Below are positions 1-64,000 of a DNA stretch of 64,000 nucleotides, piece by piece. The notes under the pieces were generated by a model, which saw only the letters and a list, made by a program, of their open reading frames with translations, did no database searches and was not told the DNA's origin. Numbering within the stretch: position 1 is the stretch's first letter; every line of letters begins with the position of its first letter. Where the stretch lies: positions 3,844,001 through 3,908,000 of the forward strand of contig NZ_CP102950.1 of the NCBI RefSeq assembly GCF_024741795.1. Direction: 5' to 3'. The position numbers and the translations under genes were made by a program. Origin of the DNA: Arthrobacter sp. CJ23. Lineage in GTDB: Bacteria; Actinomycetota; Actinomycetes; Actinomycetales; Micrococcaceae.

Positions 1-2444
1 CCGTCCGGAGTGGAGGCCCCTTTACGGAATCGGGCGGCAAAGCTGCTGAAGTCCGGCAGTGGCGGCGTGGCTGTCGCCGGGCCGGTCGCTACGATCGTGG
101 GGGCCCGCCCGCTCAGGATGCCGGGAGTCTCGTTCTCGAAGGTTTCTGCGAGTTTTACGAGAACCTCGATCAGATACGCCACGGCGCTGCGGCTGGTGCC
201 GATGTTGGTCATGAAGAGCACGCTGTTACGCGAGGTCTTGTTGACTTGGATGCCGTGTTTGTCCGCCAGATACTGATGGCGGAAGGTGTCGCCGTCGACC
301 CCGGTGCGGCTGATGTCCAGGGTCAGCCGGCTGGGGTCGACAACGAATTCATCGTGTTGCCATGCGCGTTCGAACGTTGAATAGCCGTCCCGCAACGGCA
401 TTGGGCTGGTGGAGATCCGGTACTGGGCGGGGACCAGGTCGTGGGTTGTGAGGACCCGGAAGTATTTCTTTAGAAGCGCGTTCCGGGCGACTGCCTCGGC
501 CAGGCTCGTGGCGAGGTCGGCCTGCCTTTGCACCAGACCAAATCCTTCGAGTTCCACCTGGCGGCGGCCGATGTCCAGGGACGCCAGAATCTGGTAGTTC
601 GGTGATGTCGAGGTGTGCGTCATGTACGCTTCGCGGAACGACTCCTGATTCATCTCCCTGAAGTCTTGGTCGTGGACATGGATCATCGACCCTTGGCGGA
701 GCGATGTCAGGGTCTTGTGCGTGGATTGGGTAGCGTACACCCGAAGTTTGACCTTCCTCGGATCCGGTATCAGCCGGGTGCTTAGCCAGAGCTCATCGTC
801 TGCATATTCGTTTGTCCCGGGATTCTGGAGAAGGGCCTCCTGTTTGGCGTGCCGGGCCGCATAGGACGGATCGCTGAAGGAGGACGTAAGCTTCCGCGCC
901 GCTGCCATCGCGGTTCTCCGCCGGTAAACCGGGTGGAACCCTGCGAAGGCGAACCAGGCTTCATCCCAGAGGAAAACAAGGTCCGGCTTGATGGCCAGAC
1001 ATTCTTCCATGACCCGTTCAACGTCGTAGACGATCCCGTCGAAGGTGCAGTTTGTCAGAGTGATCATCTTGACTTCATCCAGGCGGCCTTCCCGCCGGTA
1101 GTCAAGCAGTCGTTGCTTGATGCTTGTCAGCGGGACAGCCCCGTAGAAGGCATACTTATCCAGCGGGTATGCGTCCAGATATGAGACCTGGGCACCTGCC
1201 AGTGCGAAGGCATAGTGATGGGATTTGTGGCAGTTCCGGTCGACCAGGACTATATCTCCGGGAGCAAGGATTGACTGATGCACGATCTTGTTCGCAGTCG
1301 ATGTTCCATTGGTGACAAAGTATGTTCTCTCGGAGCCGAACGCGCGTGCCGCCAGATCCTGCGCACGCTTGATGGACCCATGCGGATCCAACAGCGAATC
1401 CAGGCCGCCGGATGTTGCGGAGGTCTCAGCCAGCAGAAGGTTCAGTCCATAGAAGTCGGCCATGTCACGGATCCAGGGGGAGGTGCCAACTGAACCTCCG
1501 CGGGAAATCGGCAGAGCATGGAACACGCTGGAGGGACGACGGCTGTAGTTCTGGATAGCGGTAAAGAACGGCGTCTCGTAGCGCTCAGCGATGCCCGAGA
1601 GCAGCGACAGATGCAGGTCAAGATGATCCTGTCGGCGGAAGATCCTCCTGAATCGGCGGGTCAGGGCGCCGGCCAGCGTTTCAATTGAGACGCCTGCCAC
1701 CAGGTACACGTCAAGTTCCGGGCGAAGTTCGGAGATCCTTTCGGCCAGATCAAGGATGCGCCCTATTGGGCGCATCCCTTCAAGCCGCTCACTGACGTGG
1801 CCGCCGAGGAACGTGCGAAGGTCACGTCCCAGCGGTTGTTTGCTGGTGACCTCAAAGCCGGGTCTGAGGATGCAGGCCTGAATGTCGCGGTTCAACAGCA
1901 ATGCCACGAGTGCGTCTTCGTAGCTGGAGACCACTGTGACCTCGTAGTTGAAAGCATCGGTGGTCCGTCGTTGGGCGTACATATCGGACTTGAGGGCGTC
2001 AGCTTCCTGGCCCGTGATGTCATCCACGAGAAGGACCTCAAACCGTGGTCTGGAGACATTCTCATGCCCGTCCCCCATGTCCGGCTCATGTCCCTCTTGC
2101 GGTCCTCGGCTGCTGCTCTGGGCTTCAGCCGCCGACCCGGAAGAAGGCAGCTGAGGTGCCACCGACGCCAGCAAATCCACAGCAGTCTGGAAGTCACCTG
2201 ACGTCACGGCCTCCTCGAGCCTCGCCACTGTAACCACCCCGGGAACTGCCCAGTACGGTTCAACCGCCCTCAGCAGCCCAAGCGCTCTCTGAACTTGGTC
2301 TTGCAGGCTCGCTTGGGAAGGTTTGGCGGCACTTCCCATGTTCAGCTGCTTCAGGGCATACCCCAGGAATTCCCAGGCATCGGCCCGGACGCGCCAAGCC
2401 CTGCTTGGGGTCTTGACTTCCTTGCCGGATGTCTCGTTTGTCAT
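1..2444 (-). CDS. Orn/Lys/Arg-type PLP decarboxylase (3' end outside window)
   Basis: An open frame of about 814 codons runs off the left edge. The first 240 residues look like the N-terminal wing/receiver-like domain of the Orn/Lys/Arg decarboxylase group (VLLVDD near residue 130). The PLP core follows: TNGTSTANK, DRNCHKSHHYA, LTNCTFDG, the cofactor-contacting Asp in WDEAW (about D494) and the Schiff-base Lys in STHKTL (about K577). The family decarboxylates a basic amino acid to a di- or polyamine in the cytoplasm; the substrate cannot be read here. ATG at 2444 was chosen because homology begins just after it, although its ribosome site is weak. It is the last visible gene of the PucR/glutaminase/permease/ATP-grasp/NylB operon, separated from NylB by a 202 bp structured leader. 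Confidence 0.88.
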   Translation of the reverse strand, partial: MTNETSGKEVKTPSRAWRVRADAWEFLGYALKQLNMGSAAKPSQASLQDQVQRALGLLRAVEPYWAVPGVVTVARLEEAVTSGDFQTAVDLLASVAPQLPSSGSAAEAQSSSRGPQEGHEPDMGDGHENVSRPRFEVLLVDDITGQEADALKSDMYAQRRTTDAFNYEVTVVSSYEDALVALLLNRDIQACILRPGFEVTSKQPLGRDLRTFLGGHVSERLEGMRPIGRILDLAERISELRPELDVYLVAGVSIETLAGALTRRFRRIFRRQDHLDLHLSLLSGIAERYETPFFTAIQNYSRRPSSVFHALPISRGGSVGTSPWIRDMADFYGLNLLLAETSATSGGLDSLLDPHGSIKRAQDLAARAFGSERTYFVTNGTSTANKIVHQSILAPGDIVLVDRNCHKSHHYAFALAGAQVSYLDAYPLDKYAFYGAVPLTSIKQRLLDYRREGRLDEVKMITLTNCTFDGIVYDVERVMEECLAIKPDLVFLWDEAWFAFAGFHPVYRRRTAMAAARKLTSSFSDPSYAARHAKQEALLQNPGTNEYADDELWLSTRLIPDPRKVKLRVYATQSTHKTLTSLRQGSMIHVHDQDFREMNQESFREAYMTHTSTSPNYQILASLDIGRRQVELEGFGLVQRQADLATSLAEAVARNALLKKYFRVLTTHDLVPAQYRISTSPMPLRDGYSTFERAWQHDEFVVDPSRLTLDISRTGVDGDTFRHQYLADKHGIQVNKTSRNSVLFMTNIGTSRSAVAYLIEVLVKLAETFENETPGILSGRAPTIVATGPATATPPLPDFSSFAARFRKGASTPD

Positions 2445-2530
2445 GTCTGTATCCGTGTTCTGTTTCTCGAAATGGCTGCCCGCATCCTGGGCAGCGCGAA
2501 TGGTCGGATGTGACCGAAGGACGCAGTCCG

Positions 2531-2639
2531 GTGCAGGCCTGGTATCTGGTCATTTGTTGCCCTGCACAAGGGAGAGGGCCGGTGGTGAGCAAGACTTCCA
2601 AGGCTTGAGCAGCCAGTCATGCACGCCAGCCCTCTCCCT
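2531..2639 (-). promoter_or_regulatory. structured leader RNA of the decarboxylase gene
   Basis: Two hairpins lie in the 202 bp gap between the NylB-like gene and the decarboxylase. The first pairs 2639-2626 with 2582-2569 over 14 bp; its single imperfection is a G-U wobble only on the minus-strand RNA, matching gene direction. Its interior holds a nested stem (2618-2611 with 2605-2602 and 2596-2593). The second hairpin pairs 2567-2561 with 2537-2531 (GTGCAGG/CCTGCAC). The structure starts eight bases after the NylB stop codon. It could be a cis-regulatory RNA, an attenuator or an mRNA-processing element. I cannot match it to a known riboswitch class. Confidence 0.55.
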
Positions 2640-2646
2640 AACCGGC

Positions 2647-3873
2647 CTAATGTGCTCGTTGTCGGAGCCTGGCGGTGTCCGCGGCAAGAGTGGCTGAAAT
2701 AGCGTCAAAGGCGCGCAAGGTCGAGAAGAGTTTCGCCGCGTCCTGGGGCAGCGGCCAGCTGGATAGTTTCGCGGCCACGACGCGCGCGGGGCGGTTGATG
2801 TAGATCATTTGGCCGTGGATGCCCAGACACAGCAACACGTCGTTGCCCGGGTAGGGGAACCAGATCTGGTTGCGGTACATGCCCCCGGGCATCCGGTTGT
2901 CACCCGGACTGCAGAGGAAGGCGTCCCTGGAGTCGACGGCACCGTTGAGCGTCTCTGCGATCCAGCCCGGCGAAAGGATCCGTTCATTGGTCAGAGAAAC
3001 GCCATCGTTCAGGAAGATCGAACCAAACCGGAGCATGTCGCGCAGTCCCGCGTTGATTCCTCCGTCAAACATGCCGGTGCCCACGGGGTCGGTGCCTATC
3101 GTAGCGTCCTCCTCTGCACCCATCCTGCTCCAGAGGAGCCTGGACATGAGCTCGGGCATGGGCTCTCCCGCGGCTGCTTCACAAACCCAGCCAAGGACGT
3201 CGGTTTCACAGGAGCGGTATTCGAAGACTCCTCCGTGGAAGGTCTTTTGCCGCAGGGTCTGGAGAAACCCGTACAGCGTGGTAGGTAGCCCGGGGTCCAT
3301 TCGTGGTGCCCAGCTGATAGCCTCCTCCAGGAGTCGGACCTCGGCGAAGGGATCAAGGTAGTTCTCCGAGAACGCGATGCCGGATCTCATATCCAACAGA
3401 TTCCTGACTGTGGCACCGGCGTATCCCGACCCCGCCAAAGCGGGAACGTATGCAGTTACGAGGGCGTCTGTGTCGAGGACTCCCTCATCTGACAGCGCAC
3501 CGGCAACAGTCCCGACGAGGGTCTTACTGACCGACATCAGAATGTGCGAAGACCCCGCTGTCATGCCCCCTGCATATTCTTCAGCGATGAGGTTCTCTCC
3601 GTGCATGACTGCCCAGCCGTCGGTATTAGTGGCATCGATGACTTCGCGGATGGTGGCCGGTGCCCCGTCGTGCAGGGGCGGGACACCGATGCTTTCCAGT
3701 GCGGAGCCTAGTGGCCGCGGTTGAAGAACCGCGACTGGGCCCCTTCCACGGGAAATGACAGCCGTGGGCAGGAAATCAGCCATGTGCTGGAAACTCCAAT
3801 GCAGATACTGGGTTGACTGCCAGTTTTCCAGGTTCATGCCTACCGGGTATCCGGCTTCAGTTGTGTCAGACAT
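2647..3873 (-). CDS. NylB-like serine hydrolase (beta-lactamase fold)
   Basis: A 408-residue protein closely resembling 6-aminohexanoate-oligomer hydrolase NylB, as recalled from the family. The SxxK catalytic motif is SVSK at 114-117. The tyrosine matching NylB Tyr170 is kept (SENY, residue 172), position 181 is acidic (Glu183 here, Asp in NylB), and the Tyr215 equivalent lies in FEYRSCETD. GIHGQ and KLSSWP near the end are also shared. ATG 3873 puts the serine within two residues of NylB numbering. Starts at 3891 or at GTG 3918, which overlaps the upstream stop as GTGA, are possible. It probably cleaves an amide or ester of a small linear compound; there is no secretion signal. It sits between the ATP-grasp and decarboxylase genes in one operon. 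Confidence 0.85.
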   Translation of the reverse strand: MSDTTEAGYPVGMNLENWQSTQYLHWSFQHMADFLPTAVISRGRGPVAVLQPRPLGSALESIGVPPLHDGAPATIREVIDATNTDGWAVMHGENLIAEEYAGGMTAGSSHILMSVSKTLVGTVAGALSDEGVLDTDALVTAYVPALAGSGYAGATVRNLLDMRSGIAFSENYLDPFAEVRLLEEAISWAPRMDPGLPTTLYGFLQTLRQKTFHGGVFEYRSCETDVLGWVCEAAAGEPMPELMSRLLWSRMGAEEDATIGTDPVGTGMFDGGINAGLRDMLRFGSIFLNDGVSLTNERILSPGWIAETLNGAVDSRDAFLCSPGDNRMPGGMYRNQIWFPYPGNDVLLCLGIHGQMIYINRPARVVAAKLSSWPLPQDAAKLFSTLRAFDAISATLAADTARLRQRAH

Positions 3874-3914
3874 CCGTTCTGCTAACTCCATCAATCCTGT
3901 GCTTGAAACTGCAT

Positions 3915-5555
3915 TCACTGAGACTTCACGCCCTGGGACCGCTTCGGTTCTGCGGCGTCGGACAGCGCAACCCCGAGGTAGCGCGATCGTATCGAGTCGA
4001 TGAGGTGGCGTGCACGGATGGTCAACGATGATTGTCCGTTGGTGTCGCGTTGCAGGCGTCCCTTGGTCACCAGAACGCCAAGGTCGGCGCCTTTCCACCG
4101 GTAGTCCCCCGGGCCGTAGATGCGCAGGAAGAAGGCCTCGGATTCGTCCTTGAGCTGGTGCCAGTCAAGTGCGGCACGCCGGAAGACCAGCGCGCCCGTG
4201 GCGTCCAGGAAGTACTGGCCTGTCGGTGGGGTTTCCACGAGTTGCTCTACGACCGGCGATGCTTCCTTTATGATCATTTGGCTCCATGTGTCTCCACCGG
4301 CCAGGTCCTCCCAGCGTTGGTTGATCTCATCGACGTCCAGGACGAAATCCACGTCCATGTATTCGAGCAGGTGGAAGAGGAACAGCGGGATGTCAGCGTA
4401 GGCACCGGCGGTGACGTTGGTGATCGCGGAGGCGCCGCTGATCCGGGGATTCAATTCACCCAGGTAGACCTCGTCTTCGTCGGTGTCGATGAGTACGTCG
4501 ACTTCGAAGAATCCCCGGTAGCCCTCTTCGCCCAGCCGGTCGCCGAGCCGGCGTACAAGCTCCGTTGCCTTGGTTCTTTGGCCGGGCGTGAGGACCTCGG
4601 CGTGCATTTCGTTCCCGCACCAACCGCCCCGGTACGGGGTGAGCTCCGCATATCCTGTCAGCTCCGTCAGGAACGGTCCTACCACGGTACCGCACCGGGT
4701 GATGACGGCTTCGACGGCAACCGGCAGGTTGTTGATCCTGCGCATCACCTTCAGTTCCTGGCCGATAATGTCGTCTTTGTTCTTGTCCCAATCTGCTTCG
4801 CAGGAAATGAAGAACGTAGTCTTCCCGGAGTCCCCATAGGGTGTCTGAACGACGAGATCCTCGCCGAGGCCAGCAGCCTCGGCTGCTTGGACAAGTTCGT
4901 CCCAGTCGTTGGCTGTGGTCAGGACGTTGGGGACACTTGGTGCGCCGGCTTCGTCGCCCAGTTGCGTGGTCACGATCTTCGAATCGAGGCGTTCGCGCAG
5001 GCTCGCCGGGGGCAAGATAAGGTCGTAGCCGAGTTCGGCGCAAATCGCTTCGGTTTCTTCGTTGAAGAACACCATGGCCACCTTGGGCCTGACGCCAGGG
5101 AGAAGGCCTCGCGCCATGTGCGCCCGGACTTCGGGGTTGTTCAAGAGCCAGTTGTTAATGGCCTCGCCGTCTTCGAATTCGTGGTACGGCTTGTATAGGG
5201 GTGAGAAGACCTTGGGGTGGGCTCCATCCCATGCGTCGTAGTAGGTCACGTATGAGAAGTTCCGCACCCAACGGTCCAACCCGAGCAGGTTGAAGGGCGT
5301 GGCCCCAATGAAAAACACCGGCACATCATTGGTCCGGAAGAAGTGTCGAACTTCTGAGATGTTCTCCAGCCCTCGCCCAGATGCCAGCCTCGGGACAGCT
5401 TCAGCAAACGCAGCATCCGTGCCGACGCTGATTGCGGGGGTTTCGTCGGCGGCCACGTGGTGGGAGTTCGCTGCTGCAGGAGCGGCAACTCTGGCAGCAA
5501 TTGTCGCCGGCGTGGGGGTGTTGTTTCCTTCTGCGCCGTTGGGCATGTGCTTCAT
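3915..5555 (-). CDS. ATP-grasp ligase, biotin-carboxylase-like
   Basis: A 546-residue cytoplasmic protein. The ATP-grasp fold covers about residues 190-430: an LRERLDSKIVTTQLGDEAG pre-domain segment, the nucleotide-lysine region LVVQTPYGDSGKTTFF, EVDVLIDTDEDEVYLGE, and the Mg-binding ELNPRISGAS. The family forms amide or peptide-like bonds from a carboxylate and an amine through an acyl-phosphate. No biotin or carboxyltransferase domain is present, so a free-standing carboxylate-amine ligase is more likely than a carboxylase. ATG 5555 follows AAGAGGT at good spacing; an in-frame ATG at 5609 lacks such a site. It is cotranscribed with a NylB-like amide hydrolase and a PLP decarboxylase, which suggests making and breaking a small amide. 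Confidence 0.85.
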   Translation of the reverse strand: MKHMPNGAEGNNTPTPATIAARVAAPAAANSHHVAADETPAISVGTDAAFAEAVPRLASGRGLENISEVRHFFRTNDVPVFFIGATPFNLLGLDRWVRNFSYVTYYDAWDGAHPKVFSPLYKPYHEFEDGEAINNWLLNNPEVRAHMARGLLPGVRPKVAMVFFNEETEAICAELGYDLILPPASLRERLDSKIVTTQLGDEAGAPSVPNVLTTANDWDELVQAAEAAGLGEDLVVQTPYGDSGKTTFFISCEADWDKNKDDIIGQELKVMRRINNLPVAVEAVITRCGTVVGPFLTELTGYAELTPYRGGWCGNEMHAEVLTPGQRTKATELVRRLGDRLGEEGYRGFFEVDVLIDTDEDEVYLGELNPRISGASAITNVTAGAYADIPLFLFHLLEYMDVDFVLDVDEINQRWEDLAGGDTWSQMIIKEASPVVEQLVETPPTGQYFLDATGALVFRRAALDWHQLKDESEAFFLRIYGPGDYRWKGADLGVLVTKGRLQRDTNGQSSLTIRARHLIDSIRSRYLGVALSDAAEPKRSQGVKSQ

Positions 5556-5709
5556 GGTGTTACCTCTTGGGGGTTTGGGAGCGAGATTTTGAACAAGGTG
5601 TTGGTGCAAACCATCGCTGGCGGTGCCGGCCGGCTTGCGGGACTGTGGCGGGCCCCCGACGGCGGCTGCTTAGGACGTGGTCCGTTCAGCCACTTTGTGA
5701 GCCGGTTTT

Positions 5710-7224
5710 CTACCGGAGGCTTTGTCGGTTGGCGATCACAGGCGCTTCGCCTGTGTAGCCTTCCCTGGCTGCTGCAATTTCATGGATCTGCTTGCGGCAA
5801 AGGAACCAGCCAAGCACCATGAGTCCGCAAGCGACGGCGGTGACCACCATGGTGAGCGGGGAATCAATGAAGACGATGACGAGGATGCCCGCTAGAAAGA
5901 GCAGGGACAGGTAGCCGGTATATGGGGCACCGAACATCCGGAAGGTCGGACGCTCGAGCCATCCCCGGTCGGCCCATCGCTTGAGCTGAATTTGGCACAG
6001 GACGATGGCGGCCCACATCACGATGATCCCAACTGCAGCCACGTGAAGGACGATTTCGAAAGCATCGTGGGGGACGAGGTAGTTCAACGGAACCCCGAGT
6101 AGGGAGACTCCTGCGGTGATGGCGATGCCGCCGTAGGGAACGCCGGCCTTGTTCATCCGTTGGGCGAACTTCGGGGCTGAACCGGCCATGGACATGGAAC
6201 GCAGGATCCGGCCTGTTGAGTAAAGGCCGGCGTTCAGCGAGGACAATGCAGCCGTGAGCACTACGAGGTTCATGATGACGTCTACTCCTTGGACGCCGAT
6301 TGAACCGAAGAATGTGACGAAGGGACTGACGCCCTTCTCATACGAGGTGTAGGGAAGCAGCAGGACCAAAAGCAGGACCGAACCGACGTAGAACAGACCG
6401 ATGCGGTAGACGACCGAGTTGATGGCCTTGGGCATGATCTTTTCCGGGTTCTCTGTCTCGCCCGCAGCAGTGCCCACCAGTTCGATTCCGGCGTAGGCGA
6501 ACAACACACCCTGCATCACCAGGACCATGGCGAGCAGGCCGTTGGGTAGCATGCCGCCGTTGTCCGCGATGAGGCTGAATCCAACGTCCTGGCCGTCAAT
6601 CGGGGTGCCGAAAATGACGAAGTAGGTGCCAACGAACAGGAACGCCACGAGTGCCGCGACCTTGATGAGGGAAAACCAGAACTCGAGCTCCCCGAAGACC
6701 TTCACCGAAACAAGGTTCAGGCTAAGGACCACAACCAGGGCGATAAGGGCCCACGCCCACTGCGGAACCGCGCCCATCCAAGGGATGTACTTGCCGAAGA
6801 AGTTCATGTACAGCGCGGCGGCGGTGGTATCTACGATGGTGGCCATGGCCCAGTTGATCCAGTAGAACCAGCCGACGACATAGGCTGTCTTCTCGCCGAA
6901 GAACTCCCGGGCATAGGAGACGAAGGACCCAGAGGACGGGCGGTGGAGCACGAGTTCGCCGAGCGCGCGGAGGATCAGGAAGGCAAAGAACCCGCAGATT
7001 GCGTAGGCGACGACGAGCGAAGGGCCGGCGATGTGCAGCCGTCCACCCGCGCCCAGAAACAGGCCTGTTCCGATGGCGCCGCCGATAGCAATCATCTGGA
7101 TCTGGCGGGGTTTGAGGCCCTTGTGGTACCCCGCTTCCTCTGCGTGAATAAGCGAGTCCGAGGCGTGTGCGTGACCGCCGTCGGTCAGGTGACCGTCTTT
7201 CTGATCACTGGTATTGATGGACAT
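5710..7224 (-). CDS. AnsP-like amino-acid permease (APC superfamily)
   Basis: A 504-residue inner-membrane permease with about twelve hydrophobic segments. It carries amino-acid-permease signatures: [19 protein letters not shown] at the first helix, [46 protein letters not shown] and [20 protein letters not shown]. These match asparagine permease AnsP most closely among the families I recall, so asparagine or a related amide amino acid is the likely cargo, imported with protons. ATG 7224 follows AAAGGA and was preferred to the in-frame ATG at 7284. It lies 72 bp after glutaminase in the operon; pairing with glutaminase fits uptake and deamidation of amide amino acids. Confidence 0.9.
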
Positions 7225-7296
7225 TTGATTCCTTTCGGTTTGAAGCAAAGAAGCGTGTGCATTGACAGGGCCGATCGAAATCATGGCGGGCTCTTT

Positions 7297-8241
7297 TCAG
7301 AACACAGACCAGCCAGTGCGGTCAGTGAGGTCAGCGAGTGCAGCCATTCCGGCCAGCGAGTTGCCCTTGGAGTCCAGCCGTGGACTCCAAACGCAGATGG
7401 AGTATCTCCCGGGGACGATGACTAGGATTCCGCCACCAACGCCGCTCTTGCCCGGGAGCCCGACCCGATAGGCGAACTCTCCGGCGGCGTCGTACATGCC
7501 GCATGTCAGCATGATGGAGCAGATACGTTTTGCTTGGTCCTTTGACACAACGGAGCCGGCTTCCCCACGTCCGCCGCGCGCCAGGAACAGCCCGGCCTTC
7601 GCCGTCTGTTCGCAGGTCATCATCACGGAGCACTGCCTGATGTAGGACTCGACCACCGCTTGGGCTGGGTGGCGCAAGTTGCCAAAGTCCTTCAGGAAGT
7701 GCGCGAGAGCAAGATTGCGGTTGCCGCTGGCGAGCTCGCTTTGGGCCGCCGCTTCATCAATGAAGGGGCCAACCCCGACAGTCGACTCCCCCACCTGCTC
7801 CGCGAGGAAACGCAGGAAGTGGCCCGCGGAGTCCGGGAAGCTCTCCATTAGATGATCGGTCACAACCAGTGCGCCAGGGTTGATGAAGGGGTTTCGAGGA
7901 ATCCCGTGCTCAACTTCAAGCTGCACCAGGGAATCAAAGGAGGTCCCCGAAGGCTCGCGAAGGACTCGGGACCACAGCGAGTCCCGGTCATCCACGCCGA
8001 GTGCCATGGCCAAGGTGAAGACCTTGGAAATGCTCTGTATCGAGAAGGGGATGCCGGCATCGCCGGCGCTGAAGATCTCTCCGGTCGTGGTGGCGACGGC
8101 GATCCCGAACCGGTCGAACGGTGGAGCGGACAAATGCGGAATCCTGGCGGGGACCGAACCACGTTCATTCCGCGGCCTGTGCAGCTGGACAATGTCGTCC
8201 AGCACGACTCCCAAGGGGACCGAATCGATTACTGTAGTCAT
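7297..8241 (-). CDS. glsA: glutaminase A
   Basis: A 314-residue glutaminase of the serine-dependent, beta-lactamase-like fold. It hydrolyses L-glutamine to glutamate and ammonia in the cytoplasm. The catalytic SxxK motif is SISK at residues 70-73. Family signatures INPGALVV, FLKDFGN, YIRQCSVMM, LTCGMYDAAGEFAYRVGLPGKSGVGGGI and the C-terminal VWSPRLDSKGNS are all present, and the length is normal. Its ATG overlaps the stop of the regulator gene by four bases (ATGA), so the two are translationally coupled. It supplies nitrogen from glutamine and may act on the cargo of the next gene's permease. Confidence 0.95.
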   Translation of the reverse strand: MTTVIDSVPLGVVLDDIVQLHRPRNERGSVPARIPHLSAPPFDRFGIAVATTTGEIFSAGDAGIPFSIQSISKVFTLAMALGVDDRDSLWSRVLREPSGTSFDSLVQLEVEHGIPRNPFINPGALVVTDHLMESFPDSAGHFLRFLAEQVGESTVGVGPFIDEAAAQSELASGNRNLALAHFLKDFGNLRHPAQAVVESYIRQCSVMMTCEQTAKAGLFLARGGRGEAGSVVSKDQAKRICSIMLTCGMYDAAGEFAYRVGLPGKSGVGGGILVIVPGRYSICVWSPRLDSKGNSLAGMAALADLTDRTGWSVF

Positions 8242-9836
8242 TTCTTTTCCGCTTGCTCCTTGTACTTATCCGCCCACTCCTGAACGTGAAGCAGGGCAAC
8301 CAAGGAATGGCGCGGATCAGTGAAGTCCAGGCCGGTAATCCGTCCGGCCTTGCTGATCCTGTAATAGACAGTGTTCTTATGCAGATTCATGCGATGCGCA
8401 CATGCGGCGACGTCCAGTGAGACCTCGAAATACACGCGAAGCGTCTCGGCCAGATCACTGTCCTCACGAAGGAGGGTCCAGAGCGCGCGGTGACGAAAGG
8501 CCGACGCTGTGAAATCTGCCACTGCCTCGTGGAGGAGGATCTCCGCCTCGAAATCGTCTTCGGTGGCCACCGAAGCGTCCCCTCCGCGGCGCAGACAGCG
8601 CAGTAAGGCCTCGGTTTTCGCGATCGTCGAGTGAACCGACAAAAGGTCAGCAGCGAGTGGTCCAACTGCTGCAAACGGGGAGATCCCCAAGTGCTTGGTC
8701 GCATCACCGACGATGGCCTCCGCCAGGATCCGAAGCCCAGCCTTGGCGTTCTTCGGCTGCAGTCCCGGGAGGACGACAGCGGTGTCTCCCCTGAATTGCC
8801 CCACGATGGCAGACGCTTTATAGGCTGCCGCATGTATGGACGCCAGATTGGCAAGTTCGCCGTGCTTGAGTGCCGCATCGTCGGCCTGTGCGGCCTCGGC
8901 CGAGATTCCTATCAGGATCAGGGCTGCGGGGAGATCCGCAGGCATCTTCTCACTGTGGGCACAGGCCGCGGCTTCCGCAGGGCCGGACAGGATACGAACG
9001 ATCCGGTCCTCCCGCATCGGTAACGCCTGATGGTTGCGATACCGGATCAATTCGGCCGCCGCCCGCGTGGCCGAGCCGCTCAGAACATACTCAACATCCT
9101 GACCAAAGCCCTCCCCCGTTTCCTGAAGCCAGATGTACCCCATGATGCGGTGGCCCGCGAACAATGCAATGGCAACGCGTTCCCTCAAACCGTCCTGTGG
9201 CCTGGCAGGTACCCGAACAGTCGCGCGAGTCCGGTGCAGTTCGCGATAGGCGCCGAGGTCTTTGAGCAGCAGTTCATATTTACGCGGACCCCGCCGCGCC
9301 AGTATCGATGCCTTGCGGAGTTCATCGATGTCATTGCACACAGTGGAGTACGCGAGCACCTTGTTGGCCGCGTCCTCAATGACGACATGGCTGGACGTCA
9401 GGCGCGCAGTCGTTTGAGCTATGGCAAAAAGGTCCTCCTCGAGCAGCGTGAGAACTTCACTCTGGTAGCTGCGCGGCTGGATCCTGGCATTGGCAATGGA
9501 AACAAACCGGTCCCAGTCCGAATCCGGGTCCACCAGCAGAAGTCCAGCCCCGGTCTCCCTTAGAAGTTCCTCCACTTCTGCCACCTCCTCGGGCCGGCCC
9601 TTCACGGCCAGCACCAGCGGCGGATTAGCAAGAAGCCGGCGAACAGCAGGCAAAACGGAGCGGCCGCGAACTCCCACCAACAGAACCAATGCAGCCCGGA
9701 CGTCCCTCGTCTCGTCATCGGCGTCGACGATCAGCAAACGCTCAATCCGATGGACGGGACAGGTGGGGTGAAGAATGAGTCTGGCGCAACCCGGCGGGAG
9801 ATCCGACAGGATGTCGTCCACAGTAGCTGTCGCCAT
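8238..9836 (-). CDS. PucR-family transcriptional regulator
   Basis: A 532-residue regulator. The C-terminal helix-turn-helix of the PucR/CdaR type is clear near residues 470-525 (VSLDVAACAHRMNLHKNTVYYRISKAGR, given here only to locate it by its central NTVYYRI). The middle region resembles the GAF/GGDEF-like sensor part of the family, and the N-terminal 150 residues look like a purine-catabolism-regulator domain. PucR proteins activate or repress nitrogen catabolism genes. ATG 9836 follows AGAAGGAAG; a longer in-frame start at 9884 would read through the palindrome at 9860-9879. It is the first gene of the operon and probably controls it. Confidence 0.85.
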   Translation of the reverse strand: MATATVDDILSDLPPGCARLILHPTCPVHRIERLLIVDADDETRDVRAALVLLVGVRGRSVLPAVRRLLANPPLVLAVKGRPEEVAEVEELLRETGAGLLLVDPDSDWDRFVSIANARIQPRSYQSEVLTLLEEDLFAIAQTTARLTSSHVVIEDAANKVLAYSTVCNDIDELRKASILARRGPRKYELLLKDLGAYRELHRTRATVRVPARPQDGLRERVAIALFAGHRIMGYIWLQETGEGFGQDVEYVLSGSATRAAAELIRYRNHQALPMREDRIVRILSGPAEAAACAHSEKMPADLPAALILIGISAEAAQADDAALKHGELANLASIHAAAYKASAIVGQFRGDTAVVLPGLQPKNAKAGLRILAEAIVGDATKHLGISPFAAVGPLAADLLSVHSTIAKTEALLRCLRRGGDASVATEDDFEAEILLHEAVADFTASAFRHRALWTLLREDSDLAETLRVYFEVSLDVAACAHRMNLHKNTVYYRISKAGRITGLDFTDPRHSLVALLHVQEWADKYKEQAEKK

Positions 9837-9859
9837 GGGCTTCCTTCTGACAGTGCATA

Positions 9860-9879
9860 TCCGGACGGCACCGTCCGGA
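9860..9879. promoter_or_regulatory. palindromic operator candidate upstream of the PucR operon
   Basis: TCCGGACGGCACCGTCCGGA has two perfect 9 bp arms around a 2 bp centre. It ends 24 bp upstream of the PucR start codon. Position and symmetry suggest an operator for the regulator itself or a leader hairpin. About 20 bp further upstream is a looser repeat (GAACA ... TGTTC, near 9896-9912) that could be a second site. Confidence 0.5.
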
Positions 9880-10550
9880 CTCACAACGTTACTTAGAACA
9901 CATTCCTTGTTCTTGTGTCCCGGTTCTAAACTTTTTGGCTCATTTTCGGTCCTCGAACCAAAGCGCTCCTGGGAGGTTCAATGGCGGCGGTATAACCATG
10001 GCCTTGGGCTGAAAGCATGCTGGATTGCAGAGCATTTCTTCAGGTGGATGGGTCGTCTGCGGGAACTGTCAGGGCCTAGAGTGGTTCGCGTCCTGTACCT
10101 CTTGCTTTGCGTGAAAGCGAAGGACAGCAGTGGCTAGAAAACAATGCGGACAGTGAATCCGTTTCCCGGAGCCACCGGAAGGTTGCATTGAATGATGCTC
10201 TCTTTGAGTCGGCGTCCAGTCGTTCCGGATCGCGGGTGGTTATCTGGGGAATGGCTGTGGCTTTCAATCGCTGGAAATGTGAGTGGTGGCCTTTTGTTTT
10301 CTGGTCGGATGATGGGTTTCACCCCCACACCAGCGTCAGGAATTGGCCGACGGAACGCGCCTGGGTCTCAGGCGGTCCCCAACTACAGGCCATGCGCTGT
10401 CAGGCTGTCCGGCTGTCTGACAGGTTCATATAACGAGAATCGCAGCCCCAGTTGTGAGCGTCAAGACATTTCCTCAGATGTCGGCAGCGGCGTTCAGCCG
10501 CCCCTCCCCCAACTGGTCACCAAGTAGCCTCAGCAGGCACCAAAACAGCA
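9880..10550. other. long intergenic region with promoter of the PucR operon
   Basis: About 670 bp between the PucR start and the 3' end of the aminohydrolase gene. No reading frame here resembles a protein, and codon-position GC looks random. It must hold the promoter of the minus-strand operon; the AT-richer stretch 9895-9950 is the likeliest place. An inverted repeat, CTGTCAG/CTGACAG (10397-10403 and 10417-10423), lies near the other end. I see no transposon remnant or RNA gene. Confidence 0.5.
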
Positions 10551-10585
10551 GAGAACGACGGCGGGAAGTTCCCGCCGTCGCTCTC
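10551..10585 (-). terminator. hairpin terminator after the aminohydrolase gene
   Basis: CGACGGCGGGAA pairs perfectly with TTCCCGCCGTCG around one base, extended by GAGA/TCTC. It lies 23 bp past the aminohydrolase stop. It is a member of the GACGACGGCGGGA hairpin family found nine times in the window. Confidence 0.75.
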
Positions 10586-10607
10586 TTGCACTAGCCTCCA
10601 ACGGCTC

Positions 10608-11411
10608 CTAGCTGAGACGGCACTGACGGTTGACCGCTTTGTATTGGAGGTAGCGGAACTGTTCCGGGCCGCTGACATAGCAGGCTTGCGGGCAAAAGGA
10701 GTGCAGCCGGAGAGAGTCCCCTGCGTCGACTTGCACCCAGTCCTCGTTGAGCTTGTAGAGAGCGCTGCCTGACAGGACGAAGATGCCGCGTTCCATCGCA
10801 TGCGTTTCGGTGGAGGGAATGGTCCCGTTGGGTTGGATGGTGACGATGTCGACGTGCATGTCGTGGGCGAGGTTGTTCGGGTCGACAAACTGTTTCGTGC
10901 TCCGGACTCCGTCGCTTCCGGCTTGGACCGACGGTGGTACGTCGCGCTCCCGCGTCACGAAGGAGGTGGCACTCTGGCCCTCCAAGGCAACGTACGCTTT
11001 GCGGATCCAGTGAAACCGTGCGGTCTCGTGCGATGAATTGTGGACGGTCCAGTCCGCGCCGGCAGCCAGATATGCGTAGCTGCCTTCCTCCAATTCGTGC
11101 GTTTCACCGTCGAGTGTCAGCTGCAGCGTGCCGCTGGTCAGGAAGACTACGGCTTCGACGCCGGGTTCGAGTTCGGGGCTGTTGCTCCCGCCGCCGGGAT
11201 GGACTTCAACGCTGTGGTGCGTGAACCGGTCAACGAATCCCTTCATGGGGCTGGCGACGACCCAGGCGCGGGTCTTTGTCCAGCCCGTCAGCTGGAGGAC
11301 GGTGGTGTCGCTCGACGCGCCGTTGGGAACGAGGGCGTAGGCAGTTTGGAAGGCGGTGGTTTGGCGTTGCCGGTGCCTCGGGGGCACAGTGGCGTCATGG
11401 GTGGTGCGCAT
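10608..11411 (-). CDS. allE: (S)-ureidoglycine aminohydrolase, bicupin
   Basis: A 267-residue double-cupin protein. It matches AllE/UGHY in both cupins: PGVEAVVFLTSGTLQL and LEEGSYAYLAAG in the first, and ETHAMERGIFVLSG, YKLNEDWVQVDAGD and CPQACYVSG in the second, where the Mn-binding Glu and His sit (ETH...E). The enzyme releases ammonia from (S)-ureidoglycine in allantoin degradation. ATG 11411 follows AGGAG. It is 43 bp behind the dctA-like gene in one operon and near a PucR regulator, consistent with purine or ureide nitrogen use, although no allantoinase or allantoate amidohydrolase is in view. Confidence 0.82.
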   Translation of the reverse strand: MRTTHDATVPPRHRQRQTTAFQTAYALVPNGASSDTTVLQLTGWTKTRAWVVASPMKGFVDRFTHHSVEVHPGGGSNSPELEPGVEAVVFLTSGTLQLTLDGETHELEEGSYAYLAAGADWTVHNSSHETARFHWIRKAYVALEGQSATSFVTRERDVPPSVQAGSDGVRSTKQFVDPNNLAHDMHVDIVTIQPNGTIPSTETHAMERGIFVLSGSALYKLNEDWVQVDAGDSLRLHSFCPQACYVSGPEQFRYLQYKAVNRQCRLS

Positions 11412-11454
11412 GGGGTGCTCCTGGCAATCGTCGGGGAGGTTCCGGTCTCATGGC

Positions 11455-12840
11455 TCACCGAGCTGCCGGGACGGCGGTTTTGTCCGGCTGCGATTCGGTC
11501 CGCTCCGCTCCGGACGTGTGGCCAGAAGGCTCCTCGGTGACAACGTCTTGCCGGTTGAGTACGGCGAGCATTGCGTCGCGGTCGAATTGGCCCTCCCATT
11601 TGGACACCACAAACGTCGCTACGCAGTTCCCCAGCAGGTTGACCACCACGCGCATCGAGTCCATGAGCCGGTCGGCTCCGAGCAGCAGCGCCACACCTGC
11701 CACGGGGAAGATGCCCAGCGCACCAGCGGTTGCGGAGAGTGCCAGGAACGCGGAGCCGGGAACTCCAGCCATGCCCTTGGAGGTCAGCATGAGAATGCCG
11801 AGGGCTGCCAACTGCTGTCCGAGGTCGAGGTTGTGCCCAAATGCCTGGGCGAGGAAAAGGAGGGAGATCGAAAGGTATAGTGCCGCGCCGTCAAGGTTGA
11901 AGGAATACCCGGTAGGCACTACGAGGCCCGTGGTTGCCCGGGAGCACCCGGCATCGGTCAGTTTCGTCATGATCCTCGGAAGGACGGATTCCGTGGAAGC
12001 GGTGCCCAGCGCCAGCAGGAATTCTTCGCGGGAGTATTTGATGAACTTCCACAGTGGAACCCGCGGGTAGACCCAGGCCACGATGAACAGCAGCCCGATG
12101 AAAACGAGGGCTGAACCGTAGCAGGCAGCGATCAGAAGCGCGTACGTGCTGAGGGAGCTGAGGCCGTATTGGCCGATAATGAAGGCCATGGCTCCGAAAG
12201 CGCCAATGGGTGCAACGCGCATCACCCAGGCCATGATCTTGAAGAACAGCTCGAGGGTGGTCTCCATGACGTCGATGACGGGCTTGCATTTGTCTCGTCC
12301 GACCACCACGATGGCCGCGCCAAAGAAGACAGAGAAGCACAGGACCTGAAGCAGTGTGTTGGACGCGAAGGCGCCGATCACGCTGGTGGGGATGATGCCC
12401 AGCAGGAACTGGCCGGCGTCCTTGGGCGGCGCCGTGCTGGTCTTGGCATTGAGCGCGTCTTGCGAAAGGCTCGCGGGGTCGATGTTCAGGCCTGCACCGG
12501 GCTGGACAATGTTGGCCACCACCAGCCCAAAGGCCAGCGCAAAAAGGGTGGCGCCGGTGAAGTAGATCAGGGCCTTGACGCCTACCCGGCCGACCGACTT
12601 TACGTCCCCCACCGCCGATATGCCGGTGACGATCACCAGGAAGATCAACGGGGCGATGATCATCTTGATGAGCTGGATAAAGCCGTCGCCGAGAGGGCGG
12701 AGTGCGGATCCAACGTTCGGCCAGAAGTAGCCGATGCCTATCCCGAGCACGACAGCAACCGCGATCTGGACGAACAACGACTTGTACAGGGGCTTCTTCA
12801 CCGCGGGGAGGGCAGCGGAGGGAGGTATGGGGATCTTCAT
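11455..12840 (-). CDS. DctA-type C4-dicarboxylate/cation symporter
   Basis: A 461-residue member of the dicarboxylate/amino acid:cation symporter family with about eight helices and two re-entrant loops. Hallmarks: LIKMIIAPLIFLVIVTGI near residue 60, FNLDGAALYLSISLLFLAQA, LTSKGMAGVPGSAFLALSAT, and LGADRLMDSMRVVVNLLGN. It imports succinate, fumarate, malate or similar acids with protons or sodium. Length is normal for DctA. The start has only a weak ribosome site. It is promoter-proximal to the ureidoglycine aminohydrolase gene, so a ureide-derived acid as substrate is possible but unproven. Confidence 0.88.
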   Translation of the reverse strand: MKIPIPPSAALPAVKKPLYKSLFVQIAVAVVLGIGIGYFWPNVGSALRPLGDGFIQLIKMIIAPLIFLVIVTGISAVGDVKSVGRVGVKALIYFTGATLFALAFGLVVANIVQPGAGLNIDPASLSQDALNAKTSTAPPKDAGQFLLGIIPTSVIGAFASNTLLQVLCFSVFFGAAIVVVGRDKCKPVIDVMETTLELFFKIMAWVMRVAPIGAFGAMAFIIGQYGLSSLSTYALLIAACYGSALVFIGLLFIVAWVYPRVPLWKFIKYSREEFLLALGTASTESVLPRIMTKLTDAGCSRATTGLVVPTGYSFNLDGAALYLSISLLFLAQAFGHNLDLGQQLAALGILMLTSKGMAGVPGSAFLALSATAGALGIFPVAGVALLLGADRLMDSMRVVVNLLGNCVATFVVSKWEGQFDRDAMLAVLNRQDVVTEEPSGHTSGAERTESQPDKTAVPAAR

Positions 12841-12999
12841 GGCGGCGCCTATCTGTGTGAGGCCACGCAGGAGTCGCGGCCGAGGTCACAGACGACGCTA
12901 TGGGCGGCTTGTTTCGGCCGCGCTACGCACTAGCGGCGCTGATGTAAATAATGGAAGGCTAGTTCCACGAAGCGGAAAAGTCACAAGCATCAAACGGCA

Positions 13000-13034
13000 G
13001 GGAACGACGGCGGGAGGCTCCCGCCGTCGTTCCC
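13000..13034 (-). terminator. hairpin terminator after the SRPBCC gene
   Basis: A perfect 17 bp stem (GGGAACGACGGCGGGAG and its complement) with a single central base. It lies 27 bp past the SRPBCC stop and before the dctA promoter. It belongs to the shared GACGACGGCGGGA family. Confidence 0.85.
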
Positions 13035-13061
13035 TTGCGTTAAGCGCTTCTTGAGTTGGTA

Positions 13062-13547
13062 CTACTCAGCCAGGAGCGCGTCGATCTGGCCGATGGCCTC
13101 ACGAAGGCCTTCTTCCATGCCCATCTCGGACATCTTCTGGAGCTGTTCCTCCGATTCGAAGCTCGTGGAGATGGTCATACGGGTGCGGTCGCCGAGCGGC
13201 TCGAGCTTCACAGTGGCGTGCGTGACTCCCATTTCGTCCACGGGTGCGCCCTGGTCGTCGGCGAAGCCGTCGTCGAACTCAAGGTGGTCAGGCGCGTTGA
13301 CGGTAGTGAACTTCCACCAGCCCCGGGCCGTGGTCCCGTCGGGGCCTGTCATGTAGTAGGCGGCCTTGCCACCGGGGGTGAACTCGTGGGTTTCGAACGT
13401 GGCCGGCCAGGTGGGCGGTCCCCACCAGCGCTCAAGCTGGCGCGGGTCCTCCCAGATTCTCCAGACGCGTTCCACGCCGGCCTCGAATTCGGCAACGACG
13501 GTGAGGCTCAGGGCCTCGGCATTCTTGTCCACGCTGACAACAGTCAT
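13062..13547 (-). CDS. SRPBCC/AHSA1-domain protein
   Basis: A 161-residue START-like protein of the AHSA1 type: VERVWRIWEDPRQLERWWGPPTWPATF, GWWKFTTVNAPDHLEF and a helical C-terminus. Such proteins bind hydrophobic ligands in a helix-grip cavity; the cargo is unknown. ATG 13547 follows GAAGGGA; a 17-codon longer frame has no such site. It follows the ArsR gene by 13 bp, a very common pair in actinobacteria in which the ArsR protein regulates the SRPBCC gene. Confidence 0.88.
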   Translation of the reverse strand: MTVVSVDKNAEALSLTVVAEFEAGVERVWRIWEDPRQLERWWGPPTWPATFETHEFTPGGKAAYYMTGPDGTTARGWWKFTTVNAPDHLEFDDGFADDQGAPVDEMGVTHATVKLEPLGDRTRMTISTSFESEEQLQKMSEMGMEEGLREAIGQIDALLAE

Positions 13548-13560
13548 GGCAGATCCCTTC

Positions 13561-13893
13561 CTAATCTTCAGCGAGAATTTCCGCGATCCGGTCGGCACGT
13601 TGCCGCCAGATCATTTCGAATTGATCCAACAGACGCCGGGCCTCTTGCAGTCCATCATGGTTCCCCCGCACGATCTGCTCCCTTCCGCGCTTCTCCTTGG
13701 TGACCAGGGAAGCCCGTTCCAGCACCGCCACATGCTTCTGGACGGCGGCGAAACTCATGGCGTAGAGCGCAGCGAGACCGGATACCGAATACTCGCCCAC
13801 CGTCACCCGGCGCACGATGTCCCGGCGGGTGGCGTCGGCGAAGGCCTGGAAGAGGCGGTCGGCTTCCGCCTCACTGAGCTGATCTACAACCAT
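13561..13893 (-). CDS. ArsR-family transcriptional regulator
   Basis: A 110-residue winged-helix protein: LFQAFADATRRDIVRRV, then recognition-helix region YAMSFAAVQKHVAVLERASLV and a wing VTKEKRGREQIV. There are no clustered cysteines, so it is not a classical metal sensor. It is the first gene of a two-gene operon with the SRPBCC protein and probably represses its own promoter, which lies in the short gap to 13974. Confidence 0.9.
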   Translation of the reverse strand: MVVDQLSEAEADRLFQAFADATRRDIVRRVTVGEYSVSGLAALYAMSFAAVQKHVAVLERASLVTKEKRGREQIVRGNHDGLQEARRLLDQFEMIWRQRADRIAEILAED

Positions 13894-13973
13894 TTGGTTG
13901 TACGATATGCCCGCGGACCGGGGATGTCAATGGCTTCAACCCTCGTCGACGCCGCCGCCTTCCACCCTTGCCG

Positions 13974-15023
13974 CTAGCCGGTGAAGGGGACCTTTTCCCA
14001 AGACAGGATGTCGGCACCCTTGTCGCCATTTCCGGCCACTGTGAACCGGACGTAGTTGGTGGCGTTGGCGGAGCCGTCCACGGTGATCCGCTGCAGATCA
14101 TCGGCCGCTGCGTCCTGACCGTAGACCTCAAGCCACGGCGATCCTTCGGCCAGCGGCTGGTTTTCGGCGAAAACGTGGCTGTCACCGTTGATGAGGTACA
14201 CGGGACCGTCGAAGCTGTTGCTCTCCTCGATGAGGGTTTCCACAATTTCACGGAACCCGGAGACCATGCCGGGGTTTGCCAGGGCGGCGTCCAGCAGTGA
14301 AGGGTCGAACATGTCGGCCTGGGTCATGAGGACCACGGCCCGGTCGTTGCGGCGCGTGGCGTCACTGAACGTCTCCCGCAGCTGGGCCAGGACGGCTCCC
14401 GTGCGGTGCTCCACTTCGGCCAGCTGCTCCGGTGTTGCGGCGGCTTCGCCGAGGCCGGTCCACGGAAGGAGCGAGTTGTTGCTGCCCTGGACATTGATCA
14501 CCGAGAAAGCCACGCGGTTCTGCGTGAAACGGACATTTTCGGGCAGCCCGAGGTTTTCCTGGGTCTTGAGGGGCATCGTGGCCCCCATGGTCTTGCCCGG
14601 TTCACTGAAGAAGACCTCGCGCAGCTTGTCCAGGCGCTCCAACGGGTTGTACGCGCCGTTGTTGGTCCGGTGGCAGTCCACCCATTCGTTGTCGCCGGGC
14701 GTGAAGATCAGCGGGTGCTCAAAGGTGTCGAACTCGGCCCGGATGTGCTGGAAGTATTCATCCGAACAGACTGAGGAACCATTCTTGATATCGCCCACGT
14801 GGGTGACGAATTTCAGTCCGCTATCGGCATTGATGTCCTGGATCCTGGCGGGGAACTTCGCGATTTCAGCGGCGCCATAGGGGATGTCGCCTATGACGCC
14901 GAAGCTGAACGCCTGCTGCGCGGCAGCCGCATCGTCCGCGGCAAAGGCGGGCTGGATTCCGGTGCCGACGCTGGCTGCGATGAGAGCCGCTGCTGCGGCG
15001 GTCTGGAAGCTTTTCAGGCGCAT
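13974..15023 (-). CDS. secreted calcineurin-like metallophosphoesterase
   Basis: A 349-residue protein with a Sec signal peptide (RLKSFQTAAAAALIAASVG, cleavage after AFA near residue 28). Metallophosphoesterase motifs in order are GDIPYG (about 43), THVGDIKNG, TPGDNEWVDCH and NGDSHVFAENQP. These provide the His, Asp and Asn metal ligands. It acts outside the cytoplasm on a phosphate ester of unknown identity. Its 3' end faces the start of the ArsR gene across 80 bp; upstream is a 269 bp spacer with tandem repeats. Confidence 0.85.
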   Translation of the reverse strand: MRLKSFQTAAAAALIAASVGTGIQPAFAADDAAAAQQAFSFGVIGDIPYGAAEIAKFPARIQDINADSGLKFVTHVGDIKNGSSVCSDEYFQHIRAEFDTFEHPLIFTPGDNEWVDCHRTNNGAYNPLERLDKLREVFFSEPGKTMGATMPLKTQENLGLPENVRFTQNRVAFSVINVQGSNNSLLPWTGLGEAAATPEQLAEVEHRTGAVLAQLRETFSDATRRNDRAVVLMTQADMFDPSLLDAALANPGMVSGFREIVETLIEESNSFDGPVYLINGDSHVFAENQPLAEGSPWLEVYGQDAAADDLQRITVDGSANATNYVRFTVAGNGDKGADILSWEKVPFTG

Positions 15024-15206
15024 GAGGGAGTCCTAACTCGGGTTCTGCGGTGATTCCGCCCATAAGGGGTGAACGGGTGCGTCAAAAGACTTCCCGCCGC
15101 GTAATAACGCGCAGCAGCCCTGCGGTTTCGGCGCAATGAACAACCAGTGAGATGTCCCTGGTGGATGACGTGCGCACGTTCTTCCGCGGCCTGCGCTGAC
15201 CCCGGT

Positions 15207-15287
15207 AAGGCCCAGGCCGGGCCCTGGTGCGGCAAGGCCCAGGCCGGGCCCTGGTGCGGCAAGGCCCAGGCCAGGCCCTGGCGCGGG
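15207..15287. repeat. three tandem 27 bp repeats
   Basis: Copies at 15207-15233, 15234-15260 and 15261-15287. The first two are identical; the third differs at three positions. Each contains a small inverted repeat (GGCCC ... GGGCC). The array lies in a 269 bp non-coding spacer just downstream of the alpha/beta hydrolase gene and may serve as its terminator. Confidence 0.85.
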
Positions 15288-15292
15288 AACGC

Positions 15293-16093
15293 TCAGGCCG
15301 TTTTCAGCGGGGCCTTGGCTGCGATGAACTGCCGGATCCAGTCGACGGTCTCAGGGTGGTCCAAGTGGAGGCCGTGGCCGGCGCCGGGAACCTTGACCAG
15401 CGTGGAACGGCGGATGTGCTGGTGCAGCAGGACCGCGTTGGGCAGTGGCGTCAGCGCGTCGTCAGTGCCGTGGAGGATGAGCGTGGGGGCGTGGATGGCG
15501 CCGAGCTCGCCCCAGGCGTCATGGTCGCGGCTGGCCCGGAAGTGGCGCGCCTTGGCCCAGGCGGAGGCCCGTGAGTTGAAGAAGGTGCGTACTGCCTCGG
15601 GGTGGTTCCGCGCCCAGCCGGGGTCGAAGAACAGGGGTTCCAGGCGCGCGGCGTCGCCGCTGACCAGCGCCTCCAGAGCGGCCGGGGTGGGCCCGGCCCC
15701 GGGCAGGTCCCCTCCCGGACGCTTCCCGCCGCTGGTGGCCGCGAGAATCAGAGCCCGCACCCGGTGCGGGTGGTCGATGGCCAGCCATTGGGCGATTCGT
15801 CCACCCATTGAGTGGCCGTACACGTGGGCGGCCTCGACGCCGGCGGCGTCCAGGACTGCGGCCGCATCGGCCGCCAGGAGCCTGGTGGTGTAGCGCCCGG
15901 CGTCGCCGTCGCCGCTGCCGCCGATCCCGCGGTGATCAAAGCGGATGACGCGGAACCAGCGGGACAGGGCCTCCGCCGTCGGGCCCCAACCGTCCATGGC
16001 CGTCGCCTGGCCGGCGATCAGGAGCAGCGGCTGGCCCTCGCCCGCGTCGGTCCAGGCGAGCTCGGCGCCGTCGGAGGCCAGGGCAATCTTCAC
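15293..16093 (-). CDS. alpha/beta hydrolase
   Basis: A 266-residue alpha/beta-hydrolase fold enzyme. The nucleophile elbow is GHSMGGRIAQWL (Ser about 93), the oxyanion region is LLIAGQATAMDGWGP, the acid is in LILHGTDDALTPLPNA and the histidine in GAGHGLHLDHPE. It resembles 3-oxoadipate enol-lactonases and lipase-like monoacyl hydrolases; substrate is not determinable. It lies 26 bp downstream of the alkyl-DHAP-synthase-like gene on the same strand, so an ester of a glycerolipid is a reasonable guess. Confidence 0.85.
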   Translation of the reverse strand: MKIALASDGAELAWTDAGEGQPLLLIAGQATAMDGWGPTAEALSRWFRVIRFDHRGIGGSGDGDAGRYTTRLLAADAAAVLDAAGVEAAHVYGHSMGGRIAQWLAIDHPHRVRALILAATSGGKRPGGDLPGAGPTPAALEALVSGDAARLEPLFFDPGWARNHPEAVRTFFNSRASAWAKARHFRASRDHDAWGELGAIHAPTLILHGTDDALTPLPNAVLLHQHIRRSTLVKVPGAGHGLHLDHPETVDWIRQFIAAKAPLKTA

Positions 16094-16119
16094 CGTGACA
16101 CTCTATCTTCCGGCAGCGT

Positions 16120-17796
16120 TCAGGCTGTTTCCTCCGTTGCGGCCGGGATGAGCTTGCCCGGGTTCATGATGCCCTGGGGGTCCAGCACGTCCTTGATTCC
16201 CTGGAGCACCCTGACGCCCAGCCCGCCGATCTCCGCACGCATGTACGGGGCGTGCTCCGTGCCCACCGCGTGGTGGTGCGTGATGGTGGCGCCGGCCGCG
16301 ACGATCGCCCGGGAGGCTGCGTCCTTGATGCGGGCATTCTGCGCGAGCCCGTCCTCCTCGAGCCCGCCGAGGAAGGTGAAATACAGCGAGGCGCCGTCGG
16401 AGTAGACATGCGAAACGTGCGCCTGGACGTAGGCGCCGCCGCCCTTTTCCTCCAGCGCATCGAAAATGGCCTGCCGGACGCTCGTGTAGCTGGCGCCCGC
16501 CTTGGTCCAGCTCGCGGCGGTTTCGAGCGTTTCGACGTACACGCCGCGGGTGAGCAGTTCATCGCGCATGTACGGCCCGCTGAACCGCCCGTGTTCCCAG
16601 GATTCGCCGGGCAGCGGACCCAGCAGCACGCCGCCAGCCTGGCGCATGATCCGGGCGCTGCGCCGCTTGCGGGCGCGGGTTTCGCGGGCGTCGCCCTCCC
16701 AGACGAGGAGTGCCAGCGCCGGGCTCTTCTGGCCGCGCAGGGCCAGGTAGCGTCCCAGCAGTTCGGTTTTCGGGCCGCCAAGTTTGAAGGTGGTGGCGGT
16801 TTCGTCGGGATCGCTGAGCCGGCAGACATGCGGCATGTCGCCGCGGACGCCCTCGTGGCGCAGGCGGCGCAGGGCCTCGACGCCGGCTTCGAAGGACGGG
16901 AAGGACCACGCACCGTAGCTCTTGTGCCGCGGCGCCGGGGTGATTTTCACGGTCGCCGAGGTGATCACGCCAAAGATGCCTTCACTCCCGACGACGACGT
17001 CCAGCAGCTTGGGTCCCGCGGCAGTACCCGGCGCGTCGCTGCCGGCGTCGAAGGGCCCCACCGGGGTCTCGAGGTGGACTGACTTCACCAGATCGTCCGA
17101 GCGGCCGTAGCCGGTGGAGGCCTGGCCAGCGGAACGCGTGGCAATGTATCCGCCCAGGGTGGCCTGCTGGTGGCTCTGCGGCAGGTGCCCCAGCGTAAAG
17201 CCATGGGCTGAGAGTGCGGCCTCGATGGCCGGGCCGCGGATTCCCGCTTCAAAGGTGGCCGTGCGGGACACCGGATCGATGCTGAGCAGTTTGTCCATCC
17301 GGCGCAGGTCCACGGTGATGACGCCGTCAAAGCGGCCGCGGAGCGGCTCCACGCCGCCCACCACCGAGGTGCCGCCGCCGAACGAGACCACGGCCAGCCG
17401 GCGCCGGCCGCAGAGTTCCAGGAGCTGGCGTATTTCCGCGCTGTCGGCGGGGAAAACGACGGCGTCTGGCGCGTCGAGGGCGTCCCCGGCGCGGCGGCGC
17501 AACAGGTCGGGGGTGCTCTTGCCCCCGGCGTGCTCGATGCGGTCACGGGCCTCGGTTGAGACGTGCTGCGGTCCGCAGATTGCCCGGAGTTCGGCAAGGA
17601 CCTCCTCGTGCAGGCGCACCGGGCCCAACCGCACCTCGGACAGCTGAACGGGAGGCTGGGAGGGCTCGGTGCTGGAAAGTTTCAGCTCCTCCCGGAGGAG
17701 CTTGAGCGCGGCCTGGCTCAGGGGCCGTGCCCGCGCCGGGTCCCCCCACCCGTACCAAACTGACCGCGCGATTTCCTCTGTAATGTGCGTCACCAT
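16120..17796 (-). CDS. FAD-binding oxidase, alkyldihydroxyacetonephosphate synthase-like
   Basis: A 558-residue VAO/PCMH-family flavoprotein. The FAD pyrophosphate loop is VSFGGGTSVVGGVEP, followed by DLRRMDKLLSIDPVSRTATFEAGI, TLGGYIATRSAGQ and VVGSEGIFGVITSATVKI. The active-site histidine cluster ITHHHAVGTEHAPY and the end DPQGIMNPGKL match alkyl-DHAP synthase. In eukaryotes that enzyme exchanges the acyl group of acyl-DHAP for an alkyl ether; bacterial homologues are mostly uncharacterised. ATG 17796 was chosen because SVWYGWGDP, a family N-terminal signature, follows. It diverges from the TetR gene with start codons only 17 bp apart. Confidence 0.82.
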   Translation of the reverse strand: MVTHITEEIARSVWYGWGDPARARPLSQAALKLLREELKLSSTEPSQPPVQLSEVRLGPVRLHEEVLAELRAICGPQHVSTEARDRIEHAGGKSTPDLLRRRAGDALDAPDAVVFPADSAEIRQLLELCGRRRLAVVSFGGGTSVVGGVEPLRGRFDGVITVDLRRMDKLLSIDPVSRTATFEAGIRGPAIEAALSAHGFTLGHLPQSHQQATLGGYIATRSAGQASTGYGRSDDLVKSVHLETPVGPFDAGSDAPGTAAGPKLLDVVVGSEGIFGVITSATVKITPAPRHKSYGAWSFPSFEAGVEALRRLRHEGVRGDMPHVCRLSDPDETATTFKLGGPKTELLGRYLALRGQKSPALALLVWEGDARETRARKRRSARIMRQAGGVLLGPLPGESWEHGRFSGPYMRDELLTRGVYVETLETAASWTKAGASYTSVRQAIFDALEEKGGGAYVQAHVSHVYSDGASLYFTFLGGLEEDGLAQNARIKDAASRAIVAAGATITHHHAVGTEHAPYMRAEIGGLGVRVLQGIKDVLDPQGIMNPGKLIPAATEETA

Positions 17797-17804
17797 GGGA
17801 TACA

Positions 17805-17813
17805 GTGTTACAC
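17805..17813. promoter_or_regulatory. operator candidate between the divergent genes
   Basis: GTGTTACAC is symmetric around a central base and lies within the 17 bp that separate the two start codons. Binding of the TetR protein here would block both genes. Neither start has a clear ribosome binding site, so leaderless transcripts are possible. Confidence 0.4.
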
Positions 17814-18458
17814 ATGAAGTCACAACGTACCATCCCTGTGGGCGACAAGAAGATCCTCGCCGCCACCCGGGAATCGGTCATCCGCCACGGAATCCGCCGC
17901 ACCACGGCCAACGATATTGCCGACCGCGCAGGCGTTTCACGCATGACCTTTTACCGAAGGATGGGCACCGTGGAGAACGCCGTGCTCCAGATGCTGACGC
18001 ACGAGTTCGGCGCCTACGCGGAAGCCGCCCAGGCTGCCAGCACCACCGGCAACGGCCGCGCACAACTGGTCCAGTTCGCCGTCGAAAGCGTAAGTGTTTT
18101 CGCCACCTCGGAAGTGCTGGCCTCCATTGGCGAACGGGACCCCGAATTCCTCATTCCCTACGTCACCGACCGCTTCGGGCAGAGCCAGCAGCTGGTTCTC
18201 TCCCGCCTGGAGGCTTTGATCGCCGTCGGCCTGGAGGACGGCAGCATCGAGGCCACCCCCGGCACCGCCGTCTCACTGCTGCTTGCCCTGCAGGGCGTGG
18301 CCCTCTCCTCGAAAGTCCTGATCCGGATGGGCACGTTCGACGATTCCCTCGCCGAGCTGAAGAAGATGCTGGAACGCTACCTCACGCCGTCGAACGATGG
18401 CAGCAAAGGACAGGCCCGTGACAACGCAGCAAGCAGAGAGCCCAAGCTGGATCAATGA
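17814..18458 (+). CDS. TetR-family regulator
   Basis: A 214-residue regulator with the TetR DNA-binding domain at the N-terminus: ILAATRESVIRHGIRRTTANDIADRAGVSRMTFYRRMG, located by its central TANDIADRAGVS. The C-terminal ligand domain is unassigned. ATG 17814 is used; the frame can also begin at GTG 17805 or GTG 17838. Its 3' end overlaps the glpD gene by 41 bp, so it is cotranscribed with glpD and the lipid kinase, and it probably controls these and the divergent alkyl-DHAP-synthase-like gene. Confidence 0.85.
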   Translation: MKSQRTIPVGDKKILAATRESVIRHGIRRTTANDIADRAGVSRMTFYRRMGTVENAVLQMLTHEFGAYAEAAQAASTTGNGRAQLVQFAVESVSVFATSEVLASIGERDPEFLIPYVTDRFGQSQQLVLSRLEALIAVGLEDGSIEATPGTAVSLLLALQGVALSSKVLIRMGTFDDSLAELKKMLERYLTPSNDGSKGQARDNAASREPKLDQ

Positions 18459-20031
18459 CGCCAGCCGCCGCCGGTCCCTGGCGCACCTGGCCAGGCACAC
18501 CGTGGACGTTGCGGTGGTGGGCGGCGGAATCACCGGCGCCGGAGTGGCCCTGGACGCCGTGAGCCGCGGCCTGAGCGTGGCCCTGATCGAGAGCAACGAC
18601 TTCGCGTCCGGCACCAGCGGCTACAGTTCAAAACTGGTCCACGGCGGCCTCCGCTACCTTGCCAGGATGGACTTCGGCGTCGCCTGGGAATCGGCCGTGG
18701 AGCGGCGGTGGCTCATGAGCCGGATCGCCCCGCACCTGGTCCGCCCGCTGGGCTTCGTCATCCCGGACAGCCGCGGCGCCCCCGCCCTGGGAGGACTCGC
18801 AGCCGGGGCCGGAGTGGTCCTCTATGACGTGCTGCGCCGCTTCTCCGGACTGGGCAGCAACGTACTTCCCCGGCCGCAGCTCCTGTCCAGCCAGGCAACG
18901 GCAGCGTTGGCCCCCGCCCTGAATCCGGGGCAGCTGCGGCGCGGTTTCCTGTACTGGGACGGACAGCTGGTGGACGATGCGCGGCTGGTCCTGGGGGTGC
19001 TCCGGACAGCCGCCGCCCATGGCGCGCACATGGTCCGCGACGTGAAGGCAACGGCGCTGGGCGCGACGAGCATTGATGCCGTGGACACCCGCACCGGAGC
19101 CCAGCTGCAGATCAAGGCCCGTACCGTGGTCAATGCCAGCGGCGTGTGGGCGGCCGAGCTGGAGAGGAACCTGGCGGTCACCCCCAGCCGCGGAACGCAC
19201 CTGGTGGTGCGCTCGGAGCGGCTGGGCAATCCGCATGCAGCCCACACCGTGGCGGTGCCGGGCCACTTTGGCCGCTACGTCTTTGTGCTGCCGCAAGCCA
19301 CCGGGGTGGTCTACATCGGGCTCACGGATGAGGAGGACCGCCTTGCGGACGGGCACCGCCCGCAGGTCCCGGAGCACGACGTCGATTTCCTCCTGGACGT
19401 CGTGAACACCACCCTTGCCGTGCCGCTGACGCGCGCCGACATTGTGGGGACGTTTGCGGGGCTGCGGCCGCTGGTCCGGGCGGCGGATGCCGGGAAGAGC
19501 TCCGAAACCGCCGACATTTCGCGCCGGCACCTGGTCCGGGACGTTCCTGGGGAACCCATCACCGTGGTGGGCGGCAAGCTGACCACCTACCGGCGGATGG
19601 CCCAGGACGCGGTGGATGCCGCCACGGCACGGCTTGCGGTGGATCAGCTGTCCCGCACCAGGACGCTCCCGCTGGTGGGCGCCGCCCCGCGGGAAGAGCT
19701 CGACGCCGTCGACGCACCTGCGCGGCTGGTGGCCAAATACGGAACGGAGGCCGTCACGGTGTACCGGCTTCAGCAGCAGGACGCCCGGCTGGCCCGGCCC
19801 CTGTTCGAGGGGACGGAGATCACCGGGGCCGAGCTCCTGTTCGGGGTCCGCGCCGAAGGGGCATCCAGCGTGGAGGACCTCCTGGAGCGGCGCACGCGCC
19901 TGGCCCTGGTCCCCGACGACGCCGCAAAGGCCCGCGCCACGGCGGAGGAGATCCTCGAGCTGGGTACCGGCATGGGCGATGATTCGGACATCACGGCTGG
20001 TTCCACGGCGGGCGAAGGGAGTGCGGAATGA
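18418..20031 (+). CDS. glpD: FAD-dependent glycerol-3-phosphate dehydrogenase
   Basis: A 537-residue flavoprotein oxidising glycerol-3-phosphate to dihydroxyacetone phosphate at the membrane surface. Motifs: dinucleotide fold DVAVVGGGITGAGVALDA, SGTSGYSSKLVHGGLRYL, NASGVWA, SRGTHLVV, VYIGLTDEE, FAGLRPLV and VVGGKLTTYRRMAQDA. The length matches GlpD, including a C-terminal accessory domain. GTG 18418 follows AAAGGA at seven bases and is preferred to ATG 18397. It overlaps both the TetR gene and the next kinase gene (ATGA). DHAP is the backbone precursor for ether lipids, which suits the divergent alkyl-DHAP-synthase-like neighbour. Confidence 0.93.
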   Translation: MTTQQAESPSWINDASRRRSLAHLARHTVDVAVVGGGITGAGVALDAVSRGLSVALIESNDFASGTSGYSSKLVHGGLRYLARMDFGVAWESAVERRWLMSRIAPHLVRPLGFVIPDSRGAPALGGLAAGAGVVLYDVLRRFSGLGSNVLPRPQLLSSQATAALAPALNPGQLRRGFLYWDGQLVDDARLVLGVLRTAAAHGAHMVRDVKATALGATSIDAVDTRTGAQLQIKARTVVNASGVWAAELERNLAVTPSRGTHLVVRSERLGNPHAAHTVAVPGHFGRYVFVLPQATGVVYIGLTDEEDRLADGHRPQVPEHDVDFLLDVVNTTLAVPLTRADIVGTFAGLRPLVRAADAGKSSETADISRRHLVRDVPGEPITVVGGKLTTYRRMAQDAVDAATARLAVDQLSRTRTLPLVGAAPREELDAVDAPARLVAKYGTEAVTVYRLQQQDARLARPLFEGTEITGAELLFGVRAEGASSVEDLLERRTRLALVPDDAAKARATAEEILELGTGMGDDSDITAGSTAGEGSAE

Positions 20032-20930
20032 CCGCAGCGCAGGGAGGCGAGGTGCTCCTGCTGGTCAATCCGGCATCGGGCCGCGGCAGGGGCCTGCGCT
20101 TCTGCACGGAAACCGCCGCAGCGCTCCGCGCAGCAGGTTTCACGCCCGCCGTCGTGGTCACGGAAAGCCTGGAGGAAGCGACGCGGAAAGCCCGCGAAGC
20201 AGCCCCGGGAAGCATCGTGGCCGTGCTGGGCGGTGACGGCTTCCTCGGGGCGGCCGCCTGCGGGGCACGCGATTCCGGCGTCGTCCTCCTTCCACTGGCG
20301 GGCGGCCGCGGCAATGACACCGTGCGCCGGCTGGGACTCGGGATCGACCCGGTCCAGACCGTCCGCAACATCCCGCAGCTGGTGGTGCGGGACGTGGACC
20401 TGGGCCTGGTCAACGGGCGCGCCTACTTTGGCGTGGCCAATGTCGGATTCGACGGCCTCGCCAACGAATACGGCAACAGCACGGAGCTGAACCTCGGATC
20501 GCTGACGTACCTGTACGGCGGGCTGAAGGCTCTCCGGGAATGGAAGGACGTGACCTTCACCGTCACCGTGGACGGCAAGGAGACGGTCTTCCCCGGCTGG
20601 TTTGTGGCGGTGGGCAACGTGGGCCAATACGGCGGCGGGCTGCGCATCTGCCCGGAGGCCAAGGTGGATGACGGCCTTCTGGATGTGGTCAGCCTGGGAC
20701 GGGCCTCGATCTTCCGGGTCGTTGCCACCTTCCTGCGCTCCTACCGCGGCACGCATCTGGGCACTCCGGGGGTCGGCTTCACGCATGGCCGCAGCGTCAC
20801 CATCAGCGCCAACAAGCCCCTGCATGTCTACGCCGACGGCGAGATGCTCGCCCCGCTTCCGGCAACCGTTGAGATCCTCCCGGCCGCCGTCAAGGTCCTG
20901 GTCCCCCGGGACTCCCCGGTGTTTTCCTAG
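20028..20930 (+). CDS. diacylglycerol kinase-like lipid kinase (DagK/YegS family)
   Basis: A 300-residue soluble lipid kinase. N-terminal catalytic domain: LLLVNPASGRGRG, VAVLGGDGFLGAA (the GGDG nucleotide motif) and LPLAGGRGNDTVRRLGL. The C-terminal beta-sandwich contains NVGFDGLANE, GNVGQYGGGLRICPEAKVDDGLLDV and a Mg-binding YADGE. It phosphorylates a diacylglycerol-like or sphingoid alcohol. It overlaps glpD by four bases (ATGA), indicating tight co-expression with glycerol-phosphate metabolism. Confidence 0.92.
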   Translation: MTAAQGGEVLLLVNPASGRGRGLRFCTETAAALRAAGFTPAVVVTESLEEATRKAREAAPGSIVAVLGGDGFLGAAACGARDSGVVLLPLAGGRGNDTVRRLGLGIDPVQTVRNIPQLVVRDVDLGLVNGRAYFGVANVGFDGLANEYGNSTELNLGSLTYLYGGLKALREWKDVTFTVTVDGKETVFPGWFVAVGNVGQYGGGLRICPEAKVDDGLLDVVSLGRASIFRVVATFLRSYRGTHLGTPGVGFTHGRSVTISANKPLHVYADGEMLAPLPATVEILPAAVKVLVPRDSPVFS

Positions 20931-21059
20931 GGTCCGGTCCGTTCCGTTCCCGCCCGCCGGCAGGGCTACGAGCCCCGTCACATCACTGCGACACCGTGCC
21001 CTTCACCATGAACCTTGAAGCCGCTAATCTTGGGGCACGCCAAAGCAAAGGAGCGCCCC

Positions 21060-21641
21060 ATGGGCAAGGTGGTCATGTACAGCTCGGTGTCGGTGGACGG
21101 CTTCATCGCGGACGAGAACGACCAACCCGGACCCCTGTTCGACTGGTTGACCAGCGGTGACGTGCCGTTGGAAGAGAGTGGCGAGTTGAAGGTGTCGCAG
21201 ACATCTTACGACTACACCCGGGCGTACTGGGACCAGATCGGGGTGACAATCGCCGGCCGCCACGTCTTCGACATGACGGACGGCTGGGACGGGAAGCCTC
21301 CGAGCGGGATCGACCACGTGGTCGTCGTGACGCACCGGCCCCAGCCCGAGGGCTGGGACCCCGAGGCGCCGTTTCACTTCGTCGACGGCGTCGAGGCAGC
21401 CGTGGCCAAGGCGCAGGAGCTTGCGGGCGACCGCTTGGTCGAGGTCGCTGCTGGCGACGTGGGTGGCCAGGTGCTTGCCGCGGGCCTGGTCGACGAGGTT
21501 CGCATGGACGTCGTACCCGTCATGTTCGGGTCCGGCAAGCGCTACTTCGGGTCGGTCCACGCGCAGCACCTGTTGGAGGATCCTGACGTGGTGATTCAGG
21601 GCAACCGGGTGCTTCACCTGCGCTATCGGGTGCGCCGCTGA
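21060..21641 (+). CDS. dihydrofolate reductase/RibD C-terminal domain protein
   Basis: A 193-residue YwjB/RibD-C-type protein: KVVMYSSVSVDGFIADENDQPGP at the NADPH-binding start, TIAGRHVFDMTDGW, VVVTHRPQP, EVAAGDVGGQVLAAGLVDEVRMDVVPVMFGSGKRYF. Family members bind NADPH, but physiological substrates are unknown and many are not true folate reductases. ATG 21060 follows AAAGGAG; a 15-codon longer frame lacks such a site. It appears monocistronic. Confidence 0.9.
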   Translation: MGKVVMYSSVSVDGFIADENDQPGPLFDWLTSGDVPLEESGELKVSQTSYDYTRAYWDQIGVTIAGRHVFDMTDGWDGKPPSGIDHVVVVTHRPQPEGWDPEAPFHFVDGVEAAVAKAQELAGDRLVEVAAGDVGGQVLAAGLVDEVRMDVVPVMFGSGKRYFGSVHAQHLLEDPDVVIQGNRVLHLRYRVRR

Positions 21642-21671
21642 CCGATCTGAGCGGGTACGCGAAGGGCCCGG

Positions 21672-22338
21672 TTAGTCGCCGAGGGCGGTTTGCTGCGCGC
21701 AGTCGATGAAGTGCCGGGTGATGGGCTCCGGTTCGCCGGCGCGGCTCACGAGGGACAGCTCCACGAGGTCCACGCGCCGGGCCAGGTCCACCGCCCCCTG
21801 CTCGCCCGCCAAGGGATGCGAGGCGGGCAGGGCGATGACAAAGCGGTCCCTGCGCAAGGGGACCGAGCTGAGCCCGCGGCCGGATCCCGATTGGCGGATG
21901 ATCGCGACGTCCAACTCGCGCCGCAGCAGCCGGTCCCGCCCGTGGTGCGTGTCGATTTCCGAGACCTGCAGCTCGACGTCGGGCCAGTCGTTGCGGAAGC
22001 GCTCCAGCACCTCCAGCAGTAGCCGGTCAAAGGCAGAGGTCACCGAACCGATGCGCAGCGTGCCTGCCATCCCGGACTTGGCGCGGGGCGGCCACTTCCG
22101 CGGCCCGCTCCGCGGCCTGCACCAGCAGCCGGCATCCTTCCAGGAACAGCTTTCCGGCGTCCGTCAGCAGCACCGAGCGGCTGGGACGGGTCAACAGCTC
22201 CGTGCCCAGCTGGCGTTCAAGCTGCAGGATTGCCTGGCTCAGCGGCGGCTGGGACATGTTGAGCCGCTCGGCCGCGCGCCCAAAATGCAGTTCTTCGGCG
22301 ACGGCTGCGAAATACCGGGCCTGCCGGACTTCGACCAT
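21672..22338 (-). pseudogene. LysR-family regulator, frameshifted and internally deleted
   Basis: The winged-helix part is intact from ATG 22338 ([32 protein letters not shown], located by LNMSQPPLS). Near 22080 the frame shifts: the effector domain continues as [20 protein letters not shown] in another frame. Within it, DLVEL runs directly into SLVSRAGEPEPITRHFID, which is how LysR proteins end, so about 80-90 central residues are missing. Both lesions make a functional regulator unlikely. It is divergent from the truncated RraA gene, its presumed former target. Confidence 0.78.
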
Positions 22339-22379
22339 GAGATTGAGTCGCCTTTCCTCTTACAGCGATACAGAACTAG

Positions 22380-22905
22380 ACCTTCACTGTATGCCCCCGG
22401 ACCCTCCGGCGCGCACATCGGAGCCACCGCCGTGGCCGACGCGAACAGCAGCAACGTGATCGTGGTGGCCAACGACGGCCGCACGGACGTGTCCTGCTGG
22501 GGCGGGCTCCTGAGCCTGGGCGCCTCCCTGAACGGTGTCCGCGGCGTGGTTGCCGACGGCGCCTGCCGGGACGTCCACGAGACACGGGAGATCGGCTTTC
22601 CCGTCTTCGCCAAGGGCCGCATCCCCGCGACCGCCCGCGGCCGGCTGCAGCAGCGCTCCACCGGCGAACCCGTCCAACTGGGCGGGGTGACCGTCACCCC
22701 CGGAGACCTGGTCCTGGCAGACGAGACCGGCGTCGTGGTGGTCCCCGGCAGCCGCCTCGAAGAGGTGCTGGAACACGCCCAGGGCGTGGCCGCACGCGAG
22801 CAGGCCATCGCCGCCGAGCTGAGGGCCGGCGTCGCACTTCACGAAGCCATGCGCGACGCGCGCCTGGCCGGAATCCCCGAATCTGAAATCACCGAGGAAC
22901 ACTGA
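22380..22905 (+). pseudogene. RraA-family aldolase/dimethylmenaquinone methyltransferase-like, 5' truncated
   Basis: From about 22390 the frame encodes a typical RraA core (VIVVANDGRTDVSCWGG, GVVADGACRD, FPVFAKGRIP, GVTVTPGDLVLADETGVVVVP). The first 50-60 residues of the family are absent. The bases at 22380-22390 would read TFTV, the usual preceding segment, only in another frame, so a small indel is also present. The remaining frame stays open upstream only by chance across the antisense LysR remnant. Its TGA overlaps the next ATG (TGATG). A shortened product from an internal start cannot be excluded. Confidence 0.72.
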
Positions 22906-24158
22906 TGAACACCACCGCCGAAACAACCGTCATCGAACGCCTGGCAGCCCTGCCCACCGCCTCCATCTCCGATGCCATGGACGCGCTGGGCCTGCACGGC
23001 ACCCTCCACGGACTGGCTCCGTTGACCTATGGCTTCCGGGCCACCGGACCGGCCTTCACCGTCCAGTACGCACCGGCCGGCGAGTCCCGCGGCAGCGTGG
23101 GTGACTTCCTGGACGACGTCCCGGCGGGCGCCGTCATTGTCATCGACAACGGGGGACGCACGGACGTGACCGTGTGGGGCGGCATCATGACCGAGGTCGC
23201 CGCCGAGCGAGGGATCGCCGGAACCGTCATCAACGGTGTCTGCCGCGACATCGCCACCTCGCTGCAGCAGAACTACCCTCTGTTCAGCCGGGGCAGGTTC
23301 ATGCGCACCGGCAAGGACCGCGTCCAGCTCGTAGCCGTCCAGACCGAGGTGACCATCAATGATGTCCGCATCTCGCCGGCGGACATCATCTGCGCCGACG
23401 CCGACGGCGCCCTCGCCGTGCCGCAGGCCCGCGCCGCCGAGGTCGCGGAGATCGCCGAAGGCATCGAGGACACCGAAACCCGCATCGTCGCCGCCGTCAA
23501 CGGCGGTGCCACCCTGGTCCAGGCCCGCAGGGACCTCGGCTACCACGACCTTCAGTGGGGCAAGAAAATGAGCAACGCGGCCAGCGGACATTCAACAGCC
23601 ACCCTGTACGAAGCATCCAAACTGCCCTGCGCCTGCGACCCTGGGCTGAAACCGGCCTGGCACGGCGCCAAAGTGGCCGGGCCCGCCTTCACCGTCCGCG
23701 GCGTGGGCGGGGACAACCTCGCCCTGCACCACGCCGTCCTGAACGCGCCTTCGGGCAGCGTCCTGGTGGTTGACATGCAGGGCGCCGAGCACGGGCACTG
23801 GGGTGAAATCCTCGCCGCCGCGGCCCAGCACCGGGGCATCGCCGGGCTCGTGATCGACGGCGGCGTCCGCGACAGCGAGGAAATGGCCCGGATGGACTTC
23901 CCGGTCTTTTCCCGCAGCGTCACCGTGGTCGGCACCGCCAAGGACTACGCCGGCGATTTCTCCTCCCCGGTCCGGGTGGGCGGCCTGACCATCCGTGCCG
24001 GCGACTTGGTGGTCGGCGACGCCGACGGCGTCGTCATCCTGCCCAAGGACGCCGCAGAAACGGTCCTGGACAAAGCCGACGAGCGCGTGGCCGACGAGCA
24101 GCGCATCCTCGCCGAGATCCGCCACGGCATATCCACCCTCGAGCTCTACTCGCTCTGA
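22905..24158 (+). CDS. double RraA-domain protein (tandem fusion)
   Basis: A 417-residue protein made of two RraA/HMG-aldolase-like domains. Domain 1 spans about 5-215 (ASISDAMDALGL, DNGGRTDVTVWGG, GTVINGVCRD, ADIICADADGALAVP). Domain 2 spans about 222-417 (GDNLALHHAVLNAPSGSVLVVDMQG, GLVIDGGVRD, GDLVVGDADGVVILP). The conserved GVCRD/GGVRD and D...G motifs that bind metal and pyruvate-type substrates are present in both. Typical members are single-domain, around 200-230 residues, and form trimers. Likely activity is a retro-aldol or oxaloacetate decarboxylase reaction on a 4-hydroxy-2-oxo acid; inference only. It ends in a strong terminator. Confidence 0.85.
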   Translation: MNTTAETTVIERLAALPTASISDAMDALGLHGTLHGLAPLTYGFRATGPAFTVQYAPAGESRGSVGDFLDDVPAGAVIVIDNGGRTDVTVWGGIMTEVAAERGIAGTVINGVCRDIATSLQQNYPLFSRGRFMRTGKDRVQLVAVQTEVTINDVRISPADIICADADGALAVPQARAAEVAEIAEGIEDTETRIVAAVNGGATLVQARRDLGYHDLQWGKKMSNAASGHSTATLYEASKLPCACDPGLKPAWHGAKVAGPAFTVRGVGGDNLALHHAVLNAPSGSVLVVDMQGAEHGHWGEILAAAAQHRGIAGLVIDGGVRDSEEMARMDFPVFSRSVTVVGTAKDYAGDFSSPVRVGGLTIRAGDLVVGDADGVVILPKDAAETVLDKADERVADEQRILAEIRHGISTLELYSL

Positions 24159-24170
24159 CGGGAAGATACG

Positions 24171-24202
24171 AAGCCGTCCGGGGAGTATTCCCCGGACGGC
24201 TT
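24171..24202 (+). terminator. rho-independent terminator
   Basis: AAGCCGTCCGGGGA and its complement form a perfect 14 bp stem with a GTAT loop, followed by TT on the plus strand and preceded by T-poor sequence on the other. It serves the RraA gene ending at 24158 and probably also the convergent TetR gene. Confidence 0.9.
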
Positions 24203-24247
24203 TTCCGTCGTCGAATGCCGCCCGCCCCCGGGTTCCGGGCGTGCCGG

Positions 24248-24853
24248 CTACACGAGCTGTGCGGGATCGGCGTCGAGCAGTACTGCAGCGAGGCGCGCGT
24301 TGAGTTCAAGCACGTAGCGGCTGCTGGCTACCCCGGCCAGGACGTCCATCACCAGGCCGTCTTCCTGGGCCACCAGGATGCGCGCAATGTCTGCCGGTTC
24401 CATCGCGGCGCGGAAGTCCCCGGAAGCAACGCCCATGGCAATGATGTCCTGGTAGATGGACTGCTGTTCCCGCGTGAGCTCCGCCTGGATCCGCCGCATC
24501 TCGTCGTCCCGCAGCGCGTCCGGCCAGTACTCGTAGAGAATCCTGGAGATGTCGTCGTTCAGGCCGGCCATGGTTCCCGAGCGGATCGCGGCCGCAAGCT
24601 TCGCAGTGGGCGTGGAATGCGAGGCGACCGCTTCGTTCAGCTGCTGCAGCAGCCGGTCCGACGACGACTGGACGGCCGCAGCGGCAATGTCCGCCAGGCT
24701 CCCGAAGTAGTAGAGCACCGCGTTGGGTGCCATGCCGGCCTCGGCCGCAATTGCCCGCAGCGTCGCAGCCCCGGACCCCTCGCGGGCGGCCACCGCCTGC
24801 GCCGACGCCACGATGTGCTGCCGCTTGAGTTCCCTCTTGCTCTGCCCCGCCAT
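24248..24853 (-). CDS. TetR-family regulator
   Basis: A 201-residue regulator: QHIVASAQAVAAREG, ATLRAIAAEAGMAPNAVLYYFGSLADI is the DNA-binding domain, followed by an all-helical ligand domain. ATG 24853 follows GGGGAG at eight bases; ATG 24868 is an alternative. It diverges from the permease/nitrilase operon, and two identical-armed palindromes lie between them, so it most likely represses both transcripts until a ligand, perhaps the permease cargo, binds. Confidence 0.9.
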   Translation of the reverse strand: MAGQSKRELKRQHIVASAQAVAAREGSGAATLRAIAAEAGMAPNAVLYYFGSLADIAAAAVQSSSDRLLQQLNEAVASHSTPTAKLAAAIRSGTMAGLNDDISRILYEYWPDALRDDEMRRIQAELTREQQSIYQDIIAMGVASGDFRAAMEPADIARILVAQEDGLVMDVLAGVASSRYVLELNARLAAVLLDADPAQLV

Positions 24854-24911
24854 CCGGATTCTCCCCATCCCCCTGAAAAGTTCAGGTCTTGACAGCGAGC
24901 CTAACGAGATA

Positions 24912-24946
24912 TTGAATGGGATTCAAATTTGAATGGCATTCAAATT
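24912..24946. promoter_or_regulatory. twin palindromic operators of the TetR protein
   Basis: TTGAATGGGATTCAA (24912-24926) and TTGAATGGCATTCAA (24929-24943) have identical 6 bp arms and 3 bp centres, with centres 17 bp apart. The second extends to a 21 bp palindrome (24926-24946). They are the most AT-rich bases in the neighbourhood, lie between divergent TetR and permease genes, and end 22 bp before the permease start. Such an arrangement is typical of TetR operators. Confidence 0.82.
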
Positions 24947-24968
24947 TTCGATTCGATGAGGAGTCCCC

Positions 24969-26513
24969 ATGAACCACCCACTTCCCCCGCTCGCTCCGCC
25001 GGCGACCACCCCGGGTTCTTCCGACAAAGGGCTCAAAGCCGGCTCCATCGGGCTCGGACCCACCGTCGCCCTTGGGCTCGCCGCCGTGGCCCCCGCCTAC
25101 AGCCTCGCCGTCACCCTGGGCTTCGTGGTCCTCGCCGTGGGCGCGCACACCCCGGCAGCCTTCCTGCTGGGCTTCGTCCCGATCCTGTTCACGGCCTTCG
25201 CTTTCCGGGACCTCAACAAGGAGATGCCGGACTGCGGCGGCGTATTCGTCTGGATGACCCGCGTGTTCGGTCCCAGTGCCGGCTGGTTCCTGGGCGGATG
25301 GGTTCCCCAGATCGCCACCTTCATCGCCACGGCTGCCCTCGCACAGGTGGCAACCACCTACCTGCTGGGTTTCCTGGGCCTTGCCGCCGTGGCGGAGCAG
25401 CCCGTCCTGGTTGCCCTCATTGCCTGCGGCTTCATCTGCATCAGCGCAGTGGTCTCGGCCCGGGGAATCGAGCTTTCGGCATGGCTCCAGTACGCCCTCA
25501 TCGCCCTGCAGCTCATAGCGCTCGGCGGTTTCTGCATCGGCGCGTTCACGGCCATTGCCAGCAACAATGCCCTCGACGGCGCCGAGCCGCCCAGCCTGGA
25601 GTGGCTGAATCCCTTCGCCTTCGGCGACCTCTCCGGGCTCGTGTCCGGGGTGATCCTCTGCCTGTTCATCTACTGGGGCTGGGACGCGTTGATCGCAGTC
25701 AACGAGGAGACCAGCAACCGGAAAAGCACCCCGGGCCGGGCAGTCGTCATCACCACCAGCATCCTGCTGGTGTTCTACGTGGTGACGGCCCTGGCCGCCG
25801 TCGGCTTCGCCGGAATCGCCGGCATCACCGATCCGGAGACCGTCTCGGATGTGCTCTCCGTCCTGGGACCCCAGGCCACCGGTCCGGTCTTCGGGCAGGT
25901 CATCGTTCTGGCCATCGGGCTGTCCGCCCTGGCGGCGTTGATGACCGTCGCGGTCAGCACCCCGCGGGGCTGGCTCAGCATGGGCACGTACAAGGCCCTT
26001 CCCAAGGCGACCACAGAGATGCACCTCCTGCGCGGCACCCCCACGACGGCGATCATCTGGTGGGCCCTGCTGAGTGTGGTGGTGACAGTGGGCCTCACGG
26101 CCATCGCCGCGGACTTCATCGGCTTCGCTGTCCTCTCGATCGGGCTCCTGATCGCCGCCTACTACGCCGCAACCGCCGTCGCATGCGTGGTCTACTTCGC
26201 TCCGGAACTGCGCGGCTCCCCGGCTTCCCTGCTGATGAAGGGCGTGCTGCCCGCGGTCGGTGCGGCCATGATGATCGCGGCATTCGCGGTCAGCGCCCTG
26301 GACATGCTCTCCCCCGAGTATGTGGGGCTCTCCTGGCTGGGCATCGGAACCGTGTTCTGGATCGGCATCGGCGCCCTGGTCCTCGGCGCCATCGTCACCG
26401 TACTGCTGCGCCCCAGGTTCAAGGACTTCTTCTCGGGCCAAACCATCCCGCGTGGAAACGTCACCAACAGGGCCGAACTGGCCACCATTCTGAGCAACGA
26501 AACCGAGGCATAA
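24969..26513 (+). CDS. APC-family amino-acid/polyamine permease
   Basis: A 514-residue inner-membrane transporter with about twelve helices. Signatures: GSIGLGPTVALGLAAVAPAYSLA at helix 1, FRDLNKEMPDCGGVFVWMTRVFGPSAGW, FIYWGWDALIAVNEETSNRKSTPGRAVVITT. The MPDCGGVFVW segment fits the APC group that moves amino acids, amines or their derivatives. ATG 24969 follows GAGGAG. Its stop overlaps the start of the nitrilase gene (TAATG), and the operon is controlled by the twin palindromes just upstream. Cargo probably supplies the nitrilase-family amidase. Confidence 0.88.
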   Translation: MNHPLPPLAPPATTPGSSDKGLKAGSIGLGPTVALGLAAVAPAYSLAVTLGFVVLAVGAHTPAAFLLGFVPILFTAFAFRDLNKEMPDCGGVFVWMTRVFGPSAGWFLGGWVPQIATFIATAALAQVATTYLLGFLGLAAVAEQPVLVALIACGFICISAVVSARGIELSAWLQYALIALQLIALGGFCIGAFTAIASNNALDGAEPPSLEWLNPFAFGDLSGLVSGVILCLFIYWGWDALIAVNEETSNRKSTPGRAVVITTSILLVFYVVTALAAVGFAGIAGITDPETVSDVLSVLGPQATGPVFGQVIVLAIGLSALAALMTVAVSTPRGWLSMGTYKALPKATTEMHLLRGTPTTAIIWWALLSVVVTVGLTAIAADFIGFAVLSIGLLIAAYYAATAVACVVYFAPELRGSPASLLMKGVLPAVGAAMMIAAFAVSALDMLSPEYVGLSWLGIGTVFWIGIGALVLGAIVTVLLRPRFKDFFSGQTIPRGNVTNRAELATILSNETEA

Positions 26514-27382
26514 TGCGAGTCCTGTCCATAGCGGCCATCCAGACCAGGTCTGTTCCCTACGACGTCGAAGCCACCTGGCAGCGCTTCGCGCATCAGGCCG
26601 AATGTGCCAAGGATGCCGGGCCGGACGTGGACATCATCGTGGCGCCGGAGCTGCTGCTCTCCGCTCCGGGCGAGTTCCTCCAGCCTGATCCCGCGGCTGA
26701 TACGCGTTCTGCGGCCCCCATCCCGAGCGACCTCACCGCACGGATCTGCCAGCTGGCCCGGCGGCTGGGAGTGTGGCTCGTCCCGGGCTCCCTCCTGGAG
26801 GAAGAGAACGGGAACGTCTACAACACAGCGATCGCCGTCTCACCGGAAGGTGAGATCGTGGCGCGGTACCGGAAGCTGTTCCCCTGGCGGCCCTTTGAAA
26901 CCACCACGCCCGGCGACTCGTTCGTCACCTTCGACATCCCCGGCAAGGGCCGGGTGGGGCTCGCCATCTGCTTCGACGGCAGCTTCCCCGAAGTGTCCCG
27001 GCAACTGGCCTGGCTCGGCGCCGAGGTCATCATCCAGCCCACCCTGACCACCACCCGCGACCGGGAAATGGAAGTGGTCATGTCCCGGGCGAACGCCTTC
27101 GTCAACCAGGTCTACGTGGTGAACGTCAACGGCGCAGACCCGTGCGGCGTCGGCGAAAGCGTCATCGTGGACCCGGAGGGCACCATCATGCAGCAGGCCC
27201 GGGGCGGCGAGGAGATCCTCTACGGTGTGCTGGACCTCGACCGGGTATCGCTCGTGCGGCGCTACGGAACCTTCGGCATCAACAGGCAATGGAGCCAGCT
27301 CCACGACCAGCAAGGGCTCGTCTCCTTCCCCATGTTCGGCGGAGCCAGCTTCGTGCCGCCTGAATGGAGTTCACGGCAGTGA
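26513..27382 (+). CDS. carbon-nitrogen hydrolase (nitrilase superfamily)
   Basis: A 289-residue cytoplasmic amidase of the nitrilase superfamily. The catalytic triad is visible: Glu46 (IVAPELLLS), Lys121 (RYRKLFPW) and Cys153 (ICFDGSFPE). Further family features are NVYNTAIAVSPEG and VMSRANAFVNQVYVVNVNG. It hydrolyses a non-peptide C-N bond, releasing ammonia or an amine. The ATG overlaps the permease TAA by one base, so import and hydrolysis are translationally coupled. No ortholog assignment is certain. Confidence 0.9.
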   Translation: MRVLSIAAIQTRSVPYDVEATWQRFAHQAECAKDAGPDVDIIVAPELLLSAPGEFLQPDPAADTRSAAPIPSDLTARICQLARRLGVWLVPGSLLEEENGNVYNTAIAVSPEGEIVARYRKLFPWRPFETTTPGDSFVTFDIPGKGRVGLAICFDGSFPEVSRQLAWLGAEVIIQPTLTTTRDREMEVVMSRANAFVNQVYVVNVNGADPCGVGESVIVDPEGTIMQQARGGEEILYGVLDLDRVSLVRRYGTFGINRQWSQLHDQQGLVSFPMFGGASFVPPEWSSRQ

Positions 27383-27452
27383 GGCGGAGTCCGCCCAAGC
27401 CTGGAGGCTGACCGGCGCATCCCGTCAAAAGTCACCGCAAACAAAAAGGCCA

Positions 27453-27486
27453 GGGGACGACGGCGGCGCGCGCCGCCGTCGTCCCC
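27453..27486. terminator. bidirectional hairpin terminator
   Basis: GGGGACGACGGCGGC pairs perfectly with its complement around a GCGC loop. It lies between the convergent nitrilase and phosphoribosyltransferase-fusion genes. It is a member of the GACGACGGCGG hairpin family. Confidence 0.88.
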
Positions 27487-27497
27487 TCCCGGTTTGC

Positions 27498-29387
27498 CTA
27501 CGCAGTCTTCCCGGCGTGCCCGCCCGCTGCGATTTCCTCCAACAGTTTTGCATTGAAGGCCGGCAGGTCCCGCGGGCTGCGGCTGGTCACGAGGCCATGG
27601 TCCACCACCACTTCTTCATCGCTCCAGTTGGCGCCCGCGTTCTTCAGATCCGTCTGGAGTGTCCGGTAGGACGTAACGTTCCGGCCCCGGACCACTCCGG
27701 CATCGATGAGGAGCCAGGGGCCGTGACAGATGGCCGCCACCGGCTTGTGCTGTTCAAAGAAGCTCCGGGCAAAGGCTTGGGCGTCCTTGTCCACGCGAAG
27801 GTGGTCTGCGTTGACAACGCCACCGGGGAGCACCAGAGCGTGGAAGTCGGCGGCGTCGGCCTCCGCCGCCGTCATGTCGACGTGAAAGGTCTCGCCCTTT
27901 TCAGTGCCCCTGAAACCCTGAAGCCTTCCACTTCTGGGGGCCACGAGGGTAGGTTCTCCGCCGGCATCCTTCACGGCGTTCCATGGGCTGGTCAGCTCCA
28001 CTTGCTCCACGCCGTCGGTCAGCAGGAAAGCAACCTTCTTGCCCGCAATATTGTGCCCCGGCATGTGTCCTCCTCTTGCTTGGCCTGACAGCAGGTACAG
28101 CACAAACCAGTCCCTGGCCAGAGTCGCCGCTTCCTCCAGTGTCCCGGGTTCTTCGAACAGGTGGGTGGCTCCCTGGACGAGCTCCAGCCGGTTGGGGCAG
28201 CGCATCAGGGCCTTCGCCCGGCGGTTGAGTTCAAGAACCCTGTGATCCGCACTGCCGACAATTAAGAGCGTCGGGGCGCGGACAAGGGCAAGCCTCGCTC
28301 CGGCGAGATCCGGACGGCCTCCCCTTGAGACGACTGCACCGATCTGTGCCCCGTGTTCGGCCGCTGCCCACAACGCTGCCCCGGCCCCGGTACTCGCCCC
28401 GAAGTATCCCACGCTGCATGAGGCAGTGTCCCGCCTGCCGCCGAGCCAGGCCGTTGCCGCGGTCAGCCGGCGCGCGAGCAGTTCGATGTTGAACACGTTC
28501 GCGCGGTCGTGCTCTTCCCCGGGGCTGAGCAGGTCAAGCAGCAAGGTGCCCAGCCCTGCCCTTTGGAGCGTCGAGGCGACGAATCGGTTTCGCGGGCTGT
28601 GGCGGCCGCTGCCGCTGCCGTGGGCGAACACCACCACTCCGGCAGCAGGCACGGGAAGGTGCAGGTGTCCATGGAGCCGCAACCCATCCGATTTGATCTC
28701 CACGTCCTCATCGAGGCCAAGGTTTCCGGCCGAAGAAGATGCACGCTCCAGACGCTCGGCAGCGGCGTCGAGCAGCCACACCACTTCGTCGTCGCTGGTC
28801 GGCGAGAAGTTGCGGTAGTAGTAGCCCACAGCTGTGAGTTGCCGGGGCGTGGCAAGGCACACCACCTCGTCCGGCTCCGTCAGGCTCGTGAGCGTGTCGG
28901 CAGGGGCAACAGGAACGGCCAGGATCACTCTCGCGGCCCCCAGCTTTCGAGCGATGCCGCATGCCACCCGGGCAGTTGACCCGGTGGCGATCCCATCATC
29001 GACGACGACGGCGATGCGGCCGTGCAGATCCATGCGGGTCCGGCCCGTACGGAATCGTGCCACCCGGGCATCGAGCAGAGCCCGTTCCCGTCTTTCGACG
29101 GCCAGCAGTTCTTCCTGCTTAACCCTCATGAGTGAGAGGACATGCTTGTCAAGAACGTAAGCACCGTCTTCCCCGATGGCTCCCATCGCGAGTTCGGGCT
29201 CAACCGGTACTCCAAGCTTGCGCACCACGATCACGTCCAGCGGCGCGTCAAGGGCCGCCGCAACCTCGAACGCTACCGGAACGCCGCCCCGGGGCAGCCC
29301 CAGGACAACTGCGTCCTGGGCACGCAGATACGCCAGGCGCATCCCCAGCTGACGCCCTGCATCAGCCCTGTCCTCAAAACTGCCCAT
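27498..29387 (-). CDS. phosphoribosyltransferase / alpha-beta hydrolase / DJ-1-PfpI triple fusion
   Basis: A 629-residue protein with three domains. Residues 1-215: type I phosphoribosyltransferase (LGLPRGGVPVAFEVA, PRPP loop VVVDDGIATGSTA). Residues 225-440: dienelactone-hydrolase-like alpha/beta hydrolase (HGSGSGRHSPRN, nucleophile GYFGASTGAGAAL, acid LLIVGSADHRV, ATHLF). Residues 445-629: DJ-1/PfpI domain with the reactive cysteine in AAICHGPWLLIDAG. Phosphoribosyltransferase-hydrolase fusions are known in actinobacteria; the third domain is unusual. The third domain has its own ATG at 28064 behind AGAGGAGG, so a separate 189-residue DJ-1 protein (27498-28064) may also be made. Function is unassigned; stress response is a guess from DJ-1. 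Confidence 0.82.
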   Translation of the reverse strand: MGSFEDRADAGRQLGMRLAYLRAQDAVVLGLPRGGVPVAFEVAAALDAPLDVIVVRKLGVPVEPELAMGAIGEDGAYVLDKHVLSLMRVKQEELLAVERRERALLDARVARFRTGRTRMDLHGRIAVVVDDGIATGSTARVACGIARKLGAARVILAVPVAPADTLTSLTEPDEVVCLATPRQLTAVGYYYRNFSPTSDDEVVWLLDAAAERLERASSSAGNLGLDEDVEIKSDGLRLHGHLHLPVPAAGVVVFAHGSGSGRHSPRNRFVASTLQRAGLGTLLLDLLSPGEEHDRANVFNIELLARRLTAATAWLGGRRDTASCSVGYFGASTGAGAALWAAAEHGAQIGAVVSRGGRPDLAGARLALVRAPTLLIVGSADHRVLELNRRAKALMRCPNRLELVQGATHLFEEPGTLEEAATLARDWFVLYLLSGQARGGHMPGHNIAGKKVAFLLTDGVEQVELTSPWNAVKDAGGEPTLVAPRSGRLQGFRGTEKGETFHVDMTAAEADAADFHALVLPGGVVNADHLRVDKDAQAFARSFFEQHKPVAAICHGPWLLIDAGVVRGRNVTSYRTLQTDLKNAGANWSDEEVVVDHGLVTSRSPRDLPAFNAKLLEEIAAGGHAGKTA

Positions 29388-29557
29388 CGCCGCGACGTTC
29401 CCATCAGGACAGCGGCCGCAGGCCTGTCCAAACCAGCGAACAGCACGGAATGAACGGTTGCAGCCGCCTGTTCCAACTATCCCTCAGGAACCGGGACCAC
29501 GCGAGAGCTTTTTGGTCCATCCTGAAAGAAGAGGCCCTGCCAACGTGGAGGTGGAGC

Positions 29558-30526
29558 ATGCAGATGGCACTCCTGGGGGACGTCATGCTCGGACGCCTGG
29601 TGAACGAGCAGCTGAAAGTGGCGGATCCCGCCTATCCCTGGGGCGATACCCTCCCGGTCCTCAGGCAGGCGGACATCAGGTTCGCCAACCTCGAATGCGT
29701 CCTGGCGGACGGCGGAACACCCGTCGTGGGCAAGACCTTCCACTTCCGCTCGGACGTCAAGAACGTAGGGAGCCTGAGGTCCGCGGCGATCGATGTGGTG
29801 TCGCTGGCCAACAACCATGTGCTGGATTTCGGGGTTGATGCGCTTCGGGAGATGTTGCCGGCGCTCGATCAGCACGGGATCCTCAGGGCCGGGGCTGGGA
29901 TCGACGCTGAAGCTGCCCGGCGGCCGGCAGTCCTGCGGGTGGGCCCAACTGCGGTCGGCTTCATTGCCTTTACCGACAACGAGCCGGGCTGGGAGGCCAC
30001 CGCCCGGTCTCCCGGGATCCACTACGTGCCCGTGGATGCCGGTGACCAGCGGGTCACGGATCTGCTGGACCTGGTCCGGCGGACGAAGGGGCGCGTCCAG
30101 CTGCTGATCGTTTCGGCACATTGGGGCCCCAACTGGGGGGCCGCTGTCCCCACTGAGCATCAGGGTCTGGCGCGGGCGCTGGTAGATGCAGGGGCCGATG
30201 TGGTGTTCGGGCATTCGGCCCACATTTTCCGGGGCATCGAAATCTACAGGGACCGGCCCATTATCTATAGCGCCGGCGACTTCGTGGATGACTACGCCGT
30301 GGACCCAACAGAACGCAACGATCAGTCATTCATCTTCCTGCTGGAAACCGGCGAAAGCGCGCCCCGAAAGCTGCGCCTGCATCCGACGAATATCACCGAG
30401 TTCCAGACGCGCCTGGCTCGTCGGAACGCGTGGAAAATTGCCGGGCGGATGCAGCGGCTGTGCGAGCAGCTCGGCACGCGGAGCGTCTGGATCGAGGGCG
30501 AGAACGCGTTGGAAATCCCGATCTAA
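29558..30526 (+). CDS. CapA-family metallophosphatase-like protein
   Basis: A 322-residue protein of the CapA/PgsA family: LLGDVMLGR, FANLECVLADGG, SLANNHVLDFG, SAHWGPNWG and GHSAHIFRGIEIY supply the usual Asp/His/Asn metal ligands. CapA proteins are linked to poly-gamma-glutamate export, but this one has no signal peptide or anchor and no cap genes nearby, so a cytoplasmic phosphoesterase-like role is equally possible. ATG 29558 follows GGAGGTGG. Its stop overlaps the convergent VOC gene by four bases. Confidence 0.87.
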   Translation: MQMALLGDVMLGRLVNEQLKVADPAYPWGDTLPVLRQADIRFANLECVLADGGTPVVGKTFHFRSDVKNVGSLRSAAIDVVSLANNHVLDFGVDALREMLPALDQHGILRAGAGIDAEAARRPAVLRVGPTAVGFIAFTDNEPGWEATARSPGIHYVPVDAGDQRVTDLLDLVRRTKGRVQLLIVSAHWGPNWGAAVPTEHQGLARALVDAGADVVFGHSAHIFRGIEIYRDRPIIYSAGDFVDDYAVDPTERNDQSFIFLLETGESAPRKLRLHPTNITEFQTRLARRNAWKIAGRMQRLCEQLGTRSVWIEGENALEIPI

Positions 30527-30885
30527 GCAGGCTTTGGCGGTTCGTGGAGCCCGAACGCAGATCCCTGGTCATCCTTGCAGAGTTTGAACCGTCCGTACTG
30601 CCCCGCATTGGCCTCGTCCCCCAGCTCAGGCTCATCGACGGAGCCTCCGAGTTCCCGCACCCGGTCCAAGGCGGCGTCCAGGTCATCAACCCGGAAGAAC
30701 AGGTATGGAACGGCACCCGGATCGCCGCCATGCATACCGCCGGATATCCCTGCGGTGCCGATCATGAATCCGCCACCGCCGGAAGGGCCGGGAGAAAAAT
30801 CCCAGCCGAAGAGCGCGCCGTAGAACTCCTTGCCGCGCTGGGGGTCTTCAACACCGATCTCAAAGAATGCTGGCTCGCCGGACAT
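30523..30885 (-). CDS. VOC-family (glyoxalase/bleomycin-resistance fold) protein
   Basis: A 120-residue vicinal-oxygen-chelate protein: FFEIGVEDPQRGKEFYGALFGWDF, FFRVDDLDAALDRVRELGGSVDEP and a final GSAFGLHEPP. The pattern fits the small two-module VOC proteins often annotated as glyoxalases; enzyme activity cannot be assigned. Its stop overlaps the end of the CapA gene on the opposite strand by four bases. Confidence 0.88.
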   Translation of the reverse strand: MSGEPAFFEIGVEDPQRGKEFYGALFGWDFSPGPSGGGGFMIGTAGISGGMHGGDPGAVPYLFFRVDDLDAALDRVRELGGSVDEPELGDEANAGQYGRFKLCKDDQGSAFGLHEPPKPA

Positions 30886-30979
30886 CGTTCCTCCTGGCTC
30901 ATGGTGGGAACGGCACCACCCTAGGACCGAATGCCCCGGGGCACAATGGCCTGGCGCTTGGCCGTACCAGCCGCCGTCG

Positions 30980-31339
30980 TCAGCTCTTTTTCTTGGGCGC
31001 CTTGGGTGCCTTGGGTGGCAGCGTTGCTACGTGTTCCAGCGCGCGGGCCACCCACGGCTCGATCTTCGCGCCCGGATCCTGGACGGGCAGCCCCACGTAG
31101 CCGGCCATGGGCCGTCCGGCCGGACCGAAGGGCAGCGTCTCGCTGCTGCTCGTCAGCGCCTCGCGGTCCTCATCCGAGAGGCGCAGGCCAATGGTCGAGC
31201 CGAACAGCCCTGCGAACATGTTCCCGTTGACGAAGGCGCCCAGGTTCCCGAACATCGGCTTGATGTCGATGCCGGGCAGCCCCGCCAGCAGCGATTTGAA
31301 CTGCTCCTTGTCGGCTTCGGTGGGCTTTGCGATTTCCAT
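30980..31339 (-). CDS. TfoX N-terminal-domain protein
   Basis: A 119-residue protein with the TfoX/Sxy N-terminal domain: GIDIKPMFGNLGAFVNGNMFAGLFG, RLSDEDREAL, MAGYVGLP, plus a lysine/proline-rich tail (PKAPKAPKKK). In gamma-proteobacteria Sxy/TfoX activates competence, but small actinobacterial members are of unknown function. It stands alone, with 114 bp to the divergent NYN gene. Confidence 0.85.
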   Translation of the reverse strand: MEIAKPTEADKEQFKSLLAGLPGIDIKPMFGNLGAFVNGNMFAGLFGSTIGLRLSDEDREALTSSSETLPFGPAGRPMAGYVGLPVQDPGAKIEPWVARALEHVATLPPKAPKAPKKKS

Positions 31340-31453
31340 AGAGGTGCCTTCCGCTCGGGGCCTCCATTATCACCCGGCGGCATCACCCGTCGGCTTGGCG
31401 TGTCGCAGAAAAAAGCCTCACCACTGTGGCCCGGTTGCTGGCACACTGAGCCA

Positions 31454-32695
31454 ATGAAAGAGGCGCATTCTCCCTCCCGACGGCCAGGGCTCCGGGCCGC
31501 CATGTTTGTCGATTTCGACAACGTCTACCTGGGTCTTCAGGCCCTGGATCCCCAGGCGGCGAAGCGGTTCGCAGAAGACCCCAAGCACTGGGCTGATGCA
31601 CTGTCCGCCGGCGGGCCCGGCGAGAATTCCCGCCGGTTCCTCATCCGCAACTGCTACCTGAACCCGGTGGCGTTCTCGAAGTACCGGACTTACTGGACTC
31701 GGGCCGGTTTTCGTGTGATCGACTGCCCGTCGCTGACGCAACGCGGAAAGAGCAGCACCGACATCAACCTGGTGCTGGACGCGATGGACACACTGTCCGG
31801 CACCGCCGGCATCGACGAGTTCTTCATCGCCTCAGCCGACGCGGACTTCACCTCACTCATCCAGCGTTTCCGTGCAGCCGACAAGATGACCACGGTCATC
31901 GCCGCGGGCGCCGTGGCCTTCGCCTACCGCGAGATGGCGGACCATGTGGTGGAGTCCCACGACTTCGTGGCGATCCTCAACGGCACCACGGTGGAGCCGA
32001 TCCACGCGGTGCCGTCCGTCCAGCCCTCGCAGGCAGGGGGTGCCGTGAAGGCGAAGTCCAGGGCGAAGGCTGTGTCCGCCGCGGTCAAGGAGGTCAGCGA
32101 CTTCGTCCGGGCTGCCCCGGGCCCGGTTGTCGGGGCGATGGTGGCCCACCGTGCGCTCACGGCGGATCCGTCCCTGAAGACGGACTGGGGTGGCTTCGGC
32201 AAATTCGGGACCTGGGTGGCGCAGATCGGCAACAACGTTGAATACTCGGCAATCCGTGGCGGCTGGGTTTGGGATGCGCAGAGGTTTTCCAGCGACGATC
32301 TGCCCGCCGAAGCCGGCACCGAGTCCGGCATAGAGGAGCGGGTCGCCAGGGTCACGGATGTGCCCGCACTTTCCGCCGCCCAGTTCCGGCAGCTGTTCAT
32401 GGCCATGGCGGCCAGGCTCCGTGACCAGCCGGTCAACCGCAACGAGCTGGCGAGGCTTGTCAGGGATGACTGTGTCAGCGCAGGTCAGCCGGTGTCCCGT
32501 GGCGCCGTGAACTTTGTCATTCAAGGCCTGGGATACGTCGATTTCCAGCTGACTGACACGTCGACGGCGGAGGAGCTGGCGGCAGCCTGGACCGAGGACG
32601 TGGAGGAACTGTGCCGCGTGGCCCTGATGGAGTTCGATGACGCCGAGCGGCTGGCCTTGCGGCGCTGGGCCAGCGGCGGCTTCGTCGATGCCTGA
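31454..32695 (+). CDS. NYN-domain nuclease with OST-HTH/LOTUS-like region
   Basis: A 413-residue protein. The NYN (PIN-like) nuclease domain spans about 15-180, with acidic metal ligands in AAMFVDFDNVYLGL, SSTDINLVLDAMD and ASADADFTSLIQRF. Two OST-HTH/LOTUS-like segments follow: about 210-290 (VSDFVRAAPGPVVGAM ... WGGFGKFGTWVAQIG) and about 315-390. Related LabA/Limkain-type proteins bind or cleave RNA. ATG 31454 is used; there is a long open frame upstream without family similarity. It overlaps the MOSC gene by eight bases. Confidence 0.83.
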   Translation: MKEAHSPSRRPGLRAAMFVDFDNVYLGLQALDPQAAKRFAEDPKHWADALSAGGPGENSRRFLIRNCYLNPVAFSKYRTYWTRAGFRVIDCPSLTQRGKSSTDINLVLDAMDTLSGTAGIDEFFIASADADFTSLIQRFRAADKMTTVIAAGAVAFAYREMADHVVESHDFVAILNGTTVEPIHAVPSVQPSQAGGAVKAKSRAKAVSAAVKEVSDFVRAAPGPVVGAMVAHRALTADPSLKTDWGGFGKFGTWVAQIGNNVEYSAIRGGWVWDAQRFSSDDLPAEAGTESGIEERVARVTDVPALSAAQFRQLFMAMAARLRDQPVNRNELARLVRDDCVSAGQPVSRGAVNFVIQGLGYVDFQLTDTSTAEELAAAWTEDVEELCRVALMEFDDAERLALRRWASGGFVDA

Positions 32696-33257
32696 CTACC
32701 GCTACGAGGTGGAGGTCCTGCACCTTCTGGTGTCCCCGGCACACGCCTACTTCGGCCGCGCACGCGAGGGAGCGGCCGACGTCCCCACCACGGATGCCAA
32801 GCAAGTTGAGCTGGTGGCCGGCAAGGGCATCGTCGGCGATCGCTTCTTCGGCAAGGCCGCACATATGGATGCCGCCGTCACCGTGTTCGCGATCGAAGCG
32901 CTCGAAGCCATGGCCACCGAGCTGGGTGCGGAGCCCTTCGACCCGCTCCTGACACGGCGCAACGTGGTCCTCCGAGGGGCCGAGTTGGCTCCGCTGCTGG
33001 GGCACCAGTTCGCGCTGGAATCCGGCCGGGACGTGGTGCGACTCAAGGCCGGACGGCCTGCCCATCCCTGCGCCTGGATGGATGAGATGCTGGCCCCTGG
33101 TGCGCACAAGGCGATGCGCGGGCGGGGCGGCGTGCGCTGCCAAGTGCTTACGGACGGCATCCTGCACCGCGGCCCTGCCGTGCTGATCAGTCCCGTGCCG
33201 CTGGAACCCGGGCGTGCCGGCGAGGCCACGGTGCTGCGGGCGTCGCGGTTGCCTTAG
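32688..33257 (+). CDS. MOSC-domain protein
   Basis: A 189-residue MOSC (molybdenum cofactor sulfurase C-terminal) protein: VEVLHLLVSPAHAYFGR, GIVGDRFFG, FDPLLTRRNVVLRG and a conserved cysteine in HPCAWMDEML. MOSC domains transfer sulfur or handle molybdenum cofactor or N-hydroxylated compounds. The start lies inside the NYN gene's last codons, so translation is coupled, although no functional link is known. Confidence 0.87.
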   Translation: MPDYRYEVEVLHLLVSPAHAYFGRAREGAADVPTTDAKQVELVAGKGIVGDRFFGKAAHMDAAVTVFAIEALEAMATELGAEPFDPLLTRRNVVLRGAELAPLLGHQFALESGRDVVRLKAGRPAHPCAWMDEMLAPGAHKAMRGRGGVRCQVLTDGILHRGPAVLISPVPLEPGRAGEATVLRASRLP

Positions 33258-33288
33258 GGCTTAGAGCCCCTGAGCCAGCCTTAAGGCA
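33250..33288. terminator. cruciform-like bidirectional terminator spanning both stop codons
   Basis: TGCCTTA (33250-33256) pairs with TAAGGCA (33282-33288), enclosing a smaller GGGCT/AGCCC stem. It spans the stop codons of the convergent MOSC and DUF2199 genes, which are only 23 bp apart. Confidence 0.5.
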
Positions 33289-33778
33289 GCGAGTCGAGGA
33301 TGCTGTGCGGCCACTCGTTGGTGAGCAGGTCTTCAAGTTCCGGGGAACTGCTGCTCACGCAATAGGGAGTGTGGTCCACATTCCGCACCGCCAGGTCCAC
33401 CGGGGACCTCAGGAGGCCCCACGGTTCGATGTTGTTTGCCAGGTAGCCGGTCAGCGTCAAGTCCGCATAGTCCGGTTCCAGCCACACCGAAGCTGCCCTT
33501 TCCGCGTCGTCGGGATGGATGGCAACCCACACACCGAATTGAATCGAGTGGCCCTCCGTCAGCCGTACGGGGAGCAGGGCCCTGACGAACGGTCCGATCT
33601 CCGGGACCATCATCATGACCGAGGTATTAGGGTGCTTATGGCTGAGCCAGCTTCCCTCCGCGTGGTGCTGCTCGGGGCTTTTCAGCACTGGGTCAGGCAG
33701 TTGGAACCGAACATCACGCTCATGCGCGGCCAGCGAACGCCCGCAGGTGCTGCACCTTCGCTTCTTCAGAATCCCCAT
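33281..33778 (-). CDS. DUF2199-domain protein
   Basis: A 165-residue cytoplasmic protein matching DUF2199: a CSTCGRSLAAHERDVRFQLPDP zinc-knuckle-like start, FVRALLPVRLTEGHSIQFGVWVAI, WLEPDYADLTLTGYLANNIEPW and VRNVDHTPYCV. Function is unknown. ATG 33778 follows AAGGGGAC; the frame is open far upstream, but that part is antisense to the MFS gene. Only the N-terminal CxxC pair plus later cysteine could bind metal. Confidence 0.85.
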   Translation of the reverse strand: MGILKKRRCSTCGRSLAAHERDVRFQLPDPVLKSPEQHHAEGSWLSHKHPNTSVMMMVPEIGPFVRALLPVRLTEGHSIQFGVWVAIHPDDAERAASVWLEPDYADLTLTGYLANNIEPWGLLRSPVDLAVRNVDHTPYCVSSSSPELEDLLTNEWPHSILDSLP

Positions 33779-33842
33779 ATGTCCCCTTGCCGCGCATCTG
33801 ATGTGTGCAAGACTAGCCGCCGCAGCGCGGGCCAAGCCAGGA

Positions 33843-33872
33843 CGACGACGGCGGGTGATCCCGCCGTCGTCG
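33843..33872. repeat. GACGACGGCGGG hairpin between divergent genes
   Basis: A perfect 13 bp stem (CGACGACGGCGGG) with a TGAT loop. It lies upstream of both the DUF2199 and MFS genes, so it terminates neither. It is a member of the dispersed hairpin family. Confidence 0.8.
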
Positions 33873-33928
33873 GGCCGTCCTGGAATTGACCGTGTCCACG
33901 AGAGCCGGTTCTCAGTAAACTGGGACGC

Positions 33929-35365
33929 ATGACCGAGCACGAACCGGCCCAGGCCGGAGTCGCTGCGGCTCCAGGCCTGGTCGATCCCGACGCCATTGAC
34001 GCGTCCTTGCGCACTTCGGCACAACGGTCCCGCACGTTCGCCGGGATCCTGGTGAACACTGCCCTGGCCAACATCACCACCAGCTATCTGTGGTTCGCCC
34101 TGACGTTCTGGGTCTACCTGGAGACACGCAACGTGATCGCCACCGGCGTCATCGGCGGGGCGTACATGCTGCTGATCGCCGTGTCCAGCATCAGCTTCGG
34201 CACCTTCGTGGACCGCTACCGCAAGCTGGCCGTGATGCGCTTCGCCACCGGTTTCACCCTGGTGATGTTCGTGCTGTCCGGGGTGATGTTCCTTCTGACA
34301 CCCGCCGCCGATCTGCTGGACCTGACGCAGCCGTGGTTCTGGATCTTTGCCGTGATCATCCTGGTGGGCGCGGTGGTGGAGAACATGCGCAACATTGCCC
34401 TTTCCACCACGGTCACCATCCTCATCGACCCGGACCGGCGGGCCAATGCCAACGGGCTGGTGGGCATGGTTCAGGGACTGATGTTCCTCGTCACCTCGGT
34501 GCTCTCCGGACTCTCTGTGGGGCTGCTGGGCATGGGCTGGACCTTGGTTGTCGCCCTGGTCCTCACGGCGATCGCCTTCGCGCACCTGCTCACGCTGCGC
34601 ATGCCCGAGGAGGTGCGCGCGGCCGCCACGGACGCACACGGCGGATTCGACCTGCGCGGCTCCCTCACCGCAGTGTTGGCCATTGCCGGACTGTTCGCAC
34701 TGATCATTTTCTCCACGTTCAACAACTTCATCGGCGGCGTCTACATGGCGTTGATGGATCCCTACGGCTTGGAGATGTTCCCCGTGGAACTGTGGGGAAC
34801 CGTCTTCGCAGTGGGCGCCACCGGGTTCATCCTGGGTGGCGCGGTGATCGGCAAGTTCGGGCTCGGGGCCAACCCGCTGCGCACCATGCTCATCGCGGTG
34901 ATGGTGATGGGGTTCCTCGGTGCGATGTTCACGGTGCGGGAGTGGGCATGGTTGTACATCGCCGGCATCTGGCTGTACATGGTCCTGATCCCCTTCGTTG
35001 AGGCCGCCGAACAGACCGTCATCCAGCGGGTAGTGCCCTTGCCGCGGCAGGGCCGGGTGTTCGGATTCGCCATGGCGTTCGAGTCCGCGGCAGCGCCGAT
35101 CACCGCGTTCCTCATCGCGCCGATCGCCCAGGTCTGGATCATCCCGTACGCACGGTCCACCGAGGGAGCGGCCCAGCTGGCCCCGCTGCTTGGCGAGGGA
35201 ACGTCCCGCGGCATCGCCCTGGTGTTCCTGGTGGCCGGGATCATCATGATCGCGGCCGCGCTGCTGGCCTTCCTGACCCCGGTCTACCGCCGGGTCTCGG
35301 CCTCGTATGCACAGGCGGCCGCCGAAGCGCAGGAGACGGCGGCACCGCCCCCTGCGGACGAGTAA
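33929..35365 (+). CDS. MFS transporter
   Basis: A 478-residue membrane protein with twelve predicted helices, a long hydrophilic N-terminus of about 40 residues and an acidic tail. The MFS loop 2-3 signature appears as FGTFVDRYRKL. The pattern resembles the MFS_3/enterobactin-exporter-like multidrug group. Substrate is unknown. ATG 33929 was taken without a strong ribosome site. It ends 54 bp before the glycerate kinase remnant on the opposite strand. Confidence 0.85.
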   Translation: MTEHEPAQAGVAAAPGLVDPDAIDASLRTSAQRSRTFAGILVNTALANITTSYLWFALTFWVYLETRNVIATGVIGGAYMLLIAVSSISFGTFVDRYRKLAVMRFATGFTLVMFVLSGVMFLLTPAADLLDLTQPWFWIFAVIILVGAVVENMRNIALSTTVTILIDPDRRANANGLVGMVQGLMFLVTSVLSGLSVGLLGMGWTLVVALVLTAIAFAHLLTLRMPEEVRAAATDAHGGFDLRGSLTAVLAIAGLFALIIFSTFNNFIGGVYMALMDPYGLEMFPVELWGTVFAVGATGFILGGAVIGKFGLGANPLRTMLIAVMVMGFLGAMFTVREWAWLYIAGIWLYMVLIPFVEAAEQTVIQRVVPLPRQGRVFGFAMAFESAAAPITAFLIAPIAQVWIIPYARSTEGAAQLAPLLGEGTSRGIALVFLVAGIIMIAAALLAFLTPVYRRVSASYAQAAAEAQETAAPPPADE

Positions 35366-35418
35366 GGCCGAACCCGCCGAACAGCCACCCCAGCACCAGC
35401 CAACACCCCCATCCGAAG

Positions 35419-35537
35419 GGCGACGGGCAGCCGCGTGGCCCGGCGTCCGCCGTCGTACACGCCCGCCGCAATGGCCGCGGCGACCCGGCCGCCGAGTACG
35501 TGCCCTTGAAACTGTCCGGGGCAATGAGGATCGTCAT
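35419..35537 (-). pseudogene. glycerate kinase remnant (N-terminal 40 codons)
   Basis: The frame opens as MTILIAPDSFKGTYSAA, the exact N-terminal signature of type 2 glycerate kinase. One base is then missing: the continuation VAAAIAAGVYDGG and RATRLPVA lies in the next frame. After about 35419 no homology remains, whereas the family has 370-380 residues. Its ATG overlaps the dehydrogenase stop (ATGA), so it was once the last gene of the operon. Confidence 0.8.
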
Positions 35538-36523
35538 GCCCCGGCGAGGGGGTTGACCTGATGGAGCGGCAAGCGGCCCTCGGCGATGGCAATGGCGTTG
35601 AGCGCGCTGAGGCGGGCCATTTCGCTGCGGACGCGGACCGTGGCGCTGCCGAGATGCGGCAGCAGCACCGTGTTGGGCAGCTCGGCCAGCCCCGGCGCCA
35701 GGCGTGGTTCGTCCTCGAACACGTCCAGTCCCGCACCGGCAATGACGCCGGTGCGCAGGGCCTGCACCAGGGCGGCCTCGTCCACCACCGGCCCGCGGGC
35801 CGTGTTGATGAGGATGGCGTCCGGCTTCATCCGCTCCAGCACCCCGGCGTCCACCAGGTGCCGCGTCTGCTCGTTCAGCGGGACGTGCACGGACAGGAAG
35901 TCGCTGCGTTCCACGAGCTCAGCCCAGGGCACCTGCCGGACCTTGCCGGCGAACTCGCCGAGTTCCTCCTCGCTGACCGGACGGTCGCCCGGCGGCCGCG
36001 GCGAGAAGAGGACTTCCATGCCGAACCCCAGCGCGCGCCGGGCCGTAGCCCGGGCGATCCGGCCGAACCCGGCCAGGCCCAGCACGGCGCCGGAGACATC
36101 CCGTCCCAGCATGAACTCCGGTTCCCAGCCGAGGAACTTTCCGTCGCGGAGCAGCTGGTCGGCTTCGACCACGCGGCGGGCGGTGCCGAGGATGAGCAGC
36201 ATGGCGATGTCCGCCGTCGCGTCCGTCAGCACGCCCGGGGTGTTGCCCACCAGGATGCCGTGCCGGGCGGCAGCGTCCACGTCGATGTTGTTGTAGCCGA
36301 CGGCGTAGTTGGAAACGCCCTTCAGGCGCGCGGCGGCCAGGAGCGGCTCGTCCACCACGTCCCGCAGTTGGGTGAGGACCACGTCGTACTCACCCGAGGC
36401 ACACAGGGCCGCCAGCGTCGCGTAGTCAGGCGGCTCGGGCAGCACGGTGACCTGGCCGGCATCGGACAGCAGTTGCAGGCCCGGTTCCGGGATGGCGGTG
36501 GTGACCAGGAAGTGGTTCCCCAT
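35534..36523 (-). CDS. D-isomer 2-hydroxyacid dehydrogenase (glyoxylate/hydroxypyruvate reductase-like)
   Basis: A 329-residue NAD(P)-dependent dehydrogenase. Nucleotide-binding region GAVLGLAGFGRIARATARRALGFGM, then catalytic Arg in LINTARGPVVDEAALV, Glu in GAGLDVFEDEP and His in VLLPHLGSATV. N-terminal catalytic-domain marker SNYAVGYNNIDVDAAARHGI. It reduces glyoxylate, hydroxypyruvate or a related 2-oxo acid. ATG 36523 follows GGGAGG; the frame is open much further but that is antisense-free overlap with the lyase gene. A glycerate kinase fragment follows, supporting a hydroxypyruvate-to-glycerate role. Confidence 0.92.
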   Translation of the reverse strand: MGNHFLVTTAIPEPGLQLLSDAGQVTVLPEPPDYATLAALCASGEYDVVLTQLRDVVDEPLLAAARLKGVSNYAVGYNNIDVDAAARHGILVGNTPGVLTDATADIAMLLILGTARRVVEADQLLRDGKFLGWEPEFMLGRDVSGAVLGLAGFGRIARATARRALGFGMEVLFSPRPPGDRPVSEEELGEFAGKVRQVPWAELVERSDFLSVHVPLNEQTRHLVDAGVLERMKPDAILINTARGPVVDEAALVQALRTGVIAGAGLDVFEDEPRLAPGLAELPNTVLLPHLGSATVRVRSEMARLSALNAIAIAEGRLPLHQVNPLAGA

Positions 36524-36525
36524 GT

Positions 36526-37512
36526 TCAGTTGCCTCCCACGGTGGAAGGCTGTCCAGCGCTGTCCGAGGGGAGGACCCAGTCGAAGGCTTCCGCCCTGGA
36601 CCGGGCGCCTTGGGCAGCCTTGGAACGGTTGGGTTCGCCCAGCTCGGCCAGCAGCTTCTCGGACAGGACCACGAGGCCCGCGAAGGTTTCCGTGGTGAGC
36701 CACTCCGGGCGGGTGGCGAAAAGGATGTCCTCGCTGGAGGTGTTGCCGCTGGCACCAGGCGCGAAGGGGCAGCCGCCCAGGCCGCCGAGTGCCCCGTCCA
36801 CCATGGCGGCGCCCGCCTGGATGGCCGCAAGGGTGTTGGCCACCCCGAGGCCCCAGGTGTCGTGGCCGTGATAGACGATCCGCCGTGCCGGGGACTCGTC
36901 CCGGACCCGGGCGATCAGCCCGGAGACCTGCGCGGGGATGGCCTGGCCCAGGGTGTCGCAGATGACGATGTCTGTGGTGCCTTCGGCCCGGGGGTCGTTG
37001 GCGATGGACAGGATGCGCTCCTCGGGAACGTATCCTTCGAACGGGCACGTGAACGACGTCGCAATGCACAGTTGGATCTGCCCATTGACGGCGCGGGCGT
37101 ACTCCACCGCCTCGGGCAGGGCGGCCAGGCTTTCGTCCGTGGTGCGGCCGATGTTCGCCTTGTTGTGCGAATCCGAGGCCGACAGGCAGTACTGGAAGTT
37201 CCGCGCTCCGGCAGCCGAGGCCTTGGCCACGTGGCCGGGGGTGGCCACCCAGATCCAGCACCTTTCCAGCTCCTCCGCAGAGAGGGCCTGGACCACTTCG
37301 AGCGTGTTGGCCATGGTGGGGACGAGGTCCGCGCGGGCCATGGAGCCCAGCTCGATGGCCGGCACGCCCAGGCGCAGCAGCTCCCGGACCGTCTCGACCT
37401 TCCGCTCGGTGGATAGCAGTTTGCCGGTGAGCTGGAGCCCGTCCCGCAGGGTCACATCCCGGAGGATGGTGTTGCCCAACGTTGCGGCGAGGCTGTTTTC
37501 GAAATGGTTCAT
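36526..37512 (-). CDS. hydroxymethylglutaryl-CoA lyase-like enzyme
   Basis: A 328-residue TIM-barrel of the HMGL/DRE-TIM family. Metal and catalytic motifs: NTILRDVTLRDGLQ, metal His pair in VYHGHDTWGLGVANT, and the C-terminal loop GGLGGCPFAPGASGN with its cysteine. It cleaves a 3-hydroxy-3-methyl acyl-CoA (HMG-CoA or citramalyl-CoA type) to acetyl-CoA and an oxo-acid. ATG 37512 overlaps the CoA-transferase stop (ATGA). Together these genes suggest activation of a branched acid to CoA followed by cleavage. Confidence 0.9.
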   Translation of the reverse strand: MNHFENSLAATLGNTILRDVTLRDGLQLTGKLLSTERKVETVRELLRLGVPAIELGSMARADLVPTMANTLEVVQALSAEELERCWIWVATPGHVAKASAAGARNFQYCLSASDSHNKANIGRTTDESLAALPEAVEYARAVNGQIQLCIATSFTCPFEGYVPEERILSIANDPRAEGTTDIVICDTLGQAIPAQVSGLIARVRDESPARRIVYHGHDTWGLGVANTLAAIQAGAAMVDGALGGLGGCPFAPGASGNTSSEDILFATRPEWLTTETFAGLVVLSEKLLAELGEPNRSKAAQGARSRAEAFDWVLPSDSAGQPSTVGGN

Positions 37513-38759
37513 GCCTGGAGTGCCTCCTCGCGGCCGGAGGCCGCGTTGATCTCTGCCGGGCTCATGTTGAGGAGCCCGCCGAGGATTTCTACGGTGTTTT
37601 CGCCCAGGTCCGGTCCGAGGTTCCGGATGGGCAGCGACTGGTTTCCGATCACCGGGACGATGCCGGGGAAGCCCACACCGGACAGGACCTCTTCCCCAGT
37701 GGACACGTCGAACTTCTGGATCATGTTCCGGGCCGCGTACTGGCTGTCGCTGCTGATGTCCGCCGCCGTGTAGATGGGGCCGGCGGGGACACCGGCGGCG
37801 TCCAGGGCTGCGAGGGCGTCGGCGGCGTCCAGCTCCCCCGTCCATGCCCCGATGGCCTGGTCCAGCTCTTCGCGCCGCTCCCAGCGGCCTGCGTTGCTCT
37901 GCAGCGAAGGGTCCTCCGCGAGGTCCGGGCGGCCGATGGTCTGCATGTACCGCTGGTAGATGGAGTCGCCGTTGCCCGCCACCACGATGCTGGCGCCGTC
38001 CTTGCAGACGTAGGCGTTCGACGGAGCGATCCCTTCCATCCGGCCGCCCACGCGCTGCCGGTCCACGCCGTAGGCCTGGTAGTCCGGAATCAGGGATTCC
38101 ATCATGGAGAACATCGCCTCATGCAACGCGACGTCGATGATCCGCTCGGCGAGCGGGACAGCGCCAGCCGCATCCCGGCGTCGTGCTTCCCTTTGGGAGA
38201 GGCTCATCACGGAGCCGAACGCGGCGTACAGGCCCGCGATCGAGTCTCCGATGGAGACGCCCACCCGGACGGGCGCTCGGTCCGGGTCCCCCACCAGGTT
38301 ACGGAACCCGCCATAGGCTTCGGCGACGGCGGCGAAGCCGGGCCGCTCGGAGAGCGGACCCGTCTGCCCGAAGGCGGAGATGCGGGTGATGATGAGGTCC
38401 GGGTTCGCCTGGTTGAGGACGTCGGGGCCGAGGCCCCAGCGTTCCAGCGTGCCGGGCCGGAAGTTTTCCAGGAGGATGTCCGATTTTGCGGCGAGTGCCA
38501 GCACGGCCTGCCTGCCGGCCTCGGTCCTGAGGTCCAGCACCACGGACTTCTTGTTGCGGTTGAGGGTGCGGTAGAGCATGGACGTGTTGCCCTTGTGGAG
38601 CCGCCAGTTGCGCAGCTCGTCGCCGGTTCCGGGGCGTTCGACCTTGATCACTTCGGCACCGAAATCGGCCAGCAGCCTGCCGGCGGTGGGCGCGGCGATG
38701 TAGTTTCCGAGCTCCAGGACGCGTACGCCTTCCAAGGGCGCGATGCGTGTCTCTGTCAT
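37509..38759 (-). CDS. CaiB/BaiF-family (class III) CoA-transferase
   Basis: A 416-residue family III CoA-transferase: GVRVLELGNYIAAPTAGRLLADFGAEVIKVERPGTGD near the N-terminus (located by LADFGAEVIKVE), SVVLDLRTEAGR, SDILLENFRPGTLERWGLG, and ARRDAAGAVPLAERIIDVALHEAMFSMM. It moves CoA between a dicarboxylic or hydroxy acid and an acyl-CoA donor. It is the first intact gene of the operon, preceded by GAAAGAA and by a small hairpin. Partners are an HMGL-type lyase and a 2-hydroxyacid dehydrogenase. Confidence 0.92.
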   Translation of the reverse strand: MTETRIAPLEGVRVLELGNYIAAPTAGRLLADFGAEVIKVERPGTGDELRNWRLHKGNTSMLYRTLNRNKKSVVLDLRTEAGRQAVLALAAKSDILLENFRPGTLERWGLGPDVLNQANPDLIITRISAFGQTGPLSERPGFAAVAEAYGGFRNLVGDPDRAPVRVGVSIGDSIAGLYAAFGSVMSLSQREARRRDAAGAVPLAERIIDVALHEAMFSMMESLIPDYQAYGVDRQRVGGRMEGIAPSNAYVCKDGASIVVAGNGDSIYQRYMQTIGRPDLAEDPSLQSNAGRWERREELDQAIGAWTGELDAADALAALDAAGVPAGPIYTAADISSDSQYAARNMIQKFDVSTGEEVLSGVGFPGIVPVIGNQSLPIRNLGPDLGENTVEILGGLLNMSPAEINAASGREEALQA

Positions 38760-38784
38760 GTTCGTTCTTTCTTTCGTTAGTGCC

Positions 38785-38805
38785 TGGGCGGACTTGATCC
38801 GCCCA
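38785..38805 (-). promoter_or_regulatory. short perfect hairpin before the CoA-transferase gene
   Basis: TGGGCGGA and TCCGCCCA are perfectly paired around a CTTGA loop, 26 bp upstream of the CoA-transferase start. It could be an operator, or the old terminator of the permease remnant that overlaps it. Confidence 0.4.
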
Positions 38806-38961
38806 GAACAGCAGGCTCGTGGGCAGGATCAGGAGGATCGCGACGACGGAGGCCACCGAGACCCCGGCAGTGACCCATTTCAGGGCGCCCCTCACACTCT
38901 GCCCCAGCAGTGACTGCAGGAGCCAGAAAGTGTTGCTGGTGACGTGGATCATGAAGAGGGA
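38803..38961 (-). pseudogene. permease remnant (C-terminal end only)
   Basis: About 50 codons encode MIHVTSNTFWLLQSLLGQ, a short amphipathic stretch and one hydrophobic helix (VASVVAILLILPTSLLF). An H-V-x-N-x-x-F-W motif before a final helix is how GntP-type gluconate/organic-acid permeases end. The rest of the gene is missing; the fragment starts 20 bp after the stop of the GPP34 gene. Together with the glycerate kinase stub it marks an operon trimmed at both ends. Confidence 0.5.
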
Positions 38962-38981
38962 TCCGGCGCCGGCAGCGGGCC

Positions 38982-39620
38982 TTACGTGGCGGCCTCTGCG
39001 TCCGCCATCCTGACCATGCGCAGTTCGTCCACCACCGCACGGGAGGGCCAATGGTCCTTCGTCAGCGCCCTTGCCCGGCTCTGGTCTGCTCCGGGGAAGA
39101 GCTTGTCGAGCAGCCCTGCTGCATGAAGCAGGGCGGTCAGGGCCGTGGTCCTGGAATCTGACGGCTCACCGCCGAGTACGGCTTGGACCTTCTGCAGCAG
39201 CGCGGCTTCCGGAGCGTGGTCCTTCTCCGGGTACCGCGTGGTCTTGAACAGGCCCAGGCGTTTTTCGCCGACATGCTCCACGATGCCCAGCTGCACCATC
39301 CCCTCGTAGAGACGGTGCAGTTCGGCGCGGCTCTCCAGCATGGCGACCCACCGCTTGGGAGTGTGGGGCCGGGACTTTTCACGGATGATATCCACCTGGT
39401 GCTGGAACTCCGATTGCGGGGCGGCGCCGGTAGCCCTGACGCGCTTGCCCTGCAGCTCTATTGCGCCGAGAAGTTCCAGCTCGGCCAACACTGCGCCCGC
39501 CACTCCGACCCGGAGGACGAACGCCGGCAGTTCGGGCCCGCCGCCCTTGGGGTCCGTTGCCAGCAGTAGAAATTCCTGGGGAAGGCTCAGCTCCCCGGCC
39601 CTCGGTGTTTCAGCATCCAT
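38982..39620 (-). CDS. GPP34-family (GOLPH3-like) protein
   Basis: A 212-residue helical protein of the Golgi phosphoprotein 3 family as found in actinobacteria: LSLPQEFLLLATDPKGG, FVLRVGVAGAVLAELELLGAIEL, GLFKTTRYPEKDHAPEAALLQKVQAVL and TTALTALLHAAGLLDKLFP. Eukaryotic GOLPH3 binds phosphatidylinositol-4-phosphate; bacterial members are uncharacterised and possibly membrane-associated. ATG 39620 has no strong ribosome site. It diverges from the Nudix gene across a hairpin. Confidence 0.87.
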   Translation of the reverse strand: MDAETPRAGELSLPQEFLLLATDPKGGGPELPAFVLRVGVAGAVLAELELLGAIELQGKRVRATGAAPQSEFQHQVDIIREKSRPHTPKRWVAMLESRAELHRLYEGMVQLGIVEHVGEKRLGLFKTTRYPEKDHAPEAALLQKVQAVLGGEPSDSRTTALTALLHAAGLLDKLFPGADQSRARALTKDHWPSRAVVDELRMVRMADAEAAT

Positions 39621-39664
39621 AGGATCATGGTGGCCCTGTTGGGTAGCGACTACAACGGCCAGCG

Positions 39665-39700
39665 AGAGTACGACGGCGGGAGGCCTCGCCGTCGTACTCT
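39665..39700. repeat. GACGACGGCG hairpin between divergent GPP34 and Nudix genes
   Basis: AGAGTACGACGGCG and its complement form a 14 bp stem around GGAGGCCT. Compared with other copies the inner arm is changed (GGCCTC in place of GGTCCC). It lies 44 bp upstream of one start and 47 bp upstream of the other. Confidence 0.75.
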
Positions 39701-39747
39701 TGCCTTGGGTAGCGGCCTGCATCAGGTGGCCCGTTGTGGGAGGGAAA

Positions 39748-40212
39748 ATGTCAGTTCGGAGCGCAGGCATTCTGCTGTACCGCCGGAGCGCCGCATCGGA
39801 GTTGGAGGTGTGGATCGCGCACATGGGCGGACCCTTCTGGGCCCGCAAGGACGCCCACGCCTGGTCCATCCCCAAAGGCGAGTACACCGAAGACGAGGAC
39901 CCGCTGGCGGCAGCGCACCGCGAATTCGCCGAGGAGATCGGCACGCCCGCGCCCGCCGTCGAGTACGTTCTGCTGGGCGCCTTCCGGCAGCCCTCGGGCA
40001 AGATCATCACCGTCTTCACCGCCGAAACGGACTTTGAACCTGGACTGATCGTGAGCAACACCTTTGACCTGGAATGGCCGAGGGGCTCCGGCATCGTCCG
40101 AAGCTACCCGGAGATCGACGACGCCGTATGGGCCAGCGAGGCCGAAGCCCGCACCAAACTGGTGAAAGGTCAGCTGCCGATCCTCGATGCCCTCGTTCGG
40201 CGGCTGGGGTAG
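39748..40212 (+). CDS. Nudix hydrolase
   Basis: A 154-residue Nudix protein. The Nudix box is present as GEYTEDEDPLAAAHREFAEEIG (residues 45-66), matching Gx5Ex7REUxEExGU. The start SVRSAGILLYRR and the later GSGIVRSYPEIDDAVWAS resemble the actinobacterial NTP-pyrophosphohydrolase group with an AsnRS-like W..PKG motif (AWSIPKGEY). It hydrolyses a nucleoside diphosphate linked to an unknown group. ATG 39748 follows GGGAGGG. Confidence 0.92.
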   Translation: MSVRSAGILLYRRSAASELEVWIAHMGGPFWARKDAHAWSIPKGEYTEDEDPLAAAHREFAEEIGTPAPAVEYVLLGAFRQPSGKIITVFTAETDFEPGLIVSNTFDLEWPRGSGIVRSYPEIDDAVWASEAEARTKLVKGQLPILDALVRRLG

Positions 40213-40218
40213 CGGGCC

Positions 40219-41214
40219 CTAGCCTGAGCTGCGGTCCGACGAGGTGGCCATCTTCGCCTCAAGGAAGCCCAGGACCTGGTGGTCCTCGCCGACGCCGCCA
40301 CCTTCGTGGCCGCTGTACTTCCACAGGTTCAGGCTTTTCTCGCCAGCGTAGGCGTCGTGCGCCGAGTACACGGTTGGCGCCGGGCACACCATGTCCTTGA
40401 GCGCTGCCGAGAACAGCGCCGGCGCCGTCGCTCGCTCCACGAAGTTGACGGCGTCGAAATAGGAGAGGGTGTGCAGCGCTTCCGCCTCTTCCTCGGCATG
40501 GATCCTGAGCCAGGCGGCGATCTCCGTATATGGCCCGGACTCCGCGAGGCTGATTCCAAGCGGGAAATTGCTCAGGCAAGGCACCTTCGCGACGACGGCC
40601 GAGAGCCCTTCAACCAGCCCGGCGACGGCGAGGGCGATGCCCCCGCCCTGGCTTGCCCCGAATGGGGCCACTCTTGAGGCATCGACGCATTCGAGCGTTC
40701 GCACGGCCGCCACGGCGCGCACTGCGTCCGTGATGACCCGGCGGTAGTAGTACTCACCCGGTCCGGCTATTCCCCGGGTGGCGAAGCCGGGCACTGAAGG
40801 GCCGGAGCCGTGCGGGTCCGGCGTGTGCCCGATGCTGTGGGAGCTCCCCTGGCCGCGGGTATCCATGGTCAGGTGGGCGTAGCCTGCGGAGGACCAGAGC
40901 AGGTTGTCGATGTGGTGGCCCCGCCCGCTCCCGTAACCCACGTACTCCACGATGGCCTGCAGTTTCGCTCCCCTTGCTCTGGGGAGTCGAAGCCAGCCTT
41001 TCACTGGTTCTCCGCCGAAACCGGCAAAGGTCAGATCGAAGACGTCGATCGTCCTCAGCGGCGATTCGACGGGCTCAAGACGCAGGTCCAGTGGATGCCG
41101 GTCCGCTTCGGCGAGGGTGTCCAGCCAGAAGGAATCGAAGTCCTCCGGACGGAACTGGCCGTGGTGGCTCCTGAGCGGAGTCTCCGTGTCCGCGTACGAT
41201 GTTGCGCTGTTCAT
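40219..41214 (-). CDS. acetylxylan esterase / cephalosporin-C deacetylase family
   Basis: A 331-residue carbohydrate esterase family 7-type hydrolase: FDSFWLDTLAEAD near the start, YVGYGSGRGHHIDNLLWSSAGYAHLTMDTRGQGSS in the middle (located by MDTRGQGSS), RVITDAVRAVA, the nucleophile elbow APFGASQGGGIALAVAG (Ser about 186), acid near LKDMVCPAPTVYSAHDAY and His in YSGHEGGG. It removes acetyl groups from sugars. No signal peptide, so it acts on imported oligosaccharides. Its ATG overlaps the stop of the secreted glycosidase gene (41211-41214). It is the last gene of the ABC-importer operon. Confidence 0.9.
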   Translation of the reverse strand: MNSATSYADTETPLRSHHGQFRPEDFDSFWLDTLAEADRHPLDLRLEPVESPLRTIDVFDLTFAGFGGEPVKGWLRLPRARGAKLQAIVEYVGYGSGRGHHIDNLLWSSAGYAHLTMDTRGQGSSHSIGHTPDPHGSGPSVPGFATRGIAGPGEYYYRRVITDAVRAVAAVRTLECVDASRVAPFGASQGGGIALAVAGLVEGLSAVVAKVPCLSNFPLGISLAESGPYTEIAAWLRIHAEEEAEALHTLSYFDAVNFVERATAPALFSAALKDMVCPAPTVYSAHDAYAGEKSLNLWKYSGHEGGGVGEDHQVLGFLEAKMATSSDRSSG

Positions 41215-44200
41215 TTGCCGTAGATTTCCACTTCAAGTACGCGGGCGTTCGTGTAGCCCGGGGCGGTGCAGGCATCGGTGATGTGAAGACGGATCTTGCT
41301 TGTGGAGATCGGGGCGAAGGAGAGGTCGTTGTAGCCTCCGTCATACACGTCCTTCGTATTGCCAGTCACTGACGTGACCGTTTCCCATGCCCCGTCCACC
41401 CAGCACTGAAGATCGTAGGCTCCGATCTGGAATCCGCGGTTCGCCATGAATCCTGAATAGACACACACCCGCGCAATGGTCTTGGCGCTGGGCCACGTGA
41501 ATTCGAGGCTATGTGGTTCACCGGGCTGCGAAACCCAGCGGCTGGAATCGAGGTTTTTGATTCCGTCCACGAGCTTGGCCGTCGCTGTGCCGGCCAAGGT
41601 GCTGCTGGCCGTGATGGTTGCGTCGCGGGCAACGTTCTTCAGCCTCGACGGGGCCGGATGCGAGGCGTACGCGGAGCGAATGCTTCCGGTGACTGCGATG
41701 ACCCGGTAGTAGTTGCCGGGGCTGCTGGCCGTCGTGTCCAGGAAGGTGGTTCCCGCTGAGTGCGAAGCAATGGTGGAGTAGGGTCCGCCGGCCTCAGTTG
41801 ATCGCAGGATATCGAACCCTGTGGCGGTGTCAGCTTCGATGTGGACGCGGTCATAGTTGACGGCCGCTCCGGTCGAGACGATGCCCACCCGCCCGGGCGC
41901 TCCGGAAAGCAGGTTCGTGTCCCGCACGCGCAGTATTTCCGAACCGTCGCGAAAGAGGACCAGCACGGCCGCGTTGAGTTCGAAGCGGTAGGTGTATTGC
42001 CGGTTCGCCGCCGGAAGCGCATAGGCCTCCGTGATTGGCTGGGTTTCGGCCAAAACCGACGTGGTGCCCGCCAGCACCCGGCCAATCGAATGCTTCGCGG
42101 TGGCGAAGTCGAAGCTGGCGAAATAGTAGTTCGCGCTGTCCACATAGCGCAGAACCAGTCCCGCTGATCCTGACAGCGTGCTCGAAAACGCCACTTCGGC
42201 GCCGACAAAGTGATTCGCTGATACGTCGGATCCGGTCGTTGCGATTCCTGTTCCGTTGATGGCCAACCGCTTGGACATGCCCTTGCCGTCAGCCAACGGC
42301 CCGTCCGCGCCGGGAAGGTCCAGGACGGACCATGCTCCCTGGAGCTCCCAGCCTGCGGCTCCGGCTTCGAAGTTGGCGTTCAAAACCCTCTTGTAGGAGG
42401 GCTTCCACCATACGAGGGTTCCGCTGCCGCCCGCTGCCGCGAGCACAGTGTGCGGCGGATAGGGTACGTTGGCGCTCGGTGTCGCGGTGAGGGAGCCGGA
42501 GGCGGGCGATTCCCCATACGTGTTGACCGCGTGCACCGTGAACATGTATTCAACATCGTTCGTTAGCCCGGAAACTTCCACGCCCATGGAATTTCCTACG
42601 GCCAGCGATGCCTCCGTGCCCGTGGGACCGTAGCGCACCATGTAGCCGTCCGCTCCGGCTACGGGCGTCCACGCCAGCACAGCAGTGCCGTCGCCCGGGG
42701 TTACAGACTCCAAGGTGCTCGGGTCCGGCACGGCAAGTCGCACGAAGCTGGGCTTGGATTCCGTGCCTGCTCCCCCGCCCTCTTGAGGTGCGACCGTCAC
42801 CTGGTACGTCGTTCCCAGTGCCAGTCCCTCAAACGTGAGCTCGGACTTCTTGCTGACTTGTTGGCGAATGATTGTTCCGTCGCTTGTCTTGCACAGCGCA
42901 ACATGGAGCTCAGCCGCTTCTGCCTTGGTCCAGGACACGTGGATGCTTCGCCCAGCGGGCTGGGCCCTGACGATCTGGGCTCCCCTGGGAACAACCACCG
43001 ATGAGTGAAGGGCCGTGCCCGCCCGGCTCCACTTGATCCGCATGACGCTGTACCCGGGCACGAGCACAGGGTTCGGCGATGCTCCTTCCTGCACCGCGAC
43101 CGTGTTGGGATCCACCGCGGTATTCTCAGCGCGCGGATCCTCTGCGCTGATGTATCTCGTTTCAAACGGGCCAGGCAAGGGAACCCCGTCCCAGTTGATG
43201 CTGAGGGAATGGGCGATATTGGATTTGTTGGTGACCACCAGGTAGTCGTGGCCGTCAAGGCCGACGTAGGCCTGGGTGTGCACGGCCGGTACGGTTCCAC
43301 CATATTTGGGGACCGTCACCGTTCCATCGGTACCGGTTGCCAGGGTATGCGAACTGCTGTTGATGGCGTCCAGGCAGACGGAGAGGGCAAGGGCCGAGCC
43401 GTGCTTGATGACGCCGAAATCGAAGCCTGCGGTGTCCAACGGCGTGCCGCGCTCATAGGCGTTCTTCATCGTGTCCACGTACGGTTTCGTGAAGGTCGCG
43501 CCAAACTGAACCAGCCCGTGCAGCATCACACGGTCGACGTTGGGGTGGCTGGAAAGCCTCGTGATGAACTCGGCAGCAAAGATCCCGTTGTAGAGGGTCC
43601 GGATGATGCCTGAGGTGGACAGCTTGGTCATGGTGCTGGGAGTGGAATTGAATTCACTCACGGTCACCCGCATGTCCGGGCGTCCCTTGGCCAGGTAGTA
43701 GCTGTCGATGTACGAATTGGTCCGGTCTGCCAGACGGGTGTTCAGGTCCTTCACGGCGTCGTCAAAGGTGCTGTAGCGGTCTCCTCCGCCGTACATGTGG
43801 AAGGAGATGCCGTCCCAGTACTTGTCCGGGTAGTCCGCCAGGGCCTGGTCCCATGCCGGTGCTTCCCCCTGGGAGAACATGACGTTCACCTGGGCCTGCG
43901 GATCGGCGGCCTTGATGGCTTCGAAGTAGGGCTTCATCCGGGCGGCATAGTCCGTGGCATCCATGAAGAAGGTGGGCAGGAGCCAGCCTTCGTTGCTCAG
44001 TTCATAGGCTGCCACCCGGATGTTGTTCGCCACGCAGTAGGCGGCAACTGCTCCTGCCGACTCCGGCGAATCGGTAAAGCCGTTGATGATGATCACCGTG
44101 TCGGCATCGATGTCGTCCAGGAGCGTTTTGAAGCCGGACAGCCGGTGCAGATCCGGTTTTGCACCGATGATCTGTGCATCGTCAAGCGAAGTATCGAAGG

Positions 44201-44552
44201 CCGTCATTTTGCCGAAGAACTGTGCGGCCCATTCCGGCCTCACGTTTCCGGTGCGAACGTCGAAGTAGTCCGAATCCGTGCCTGATGGATACCGCAGGGT
44301 TCCGGCACGAAGGTCGCGGGCAAGGCTCGCGGCCTGGGGATCCCGGAAGTTCATGCCGACAACCTGGAAATCAGGGTTATACCCGCCAAAGTTGGAAGGC
44401 AGTGGGGCCGCGGCGCCAGGGGAGATGTTCACGTTCATTGCTTGGGTGCTGTCTGCCGCATGTGCCGCCAGGGGCACTGAGCCCAGCGGGATCAACGCGA
44501 ATACACTGCCTGCTGCGCCAAATTTGAGAACGGTTCTTCGTGAGATTTCCAT
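41211..44552 (-). CDS. secreted multidomain glycoside hydrolase (clan A-like) with FN3 and F5/8C modules
   Basis: A 1113-residue exported enzyme. The Tat signal is SRRTVLKFGAAGSVFALIP with cleavage after AHA (about 32). The catalytic TIM-barrel covers about 40-420; the likely acid/base is Glu188 (AAYELSNEGW) and nucleophile Glu300 (VTVSEFNST), the spacing seen in clan GH-A families such as GH39, GH51 or GH79. A beta-sandwich follows, then two FN3 domains (about 575-745), a concanavalin-like sugar-binding domain (about 760-930), another FN3-like module and a C-terminal F5/8C/CBM32-like domain (about 975-1113). It probably attacks a polysaccharide outside the cell and feeds the ABC importer. 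Family assignment below clan level is uncertain. Confidence 0.83.
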   Translation of the reverse strand: MEISRRTVLKFGAAGSVFALIPLGSVPLAAHAADSTQAMNVNISPGAAAPLPSNFGGYNPDFQVVGMNFRDPQAASLARDLRAGTLRYPSGTDSDYFDVRTGNVRPEWAAQFFGKMTAFDTSLDDAQIIGAKPDLHRLSGFKTLLDDIDADTVIIINGFTDSPESAGAVAAYCVANNIRVAAYELSNEGWLLPTFFMDATDYAARMKPYFEAIKAADPQAQVNVMFSQGEAPAWDQALADYPDKYWDGISFHMYGGGDRYSTFDDAVKDLNTRLADRTNSYIDSYYLAKGRPDMRVTVSEFNSTPSTMTKLSTSGIIRTLYNGIFAAEFITRLSSHPNVDRVMLHGLVQFGATFTKPYVDTMKNAYERGTPLDTAGFDFGVIKHGSALALSVCLDAINSSSHTLATGTDGTVTVPKYGGTVPAVHTQAYVGLDGHDYLVVTNKSNIAHSLSINWDGVPLPGPFETRYISAEDPRAENTAVDPNTVAVQEGASPNPVLVPGYSVMRIKWSRAGTALHSSVVVPRGAQIVRAQPAGRSIHVSWTKAEAAELHVALCKTSDGTIIRQQVSKKSELTFEGLALGTTYQVTVAPQEGGGAGTESKPSFVRLAVPDPSTLESVTPGDGTAVLAWTPVAGADGYMVRYGPTGTEASLAVGNSMGVEVSGLTNDVEYMFTVHAVNTYGESPASGSLTATPSANVPYPPHTVLAAAGGSGTLVWWKPSYKRVLNANFEAGAAGWELQGAWSVLDLPGADGPLADGKGMSKRLAINGTGIATTGSDVSANHFVGAEVAFSSTLSGSAGLVLRYVDSANYYFASFDFATAKHSIGRVLAGTTSVLAETQPITEAYALPAANRQYTYRFELNAAVLVLFRDGSEILRVRDTNLLSGAPGRVGIVSTGAAVNYDRVHIEADTATGFDILRSTEAGGPYSTIASHSAGTTFLDTTASSPGNYYRVIAVTGSIRSAYASHPAPSRLKNVARDATITASSTLAGTATAKLVDGIKNLDSSRWVSQPGEPHSLEFTWPSAKTIARVCVYSGFMANRGFQIGAYDLQCWVDGAWETVTSVTGNTKDVYDGGYNDLSFAPISTSKIRLHITDACTAPGYTNARVLEVEIYGK

Positions 44553-44633
44553 GTCGACCAAGACTTCCTTGTCCCGTGCAGGGCTAGAGACCTGCTCCTT
44601 TGTCTTTCGAAAGATGACCCGCTGGATTGCCGG

Positions 44634-44670
44634 TTCCGGGGGTGTGGTTCCGCGGAGCCACACCCCGGAA
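44634..44670 (-). promoter_or_regulatory. intercistronic hairpin after the solute-binding protein gene
   Basis: TTCCGGGGGTGTGG (44634-44647) pairs with CCACACCCCGGAA (44658-44670) with one bulged base, around an inner TCCGCGGA. It starts four bases after the binding-protein stop, inside the operon. Such hairpins commonly stabilise the binding-protein mRNA or partly terminate transcription, giving more binding protein than downstream enzymes. Confidence 0.65.
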
Positions 44671-44673
44671 CTT

Positions 44674-46020
44674 CTACTTCGCCTTTGCGAAGTTCTCGGC
44701 CGATATCTGGCCTGAATCGACGGCATCCTTGAACGCCGCATTGTATTTGCCCGCTATCGCGTCAAGGCCACTGGAGACGTCCTCCGTGCCGAGCAGCAGA
44801 CGGGCCATGGCATCCCTGAAGTTCTCCCCTTGAACGTTCAGCAAAGCCGTCGGCGCGACGAACCACGCCTTGTCGGTCTCTGACGGGGCATACTGCGCAT
44901 ATTGGGGCCACTTTGCTGCGTCCGAAGCCGCCTTGGCTGCATCCGCCCTGAGCGGGAAGGTCAGGCCCGTTTTCCCGAGCTGTGTATTCAGGGTGGAGCC
45001 GATGAGAACGTTGAGCACGGCGCCGGCTCCGGCGGCATTCTTGCTTGCCGCGTTGATCCCGTAAGGGGTGCCCGCGTTCATTGCCTGCCGCACGGCCTTG
45101 GTGCCTTGGGGGGCGGGGACGGCCGCTGCCGCCCAGTTGGCGCTGGTCTTGTTGGTCTCGTTGAGCACGCCCACGTCCCACGACGCAGAGACGAACATGG
45201 CGATCTCGCCCTTTGCGAAGGCGGCGCGCATGGCATCGTTTTCGAGCGAGCTTGCCCCCGGGTACGCCCAGCCCTTGCTGATCAGTTCCCGGTAGAGTTC
45301 GATGCCCGGCTTGGCCTTGTCCGTCTCATACTTCTGAGTGCTGACGTTGAAGATGCCCTTGCCCGTCAGATCGTCCTCGGTGTTGGTGATGCTGGGGTCC
45401 AGCATCCAGCTGGCCCAACCCACCCATTTGAGCGGAAGCCCGAAGCAATAGACGCCCTGGGCGCTCGCCTCAATGGCCTTGCATGCCGTGACGACCTCGG
45501 CAAACGTTACCGGAGGCTTCTCCGGATCCAGGCCGGCCTTCTTGAAGATGTCCTTGTTGTAGGCAAGCCGCGTTGTATCCGCCGTGGTGGGCACCGCGTA
45601 GGTGGCGTCGTTGAAGATGTACGGCGAGGGCTTCTGCAGGGCCCTGGCGTACGCCGTCTTGTCCTCGTCGCTCAACACATCGTCGAGCGGCTTCAAGAAC
45701 CCGGCGGATGCAAGGACCTGGGCGCTGGAGGCATCGAAGACGTCCGGGCCCTTGCCCGTTTTGAGCGCGAGCTGAAGCGCGTTGAGGTATGAATCGGAGG
45801 CCTGTACTGTCACCTCCACAGTGGTGCCGTTCTCCGCGCCCCAGGATTCAAGATGCTTCTGGATCGCAGCTGATTGCGCGCCGTTCTGAATCCAGACGCT
45901 TACAGTACCTCCCGCCGTCGGGGTTGCTGACGGCGTGCCGGAGCCGCAGGCGGAGACAAGACTGACAGCTGCCGCCGCCCCCACCAGGGCTGCCCAACGA
46001 GTGAACCTCTTCGTTCTCAT
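44674..46020 (-). CDS. ABC sugar-binding lipoprotein
   Basis: A 448-residue extracellular solute-binding protein of the family-1 (MalE-like) type. The signal ends in the lipobox LVSACGSG, giving a lipidated Cys at about 25. Family features: KTGKGPDVFDASS, YAVPTTADTTRLAYNKDIFKKAGLDP, FAKGEIAMFVSASWDVG and NAGTPYGINAASK. It captures an oligosaccharide, presumably mannose-containing judging from the co-regulated beta-mannosidase. It overlaps the YesL-like gene by four bases (ATGA). No ABC ATPase is encoded here, so a shared MsiK-like ATPase elsewhere is expected. Confidence 0.92.
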   Translation of the reverse strand: MRTKRFTRWAALVGAAAAVSLVSACGSGTPSATPTAGGTVSVWIQNGAQSAAIQKHLESWGAENGTTVEVTVQASDSYLNALQLALKTGKGPDVFDASSAQVLASAGFLKPLDDVLSDEDKTAYARALQKPSPYIFNDATYAVPTTADTTRLAYNKDIFKKAGLDPEKPPVTFAEVVTACKAIEASAQGVYCFGLPLKWVGWASWMLDPSITNTEDDLTGKGIFNVSTQKYETDKAKPGIELYRELISKGWAYPGASSLENDAMRAAFAKGEIAMFVSASWDVGVLNETNKTSANWAAAAVPAPQGTKAVRQAMNAGTPYGINAASKNAAGAGAVLNVLIGSTLNTQLGKTGLTFPLRADAAKAASDAAKWPQYAQYAPSETDKAWFVAPTALLNVQGENFRDAMARLLLGTEDVSSGLDAIAGKYNAAFKDAVDSGQISAENFAKAK

Positions 46021-46676
46021 TGCATGATTCCTTTCGACGTGATGTTGGAGAAAGCCTGAATTCCTTGACGACGGGCGCCGCGCGGCGCCGTCGCCCATTC
46101 GTATTTCATGACCGCAACGCTGCCGAGGGCTGGGATGCTTATGGCAACCGCTGCGACGACGATGATGATCTGAGGCGGGCAGAATGCGACCACGGCGGTC
46201 ATCGCCACCCACGGGACGACAGCGAGAATTGCCCGGATTGGCCGTGCCATGGCCATATAGGCAGTCCAGCGGATCACCGAGACCGGATCCCCGGCGGCCT
46301 TGAGGCATGCATGTGGAGCAACGGCCAAGATCATGGCGGTGACGGCAACCAGCGCCATGCCCGCGCCGGCGGCCATCGGTCCTGCACCGCTGCGGGAGAT
46401 CCCCAGCAAAGCCCACGCCAGGGAGCCCGGAAGGGCCACGACGGCGAACGCGATCCAGGACGAGCCGACGTTTTCCTTCATGGTGCGGACGAACCGCCTC
46501 CAGGTGGGGGCCTCGCCGTCGAGCAGCCGGGCAGCCGCATCGTGGAGGGCAACGGTGGCCATCGGCAGCGTGACCAGGAGCAGGGAGCCCAGGAGCCACA
46601 GGACGCTGATCCAGGCCAACGCACTGTAAATGCTGCATGCGCGGTAGAGGCCACCGAGGAGTCCTGTCGGTTTCAT
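46017..46676 (-). CDS. DUF624 (YesL-like) membrane protein
   Basis: A 219-residue protein with about five hydrophobic helices (ACSIYSALAWISVLWLLGSLLLVTLPMATVALHD starts the first two, located by GSLLLVTLP). YesL-type DUF624 proteins regularly occur inside ABC oligosaccharide-importer operons, but their role is unknown. The ATG at 46676 overlaps the stop of the upstream permease (ATGA), and its own stop overlaps the binding-protein ATG, so it is translationally coupled on both sides. Confidence 0.87.
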   Translation of the reverse strand: MKPTGLLGGLYRACSIYSALAWISVLWLLGSLLLVTLPMATVALHDAAARLLDGEAPTWRRFVRTMKENVGSSWIAFAVVALPGSLAWALLGISRSGAGPMAAGAGMALVAVTAMILAVAPHACLKAAGDPVSVIRWTAYMAMARPIRAILAVVPWVAMTAVVAFCPPQIIIVVAAVAISIPALGSVAVMKYEWATAPRGARRQGIQAFSNITSKGIMQ

Positions 46677-47524
46677 CCCTTCACGCTCCCCTCGGTCATG
46701 CCCTGGATGAAGAAGCGTTGGAAGACGAAGAACAGGATGACGATCGGAACGATGATGATCATCGCGCCGGCCAGCATGAGGTCGTATGCCTGCGTGCCCT
46801 CGGAGGTGCTCCGCAGGGCGAAGACCCCGACCACCAGGGTGCGGAGGTCCTGGTCGCTGATGGTGAACACATAGGGGATCTGGAAGTTGTTCCAGGCTTC
46901 CTGGAACGCCAGGATCCCGGTGGTGGCGAGGATCGGCCGCATGAGCGGAAGGGCCAGCCGGGAGTAGACGCCAAACAGTCCCAGGCCGTCCAGGCGTCCG
47001 GCCTCCTCGAGTTCCAGCGGCAGGCTCTCGCAGAAGGCCCGGATGAGGAACACATGGATGATGCCGATGCCGGAGAGCTCGACCAGGATGACGCCGAAGA
47101 GGTTGTCGATTCCGAGGACCTGGGCAATTTGCAAGCGCGGATAGAGGGTTGCAGTCCCGACGCCGACAAACAAGGTGAAGGACATCACCGCGACGATGGC
47201 CCCGTGGAAGGGAACCGCCCGCCGCGCCAGGAGGTAGCCGAGCATGGAGGAGGCAAAGAGGTCGATTGCGACGACGCCGATCACCACGATGACAGAGTTG
47301 GCCAGGTACCGGCTGAACCCGCCCAATTCCCACGCCCGAATGTAGTTGTCGAACGTCCACGTCTCTGGAAGGAGCTGCGATCCGCTGGACAAGATCTCGG
47401 CCGAGGGCTTGAAGGATGCGAAGAACGCATAGACCAAGGGGACCAGCGTGACGATGGCCACCGCGGTGAGAACCAGGTAGGCGAGCGTCCTGAGCGTGGC
47501 GCGCGAAGCGCTCCGGTTGTTCAT
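46673..47524 (-). CDS. ABC sugar permease, MalG-type
   Basis: A 283-residue inner-membrane permease with six helices. The EAA loop for ATPase contact is EEAGRLDGLGLFGVYSRLALPLMRPI (residues about 182-207, located by EEAGRLDGLG). N-terminal helix plus LSSGSQLLPETWTFDNYIRAWELG fits the MalG group. It overlaps the partner permease gene by four bases and the DUF624 gene by four. Confidence 0.93.
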   Translation of the reverse strand: MNNRSASRATLRTLAYLVLTAVAIVTLVPLVYAFFASFKPSAEILSSGSQLLPETWTFDNYIRAWELGGFSRYLANSVIVVIGVVAIDLFASSMLGYLLARRAVPFHGAIVAVMSFTLFVGVGTATLYPRLQIAQVLGIDNLFGVILVELSGIGIIHVFLIRAFCESLPLELEEAGRLDGLGLFGVYSRLALPLMRPILATTGILAFQEAWNNFQIPYVFTISDQDLRTLVVGVFALRSTSEGTQAYDLMLAGAMIIIVPIVILFFVFQRFFIQGMTEGSVKG

Positions 47525-48519
47525 CGCGTTCCTTCTTCCGTGCCTGCTGCCTGCGAGCGGACTGTTCGATCGCGGGCAAGGCCCATGTAGACCAGCGAGA
47601 CGATCGCGGCGATGATGCTCGCGCCGACCGCAAGGGCCGATGCGTAGCCGTACTGGCTTCCCCTGTCAGTTCCGAAGAAGTAGTCGAACAGGTAGGTGTA
47701 CATCACGCTTGTCTGCCCGGCCGGACCCCCATCTGTCAGCGTTTTGACGAGGTCGAAGGACCTCAGCGAAAAGACGATGGACAGCACCACGACGACGCGG
47801 GTGATGGGGGCGAGCAGCGGCAGCGTGATGTGGCGGAATTGCTGCAGGGCGTTGGCGCCGTCCAGTTGGGCGCTTTCCAGAAGGTCCTTGGGGACTGTCT
47901 GGAGCCCCACCAGGAAGAAGATCAGGTTGATCCCAAAGGTGGACCAGACGCCCACCAGGATCAGGCTCGCCAGCGCGGTTCCCTGGCTTCCGAGCCAGTC
48001 CACATCCGTGGAGATGATGCTCAGGGCCTGGAGTATTCCGTTGATCACTCCGTTGACCGGCCTGAGCAGGAAGTAGAACACGACGCCGATGACGGCGATG
48101 GAGATGACATAGGGCAGGAAGAAGATGCCCCGAAACACGGCCATCCCCTTCAACCCGCTGTTGAGAAGGGTGGCCAGGAACAACGACAGCGGGAGACCGA
48201 TCACGATCTGGCCGAGCGCGAAGATCAAGGTAATGAGGACGGACTGCCACCAGGCCCCGTCCTTCAGCATCTGCTGGTAGTTGACAAGCCCGATCCACTG
48301 CGGCGATGTGACGCCGTTGTACCGCGTGAAGCTGAGGAACACCACATAGGCCACCGGCAGCAGCGCGAAAAGGACCAGCGGGATCAGCGACGGCAGGGCC
48401 ATCAGCGAGGCGGTGATCCGTTCCCTCGATTGCCAGTTCTTCCGTGCCCGCCCCGGCCCGGGCCTTTGTTCCTTCGGCACCTCTACGGGTGCCTTTGCGG
48501 TCGTGCGTACGCTGCTCAC
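47521..48519 (-). CDS. ABC sugar permease, MalF-type
   Basis: A 332-residue inner-membrane permease: six helices, IPLVLFALLPVAYVVFLSFTRYNG at helix 1, GLVNYQQMLKDGAWWQSV, and the EAA loop ESAQLDGANALQQFRHITLPLLAPI (located by QLDGANALQQF). GTG 48519 is preferred because the upstream 25 codons are basic and unlike the family; ATG 48594 is possible. It is the first gene of the six-gene importer operon and lies downstream of two LacI-type operators. Confidence 0.9.
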   Translation of the reverse strand: MSSVRTTAKAPVEVPKEQRPGPGRARKNWQSRERITASLMALPSLIPLVLFALLPVAYVVFLSFTRYNGVTSPQWIGLVNYQQMLKDGAWWQSVLITLIFALGQIVIGLPLSLFLATLLNSGLKGMAVFRGIFFLPYVISIAVIGVVFYFLLRPVNGVINGILQALSIISTDVDWLGSQGTALASLILVGVWSTFGINLIFFLVGLQTVPKDLLESAQLDGANALQQFRHITLPLLAPITRVVVVLSIVFSLRSFDLVKTLTDGGPAGQTSVMYTYLFDYFFGTDRGSQYGYASALAVGASIIAAIVSLVYMGLARDRTVRSQAAGTEEGTR

Positions 48520-48698
48520 CAGAATCCCACCATTGCGCTCTCTGTGACTTCGGCGAAAGGTATTCGCCGGGCTCTGCGATCTTCGGATCTTCATGGCGCT
48601 CGAGTCGCCGGAGGGTCAGAGGCCGGCTGGCTGCCCCAAAAAGCAACCGCCCCGCCCATGCCTCGTTTGATCGTGCCTCATTGCCGGCCCCTCGTCGA

Positions 48699-48714
48699 TC
48701 TGATGCGTATCAGA
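48699..48714. promoter_or_regulatory. LacI operator 1
   Basis: TCTGATGCGTATCAGA is palindromic with one mismatch and shares the CTGAT-N4-ATCAG pattern with 49857-49874. It lies between the divergent importer operon and lacI-type gene, on the importer side. Confidence 0.8.
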
Positions 48715-48754
48715 TAATCATCAGGAGCATTCAAAGTCAAGCGATTCGGCGCAT

Positions 48755-48770
48755 TCTGATACGTATTAAG
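48755..48770. promoter_or_regulatory. LacI operator 2
   Basis: TCTGATACGTATTAAG keeps the central ATACGTAT palindrome and the left arm of the consensus but a weaker right arm. It ends ten bases before the regulator's start codon, suggesting autoregulation. Confidence 0.7.
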
Positions 48771-48779
48771 ATTGGGGGC

Positions 48780-49814
48780 ATGGGAGAACAACGCAAACGC
48801 CCCGCGCGCCAGTCCGACATCGCCCGCCTCGCCGGAGTTTCACAGGCCACAGTCTCGTCCGTCATCACCGGCAGCGGTGACCGCTACGGCATAGCTCAGG
48901 AGACGCGGGACAAGGTGATGGCCGCGGTGGAGGCACTCGGCTATGTGCCCAGCGTTGCGGCCCGCCAAATGCGGGGAACGCGGAACCGGCTGCTGGGGGT
49001 CCACACGTTCGAACCGATCTTCCCCATCAGCCAAATGAACTTCTACCACGAGTTTCTGGTGGGAATCGAAGAGCAGGCCGTCGTCGACGGGTACAACCTT
49101 TTGCTCTTCACGGCCACCGATACGACGTCGGGCAAACGCCCCCTGTTCATTGACGGAAACTCCCAGCTGACCGTGGCCGATGGAACCATCCTGCTCGGCC
49201 TCGACCGCGAAAAGAGTGAACTAGAACGCCTCGCGGCAAGCGGCTACCCGTTTGTGCACATAGGCCGGCGCATCATCGACGGCGTCGAAATCCCGTTTGT
49301 CAGCCCCGACTACCAGTCAGGCGTTGCGGCCGCCATCGACCGCCTAACGGAGTTGGGGCACACGAAGATCGCCTACCTCCTGGACGACATCAGCTTCGAG
49401 GCCACCGCCGCCCGCCGCGACGGCTACCGGATTGCCATGGAGGCGCATGGCCTTGAAGCGGCCATGGTGGAGCCCTCGGAGCTCCTGCCGGCCACCGCCG
49501 AGCTGGACGGGACGACGGCCTTCCTCGTTGAGGGCGGCCCCCAGCTGCTTTGGCTCGAGAGCTACGCACGGGCCCACGGCCTCAGCATCCCCCAGGAGCT
49601 GTCCGTCGTCGTACTTTCCGACGACGCCGGCGCGGCGGTGCCGGAGCGGCAGTGGTCAACCCTGTCGGCGCCGCGGCGGCAACTCGGCTCGGAAGCCGTC
49701 CGACTGCTGGTCAGCATCCTGGACGGCGTCGACAGTCCGAGCCACCGCTACCTTGACTGCCTGCCCCTGAACGAGAGCAGCATTTCCTCCCCCAGGACCG
49801 CCGCGAGCAGCTAA
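48780..49814 (+). CDS. LacI-family repressor of the glycan locus
   Basis: A 344-residue LacI/GalR regulator. The DNA-binding domain is SDIARLAGVSQATVSSVITGSGDRYGI with the hinge helix GYVPSVAARQMRG. The periplasmic-binding-protein-like sensor domain follows (FYHEFLVGIEEQAVVDGYNLLLF, DGTILLGLD, YPFVHIGRRI, FVSPDYQSGVAAAIDRLTELGHTKIAYL is located by LTELGHTKIAYL). ATG 48780 follows GGGGG. Three matching palindromes flank both operons, so it very probably represses importer and enzyme genes until an oligosaccharide binds. Confidence 0.93.
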   Translation: MGEQRKRPARQSDIARLAGVSQATVSSVITGSGDRYGIAQETRDKVMAAVEALGYVPSVAARQMRGTRNRLLGVHTFEPIFPISQMNFYHEFLVGIEEQAVVDGYNLLLFTATDTTSGKRPLFIDGNSQLTVADGTILLGLDREKSELERLAASGYPFVHIGRRIIDGVEIPFVSPDYQSGVAAAIDRLTELGHTKIAYLLDDISFEATAARRDGYRIAMEAHGLEAAMVEPSELLPATAELDGTTAFLVEGGPQLLWLESYARAHGLSIPQELSVVVLSDDAGAAVPERQWSTLSAPRRQLGSEAVRLLVSILDGVDSPSHRYLDCLPLNESSISSPRTAASS

Positions 49815-49856
49815 ACCCCTCGCACGCATGCATTGCGGTGATTGAGAATTGCGTTA

Positions 49857-49874
49857 GTCTGATACGCATCAGAC
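49857..49874. promoter_or_regulatory. LacI operator 3
   Basis: GTCTGATACGCATCAGAC is an 18 bp palindrome with one mismatch, the longest copy of the CTGATACGYATCAG motif. It lies just upstream of the leader ORF and FAD-oxidoreductase gene, 43 bp past the repressor's stop, so the enzyme operon has its own regulated promoter. Confidence 0.85.
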
Positions 49875-49908
49875 TTGAAGGCAATCATCCCAGGAGGGGT
49901 CGAACACA

Positions 49909-49992
49909 ATGAAGTCGACACAGGAATTCGTGGCATGCGCGCTGGCCTGTCCGCCCGCCGGCGGCCGCACCACGACGGTTTCCGCACGATGA
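49909..49992 (+). CDS. 27-codon leader ORF coupled to the oxidoreductase gene
   Basis: ATG 49909 follows AGGAGG by 11 bases, the best ribosome site in the locus, and encodes a 27-residue peptide with two cysteines (FVACALACPPAGG). Its TGA overlaps the ATG of the oxidoreductase (ATGA at 49989). It may serve only to load ribosomes onto the next gene. No similarity recognised. Alternatively it is an eroded start of the oxidoreductase, whose own frame reaches TTG 49875. Confidence 0.45.
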   Translation: MKSTQEFVACALACPPAGGRTTTVSAR

Positions 49993-51584
49993 GCGAGTGG
50001 GAAATCTCAGCCGACGTGGTCATCATTGGAGGCGGCCTTGGGGGCGTCGCGGCGGCGTTGACTGCCACCTCGCTGGGGCAAACGGTCATCCTCACGGAGG
50101 AAACGGACTGGCTCGGCGGCCAGATGACATCCCAGGCAGTCCCGCCGGACGAACACCCGTGGATCGAAACACATTCGAGCCCCAGCTACCGTGTCCTGCG
50201 CAACCGCATCCGCGACTACTACCGGCGTGCGTACCCGTTGAAGGCGGCGGTGGCGTCAGCCCCGCTGCTGAACCCCGGCCTCGGGTTCGTGAGCGATCTT
50301 TGCCACGAACCGCGCGTGGGGGTGGCCGCCATCGAAGAGATGCTGGCGCCCGCCCGGGCGTCGGGCCTGCTGACGGTACTGCTGAACCACGCCCCGGCTG
50401 CCGTGGAAATGGCTGCCGACAACGTTGTGTCCGTGACCGTCACCGGAACCGACGGGGACCGGGTGAACATCCGGGCTCCGTACTTCGTGGACGCAACCGA
50501 GCTCGGGGACCTTCTGGAACTCGGGCAGGTGGAACACGTCCTCGGCGCCGAGAGCCGCGAGGACACCGGTGAGCCCAACGCCGCCGCGGTTGCCGACCCC
50601 CGGAACCAGCAGGCACCCTCGTGGTGCTTCGCCATTGAGCACCGCCCGGGTGAAACCCACACCATCGACAAGCCAAAGCGCTTCGAACACTGGCGGGACC
50701 ATCAGGACGCGTTCTGGCCGGGATCCCAGCTTTCGTGGACCGACCTGGACCCGCAAACACTCGAACCGAGAACCCGGAAGATTTTCGACGGCGACCCGGC
50801 CGACGATTCCCAGAAGGACCTCTGGCGTTACCGCCGGATCCTCGCCAAGAAACAGTTCGGTCCCTCCTTCCTGGGCAATGACGTCTCCTTGGTGAATTGG
50901 CCCCAGACCGATTACTGGGAAGAACCACTGATCAACAACGATCCGGATGCCGATGCCGCCACCCGGGCAAACGCCAAGGAGTTGTCCCTGTCATTCCTCT
51001 ACTGGATGCAAACGGAAGCGCCCCGGCACGACGACGGCCACGGATACCCGGGCCTCCGGCTCAGGCCCGATCTCATGGGGACTTCCGACGGCCTGGCCAA
51101 GGCGATCTACGTCCGAGAGGCGCGGAGGATCAAGGCAGAATTCACCGTCCTGGAGCAACACATCGGGGTCGACGCAGCGGACGGACGCGGCTCAGCCCTG
51201 TTCCACGACACCGTAGGCATCGGCGGGTATCGCATCGACCTCCACCCAACAGCTACCGGAGCGTCCTACATCGATATCGCCTGCCATCCTTTCCAAATCC
51301 CGCTGGGATCCCTGCTCCCCCAACGCGTTCAGAACCTGATCGCGGCCAACAAGAACATCGGCACAACCCACATCACCAACGGCGCCTACCGTCTGCATCC
51401 TGTCGAATGGAGCATCGGCGAGGCCGCCGGCGCGCTGGTCTCCTTCTGCCTCAATGACGGGAAAAGGCCAAGCCAGGTCCGTTCCGAGGGCGCGTCGCTG
51501 GCCGAGTTCCAGCGCCTGCTCTCCTCCCGCCTTCAGATTCCACTCGCCTGGCCCGATGACGTCAGGAAGCGGAATACCCGATGA
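49989..51584 (+). CDS. FAD-dependent oxidoreductase (FAD_oxidored family)
   Basis: A 531-residue flavoprotein. Dinucleotide-binding start ADVVIIGGGLGGVAAALTA, then the family signature EETDWLGGQMTSQAVPPDEHP, YFVDATELGDLLEL and a C-terminal FAD contact NKNIGTTHITNGAYRLHPVEWSIGEAAGALV (located by NIGTTHITNGAYR). This family recurs in polysaccharide loci, but the substrate is unknown; oxidation of a sugar hydroxyl is a guess. ATG 49989 gives a typical N-terminus. No signal peptide. It overlaps the beta-mannosidase ATG by four bases. Confidence 0.85.
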   Translation: MSEWEISADVVIIGGGLGGVAAALTATSLGQTVILTEETDWLGGQMTSQAVPPDEHPWIETHSSPSYRVLRNRIRDYYRRAYPLKAAVASAPLLNPGLGFVSDLCHEPRVGVAAIEEMLAPARASGLLTVLLNHAPAAVEMAADNVVSVTVTGTDGDRVNIRAPYFVDATELGDLLELGQVEHVLGAESREDTGEPNAAAVADPRNQQAPSWCFAIEHRPGETHTIDKPKRFEHWRDHQDAFWPGSQLSWTDLDPQTLEPRTRKIFDGDPADDSQKDLWRYRRILAKKQFGPSFLGNDVSLVNWPQTDYWEEPLINNDPDADAATRANAKELSLSFLYWMQTEAPRHDDGHGYPGLRLRPDLMGTSDGLAKAIYVREARRIKAEFTVLEQHIGVDAADGRGSALFHDTVGIGGYRIDLHPTATGASYIDIACHPFQIPLGSLLPQRVQNLIAANKNIGTTHITNGAYRLHPVEWSIGEAAGALVSFCLNDGKRPSQVRSEGASLAEFQRLLSSRLQIPLAWPDDVRKRNTR

Positions 51585-54031
51585 CGACGACTCCATTGAC
51601 CGGGCCCTGGACACTCACCCGCATGGACGGGGGGAACCCCGGCGAGGGCAGCGAAGTCCACAATGTTCCCGCGTCCGTCCCGGGGTGCGTGCATACAGAC
51701 CTCATGGCGGCCGGGATCATTCCGGACCCCTACCTTGCCGACAACGAGACCCTCACCTCGTGGATCGGGCACAGCGGATGGATCTACCGTTGTGAAATTC
51801 CCGCCGTCGATCCTGACGGCGGAATGACCGAGCTGGTCTTCGACGGCCTGGATACTTTCGCCGAGGTCCGCCTGAACGGAACCGTGGTCGGCAGCACGAC
51901 GTCGATGTTCACGGCCCTCAGAATCGATGTCACCGAGCTGCTCGGGCGTGAAAGCAACGTGCTTGAGGTTCGCTTTGACGCACCCTACGCCCGGGCATTG
52001 GCACGTGAGGATGCAAGCGGCCCCATGCCGAACCCCTACGACGAGCCGTACCCGTTCGTGCGCAAGACGGCCAGCAATTTCGGTTGGGACTGGGGGCCCA
52101 CCCTGGTCACCGCCGGGATCTGGAAACCCGTCTACCTTGAGACGTGGTCCACAGCCCGCATCGCCTCGGTCATCCCCACAGTCACCGTCGACGGCGACAC
52201 CGGACGTGTCAGCGCACTGGTCAACCTGCGGCGGCAGGCAGCGTCTTCCGAGGACCTTTACGTGGAAGTCTCCCTCGGCGGGCGAACGTTCTCTGCACTT
52301 GTGGCCGGCGGAGAGCAGAGCGTCACGCTTCCCGCCGAGCTGGCACGGCCGGAGCTGTGGTGGCCGCGGGGATACGGGGAACCGTCCACGTACGGCCTTT
52401 CCATCTCCCTCAGGTCTGTCAACGGGTCGCTGCTGGACAGCTGGGAGCGGCACATCGGGTTCCGCACAGTCGAGATCGATGCAGCCCCCGACGCCGACGG
52501 CTCTCCATTCACGATCCTGGTGAATGGAGTTCCGGTATTCGTCAAGGGCGTCAACTGGATCCCGGACGATTGCTTCCCCACCCGGGTCAGTCCGGCCCGC
52601 TACGGCGAACGGCTCGAGCAGGCAGTCGCCGCGAACGTGAACTTCATCAGGGTGTGGGGAGGGGGCAACTACGAGTCCGAGGAGTTCTTCGATGCCGCCG
52701 ACCAGCTCGGGATCCTCGTTGCGCAGGACTTCCTGTTCGCATGTGCGGCGTATCCGGAAACGGCTGAGCTGATGGCCGAGGTCGAGGCCGAAGTCCGGGA
52801 AAACGTCACGCGGCTCTCCCCGCACCCCAGCCTCATCCTGTGGTTCGGCGGGAACGAGAACCTCTGGGGACACGAGGACTGGGAGTGGAAACCCGTTCTC
52901 GGGGAGCGCGAGTGGGGCCGGAAGTACTATCTGGAGCTCCTGCCGTCGCTGCTGTCCGAGCTTGATCCGGCGCGTCCGTACTGGCCCAACAGCCCCTATT
53001 CGGGAAGCCCCGGCATCCACCCCAACGACCCGGCCCACGGGAGCTCGCACGTTTGGGACGTCTGGAACACCGAGGACTATGGCGCCTACCGGAATTGGCG
53101 GCCACGGTTCGTGGCCGAGTTCGGCTATCAGGCGCCGGCAAGCTACAGCACGCTCCTGGACGCTGTGGGGCCGCATGAGCTGCGTCCCGAATCCCGAATT
53201 CTGCAACACCACCAGAAGGCGATGGACGGAGAGGCCAAACTCCAGCGGGGACTGGACGATCATTTTCCGCCGCTCGATTCCTTCGACGATTGGCTGTTCG
53301 CCACACAGCTCAACCAGGCACGGGCCATCGCCACCGGTGTTGAGCACTTCCGTTCCCTGCGGCCGCTGTGCACGGGTACCGTTCTGTGGCAGCTCAACGA
53401 TTGCTGGCCGGCCCTTTCCTGGTCGGTCATTGACTCGGCGGCCCGCCTCAAACCCTCCTGGTATGCGCTGAGGCGGGCGTACGCGGACCGGCTGATCACC
53501 ATCCAACCGTTCGAGGACTCACTGGCACTCGTTGCGATCAATGACAGCGACGATCACTGGATGTTCCGGACTTGCGTCAGGCGGACGGACTTCGGAGGTT
53601 CTGTTCTCGCGGAGCAGGACGTCGAGTTCGACGTCGGCCCCAGGTCCAACGGCCTGGTGAACCTGGACCCCGAGCTCTGCGGTGCAGAGCACCCGGAGCG
53701 GGAGCTCCTGACAGTCGACGCCGGCGAGCACAGGGCCAGCTGGTTCTTCCGGGAGGACAAAGACCTGGACTACCCAACGCCCTCATACACGGCTGACATC
53801 ACCCAGGAGGAACATGGCGTCCGGGTCCAGGTGACGGCGAACAGCCTCCTGCGGGACCTGTCGATCTTCGCCGACCGGGTCGATCCCCAGGCCACGGTGG
53901 ACAGCATGCTGGTCACCCTGCTTCCAGGCGAGTACACGACGTTCTTCATCAACACCGACAGCACTGAATCGGAGCGCTTTGGCCGCGCACCCGTTCTGCG
54001 ATGCGCCAACGACTTGAACACACGGAAGTAG
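51581..54031 (+). CDS. GH2-family beta-mannosidase
   Basis: An 816-residue cytoplasmic exo-glycosidase. The N-terminal sugar-binding domain contains SVPGCVHTDLMAAGIIPDPYLADNE, a beta-mannosidase hallmark (located by PGCVHTDL), followed by RKTASNFGWDWGPTLVTAGIWKP (located by FGWDWGP). The TIM-barrel carries the acid/base Glu426 (FGGNENLWGH) and nucleophile Glu513 (FVAEFGYQA). GTVLWQLNDCWPALSWS is also typical. It releases mannose from the non-reducing ends of imported beta-mannosides. Translationally coupled to the oxidoreductase; six bases separate it from the next gene. Confidence 0.94.
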   Translation: MTTTPLTGPWTLTRMDGGNPGEGSEVHNVPASVPGCVHTDLMAAGIIPDPYLADNETLTSWIGHSGWIYRCEIPAVDPDGGMTELVFDGLDTFAEVRLNGTVVGSTTSMFTALRIDVTELLGRESNVLEVRFDAPYARALAREDASGPMPNPYDEPYPFVRKTASNFGWDWGPTLVTAGIWKPVYLETWSTARIASVIPTVTVDGDTGRVSALVNLRRQAASSEDLYVEVSLGGRTFSALVAGGEQSVTLPAELARPELWWPRGYGEPSTYGLSISLRSVNGSLLDSWERHIGFRTVEIDAAPDADGSPFTILVNGVPVFVKGVNWIPDDCFPTRVSPARYGERLEQAVAANVNFIRVWGGGNYESEEFFDAADQLGILVAQDFLFACAAYPETAELMAEVEAEVRENVTRLSPHPSLILWFGGNENLWGHEDWEWKPVLGEREWGRKYYLELLPSLLSELDPARPYWPNSPYSGSPGIHPNDPAHGSSHVWDVWNTEDYGAYRNWRPRFVAEFGYQAPASYSTLLDAVGPHELRPESRILQHHQKAMDGEAKLQRGLDDHFPPLDSFDDWLFATQLNQARAIATGVEHFRSLRPLCTGTVLWQLNDCWPALSWSVIDSAARLKPSWYALRRAYADRLITIQPFEDSLALVAINDSDDHWMFRTCVRRTDFGGSVLAEQDVEFDVGPRSNGLVNLDPELCGAEHPERELLTVDAGEHRASWFFREDKDLDYPTPSYTADITQEEHGVRVQVTANSLLRDLSIFADRVDPQATVDSMLVTLLPGEYTTFFINTDSTESERFGRAPVLRCANDLNTRK

Positions 54032-54037
54032 GAAGAA

Positions 54038-55510
54038 ATGACGTCAACATACCGCGATGCCGTCCTCGGCTGCTGGCTCGGCAAGGCGATCGGGGGCACC
54101 TTGGGGCAGCCGTTCGAGGGCCTCGACGGCCCCCTTTCCGCGACCTTCTACGATCCCGTGCCCACTGAAATGGTGCCCAACGACGACCTTGACCTCCAGG
54201 TCGTCTGGGCATGCGTTCTGTCCGAACAACCGGCGCCGTCCGTTACTTCGGGCGCGTTGGCGCAAGCCTGGACCACGCATGTGGAGTTCCCGTTCAACGA
54301 ATACGGCATCGCGAAGCGCAACCTGAGGGAAGGCATTGCTCCCCCGCACAGTGGGTCCTTCGACAACTGGTTCACCTGCGGAGAGGGTGCCGCCATCCGC
54401 AGCGAACTGTGGGCGTGCCTGGCCCCGGGCGATCCGGAGGCTGCAGCGGAGTACGCCTACCGAGACGCCTGCGTCGATCACGCCGGGGACGGGGTCTTCG
54501 CACCGATGTTCCTCGCGGCCATGCAAAGCCAGGCATTCCTCGGCGGCAGCATCGACGCCTTGCTGGACGCCGGCCTCAGCGTGATCCCTGCGGAATCGGG
54601 AATCGCCCAGGTAGTCACCGCAACCCGTTCCTGGTTCAAGGAAAACCAGGACTGGCAGCACGTGCGCAGCCAGATCCTGGATCGCTTTGAATCACCGGAT
54701 TTCACGGATGTCCGGATGAACACCGGATTCGTTGTGCTCGGGCTGCTGGCCGGGGACGGCGACTTCGTACGGTGCATCCTGATCACCTCCAACTGTGGCA
54801 AGGACACCGACAGCTCCGCAGCCTCAGTCGGCGCAACCATCGGGATCCTCTCACCCGGTTCGATCCCCGAGGAATGGCTCGCCCCGATCGGGAACCAACT
54901 GGTGGTGAGCCCCGGCATCGTCGGCCTCGCCGCGCCGGCCACGATCGACGCCTTCACCGACTTGGTCCTTGAACTCAGGGACCGGCTGCGGTTCGTCGAA
55001 CGGGAAGAAGCTCCGGCGTGGGACGCCGCACAGAAGACGGTGGAGGTGCAGCAAAGCTGGTCGACCCGTGCGGGCGAACTCGGTGCGCTCAACGACTGGT
55101 TCATGCCACCCAGCCACGGCGCGGAACCCATGCCACTGGGGCCATCAACGGCCACGGCCCTCGAAGGAACCTGGGCCAGGATGGCGGCAGAAGACTTCGA
55201 GGACGACCTCCTGGTTCTTCGCTACCGCGTGAACACGAACGACGTCGGCCGTGTCCGGGTCATGGTGGCCAGCAACCTCATGGTGCGGGTCTGGTTCGAC
55301 GGAAGCTGGCTCTTCGGGCGGGACGAGGGCCGCGTGTTTCCGTCGCCCCACATGCCGCACATCAATACGTACGAGGACCTCGATGTCTCGGCCCCATTGC
55401 ACGATCTGACCGTGGTCCTCCACAGGCCGGAGGCCGGGACCGTGGGCGAATGGATCGTCGGTATCGCGGACGCAGACACCAAGGAATGGATTCCCAACGC
55501 GCTCCGATAG
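54038..55510 (+). CDS. ADP-ribosylglycohydrolase-family protein with C-terminal beta-rich domain
   Basis: A 490-residue protein. Residues 1-330 form the ADP-ribosylglycohydrolase fold: AVLGCWLGKAIGGTLGQPFEG, metal aspartates in PNDDLDLQVVW (Asp49, Asp50) and NCGKDTDSSAASVGA (Asp256, Asp258). These match the usual DD and GxDTD sites. The last 120 residues look like a carbohydrate-binding beta-sandwich (MVRVWFDGSWLFGRDEGR). In glycan operons this family may cleave an O- or N-glycosidic bond of a non-ADP-ribose sugar; inference. Third gene of the LacI-controlled enzyme operon. Confidence 0.87.
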   Translation: MTSTYRDAVLGCWLGKAIGGTLGQPFEGLDGPLSATFYDPVPTEMVPNDDLDLQVVWACVLSEQPAPSVTSGALAQAWTTHVEFPFNEYGIAKRNLREGIAPPHSGSFDNWFTCGEGAAIRSELWACLAPGDPEAAAEYAYRDACVDHAGDGVFAPMFLAAMQSQAFLGGSIDALLDAGLSVIPAESGIAQVVTATRSWFKENQDWQHVRSQILDRFESPDFTDVRMNTGFVVLGLLAGDGDFVRCILITSNCGKDTDSSAASVGATIGILSPGSIPEEWLAPIGNQLVVSPGIVGLAAPATIDAFTDLVLELRDRLRFVEREEAPAWDAAQKTVEVQQSWSTRAGELGALNDWFMPPSHGAEPMPLGPSTATALEGTWARMAAEDFEDDLLVLRYRVNTNDVGRVRVMVASNLMVRVWFDGSWLFGRDEGRVFPSPHMPHINTYEDLDVSAPLHDLTVVLHRPEAGTVGEWIVGIADADTKEWIPNALR

Positions 55511-55528
55511 GCCCCCGTCATGAATGTC

Positions 55529-55557
55529 TGCGCGGCCCGTTCCTGACGGGCCGCGCA
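55529..55557. terminator. hairpin terminator of the enzyme operon
   Basis: TGCGCGGCCCGT and ACGGGCCGCGCA form a perfect 12 bp stem with a TCCTG loop, 18 bp after the ADP-ribosylglycohydrolase stop and 43 bp from the convergent SUMF1 gene's end. There is no U-tract, usual for actinobacteria. Confidence 0.82.
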
Positions 55558-55600
55558 GGCTTCAGATGCCGACGGCGGTGTTCAGGCGCGGCTCTCCAGT

Positions 55601-56368
55601 TCAGTCAAACCGCAGCGGCGTCCAGCCGAACGGGATCGGGCCGCGGACCTTGGCCCGATCGCGGTCGGCCTCGTCCGACCAGCCCTGCGCGGCTTTTGCC
55701 GTGCGCGGACCGCAGGCGCCGCGCGCCACGCGGAATCCGATATCTTCCAGGACCGCATCCGGCGCGCTGCCCCGCCGCACCGAGGCCCGCACGTTCCACG
55801 CCTCGTCGGCCCAGCCACCACCGCGGAAGGATCTGTAGTCCGCGTACCTGGCCGGATCGGCATAGTCCCAGCACCACTCCCAGACGGTGCCCAGCATGTC
55901 GTAGGCACCGAAATCATTGGGAGCCTTTTGCGCGACGTCCGTTGGCGCGGCCAGCCCGTCCTTAGCCGTCCAGGCAACCTCTTCCAGCGGACCGTGGTGC
56001 GGACCGGACGATCCGGCGCGGCAGGCGTATTCCCACTCGGCCTCCGTGGGCAGTCGGTAGCCGTCGGCCGCCACGTCCCATTCCACCTTGCGGCCGCTCC
56101 GCGCGTACGCCGGGGCGAGGCCTTCGGCTTCCGACGCGGCGTTGCACCACTCGATGGCCTCAAACCAAGTGAGGCCGTGCGCCGGGGCATGAGGCGGCCG
56201 GCCACGATCGCTGCCACGCTTGAAAGCGGCAAACTCGGCCCACGTCACCGCCGTCCTTCCAATCTGGAAGGCCATGAGAGTCACGGCGTTGGTGCGGCCA
56301 GTGCGCGCGTCGCGGAGCTCGATTTCGCCGCCGGGCAGGTTGAGGAGTTGCGGTGGCTTGGTGTCCAT
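55601..56368 (-). CDS. SUMF1/formylglycine-generating-enzyme-fold protein
   Basis: A 255-residue FGE-sulfatase-domain protein: LPGGEIELRD, IGRTAVTWAEFAAFK, HGLTWFEAIEWCNAAS, YRLPTEAEWEYACRAG, FGAYDMLGTVWEWCWD, SFRGGGWADE and a final GFRVARGA. These are the structural landmarks of the fold. The copper-binding cysteine pair of true FGE cannot be confidently located, and there is no sulfatase in the window, so it may be an FGE-like protein acting on another target. ATG 56368 is used; an upstream extension would read through the hairpin. Confidence 0.85.
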   Translation of the reverse strand: MDTKPPQLLNLPGGEIELRDARTGRTNAVTLMAFQIGRTAVTWAEFAAFKRGSDRGRPPHAPAHGLTWFEAIEWCNAASEAEGLAPAYARSGRKVEWDVAADGYRLPTEAEWEYACRAGSSGPHHGPLEEVAWTAKDGLAAPTDVAQKAPNDFGAYDMLGTVWEWCWDYADPARYADYRSFRGGGWADEAWNVRASVRRGSAPDAVLEDIGFRVARGACGPRTAKAAQGWSDEADRDRAKVRGPIPFGWTPLRFD

Positions 56369-56409
56369 GGGAACCAAGCCTAAGGGCCCGGCACAAGCCC
56401 CGGCACAAA

Positions 56410-56445
56410 AGCGGACGACGGCGGGAGGTCCCGCCGTCGTCCGCT
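56410..56445. repeat. GACGACGGCGGGA hairpin between divergent genes
   Basis: AGCGGACGACGGCGGGA and its complement form a perfect 17 bp stem around GG. It lies 42 bp upstream of the SUMF1 start and 67 bp upstream of the glutamine-synthetase-like start, so it cannot be a normal terminator of either. Confidence 0.82.
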
Positions 56446-56512
56446 CAGCGCTGCCAGGCCGGCACATCTTTCAAACCTTCCCTTGGACGGGGAGGCGCCG
56501 CATGATAGGCGC

Positions 56513-57877
56513 ATGACTGAAATCGCATCAGCCGACGAATCCGCTGTTGCCAAGGCCCAGCGCGAGCTCGAAGCCGTCGGCGTGCGCACCGTGATCGGCA
56601 CGGTGGTGAATGCTTCGGGCATCACACTGGCCAAGAGCGTCCCGTTGGCCCGGCTCAACGCCTTCCACCAATCCGGGATGGGCGCTGCCCCCGTATGGCA
56701 TGTCTTCACCATCGACGGCGGGATAGCGTTCACGGACAGCATCACCCCCGTTGGCGATATGCGCCTGAAGATCGATATCGCCGGACTCCGTGTGCTGCCG
56801 GGCGGCCGGGCATGGGCACCGGGCAGCCTGTTCGAACAGGACGGAGCCGCCTCTCCGGCCTGTGCCCGCGGCCTTCTGGCCGACGTCGACGGCAGCCTCG
56901 ACGGGGCCGGATACCAGGCACTCGTCGGCCACGAACTTGAATTCTTCCTCGTCGCCCCAGACGGTTCAGCGCTGGAAACCGCACCCTGGGTTCCGTACGG
57001 GGCAAGCGGCCTCCTGGACCGATCGGAATTCCTCGATGATCTGCTGTCAGGGCTGAACCGTGCCGGCGTTCCGGTGGAGCAGATCCACGCCGAGTACGGC
57101 AGAAACCAGTTCGAGTTTTCCCTTCCCCCCGCTTCGCCGGTTCAGGCCGCGGACACCGTGGTCCTTGCCAAGATCATGGTTGGCATCGTCGCCCGGGCCC
57201 GCGGCATGCAGGCCTCGTTCTCCCCGTTGCCCTTTCCCGGCACGGTCGGAAACGGTGCCCACCAGCACTTTTCGCTCCACAAGAACGGCCTGCCGCTGTT
57301 CTCCGGCGGCAGCGGGCCGCACGGCATCGGCGCCGAGGGAGGCGCGGCCATTGGAGGAATCATCGCCGGACTCCCAGATATCCAGGGTTTCCTCACGGGA
57401 TCAATCTTGTCCGGAAGCCGCTTGGCACCCGGCACGTGGTCGGGTGCCTATTTGTGCTGGGGGCTGGAAAACCGGGAAGCCTCCGTGCGCTTTCTGAACG
57501 CGGGCAACAGCAATCCGCACGGAGCCAACGTGGAGGTGAAAATCGTCGACCCGTCGGCAAACGTGTATCTGGCGTCCGCATCCATCCTTGCCCTCGCCCT
57601 TGACGGCATCCACGGCGGGCGCGGGCTTCCGGCAGAGATCCCGGGTGACCCAGGGCGGCTCTCGGAAGGCGAGCGGCGCCGGGCCAACGTCCGGCTGCTC
57701 TCAGGCTCCCCCACCGCCATCATCGACACGCTGGACACGTCACGCCTTGCACGCAGGCTTCTCGGAGACGCCATCGTCGATGCCACGGTGGCCGTCCGGC
57801 GCTACGAGCAGCGAACCTGCGCGGAACTCTCGCCGGAAGAGACCGCTGAGCGCTTTCGACTTGCCTGGTCGATCTAA
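56513..57877 (+). CDS. glutamine-synthetase-like ligase (FluG C-terminal type)
   Basis: A 454-residue GS-fold enzyme. Catalytic landmarks: VGHELEFFLV (metal Glu), AEYGRNQFEFSL, GNGAHQHFSLHKNG in place of the GS NGSGMH loop, and the adenine/Arg region REASVRFLNAGNSNPHGANVEVK (located by EASVRFLN). It lacks the strict glutamine-synthetase signature and is nearer to gamma-glutamylamide synthetases and the FluG/NodGS C-terminal half. It likely joins glutamate to an amine other than ammonia. Its TAA overlaps the amidohydrolase ATG by one base (TAATG). Confidence 0.85.
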   Translation: MTEIASADESAVAKAQRELEAVGVRTVIGTVVNASGITLAKSVPLARLNAFHQSGMGAAPVWHVFTIDGGIAFTDSITPVGDMRLKIDIAGLRVLPGGRAWAPGSLFEQDGAASPACARGLLADVDGSLDGAGYQALVGHELEFFLVAPDGSALETAPWVPYGASGLLDRSEFLDDLLSGLNRAGVPVEQIHAEYGRNQFEFSLPPASPVQAADTVVLAKIMVGIVARARGMQASFSPLPFPGTVGNGAHQHFSLHKNGLPLFSGGSGPHGIGAEGGAAIGGIIAGLPDIQGFLTGSILSGSRLAPGTWSGAYLCWGLENREASVRFLNAGNSNPHGANVEVKIVDPSANVYLASASILALALDGIHGGRGLPAEIPGDPGRLSEGERRRANVRLLSGSPTAIIDTLDTSRLARRLLGDAIVDATVAVRRYEQRTCAELSPEETAERFRLAWSI

Positions 57878-59019
57878 TGGCGGGCGGTTCATTCCCGGAC
57901 TTCGTCGACCAAGTCAGCCTTATTGACCACCACGTGCATGGCGCGTTCCACCTCGACGGTGATGAGGCACGCTTTCAGAACTCGCTCAACGAAGGAAGCA
58001 CGGAACCACTGGCTCGCCCCGGGGACGCCTACAACACACAAATCGGGCTCGCCATCCGACGCTGGTGCAGCGGCGTTCTTGATTTGCCGCGGCACGCCTC
58101 GCCGGCCGACTACTGGAGCCGGCGCTCCGAGCTTGGAGAGCTCGAGGTCAGCCGGCGCATGACCCGCGCTGCTGGCGTGAGCGACTGGCTGATCGATACA
58201 GGTCTGGATGCCGCTGACTACCTCGGCAAGGCCGGAATGGCCGAGGTCTCCGGTGGGCGAACCCACGAGGTCGTTCGGCTGGAACTGGTCGCCGAGTCGC
58301 TGATCCAGGAGATCGCCAATCCGGCGGATTACGTCGAGGAATTCGGCCAGCGGCTTCACGAACTCACCCGCAGGGCCGTCGGCGTCAAGACAGTTCTCGC
58401 CTACCGCGCAGGATTCGAGCAGAATCTCAGCCGACCCACAGCGGCTGCGGTGGTTGAAGCAGCCCGCCGCTGGCAGGAGAATCAGCCCGCTGGCACCAAG
58501 CCGAGGCTCACCGATGTGACACTCATTGCCCACGGGATCCACACGGCAGCGCAGATGAAGCTTCCGCTGCAATTCCATGTCGGATTCGGTGACCGCGACC
58601 TGGACCTCCACAAGACCAATCCCCTGTACCTCTTGGATTTCCTGCGGTCCCCAGAGGTCCGGGACACACCCATCATGCTGCTCCACTGCTATCCATTCGA
58701 GCGCGAAGCCGGCTACTTGGCCCATGCCTTTGAAAACGTCTACATCGATGTAGGGCTTGCCGTGAACTTCACCGGCTCACGGAGCCGGGATCTGGTGGCC
58801 CGCTCATTCGAACTGGCTCCCTTCACGAAGATTCTCTACTCCTCCGACGCCTTCGGCCCCGCCGAACTTCACTACCTCGGAGCGAGACTGTGGCGCAACG
58901 CAATCACCAAGGTAGTGGGCGGATGGATCGACGACGACGACTGCTCCGAGGCGGACGCCCGCAGGATCGTGCAACTCGTCGCACGCCGCAACGCCCTCCG
59001 TGTGTACGCGCTCCCCTGA
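57877..59019 (+). CDS. amidohydrolase (FluG N-terminal type)
   Basis: A 380-residue TIM-barrel metal-dependent hydrolase: LIDHHVHGAF (metal HxH), LPLQFHVGFGDRDLDL (metal His), IMLLHCYPFEREAGYLAHAF and KILYSSDAFGPAELHYLGA (metal Asp). These are the motifs of the amidohydrolase-2/FluG N-terminal domain. It probably releases or transforms a carboxylate or amide intermediate acting with the GS-like partner, to which it is translationally coupled. Order is inverted relative to FluG, where the amidohydrolase part comes first. Confidence 0.85.
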   Translation: MAGGSFPDFVDQVSLIDHHVHGAFHLDGDEARFQNSLNEGSTEPLARPGDAYNTQIGLAIRRWCSGVLDLPRHASPADYWSRRSELGELEVSRRMTRAAGVSDWLIDTGLDAADYLGKAGMAEVSGGRTHEVVRLELVAESLIQEIANPADYVEEFGQRLHELTRRAVGVKTVLAYRAGFEQNLSRPTAAAVVEAARRWQENQPAGTKPRLTDVTLIAHGIHTAAQMKLPLQFHVGFGDRDLDLHKTNPLYLLDFLRSPEVRDTPIMLLHCYPFEREAGYLAHAFENVYIDVGLAVNFTGSRSRDLVARSFELAPFTKILYSSDAFGPAELHYLGARLWRNAITKVVGGWIDDDDCSEADARRIVQLVARRNALRVYALP

Positions 59020-59073
59020 GCGCCGGCCCGAGATCCCGAGCAAGCAGAACGGACACCGTGCTGAACCCTGCCC

Positions 59074-59109
59074 AGCGGACGACGGCGGGACCACCCGCCG
59101 TCGTCCGCT
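59074..59109. terminator. bidirectional hairpin terminator
   Basis: AGCGGACGACGGCGGG and its complement form a perfect 16 bp stem with ACCA loop, between the convergent amidohydrolase and SDR genes. Member of the shared hairpin family. Confidence 0.88.
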
Positions 59110-59127
59110 TGCGTTTGGTGCGGCCCC

Positions 59128-59907
59128 CTACAGGGCCGACCAGCCGCCGTCGGACGCGAGGATGGCGCCGTTGACATTGGTGCCGTCGTCGCTGAGCAGG
59201 AAGGTGATGGAGGCGGCGAGCTGTGCCGCCGTGGCGGGCGTGGGGACGGTGGCCTGCATCAGCGGGCCGAGGCGTTCGGCCGCGAGCTGGGATCCCCAGT
59301 TGGCCACGATGCCGGTGATGGTGGGGCCGGGAGCCACGGCGTTGAAGCGCAGGCCCTGGGGCCCGTACATCACGGCCGAGTTCTTGGTCAGGCCGACGAC
59401 GGCGTGCTTGGACGCGGTGTAGGCGGCGCCGGCGGCGGAACCGCGCAGGCCGGCCTCGGAGGCGACGTTGACCACGGAACCGGTGCCGGCGTGCAGCATC
59501 AGCGGCACCACGGCGCGGGTGAGGCGCATGAGGGCGGTGACGTTGATCCGGAAGACGCGGTCCCAGAGCTCGTCGTCCACTTCGTGGATGGGGGCGAAGT
59601 TGTCCATGATGCCGGCGACGTTCGCCAGGGCGTCCACGCGCCCGCCGGCGGCAGCGACGACGGCGGCCACGGTCTCTTCCGTGGAGATGTCGCCGGCCAC
59701 GGGGACCAGGTCCAGTCCGGCGTTCTCGAGAACCAGATCGTCCAGGCGATCCTTGCTGATGTCGGCGGCGATCACGCGGCCGCCTTCCTTGACGATGCGC
59801 AGGGCCGTGGCCTGGCCGATGCCGGAGGCGGCGCCGGTGACGATGACCGTCTTGCCGGCAAAGCGGCCGCTGGTGGTGGCTTCCTGCCATGAAGCTTCGT
59901 TGCCCAT
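59128..59907 (-). CDS. short-chain dehydrogenase/reductase
   Basis: A 259-residue classical SDR. Cofactor motif VTGAASGIG (about 25), NVAGIMDN, catalytic Ser region VVNVASEAGLRGS and YTASK (Tyr and Lys). The aspartate in AADISKDRL favours NAD. ATG 59907 follows AAGGAC; an earlier ATG at 59946 overlaps the operator. It diverges from a TetR gene with one clear palindrome between, so TetR control is likely. Substrate is unknown. Confidence 0.93.
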   Translation of the reverse strand: MGNEASWQEATTSGRFAGKTVIVTGAASGIGQATALRIVKEGGRVIAADISKDRLDDLVLENAGLDLVPVAGDISTEETVAAVVAAAGGRVDALANVAGIMDNFAPIHEVDDELWDRVFRINVTALMRLTRAVVPLMLHAGTGSVVNVASEAGLRGSAAGAAYTASKHAVVGLTKNSAVMYGPQGLRFNAVAPGPTITGIVANWGSQLAAERLGPLMQATVPTPATAAQLAASITFLLSDDGTNVNGAILASDGGWSAL

Positions 59908-59949
59908 GATGTCCTTCCAGACGTTGAGGTGGGAGATGCCATCCACCTT

Positions 59950-59966
59950 ATGACACTCTGTGTCAT
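59950..59966. promoter_or_regulatory. TetR operator in the SDR/TetR divergent region
   Basis: ATGACACTCTGTGTCAT is a perfect palindrome with 7 bp arms and a 3 bp centre. It sits in the 68 bp between the two start codons, ten bases before the TetR start. Confidence 0.8.
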
Positions 59967-59975
59967 TATGAAAGG

Positions 59976-60620
59976 GTGAATACTGGTGGGATGCCCTCGG
60001 ATGCTTTGACCACCGCCGTTCCGCGCCCCACCGGGCGCCCGGTGACGATAGATCCCGACGCCGTTGCCGCGATTGCGCTGCGGCTGTTCGCCGAGCGCGG
60101 CTACGAGCAGACCTCCATGGAGGACATCGCGCGGGAGGCCGGCATCGGGCGCAAGAGCCTGTACCGCTACTTCGCCAGCAAAGCGGACCTCGTCTGGGGC
60201 GGCATGGAGCCGGTGGTCGAGGCCTCCGGACTGGTTTTGGAGTCGGCCCGCACCCATGACACGTCCGACGGCGGCGTCCTGGCGGGGCTGCGCGATGCGG
60301 CTATCGCCGGGGTTTTGGTGATTCCGGACCTGGCGGTCACGCGCGGCCGGCTACGGCTGATCGCCGAGCACCCGGAGCTGGCCAGCCGGAGCTACGAGTC
60401 CCTGGCGCCGCAGCGGGACAGGGCGCGGGCTTACCTCGTTTCCGCCGGCGTGGCCGAGGACGTCGCAGCGTACTTGTGTGCCGCGTTCATGGGCGTGACG
60501 TTCGAGGCGTGGATGCGGTGGGCTGCCGGGACGGACCCGGATCCGGTGCCGTACCTTGAGTCGGCGATCGGGGTGCTGCGGGTGCCAACTCCAGGCGCCC
60601 GCACGGACCAGCAGGCATAA
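59976..60620 (+). CDS. TetR-family regulator
   Basis: A 214-residue regulator: RPVTIDPDAVAAIALRLFAERGYEQTSMEDIAREAGIGRKSLYRYFASKADLVWGG is the DNA-binding part (located by DIAREAGIGRKSLYRYF). This resembles the MftR-like subgroup, but no mycofactocin genes are present. Start GTG 59976 follows AAAGG closely; ATG 59991 after GGTGGG is possible. It probably controls the divergent SDR gene and itself through the palindrome at 59950. Confidence 0.9.
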   Translation: MNTGGMPSDALTTAVPRPTGRPVTIDPDAVAAIALRLFAERGYEQTSMEDIAREAGIGRKSLYRYFASKADLVWGGMEPVVEASGLVLESARTHDTSDGGVLAGLRDAAIAGVLVIPDLAVTRGRLRLIAEHPELASRSYESLAPQRDRARAYLVSAGVAEDVAAYLCAAFMGVTFEAWMRWAAGTDPDPVPYLESAIGVLRVPTPGARTDQQA

Positions 60621-60661
60621 GCTGATAACAGCACGTCTCTTCCATCACCGGGGAGGTCATC

Positions 60662-60985
60662 ATGGACGCCGAAACCGCCGATGTGATCGGCCATGATGTC
60701 ACCACCATCACCTGCGTGTGCGGCAATACCGTCAGCAAGGACGGGTTGATCCAGGCCAATTCAGAAGGTGTCCCGGTCTACGCCGGAAAAGATACCCCGG
60801 CCCCCGCGGAGCTGGCGGAGTGGCCTGCGGATGGGGAGCTCTACACCCTCTGCCCCTCGTGCGGCCGCGTGTACCGCGACTCGACCATCGAGGAGACAGG
60901 GACAGCGCCCGTCGCGTTCCGGGTCGACGTCACCGCCAGCCCCATTGCCGCGGCCATTCGGGTGCACTGGACCCTCAGCAGCTAG
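60662..60985 (+). CDS. small Cys-rich protein of unknown function
   Basis: A 107-residue protein preceded by GGGGAGG. It holds CVCGNTV near residue 18 and CPSCGRVYRDS near residue 65, a split zinc-ribbon-like arrangement, and ends in a beta-rich segment. No domain recognised. The start ATG 60662 has a good ribosome site and the codon use looks coding. It follows the TetR gene on the same strand by 41 bp and ends at a terminator. Confidence 0.7.
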   Translation: MDAETADVIGHDVTTITCVCGNTVSKDGLIQANSEGVPVYAGKDTPAPAELAEWPADGELYTLCPSCGRVYRDSTIEETGTAPVAFRVDVTASPIAAAIRVHWTLSS

Positions 60986-61001
60986 GCAAGAATATGGTCA
61001 G

Positions 61002-61033
61002 CGGACGACGGCGGGACCTCCCGCCGTCGTCCG
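61002..61033. terminator. bidirectional hairpin terminator
   Basis: CGGACGACGGCGGGA and its complement form a perfect 15 bp stem around CC, between the convergent small Cys-rich gene and SDR gene; a T-rich tract (GTTTCCGTTTTG) follows on the plus strand. Confidence 0.9.
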
Positions 61034-61044
61034 TTTCCGTTTTG

Positions 61045-61932
61045 TCAGGCGTCGGCGTAGGCGTAGGCGAGCTTGCTGGAGAGTTCGCGGTGGGCGTCGG
61101 CCTGGGCCTGGAGGGCCTTGCCCCGGGTCTCGAAGACGCCCACGGCGTCGGCGCCGGCGGCGAACCGCAGCGGGGGTTCGTCCAGTTCGGCCAGTTGGAT
61201 CAGCGCGGCGGCGAGCTTGGCCGGGTCGCCGCTCTGCAGGCCGTCCTTGCCTTTCCACGTGGCGACCGTCTGCGCGGTGCGCTCGGCGTAGTCACCGATG
61301 GTGGACTCCGCGTAGCTGGTGGATTCCGGGGTGAGCAGCTCGGTGCGGAAGAACCCCGGCTCCACGATCATGGAGCGGATGCCGAACGGTGCTACCTCCG
61401 GTGCCAGCGACTCGGCCCAGCCTTCCACCCCGAACTTCGACGCGGCGTATGCGGACAGGAACTCCCCGCCTGCCAGGCCCGCGGTGGAGGAGATGGTGAC
61501 CACCAGGCCGGAGCACTGGGCGCGCAGGACCGGCAGGGCCGCGCGGGTGACGTTCATGGGTCCGAACATGGTGGTTTCGATCTGTGCCCGGAAGTCCGCG
61601 GGGGTGATTTCCTCGAAGAACCCGGCGTAGAAGTTGCCGGCGTTGTTGACCAGGACATCGATCCGGCCGAAGCGGTCCACCGCTGCCTGGATGGCGGCCG
61701 TAGCGTCGGCGGGGTCGGTCACGTCGAGCTTGACGGCGAGGAGGTCCTCGTTGTCACCGACGGCCTTGGTGACCTTTTCCGGGTTGCGGCCGGTGGCGAC
61801 CACGGCGTGGCCGGCGGCGAGGGCTGCCTTCGCAATGTCGGTACCCATGCCGCGGCCGGCGCCGGTGATGAACCAGACCTTCTTGCCGGCCGTGTTGTTG
61901 GTTTGTTCCGTGGTGGTGTCTTGTTCAGTCAT
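61045..61932 (-). CDS. short-chain dehydrogenase/reductase
   Basis: A 295-residue SDR: WFITGAGRGMGTDIAKA, ATGRNPEKV (Arg after the second strand favours NADP), LVNNAGNFYAGFF, ISSTAGLAGG and YAASKFGVEGWAESLAPEV. The C-terminal extension (DLQSG ... EPPLRFAAGADAV) is typical of the SDR group with YxxxK followed by WAE. Substrate is unknown. It is 8 bp overlapped with the regulator gene upstream, so the regulator and SDR are one transcript. Confidence 0.93.
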   Translation of the reverse strand: MTEQDTTTEQTNNTAGKKVWFITGAGRGMGTDIAKAALAAGHAVVATGRNPEKVTKAVGDNEDLLAVKLDVTDPADATAAIQAAVDRFGRIDVLVNNAGNFYAGFFEEITPADFRAQIETTMFGPMNVTRAALPVLRAQCSGLVVTISSTAGLAGGEFLSAYAASKFGVEGWAESLAPEVAPFGIRSMIVEPGFFRTELLTPESTSYAESTIGDYAERTAQTVATWKGKDGLQSGDPAKLAAALIQLAELDEPPLRFAAGADAVGVFETRGKALQAQADAHRELSSKLAYAYADA

Positions 61933-62914
61933 GGGAGGGTTCTGTCTTTCCTGTGGTGCGCCCTGGCTGCGCGTGGGAGCGCGCGGGGGCAGTGGATCCG
62001 CCGGCAGGATCGCCGGAGATGGCTCTTTGAGTGCTTTCTTCGGGAGGCGATGCCGCCCAGCTGGCGAGGAATGCCAGCGCGTTTTCGGAGGCGGAGCCGG
62101 GCTCGGCGGTGAAGGTGAACACGATCTGTCCTTCGTCGCCGGGGAGGTCCAACGTTTCGTATTGCAGGGACAGCTCGCCGGCCACCGGGTGGTGGAAGCG
62201 CTTGGTTCCCGTGGTGTGGATGCGGACGTCGCGCCCGGCCCAGAGCGCGGCGAACAGGCCGCTGCCCGTGGTGAGCTCGCCGACCAGCTCGTTCAATGCC
62301 CGGTCGTGGGGATTCCGGCCCGATTCCAGGCGAAGCATCGCCACCGAGATGGCCGCGATCGAGCTCCAGTCGGGGTAGAAGTCGGCCGCCCGGGGATCGA
62401 GGAAGATGTAGCGGGCCTGGTTCGGCAGCCGGCCAGGAACGTCCTGCCCCGACGACTCGGCTGAGTTAAATACCTCCGAGTACAGGGCCCGTCCCAGCAG
62501 GTTGGCGGCGAGGACATCGCCGTGGCCGTTCTGCACGATTCCGGCCACTCCGGTCATCCCGTCCAACAGACGCAGCACTCCGGAACGGACGCGCAGCTGC
62601 GTTGGCCGCCGGGGCGTCCGGCTTGACGGCGTGTTGGCCGTCCGAGCCAAGTCCATCAGATGTGCCCGCTCTGCCTCGTCCAGCTGAAGGGCAGAGGCCA
62701 CGGCCTCGAGCACCGAGTCGGAGACGCCGCGGAGGCCGCCGCGTTCCAGCCGCGTGTAGTAGTCCGTGCTCACCCCGGCCAGCTGCGCCACTTCCTCACG
62801 GCGCAGTCCCGGCACACGCCGCAGTTCCCCATAACTGGGGATCCCGGCCTGCTCCGGGCTGACCTTCGCACGACGCGAAATCAAGAACTCACGGATCTCT
62901 TCTTTTCTGTCCAC
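61925..62914 (-). CDS. XRE-family regulator with MmyB-like ligand domain
   Basis: A 329-residue regulator. N-terminal helix-turn-helix: REFLISRRAKVSPEQAGI, RRVPGLRREEVAQLAGVSTDYYTRLERGG (located by EEVAQLAGVSTDYYTRLE). The MmyB-like PAS domain follows (VAGIVQNGHGDVLAANLLGRALY, DPRAADFYPDW, GRDVRIHTTGTKRFHHPVAGEL is located by KRFHHPVAGEL), which binds fatty-acid-like ligands in known members. A Pro/Ser-rich tail of about 40 residues is extra. GTG 62914 gives the usual family start; ATG 62941 is an alternative. Confidence 0.9.
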   Translation of the reverse strand: MDRKEEIREFLISRRAKVSPEQAGIPSYGELRRVPGLRREEVAQLAGVSTDYYTRLERGGLRGVSDSVLEAVASALQLDEAERAHLMDLARTANTPSSRTPRRPTQLRVRSGVLRLLDGMTGVAGIVQNGHGDVLAANLLGRALYSEVFNSAESSGQDVPGRLPNQARYIFLDPRAADFYPDWSSIAAISVAMLRLESGRNPHDRALNELVGELTTGSGLFAALWAGRDVRIHTTGTKRFHHPVAGELSLQYETLDLPGDEGQIVFTFTAEPGSASENALAFLASWAASPPEESTQRAISGDPAGGSTAPARSHAQPGRTTGKTEPSHD

Positions 62915-63012
62915 GGGTTCCAAGGTACGCAGCCCGAACATCCGGCGGCAGTGTCTGTCAGACACCCCCAGCCGGCCGGAGACAGAAGCAGCCACGTAGA
63001 AAGAAAACGCAC

Positions 63013-63036
63013 GACGGCGGGACGTCCCGCCGTCGA
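63013..63036. terminator. hairpin terminator after the HNH gene
   Basis: CGACGGCGGGAC and its complement form a perfect 24 bp palindrome, 118 bp downstream of the HNH gene's stop and upstream of the XRE gene. It belongs to the shared hairpin family. Confidence 0.8.
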
Positions 63037-63153
63037 CCGTTTGCGCCTGCGCCCGAACCTTGAGCACATCTACCTTGAGACGGGCACCGAGGGCTGCTCC
63101 GCTTATCCAGGCAGGAGAGTTCGCGTGGCACACCACAACAACGGCCACCGTGC

Positions 63154-64000
63154 TCAGGCGGCGAGATACATCATGGTGGCATGTTCGAGCGGGCTGGCAG
63201 CGTGGGGTGTGCAGCCAGCTGGCCAGTGCGGGGGTTCACGGTCCTGTTGTTCGGGTGGGTAGTGCCGGCCGGTGGGTGAAATCCAGCCCGGCGGTGCATT
63301 GTGCGTTGCCCGCGCAGGTGTCCAGGCGAATGTGTGTTTAAGTCGGTGGTGTTTGGGGCAGACCTGTCCTAGGTTGCTGACACCGGTGGTCCCGCCGTCC
63401 TGCCAGGCCGTCAGGTGATCGTTCTCGTTGTCCAGGGACTGGTTGCTGCAGCCGGGGAAGGTGCAGGCGCCGTCCCGCATCCTGAGCCACCGCTTCAAGG
63501 ATGCGGGGAGCCGGTAACTGGTCCGGCCGATCTCCAGCGACGCCCCATCCCGCGGGTCAACCAAGACCCGGTAGAACGAGCTGGCACCCTCGGCAACGAG
63601 CCTACGCGCGATCGATGCCGGGACCGGCCCGAACCCATCCACCTCCGCGGGCTCATCAGTGAGTCCGAGGAGGGAAAACACGGGGACGGTCACCAGGACG
63701 TCGGCCTTGGGAGAGGGCACCTCACCTGGCTGCCGCTTGGCGCTGCCCAGCAGCAGCCCCGCAGCGATGTCAGCCCGGATCTGGGTGAGTGTGCGCGGCT
63801 CGTCAGCGCCCTGGAGGCCTCGGCCCAGGGCAGAGGCCCTGTTCCAGACTGCGCAGGCCGTGTCACCGGGAAGGTACAGCGAGATCCAGCCCATGCCGTC
63901 CCGGTCCGGGGTATACTCCATTCGCCGGTCCGCCACGCTCTTTGCATGGCGATTCTCCAGGGATTCGGGGTGGTGGCGTTCGCGCCAGGCCCGGACTTTC
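63154..64000 (-). CDS. DUF222/HNH endonuclease (5' end outside window)
   Basis: The frame is open to the right edge, so the N-terminal part of the DUF222 domain is missing. The visible C-terminal 280 residues include the DUF222 tail (TLTQIRADIAAGLLLG, VPVFSLLGLTDEPAEVDGFGPV) and an HNH domain: CTFPGCSNQSLDNENDHLTAWQDGG and VCPKHHRLKH, located by FPGCSN and HHRLKH. Zinc-type Cys-x4-Cys and the HNH His/Asn/His are present. Many copies of this family occur in actinobacterial genomes; their role, nuclease or mobile-element related, is unsettled. Confidence 0.9.
   Translation of the reverse strand, partial: KVRAWRERHHPESLENRHAKSVADRRMEYTPDRDGMGWISLYLPGDTACAVWNRASALGRGLQGADEPRTLTQIRADIAAGLLLGSAKRQPGEVPSPKADVLVTVPVFSLLGLTDEPAEVDGFGPVPASIARRLVAEGASSFYRVLVDPRDGASLEIGRTSYRLPASLKRWLRMRDGACTFPGCSNQSLDNENDHLTAWQDGGTTGVSNLGQVCPKHHRLKHTFAWTPARATHNAPPGWISPTGRHYPPEQQDREPPHWPAGCTPHAASPLEHATMMYLAA

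Follow-up and report, generated by a model that had tools for sequence, protein, structure and literature searches.

The analysed window is a stretch of 64,000 nt (positions 3,844,001-3,908,000) on contig NZ_CP102950.1 of Arthrobacter sp. CJ23, and plain coordinates below are window positions. It contains six tandem minus-strand genes for a PucR-family regulator, a glutaminase, an AnsP-like permease, an ATP-grasp protein, a NylB-like hydrolase and an Orn/Lys/Arg-type decarboxylase. All six open reading frames named in the original prediction are present and their families were matched, the ATP-grasp protein by predicted fold, without a Pfam match. The features of the region are:

8238..9884, minus strand: PucR-family regulator with C-terminal HTH_30, first gene of the operon (PF13556, E 4.7e-16)
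7297..8241, minus strand: glutaminase (PF04960, E 3.8e-101; NCBIfam glutaminase models above cut-off)
5710..7284, minus strand: AnsP-like amino acid permease (PF00324, E 2.7e-111)
3915..5555, minus strand: ATP-grasp protein of the NF005096 family (732 bits, cut-off 684)
2647..3873, minus strand: NylB-like serine hydrolase, 6-aminohexanoate-dimer hydrolase family (PF00144; 3vwm, E 9.4e-66)
2445..2646, minus strand: gap between hydrolase and decarboxylase genes with a strong GC-rich hairpin (-85.1 kcal/mol, z -3.4)
1..2444, minus strand: Orn/Lys/Arg-type PLP decarboxylase, cut by the window edge (PF01276, OKR_DC_1, 262.8 bits)
10550..10586, minus strand: terminator-like hairpin 3' of a ureidoglycine aminohydrolase gene, upstream of the operon (17 pairs, T-rich tail)
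10546..10882, no strand: right copy of a 337-bp direct repeat (97.9% over 337 bp against the left copy, L009:9363-9699)

The predicted ATGA overlap between the regulator and glutaminase genes is present in the sequence (PucR stop 8238-8240, glutaminase ATG 8241). A GTGA overlap between the ATP-grasp and hydrolase genes, which had been put forward as possible, also exists (stop 3915-3917, GTG 3918), but a gap of 41 bp is no less likely, because the related locus L028 has an equivalent of the in-frame hydrolase ATG at 3873; the L028 start used for comparison is the choice of the gene caller. For the ATP-grasp gene the probable start is ATG 5555, behind AAGAGG, in a frame that is open to 5609; this start would leave 154 bp between the permease and ATP-grasp genes. 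The full-length decarboxylase in the genome has 900 amino acids (L009:11742-14444). None of 200 shuffles of the 202-bp gap before it folded as well as the native sequence, and the hairpin may separate the transcripts of hydrolase and decarboxylase. The hairpin upstream of the operon (10586-10550) has by far the longest stem among the 11 terminator-like sites in the scan, in which 10.2 were expected. The operon lies between the two copies of the direct repeat and appears to be a recent acquisition.

Enzymes of the cassette

The predicted structure of the ATP-grasp protein (pLDDT 83.6) matches ATP-grasp folds. E334, N336, P337 and R338, of the metal-binding E-x-N-P-R motif, are invariant in 43 of 43 homologues, and a stricter E-x-N-P-R pattern matches 72 of 82 aligned rows. 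The NF005096 family carries the database name biotin carboxylase, and the best fold matches include PurK and biotin carboxylase; the fold search singled out no substrate class, and its matches do not distinguish a ligase from a carboxylase. The biotin-carboxylase motif QVEH, which follows N-P-R or N-T-R, is absent from all 82 rows, the alignment at this point reading ELNPRISGAS in the ATP-grasp family and EVNPRIQVEH in biotin carboxylase, and biotin carboxylase was rejected as the identity of the protein on this ground. Biotin-carrier and carboxyltransferase Pfam domains were found in none of the six operon proteins. We infer that the protein is a probable amide ligase. Among 8000 candidates scored, 6820 belong to the family at E <= 1e-20, and many of the named members in that list are called biotin carboxylase.

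The hydrolase belongs to the same family as the NylB 6-aminohexanoate-dimer hydrolase, and the catalytic residues Ser112, Lys115, Tyr170 and Tyr215 (NylB numbering) are kept in all 66 homologues. Position 181 is likewise acidic throughout (58 Glu, 8 Asp). The cassette enzymes differ from NylB in their pairing with an ATP-grasp gene and at position 266, which is Asp rather than Asn in 65 of the 66 and Asn in one; Asp181 and Asn266 are the residues that the high-activity NylB enzyme has at these positions. An acid at 181 together with Asp at 266 would fit a cationic substrate. Solved structures of NylB relatives belong to hydrolases of omega-amino-acid dimers, not to alpha-dipeptidases, and the excerpts used here from a nylonase screen (PMC10858056) give no natural substrate for NylB.

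The decarboxylase is a whole-length relative of Rv2531c of Mycobacterium tuberculosis, matching the structures 9n0n/9n0o with 733 bits over residues 19-898. STHK, the PLP-lysine motif of fold type I Orn/Lys/Arg decarboxylases, occurs in 27 of 27 sequences. The best NCBIfam decarboxylase models score far below their cut-offs and do not fix the substrate among Lys, Orn and Arg. Rv2531c, the nearest solved relative, appears in the excerpted part of its description as a protein without established activity (PMC12910592).

Conservation of the ligase-hydrolase pair

Patterns of the window's own ATP-grasp protein recovered 58 named loci (at least 63% identity in the best segment), which lean to near relatives because of this origin of the patterns. 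A NylB-type hydrolase gene lies directly downstream of the ATP-grasp gene (same strand, <=700 bp) in 51 of the 57 named loci with a visible flank. In a further set of 25 loci, this place is taken in 23 by a hydrolase either of NylB type or of the unrelated C45 family. Plasmid loci came from 10 of the 32 plasmid records in which the ligase was matched, and wide flanks were covered for 14 of 18 matches in 16 genomes of a phylum sample (one being the genome's own second copy, L086). The pair occurs in Actinomycetota and on Pseudomonadota plasmids. The hydrolase slot changed between NylB-type and C45 at least twice on the ATP-grasp tree, from which L082 was omitted for its split ligase frame, and in three mycobacterial loci a PucR-type gene replaces the hydrolase.

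Linkage to the decarboxylase is looser. It is encoded within 3.5 kb of the ATP-grasp gene in 27 of 83 loci, downstream on the same strand in 12, upstream on the same strand in 8 and convergently in 7, with at least eight changes on the ATP-grasp tree; it was not found within this distance in the other 56, where some contigs are short. Other neighbours differ among loci, and in several where it was not found, other enzymes acting on basic or omega-amino acids are encoded in the vicinity. The second copy L086 has a relative of the L-amino acid oxidase/monooxygenase 3we0 (799 bits) and a nitrilase-family protein near the ligase, and the neighbours in L043 resemble this set. Genes for agmatinase, 5-guanidino-2-oxopentanoate decarboxylase, aldehyde dehydrogenase, D-amino acid dehydrogenase and a racemase are nearby on Shinella and Roseateles plasmids, and GABA transaminase, aldehyde dehydrogenase and NAD-glutamate dehydrogenase genes in Nocardiaceae. 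A role of the cassette in nitrogen-source use, as originally predicted, would fit many of the neighbour genes.

The conserved unit is the ATP-grasp and hydrolase pair, smaller than six genes. The full six-gene set occurs in one of the 58 named relatives (L028), and was rejected as a conserved system; L029 has five of the genes, PucR and permease among them, and a glutaminase remnant. The set of six is lineage-specific as a whole, whereas the ligase-hydrolase pair within it recurs widely, and the association of amide-making and amide-breaking enzymes, often near an amine-making decarboxylase, likewise held up as a recurring one. Close copies (at least 76% identity) of the regulator, glutaminase and permease are together in L028 only, and close PucR copies at the equivalent place are confined, among the named loci, to L028 and L029. 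Loci other than these two have at most other PucR-type regulators or permeases with 25-31% identity; the permease in L086 has 58% identity. Given this distribution, glutaminase and amide-amino-acid uptake look like accessories of the cassette. The permease scores 603.7 bits against the L-asparagine permease model, below the cut-off of 773, and an AnsP-type substrate would be a family guess.

Genome-wide co-occurrence of ligase and decarboxylase was rejected as independent support. In 57 genomes of one genus, the ligase is present in 37 and the decarboxylase in 38, with one mismatch (co-occurrence in 56 of 57), but on an rpoB tree of 56 of these genomes (G688 was left out, with a partial match only) one event explains presence and one more the mismatch, so the pattern counts as about one observation. 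An order sample of 297 genomes has the ligase in 16, the decarboxylase in 15 and both in 14, 12 of which are from the same genus. In the phylum sample of 396 genomes the figures are 16, 9 and 5, one of the 16 ligases being a weak match of 27% identity.

A possible function in amine metabolism

We propose, with a probability of roughly 0.4, that the cassette caps and uncaps amines derived from basic amino acids: the ligase would acylate the amine and the hydrolase would free it again, with a logic like that of PuuA and PuuD in the gamma-glutamylation pathway and with unrelated enzymes. The decarboxylase would convert Lys, Orn or Arg to a diamine or agmatine, and the ATP-grasp enzyme would join a carboxylate to this amine as an amide. 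The glutaminase could provide glutamate, whose gamma-carboxyl is a plausible candidate for the group that is joined. Once the capped molecule had been processed at its free end, the NylB-like enzyme would cleave the amide, releasing an omega-amino acid or an amine for nitrogen use. The proposal starts from the genes and their families, the intact catalytic motifs and the recurring linkage, and from these we infer the ligase chemistry, the reaction directions, the acyl donor, the amine and the sequential action of both enzymes. The proposal is favoured by the hydrolase gene directly behind the ligase gene, the filling of that slot by two unrelated hydrolase families, the repeated linkage to the decarboxylase or to other enzymes of basic and omega-amino acids, the acidic hydrolase positions and the missing QVEH motif. 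Against it, neither an amine oxidase nor an aldehyde dehydrogenase is encoded in the window operon, so that no gene there accounts for the processing that would link capping to uncapping; the 56 loci in which no decarboxylase was found within 3.5 kb, the three mycobacterial loci with a PucR-type gene in the hydrolase slot, the fold matches shared by ligases and carboxylases, the near-single origin of the genome-wide co-occurrence, the C26 gene elsewhere in the genome and the lack of an established activity for Rv2531c also weigh on this side. If the proposal is right, a large family with many members named biotin carboxylase would be the amide ligases of a missing pathway, and it would become possible to test what enzymes related to the nylon-dimer hydrolase do in nature; the ligase-hydrolase pairing gives a short list of substrates.

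The rhizobial versions bear on another reading. On four rhizobial plasmids (L100, L103, L106 and L108), fetched from 26 Rhizobium/Sinorhizobium records with a match, genes for an ABC importer, an amidase, an RpiR regulator and a NylB-type hydrolase come after those for decarboxylase, ligase and C45 hydrolase, gene identities being those of the annotation or, for L108, of similarity. Copies of the nifH upstream region lie 5' of the decarboxylase gene in L103 and L106 (91% over 139 bp; 79% over 224 bp). The scan of L108 gave two -24/-12 boxes and two NifA-type sites, and this locus also contains short fragments of the nifH start; L100 has four NifA-type sites in the scan, and a -24/-12 box was read there by eye. 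These nif-type signals suggest that the cassette may have a rhizopine-like role on the four plasmids. In Paraburkholderia, nodules of a nifA mutant show raised expression of a symbiotic-plasmid gene that is named ATP-grasp/biotin carboxylase (PMC8305402); this gene could not be linked to the ATP-grasp family of the cassette, and the change is opposite to what activation by NifA would give. The passages used from a text on the Mesorhizobium NifA regulon (PMC3538637) name neither a decarboxylase nor a biotin carboxylase.

Decarboxylase and ligase might instead build a small amide as an end product that is stored or exported, to be dismantled later or in other cells by the hydrolases, and made in nodules in rhizobia as a rhizopine-like compound. 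The link of the rhizobial cassette to importer, amidase and hydrolase genes argues for this, as do the nifH promoter copies in L103 and L106 and the boxes and sites in L108. We nevertheless consider it somewhat unlikely: the non-rhizobial plasmid loci scanned, L101, L110 and L105, have no -24/-12 box, with a single NifA-type match, in L105, and in Arthrobacter, where the ligase and hydrolase genes are neighbours, simultaneous action of the two enzymes on one compound would spend ATP to no effect. A more specific proposal, which we regard as unlikely, is a widespread and so far unrecognised amine-conjugation system whose rhizobial version, under the copied nifH promoters, makes a polyamine-derived amide in nodules, on which free-living kin feed by way of the importer, amidase and NylB-type hydrolase, so that it would be a second kind of rhizopine. 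If true, the rhizobial version would be a concrete lead on symbionts possibly feeding their kin, and NylB-type hydrolases acting in it would reveal a natural function of this enzyme family.

Two further readings concern the ATP-grasp enzyme itself. It could make or salvage dipeptides of Lys, Arg or Orn, which NylB-type, C45 and M20 hydrolases would split for the decarboxylase or oxygenase; M20 deacylases of the ArgE/DapE type precede the ligase and C45 genes in part of the unnamed actinobacterial loci, and Roseobacter annotation shows a peptide-type ABC transporter. This seems quite improbable given that the solved NylB relatives are not alpha-dipeptidases and that peptide salvage would need no ATP-using ligase. 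We give even less credence to a carboxylase acting on an amine or guanidine with bicarbonate. The NF005096 name and the PurK and biotin carboxylase fold matches point that way, but the missing QVEH motif and biotin-carrier domain speak against it, and the tight pairing with amide hydrolases would be left unexplained.

Relation to known systems

We found no description of the ATP-grasp/hydrolase cassette in open-licence papers, and compared the cap-and-uncap proposal and the rhizobial version with systems of similar logic. PuuA of Escherichia coli is a member of the glutamine-synthetase family and PuuD a Peptidase_C26, whereas the cassette ligase is an ATP-grasp enzyme and its hydrolase NylB-type or C45; glutathionylspermidine synthetase has the ATP-grasp fold, and its amidase belongs to another hydrolase family. 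Neither a GS-type ligase nor a C26 hydrolase is among the six operon proteins, and PuuB and PuuC genes are also absent from the operon. In the excerpts used from PMC9397018, the Puu pathway (PuuA, PuuB, PuuC, PuuD) resembles the proposed logic in its ATP-dependent capping of a diamine and later hydrolytic release of an omega-amino acid, and glutathionylspermidine synthetase/amidase likewise combines an ATP-dependent ligase with an amide hydrolase on a polyamine, but in one fused protein and with glutathione as donor. The genome has a Peptidase_C26 (PuuD-family) gene (161 bits) outside the operon, so nothing forces a substitute for PuuD.

In insects, the ligase ebony conjugates biogenic amines with an amino acid and tan, a hydrolase of the C45 family, splits the product, in company with an amine-making decarboxylase; ebony is NRPS-like, not ATP-grasp, and the window operon differs in having a NylB-type rather than a C45 hydrolase. 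A study of E-64 reportedly concerns ATP-grasp enzymes and amines. The mos promoter of the rhizopine mos/moc system is nif-type, and the rhizobial relatives likewise have a nif-type promoter on presumed synthesis genes with linked genes for presumed uptake and breakdown; the rhizobial cassette uses different enzymes and is known from its genes alone. In the source passages used, the rhizopine concept is that of PMC8416774 and the known rhizopine is an inositol derivative (PMC3538637).

The operon and its boundaries

The window is part of a single 4.63-Mb contig (bases 3844001-3908000), and its sequence contains six tandem minus-strand genes, all of which match the families first named for them in Pfam or NCBIfam profile searches. 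The original prediction is sound as an observation. The ATGA overlap between the PucR and glutaminase genes is real; the GTGA overlap proposed before the hydrolase also exists, but an ATG 45 bases downstream has a counterpart in L028, a homologous locus. The window edge truncates the decarboxylase gene, whose complete version lies in L009, a further stretch of the same genome. The operon is bracketed by a direct repeat.

window 10546-10882: direct repeat of 337 bp, one copy
L009:9363-9699: direct repeat, other copy, 97.9% identity
L009:11742-14444: complete decarboxylase gene, 900 aa

Each copy consists of a ureidoglycine aminohydrolase gene's 3' end together with the hairpin that follows it, and the copies start 13.2 kb apart. 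GC content in 1.5-kb steps is 58.5-61.1% in the operon vs 61.6-70.3% outside it, and the ligase is absent from all seven other genus members in the order sample. The operon looks recently acquired, and the foreign stretch probably extends past the repeats, since the upstream ureidoglycine gene is itself unlike the genus copies (66-70% in ten other genomes).

A recurrent ligase–hydrolase cassette

With the ATP-grasp protein as query, GTDB genomes yielded a first set of 58 loci. A second set of 25 comprised two loci from the same genome, 13 wide flanks from further genomes, and 10 plasmid records taken from the 32 that matched. Neighbours were counted by script over these 83 loci, and reference proteins were placed by tblastn. 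A NylB-type hydrolase lies directly 3' of the ligase on the same strand in 51 of the 57 first-set loci with enough flank. Of the six exceptions, three are mycobacterial and carry a PucR-type gene in the hydrolase position; in the others, C45 and NylB-type genes flank the ligase on either side on the other strand (L069), the hydrolase is more than 6 kb away (L072), or the ligase frame is split and the hydrolase adjoins its second piece (L082). The second set has a hydrolase in the downstream slot in 23 of 25 loci (NylB-type in 6, the unrelated C45 family in 17), the misses being a convergent C45 gene (L088) and a contig end (L089). The partner changes between NylB-type and C45 at least twice on the ATP-grasp tree (82 rows). 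Two unrelated hydrolase families thus occupy the same position.

The decarboxylase gene is found within 3.5 kb of the ligase in 19/58 first-set and 8/25 second-set loci (same strand downstream in 12, same strand upstream in 8, convergent in 7), and its linkage state changes at least eight times on the ATP-grasp tree. L028 is the only locus in which PucR, glutaminase and permease are all present as close copies; another locus, L029, keeps PucR and permease, with glutaminase as a remnant. The six-gene order is thus not a conserved set but the local form of a two-to-three-gene core, a widespread ligase–hydrolase cassette. The proposal that the six genes make, import or dismantle an amide as a nitrogen source was right in kind but too wide in extent. 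Judged from one open-licence literature library, the cassette looks undescribed.

Variants were also seen. One ligase has two NylB-type genes around it (L035), and the ligase–hydrolase stretch of L082 is duplicated, with frame-split ligase copies. Sinorhizobium medicae plasmid records (e.g. NZ_CP140931.1) contain fragmented ligase matches that span 38-39% of the query and are annotated as a pair of hypothetical proteins; these are possibly decayed copies. A plasmid of Arthrobacter sp. ERGS1:01 encodes a NylB-like hydrolase (L104:7971-9173, 49% identity) adjoining urate catabolism genes; a ligase is absent from the annotation of the stretch shown.

Predicted functions of the enzymes

The ATP-grasp protein has no Pfam match, and passes NCBIfam NF005096 (732 bits against a cut-off of 684), a model called biotin carboxylase. 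A structure model from an alignment of 43 sequences (pLDDT 83.6) gave ATP-grasp enzymes as the fold matches listed (Z of 21.8 for PurK-type, 21.3 for PurT, 21.2 for biotin carboxylase, 21.0 for PurD and 20.3 for PylC; rmsd 3.8-4.9 over 50 rows). The E-x-N-P-R residues are invariant in that alignment, and despite this the biotin-carboxylase QVEH motif is absent from 82 of 82 rows, which argues for a predicted carboxylate-amine ligase.

The best solved relatives of the hydrolase are 6-aminohexanoate-dimer hydrolases (E 9.4e-66). By NylB numbering counted on the alignment, all 66 homologues keep Ser112, Lys115, Tyr170 and Tyr215 and have an acid at position 181 (Glu in 58, Asp in 8); at position 266, 65 of them have Asp in place of the Asn of NylB. 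A figure legend gives Tyr215, Lys115, Ser112 and Asp181 (PMC11052090). The extra acid at 266 would fit a more cationic substrate.

The decarboxylase has a whole-length relative of solved structure, Rv2531c, whose activity is described as not established (PMC12910592). The PLP-lysine motif is kept in 27/27 homologues. A second copy in the same genome (66% identity) lies away from the second ligase. Of 57 genomes in one genus, 56 have either both ligase and decarboxylase or neither, the two genes being at distances that can reach hundreds of kilobases (e.g. genome G604); this adds little, because it is one event on the rpoB tree.

Neighbouring genes and possible roles

A second ligase–hydrolase pair sits elsewhere in the same genome (L086, genome 614001-634000). 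Beside it are a permease related to that of the operon, an M20-family amidohydrolase that scores above the cut-off of an allantoate-amidohydrolase-type model, a nitrilase-family protein whose best models are far below cut-off, and a flavoenzyme scoring 799 bits against the L-amino acid oxidase/monooxygenase 3we0, an enzyme acting on lysine. A second, near-identical flavoenzyme gene is found at L086:18172-19815. Elsewhere, the order is nitrilase, flavoenzyme, ligase, hydrolase (L043), or a TPP enzyme and an aminobutyraldehyde-dehydrogenase-type gene lie 5' of the pair (L030). Shinella and Roseateles plasmids have, by annotation, agmatinase, 5-guanidino-2-oxopentanoate decarboxylase, aldehyde dehydrogenase, D-amino acid dehydrogenase and an alanine racemase that is ornithine-racemase-like, at a score below the model's cut-off. 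Nocardiaceae loci have GABA transaminase, aldehyde dehydrogenase and NAD-glutamate dehydrogenase beside the pair. The theme common to the annotated neighbours, a set that leaves aside loci such as those of Brevibacterium, is basic and omega-amino acids. In the actinobacterial locus L088, a saccharopine-dehydrogenase-like gene (1837-3183) is grouped with genes for a GABA transaminase, an amidase, the ligase and a C45 hydrolase.

An adjacent ligase and hydrolase would consume ATP to no purpose in the same cell, unless an intermediate step or separate timing intervenes. In the Puu route, glutamate caps a diamine, which is oxidized and then uncapped (PMC9397018). The favoured reading is that a similar logic applies to the cassette: the ligase would cap an amine, an intermediate step would follow, and the hydrolase would uncap the product, with glutaminase a possible source of glutamate for capping in the window operon. 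Against this, oxidase genes are missing from the operon and a PuuD-family gene is present elsewhere in the genome.

The cassette is also found on three Rhizobium leguminosarum plasmids (L100, L103, L106) and one from Sinorhizobium meliloti SM11 (L108), in the order decarboxylase, ligase, C45, followed by an ABC importer, amidase, RpiR regulator and NylB-type hydrolase (identified by annotation or, in L108, by similarity). In L103 and L106, nifHDKEN adjoins the cassette and the nifH upstream region is copied 5' of the decarboxylase (91% over 139 bp and 79% over 224 bp, respectively). The scan found no -24/-12 box in either, their box ending in TTGA; by eye, L103 has a near NifA-type site two bases short of the pattern. 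The non-rhizobial plasmid loci L101, L110 and L105 were also negative for the box, and L105 has a single, distant NifA-type match. Four NifA-type sites occur in L100 (0.35 expected), together with a -24/-12-like box seen by eye; the sole box from the scan there is on the other strand. L108 has nifH-start fragments, two NifA-type sites and two -24/-12 boxes (0 and 1 mismatch; 0.32 expected). The mos genes are driven by a nifH-like promoter. In the rhizopine plan, a compound is made by bacteroids and used by free-living kin (PMC8416774). The rhizobial cassette layout resembles this plan in its nif-type upstream signals and linked importer, amidase and hydrolase genes.
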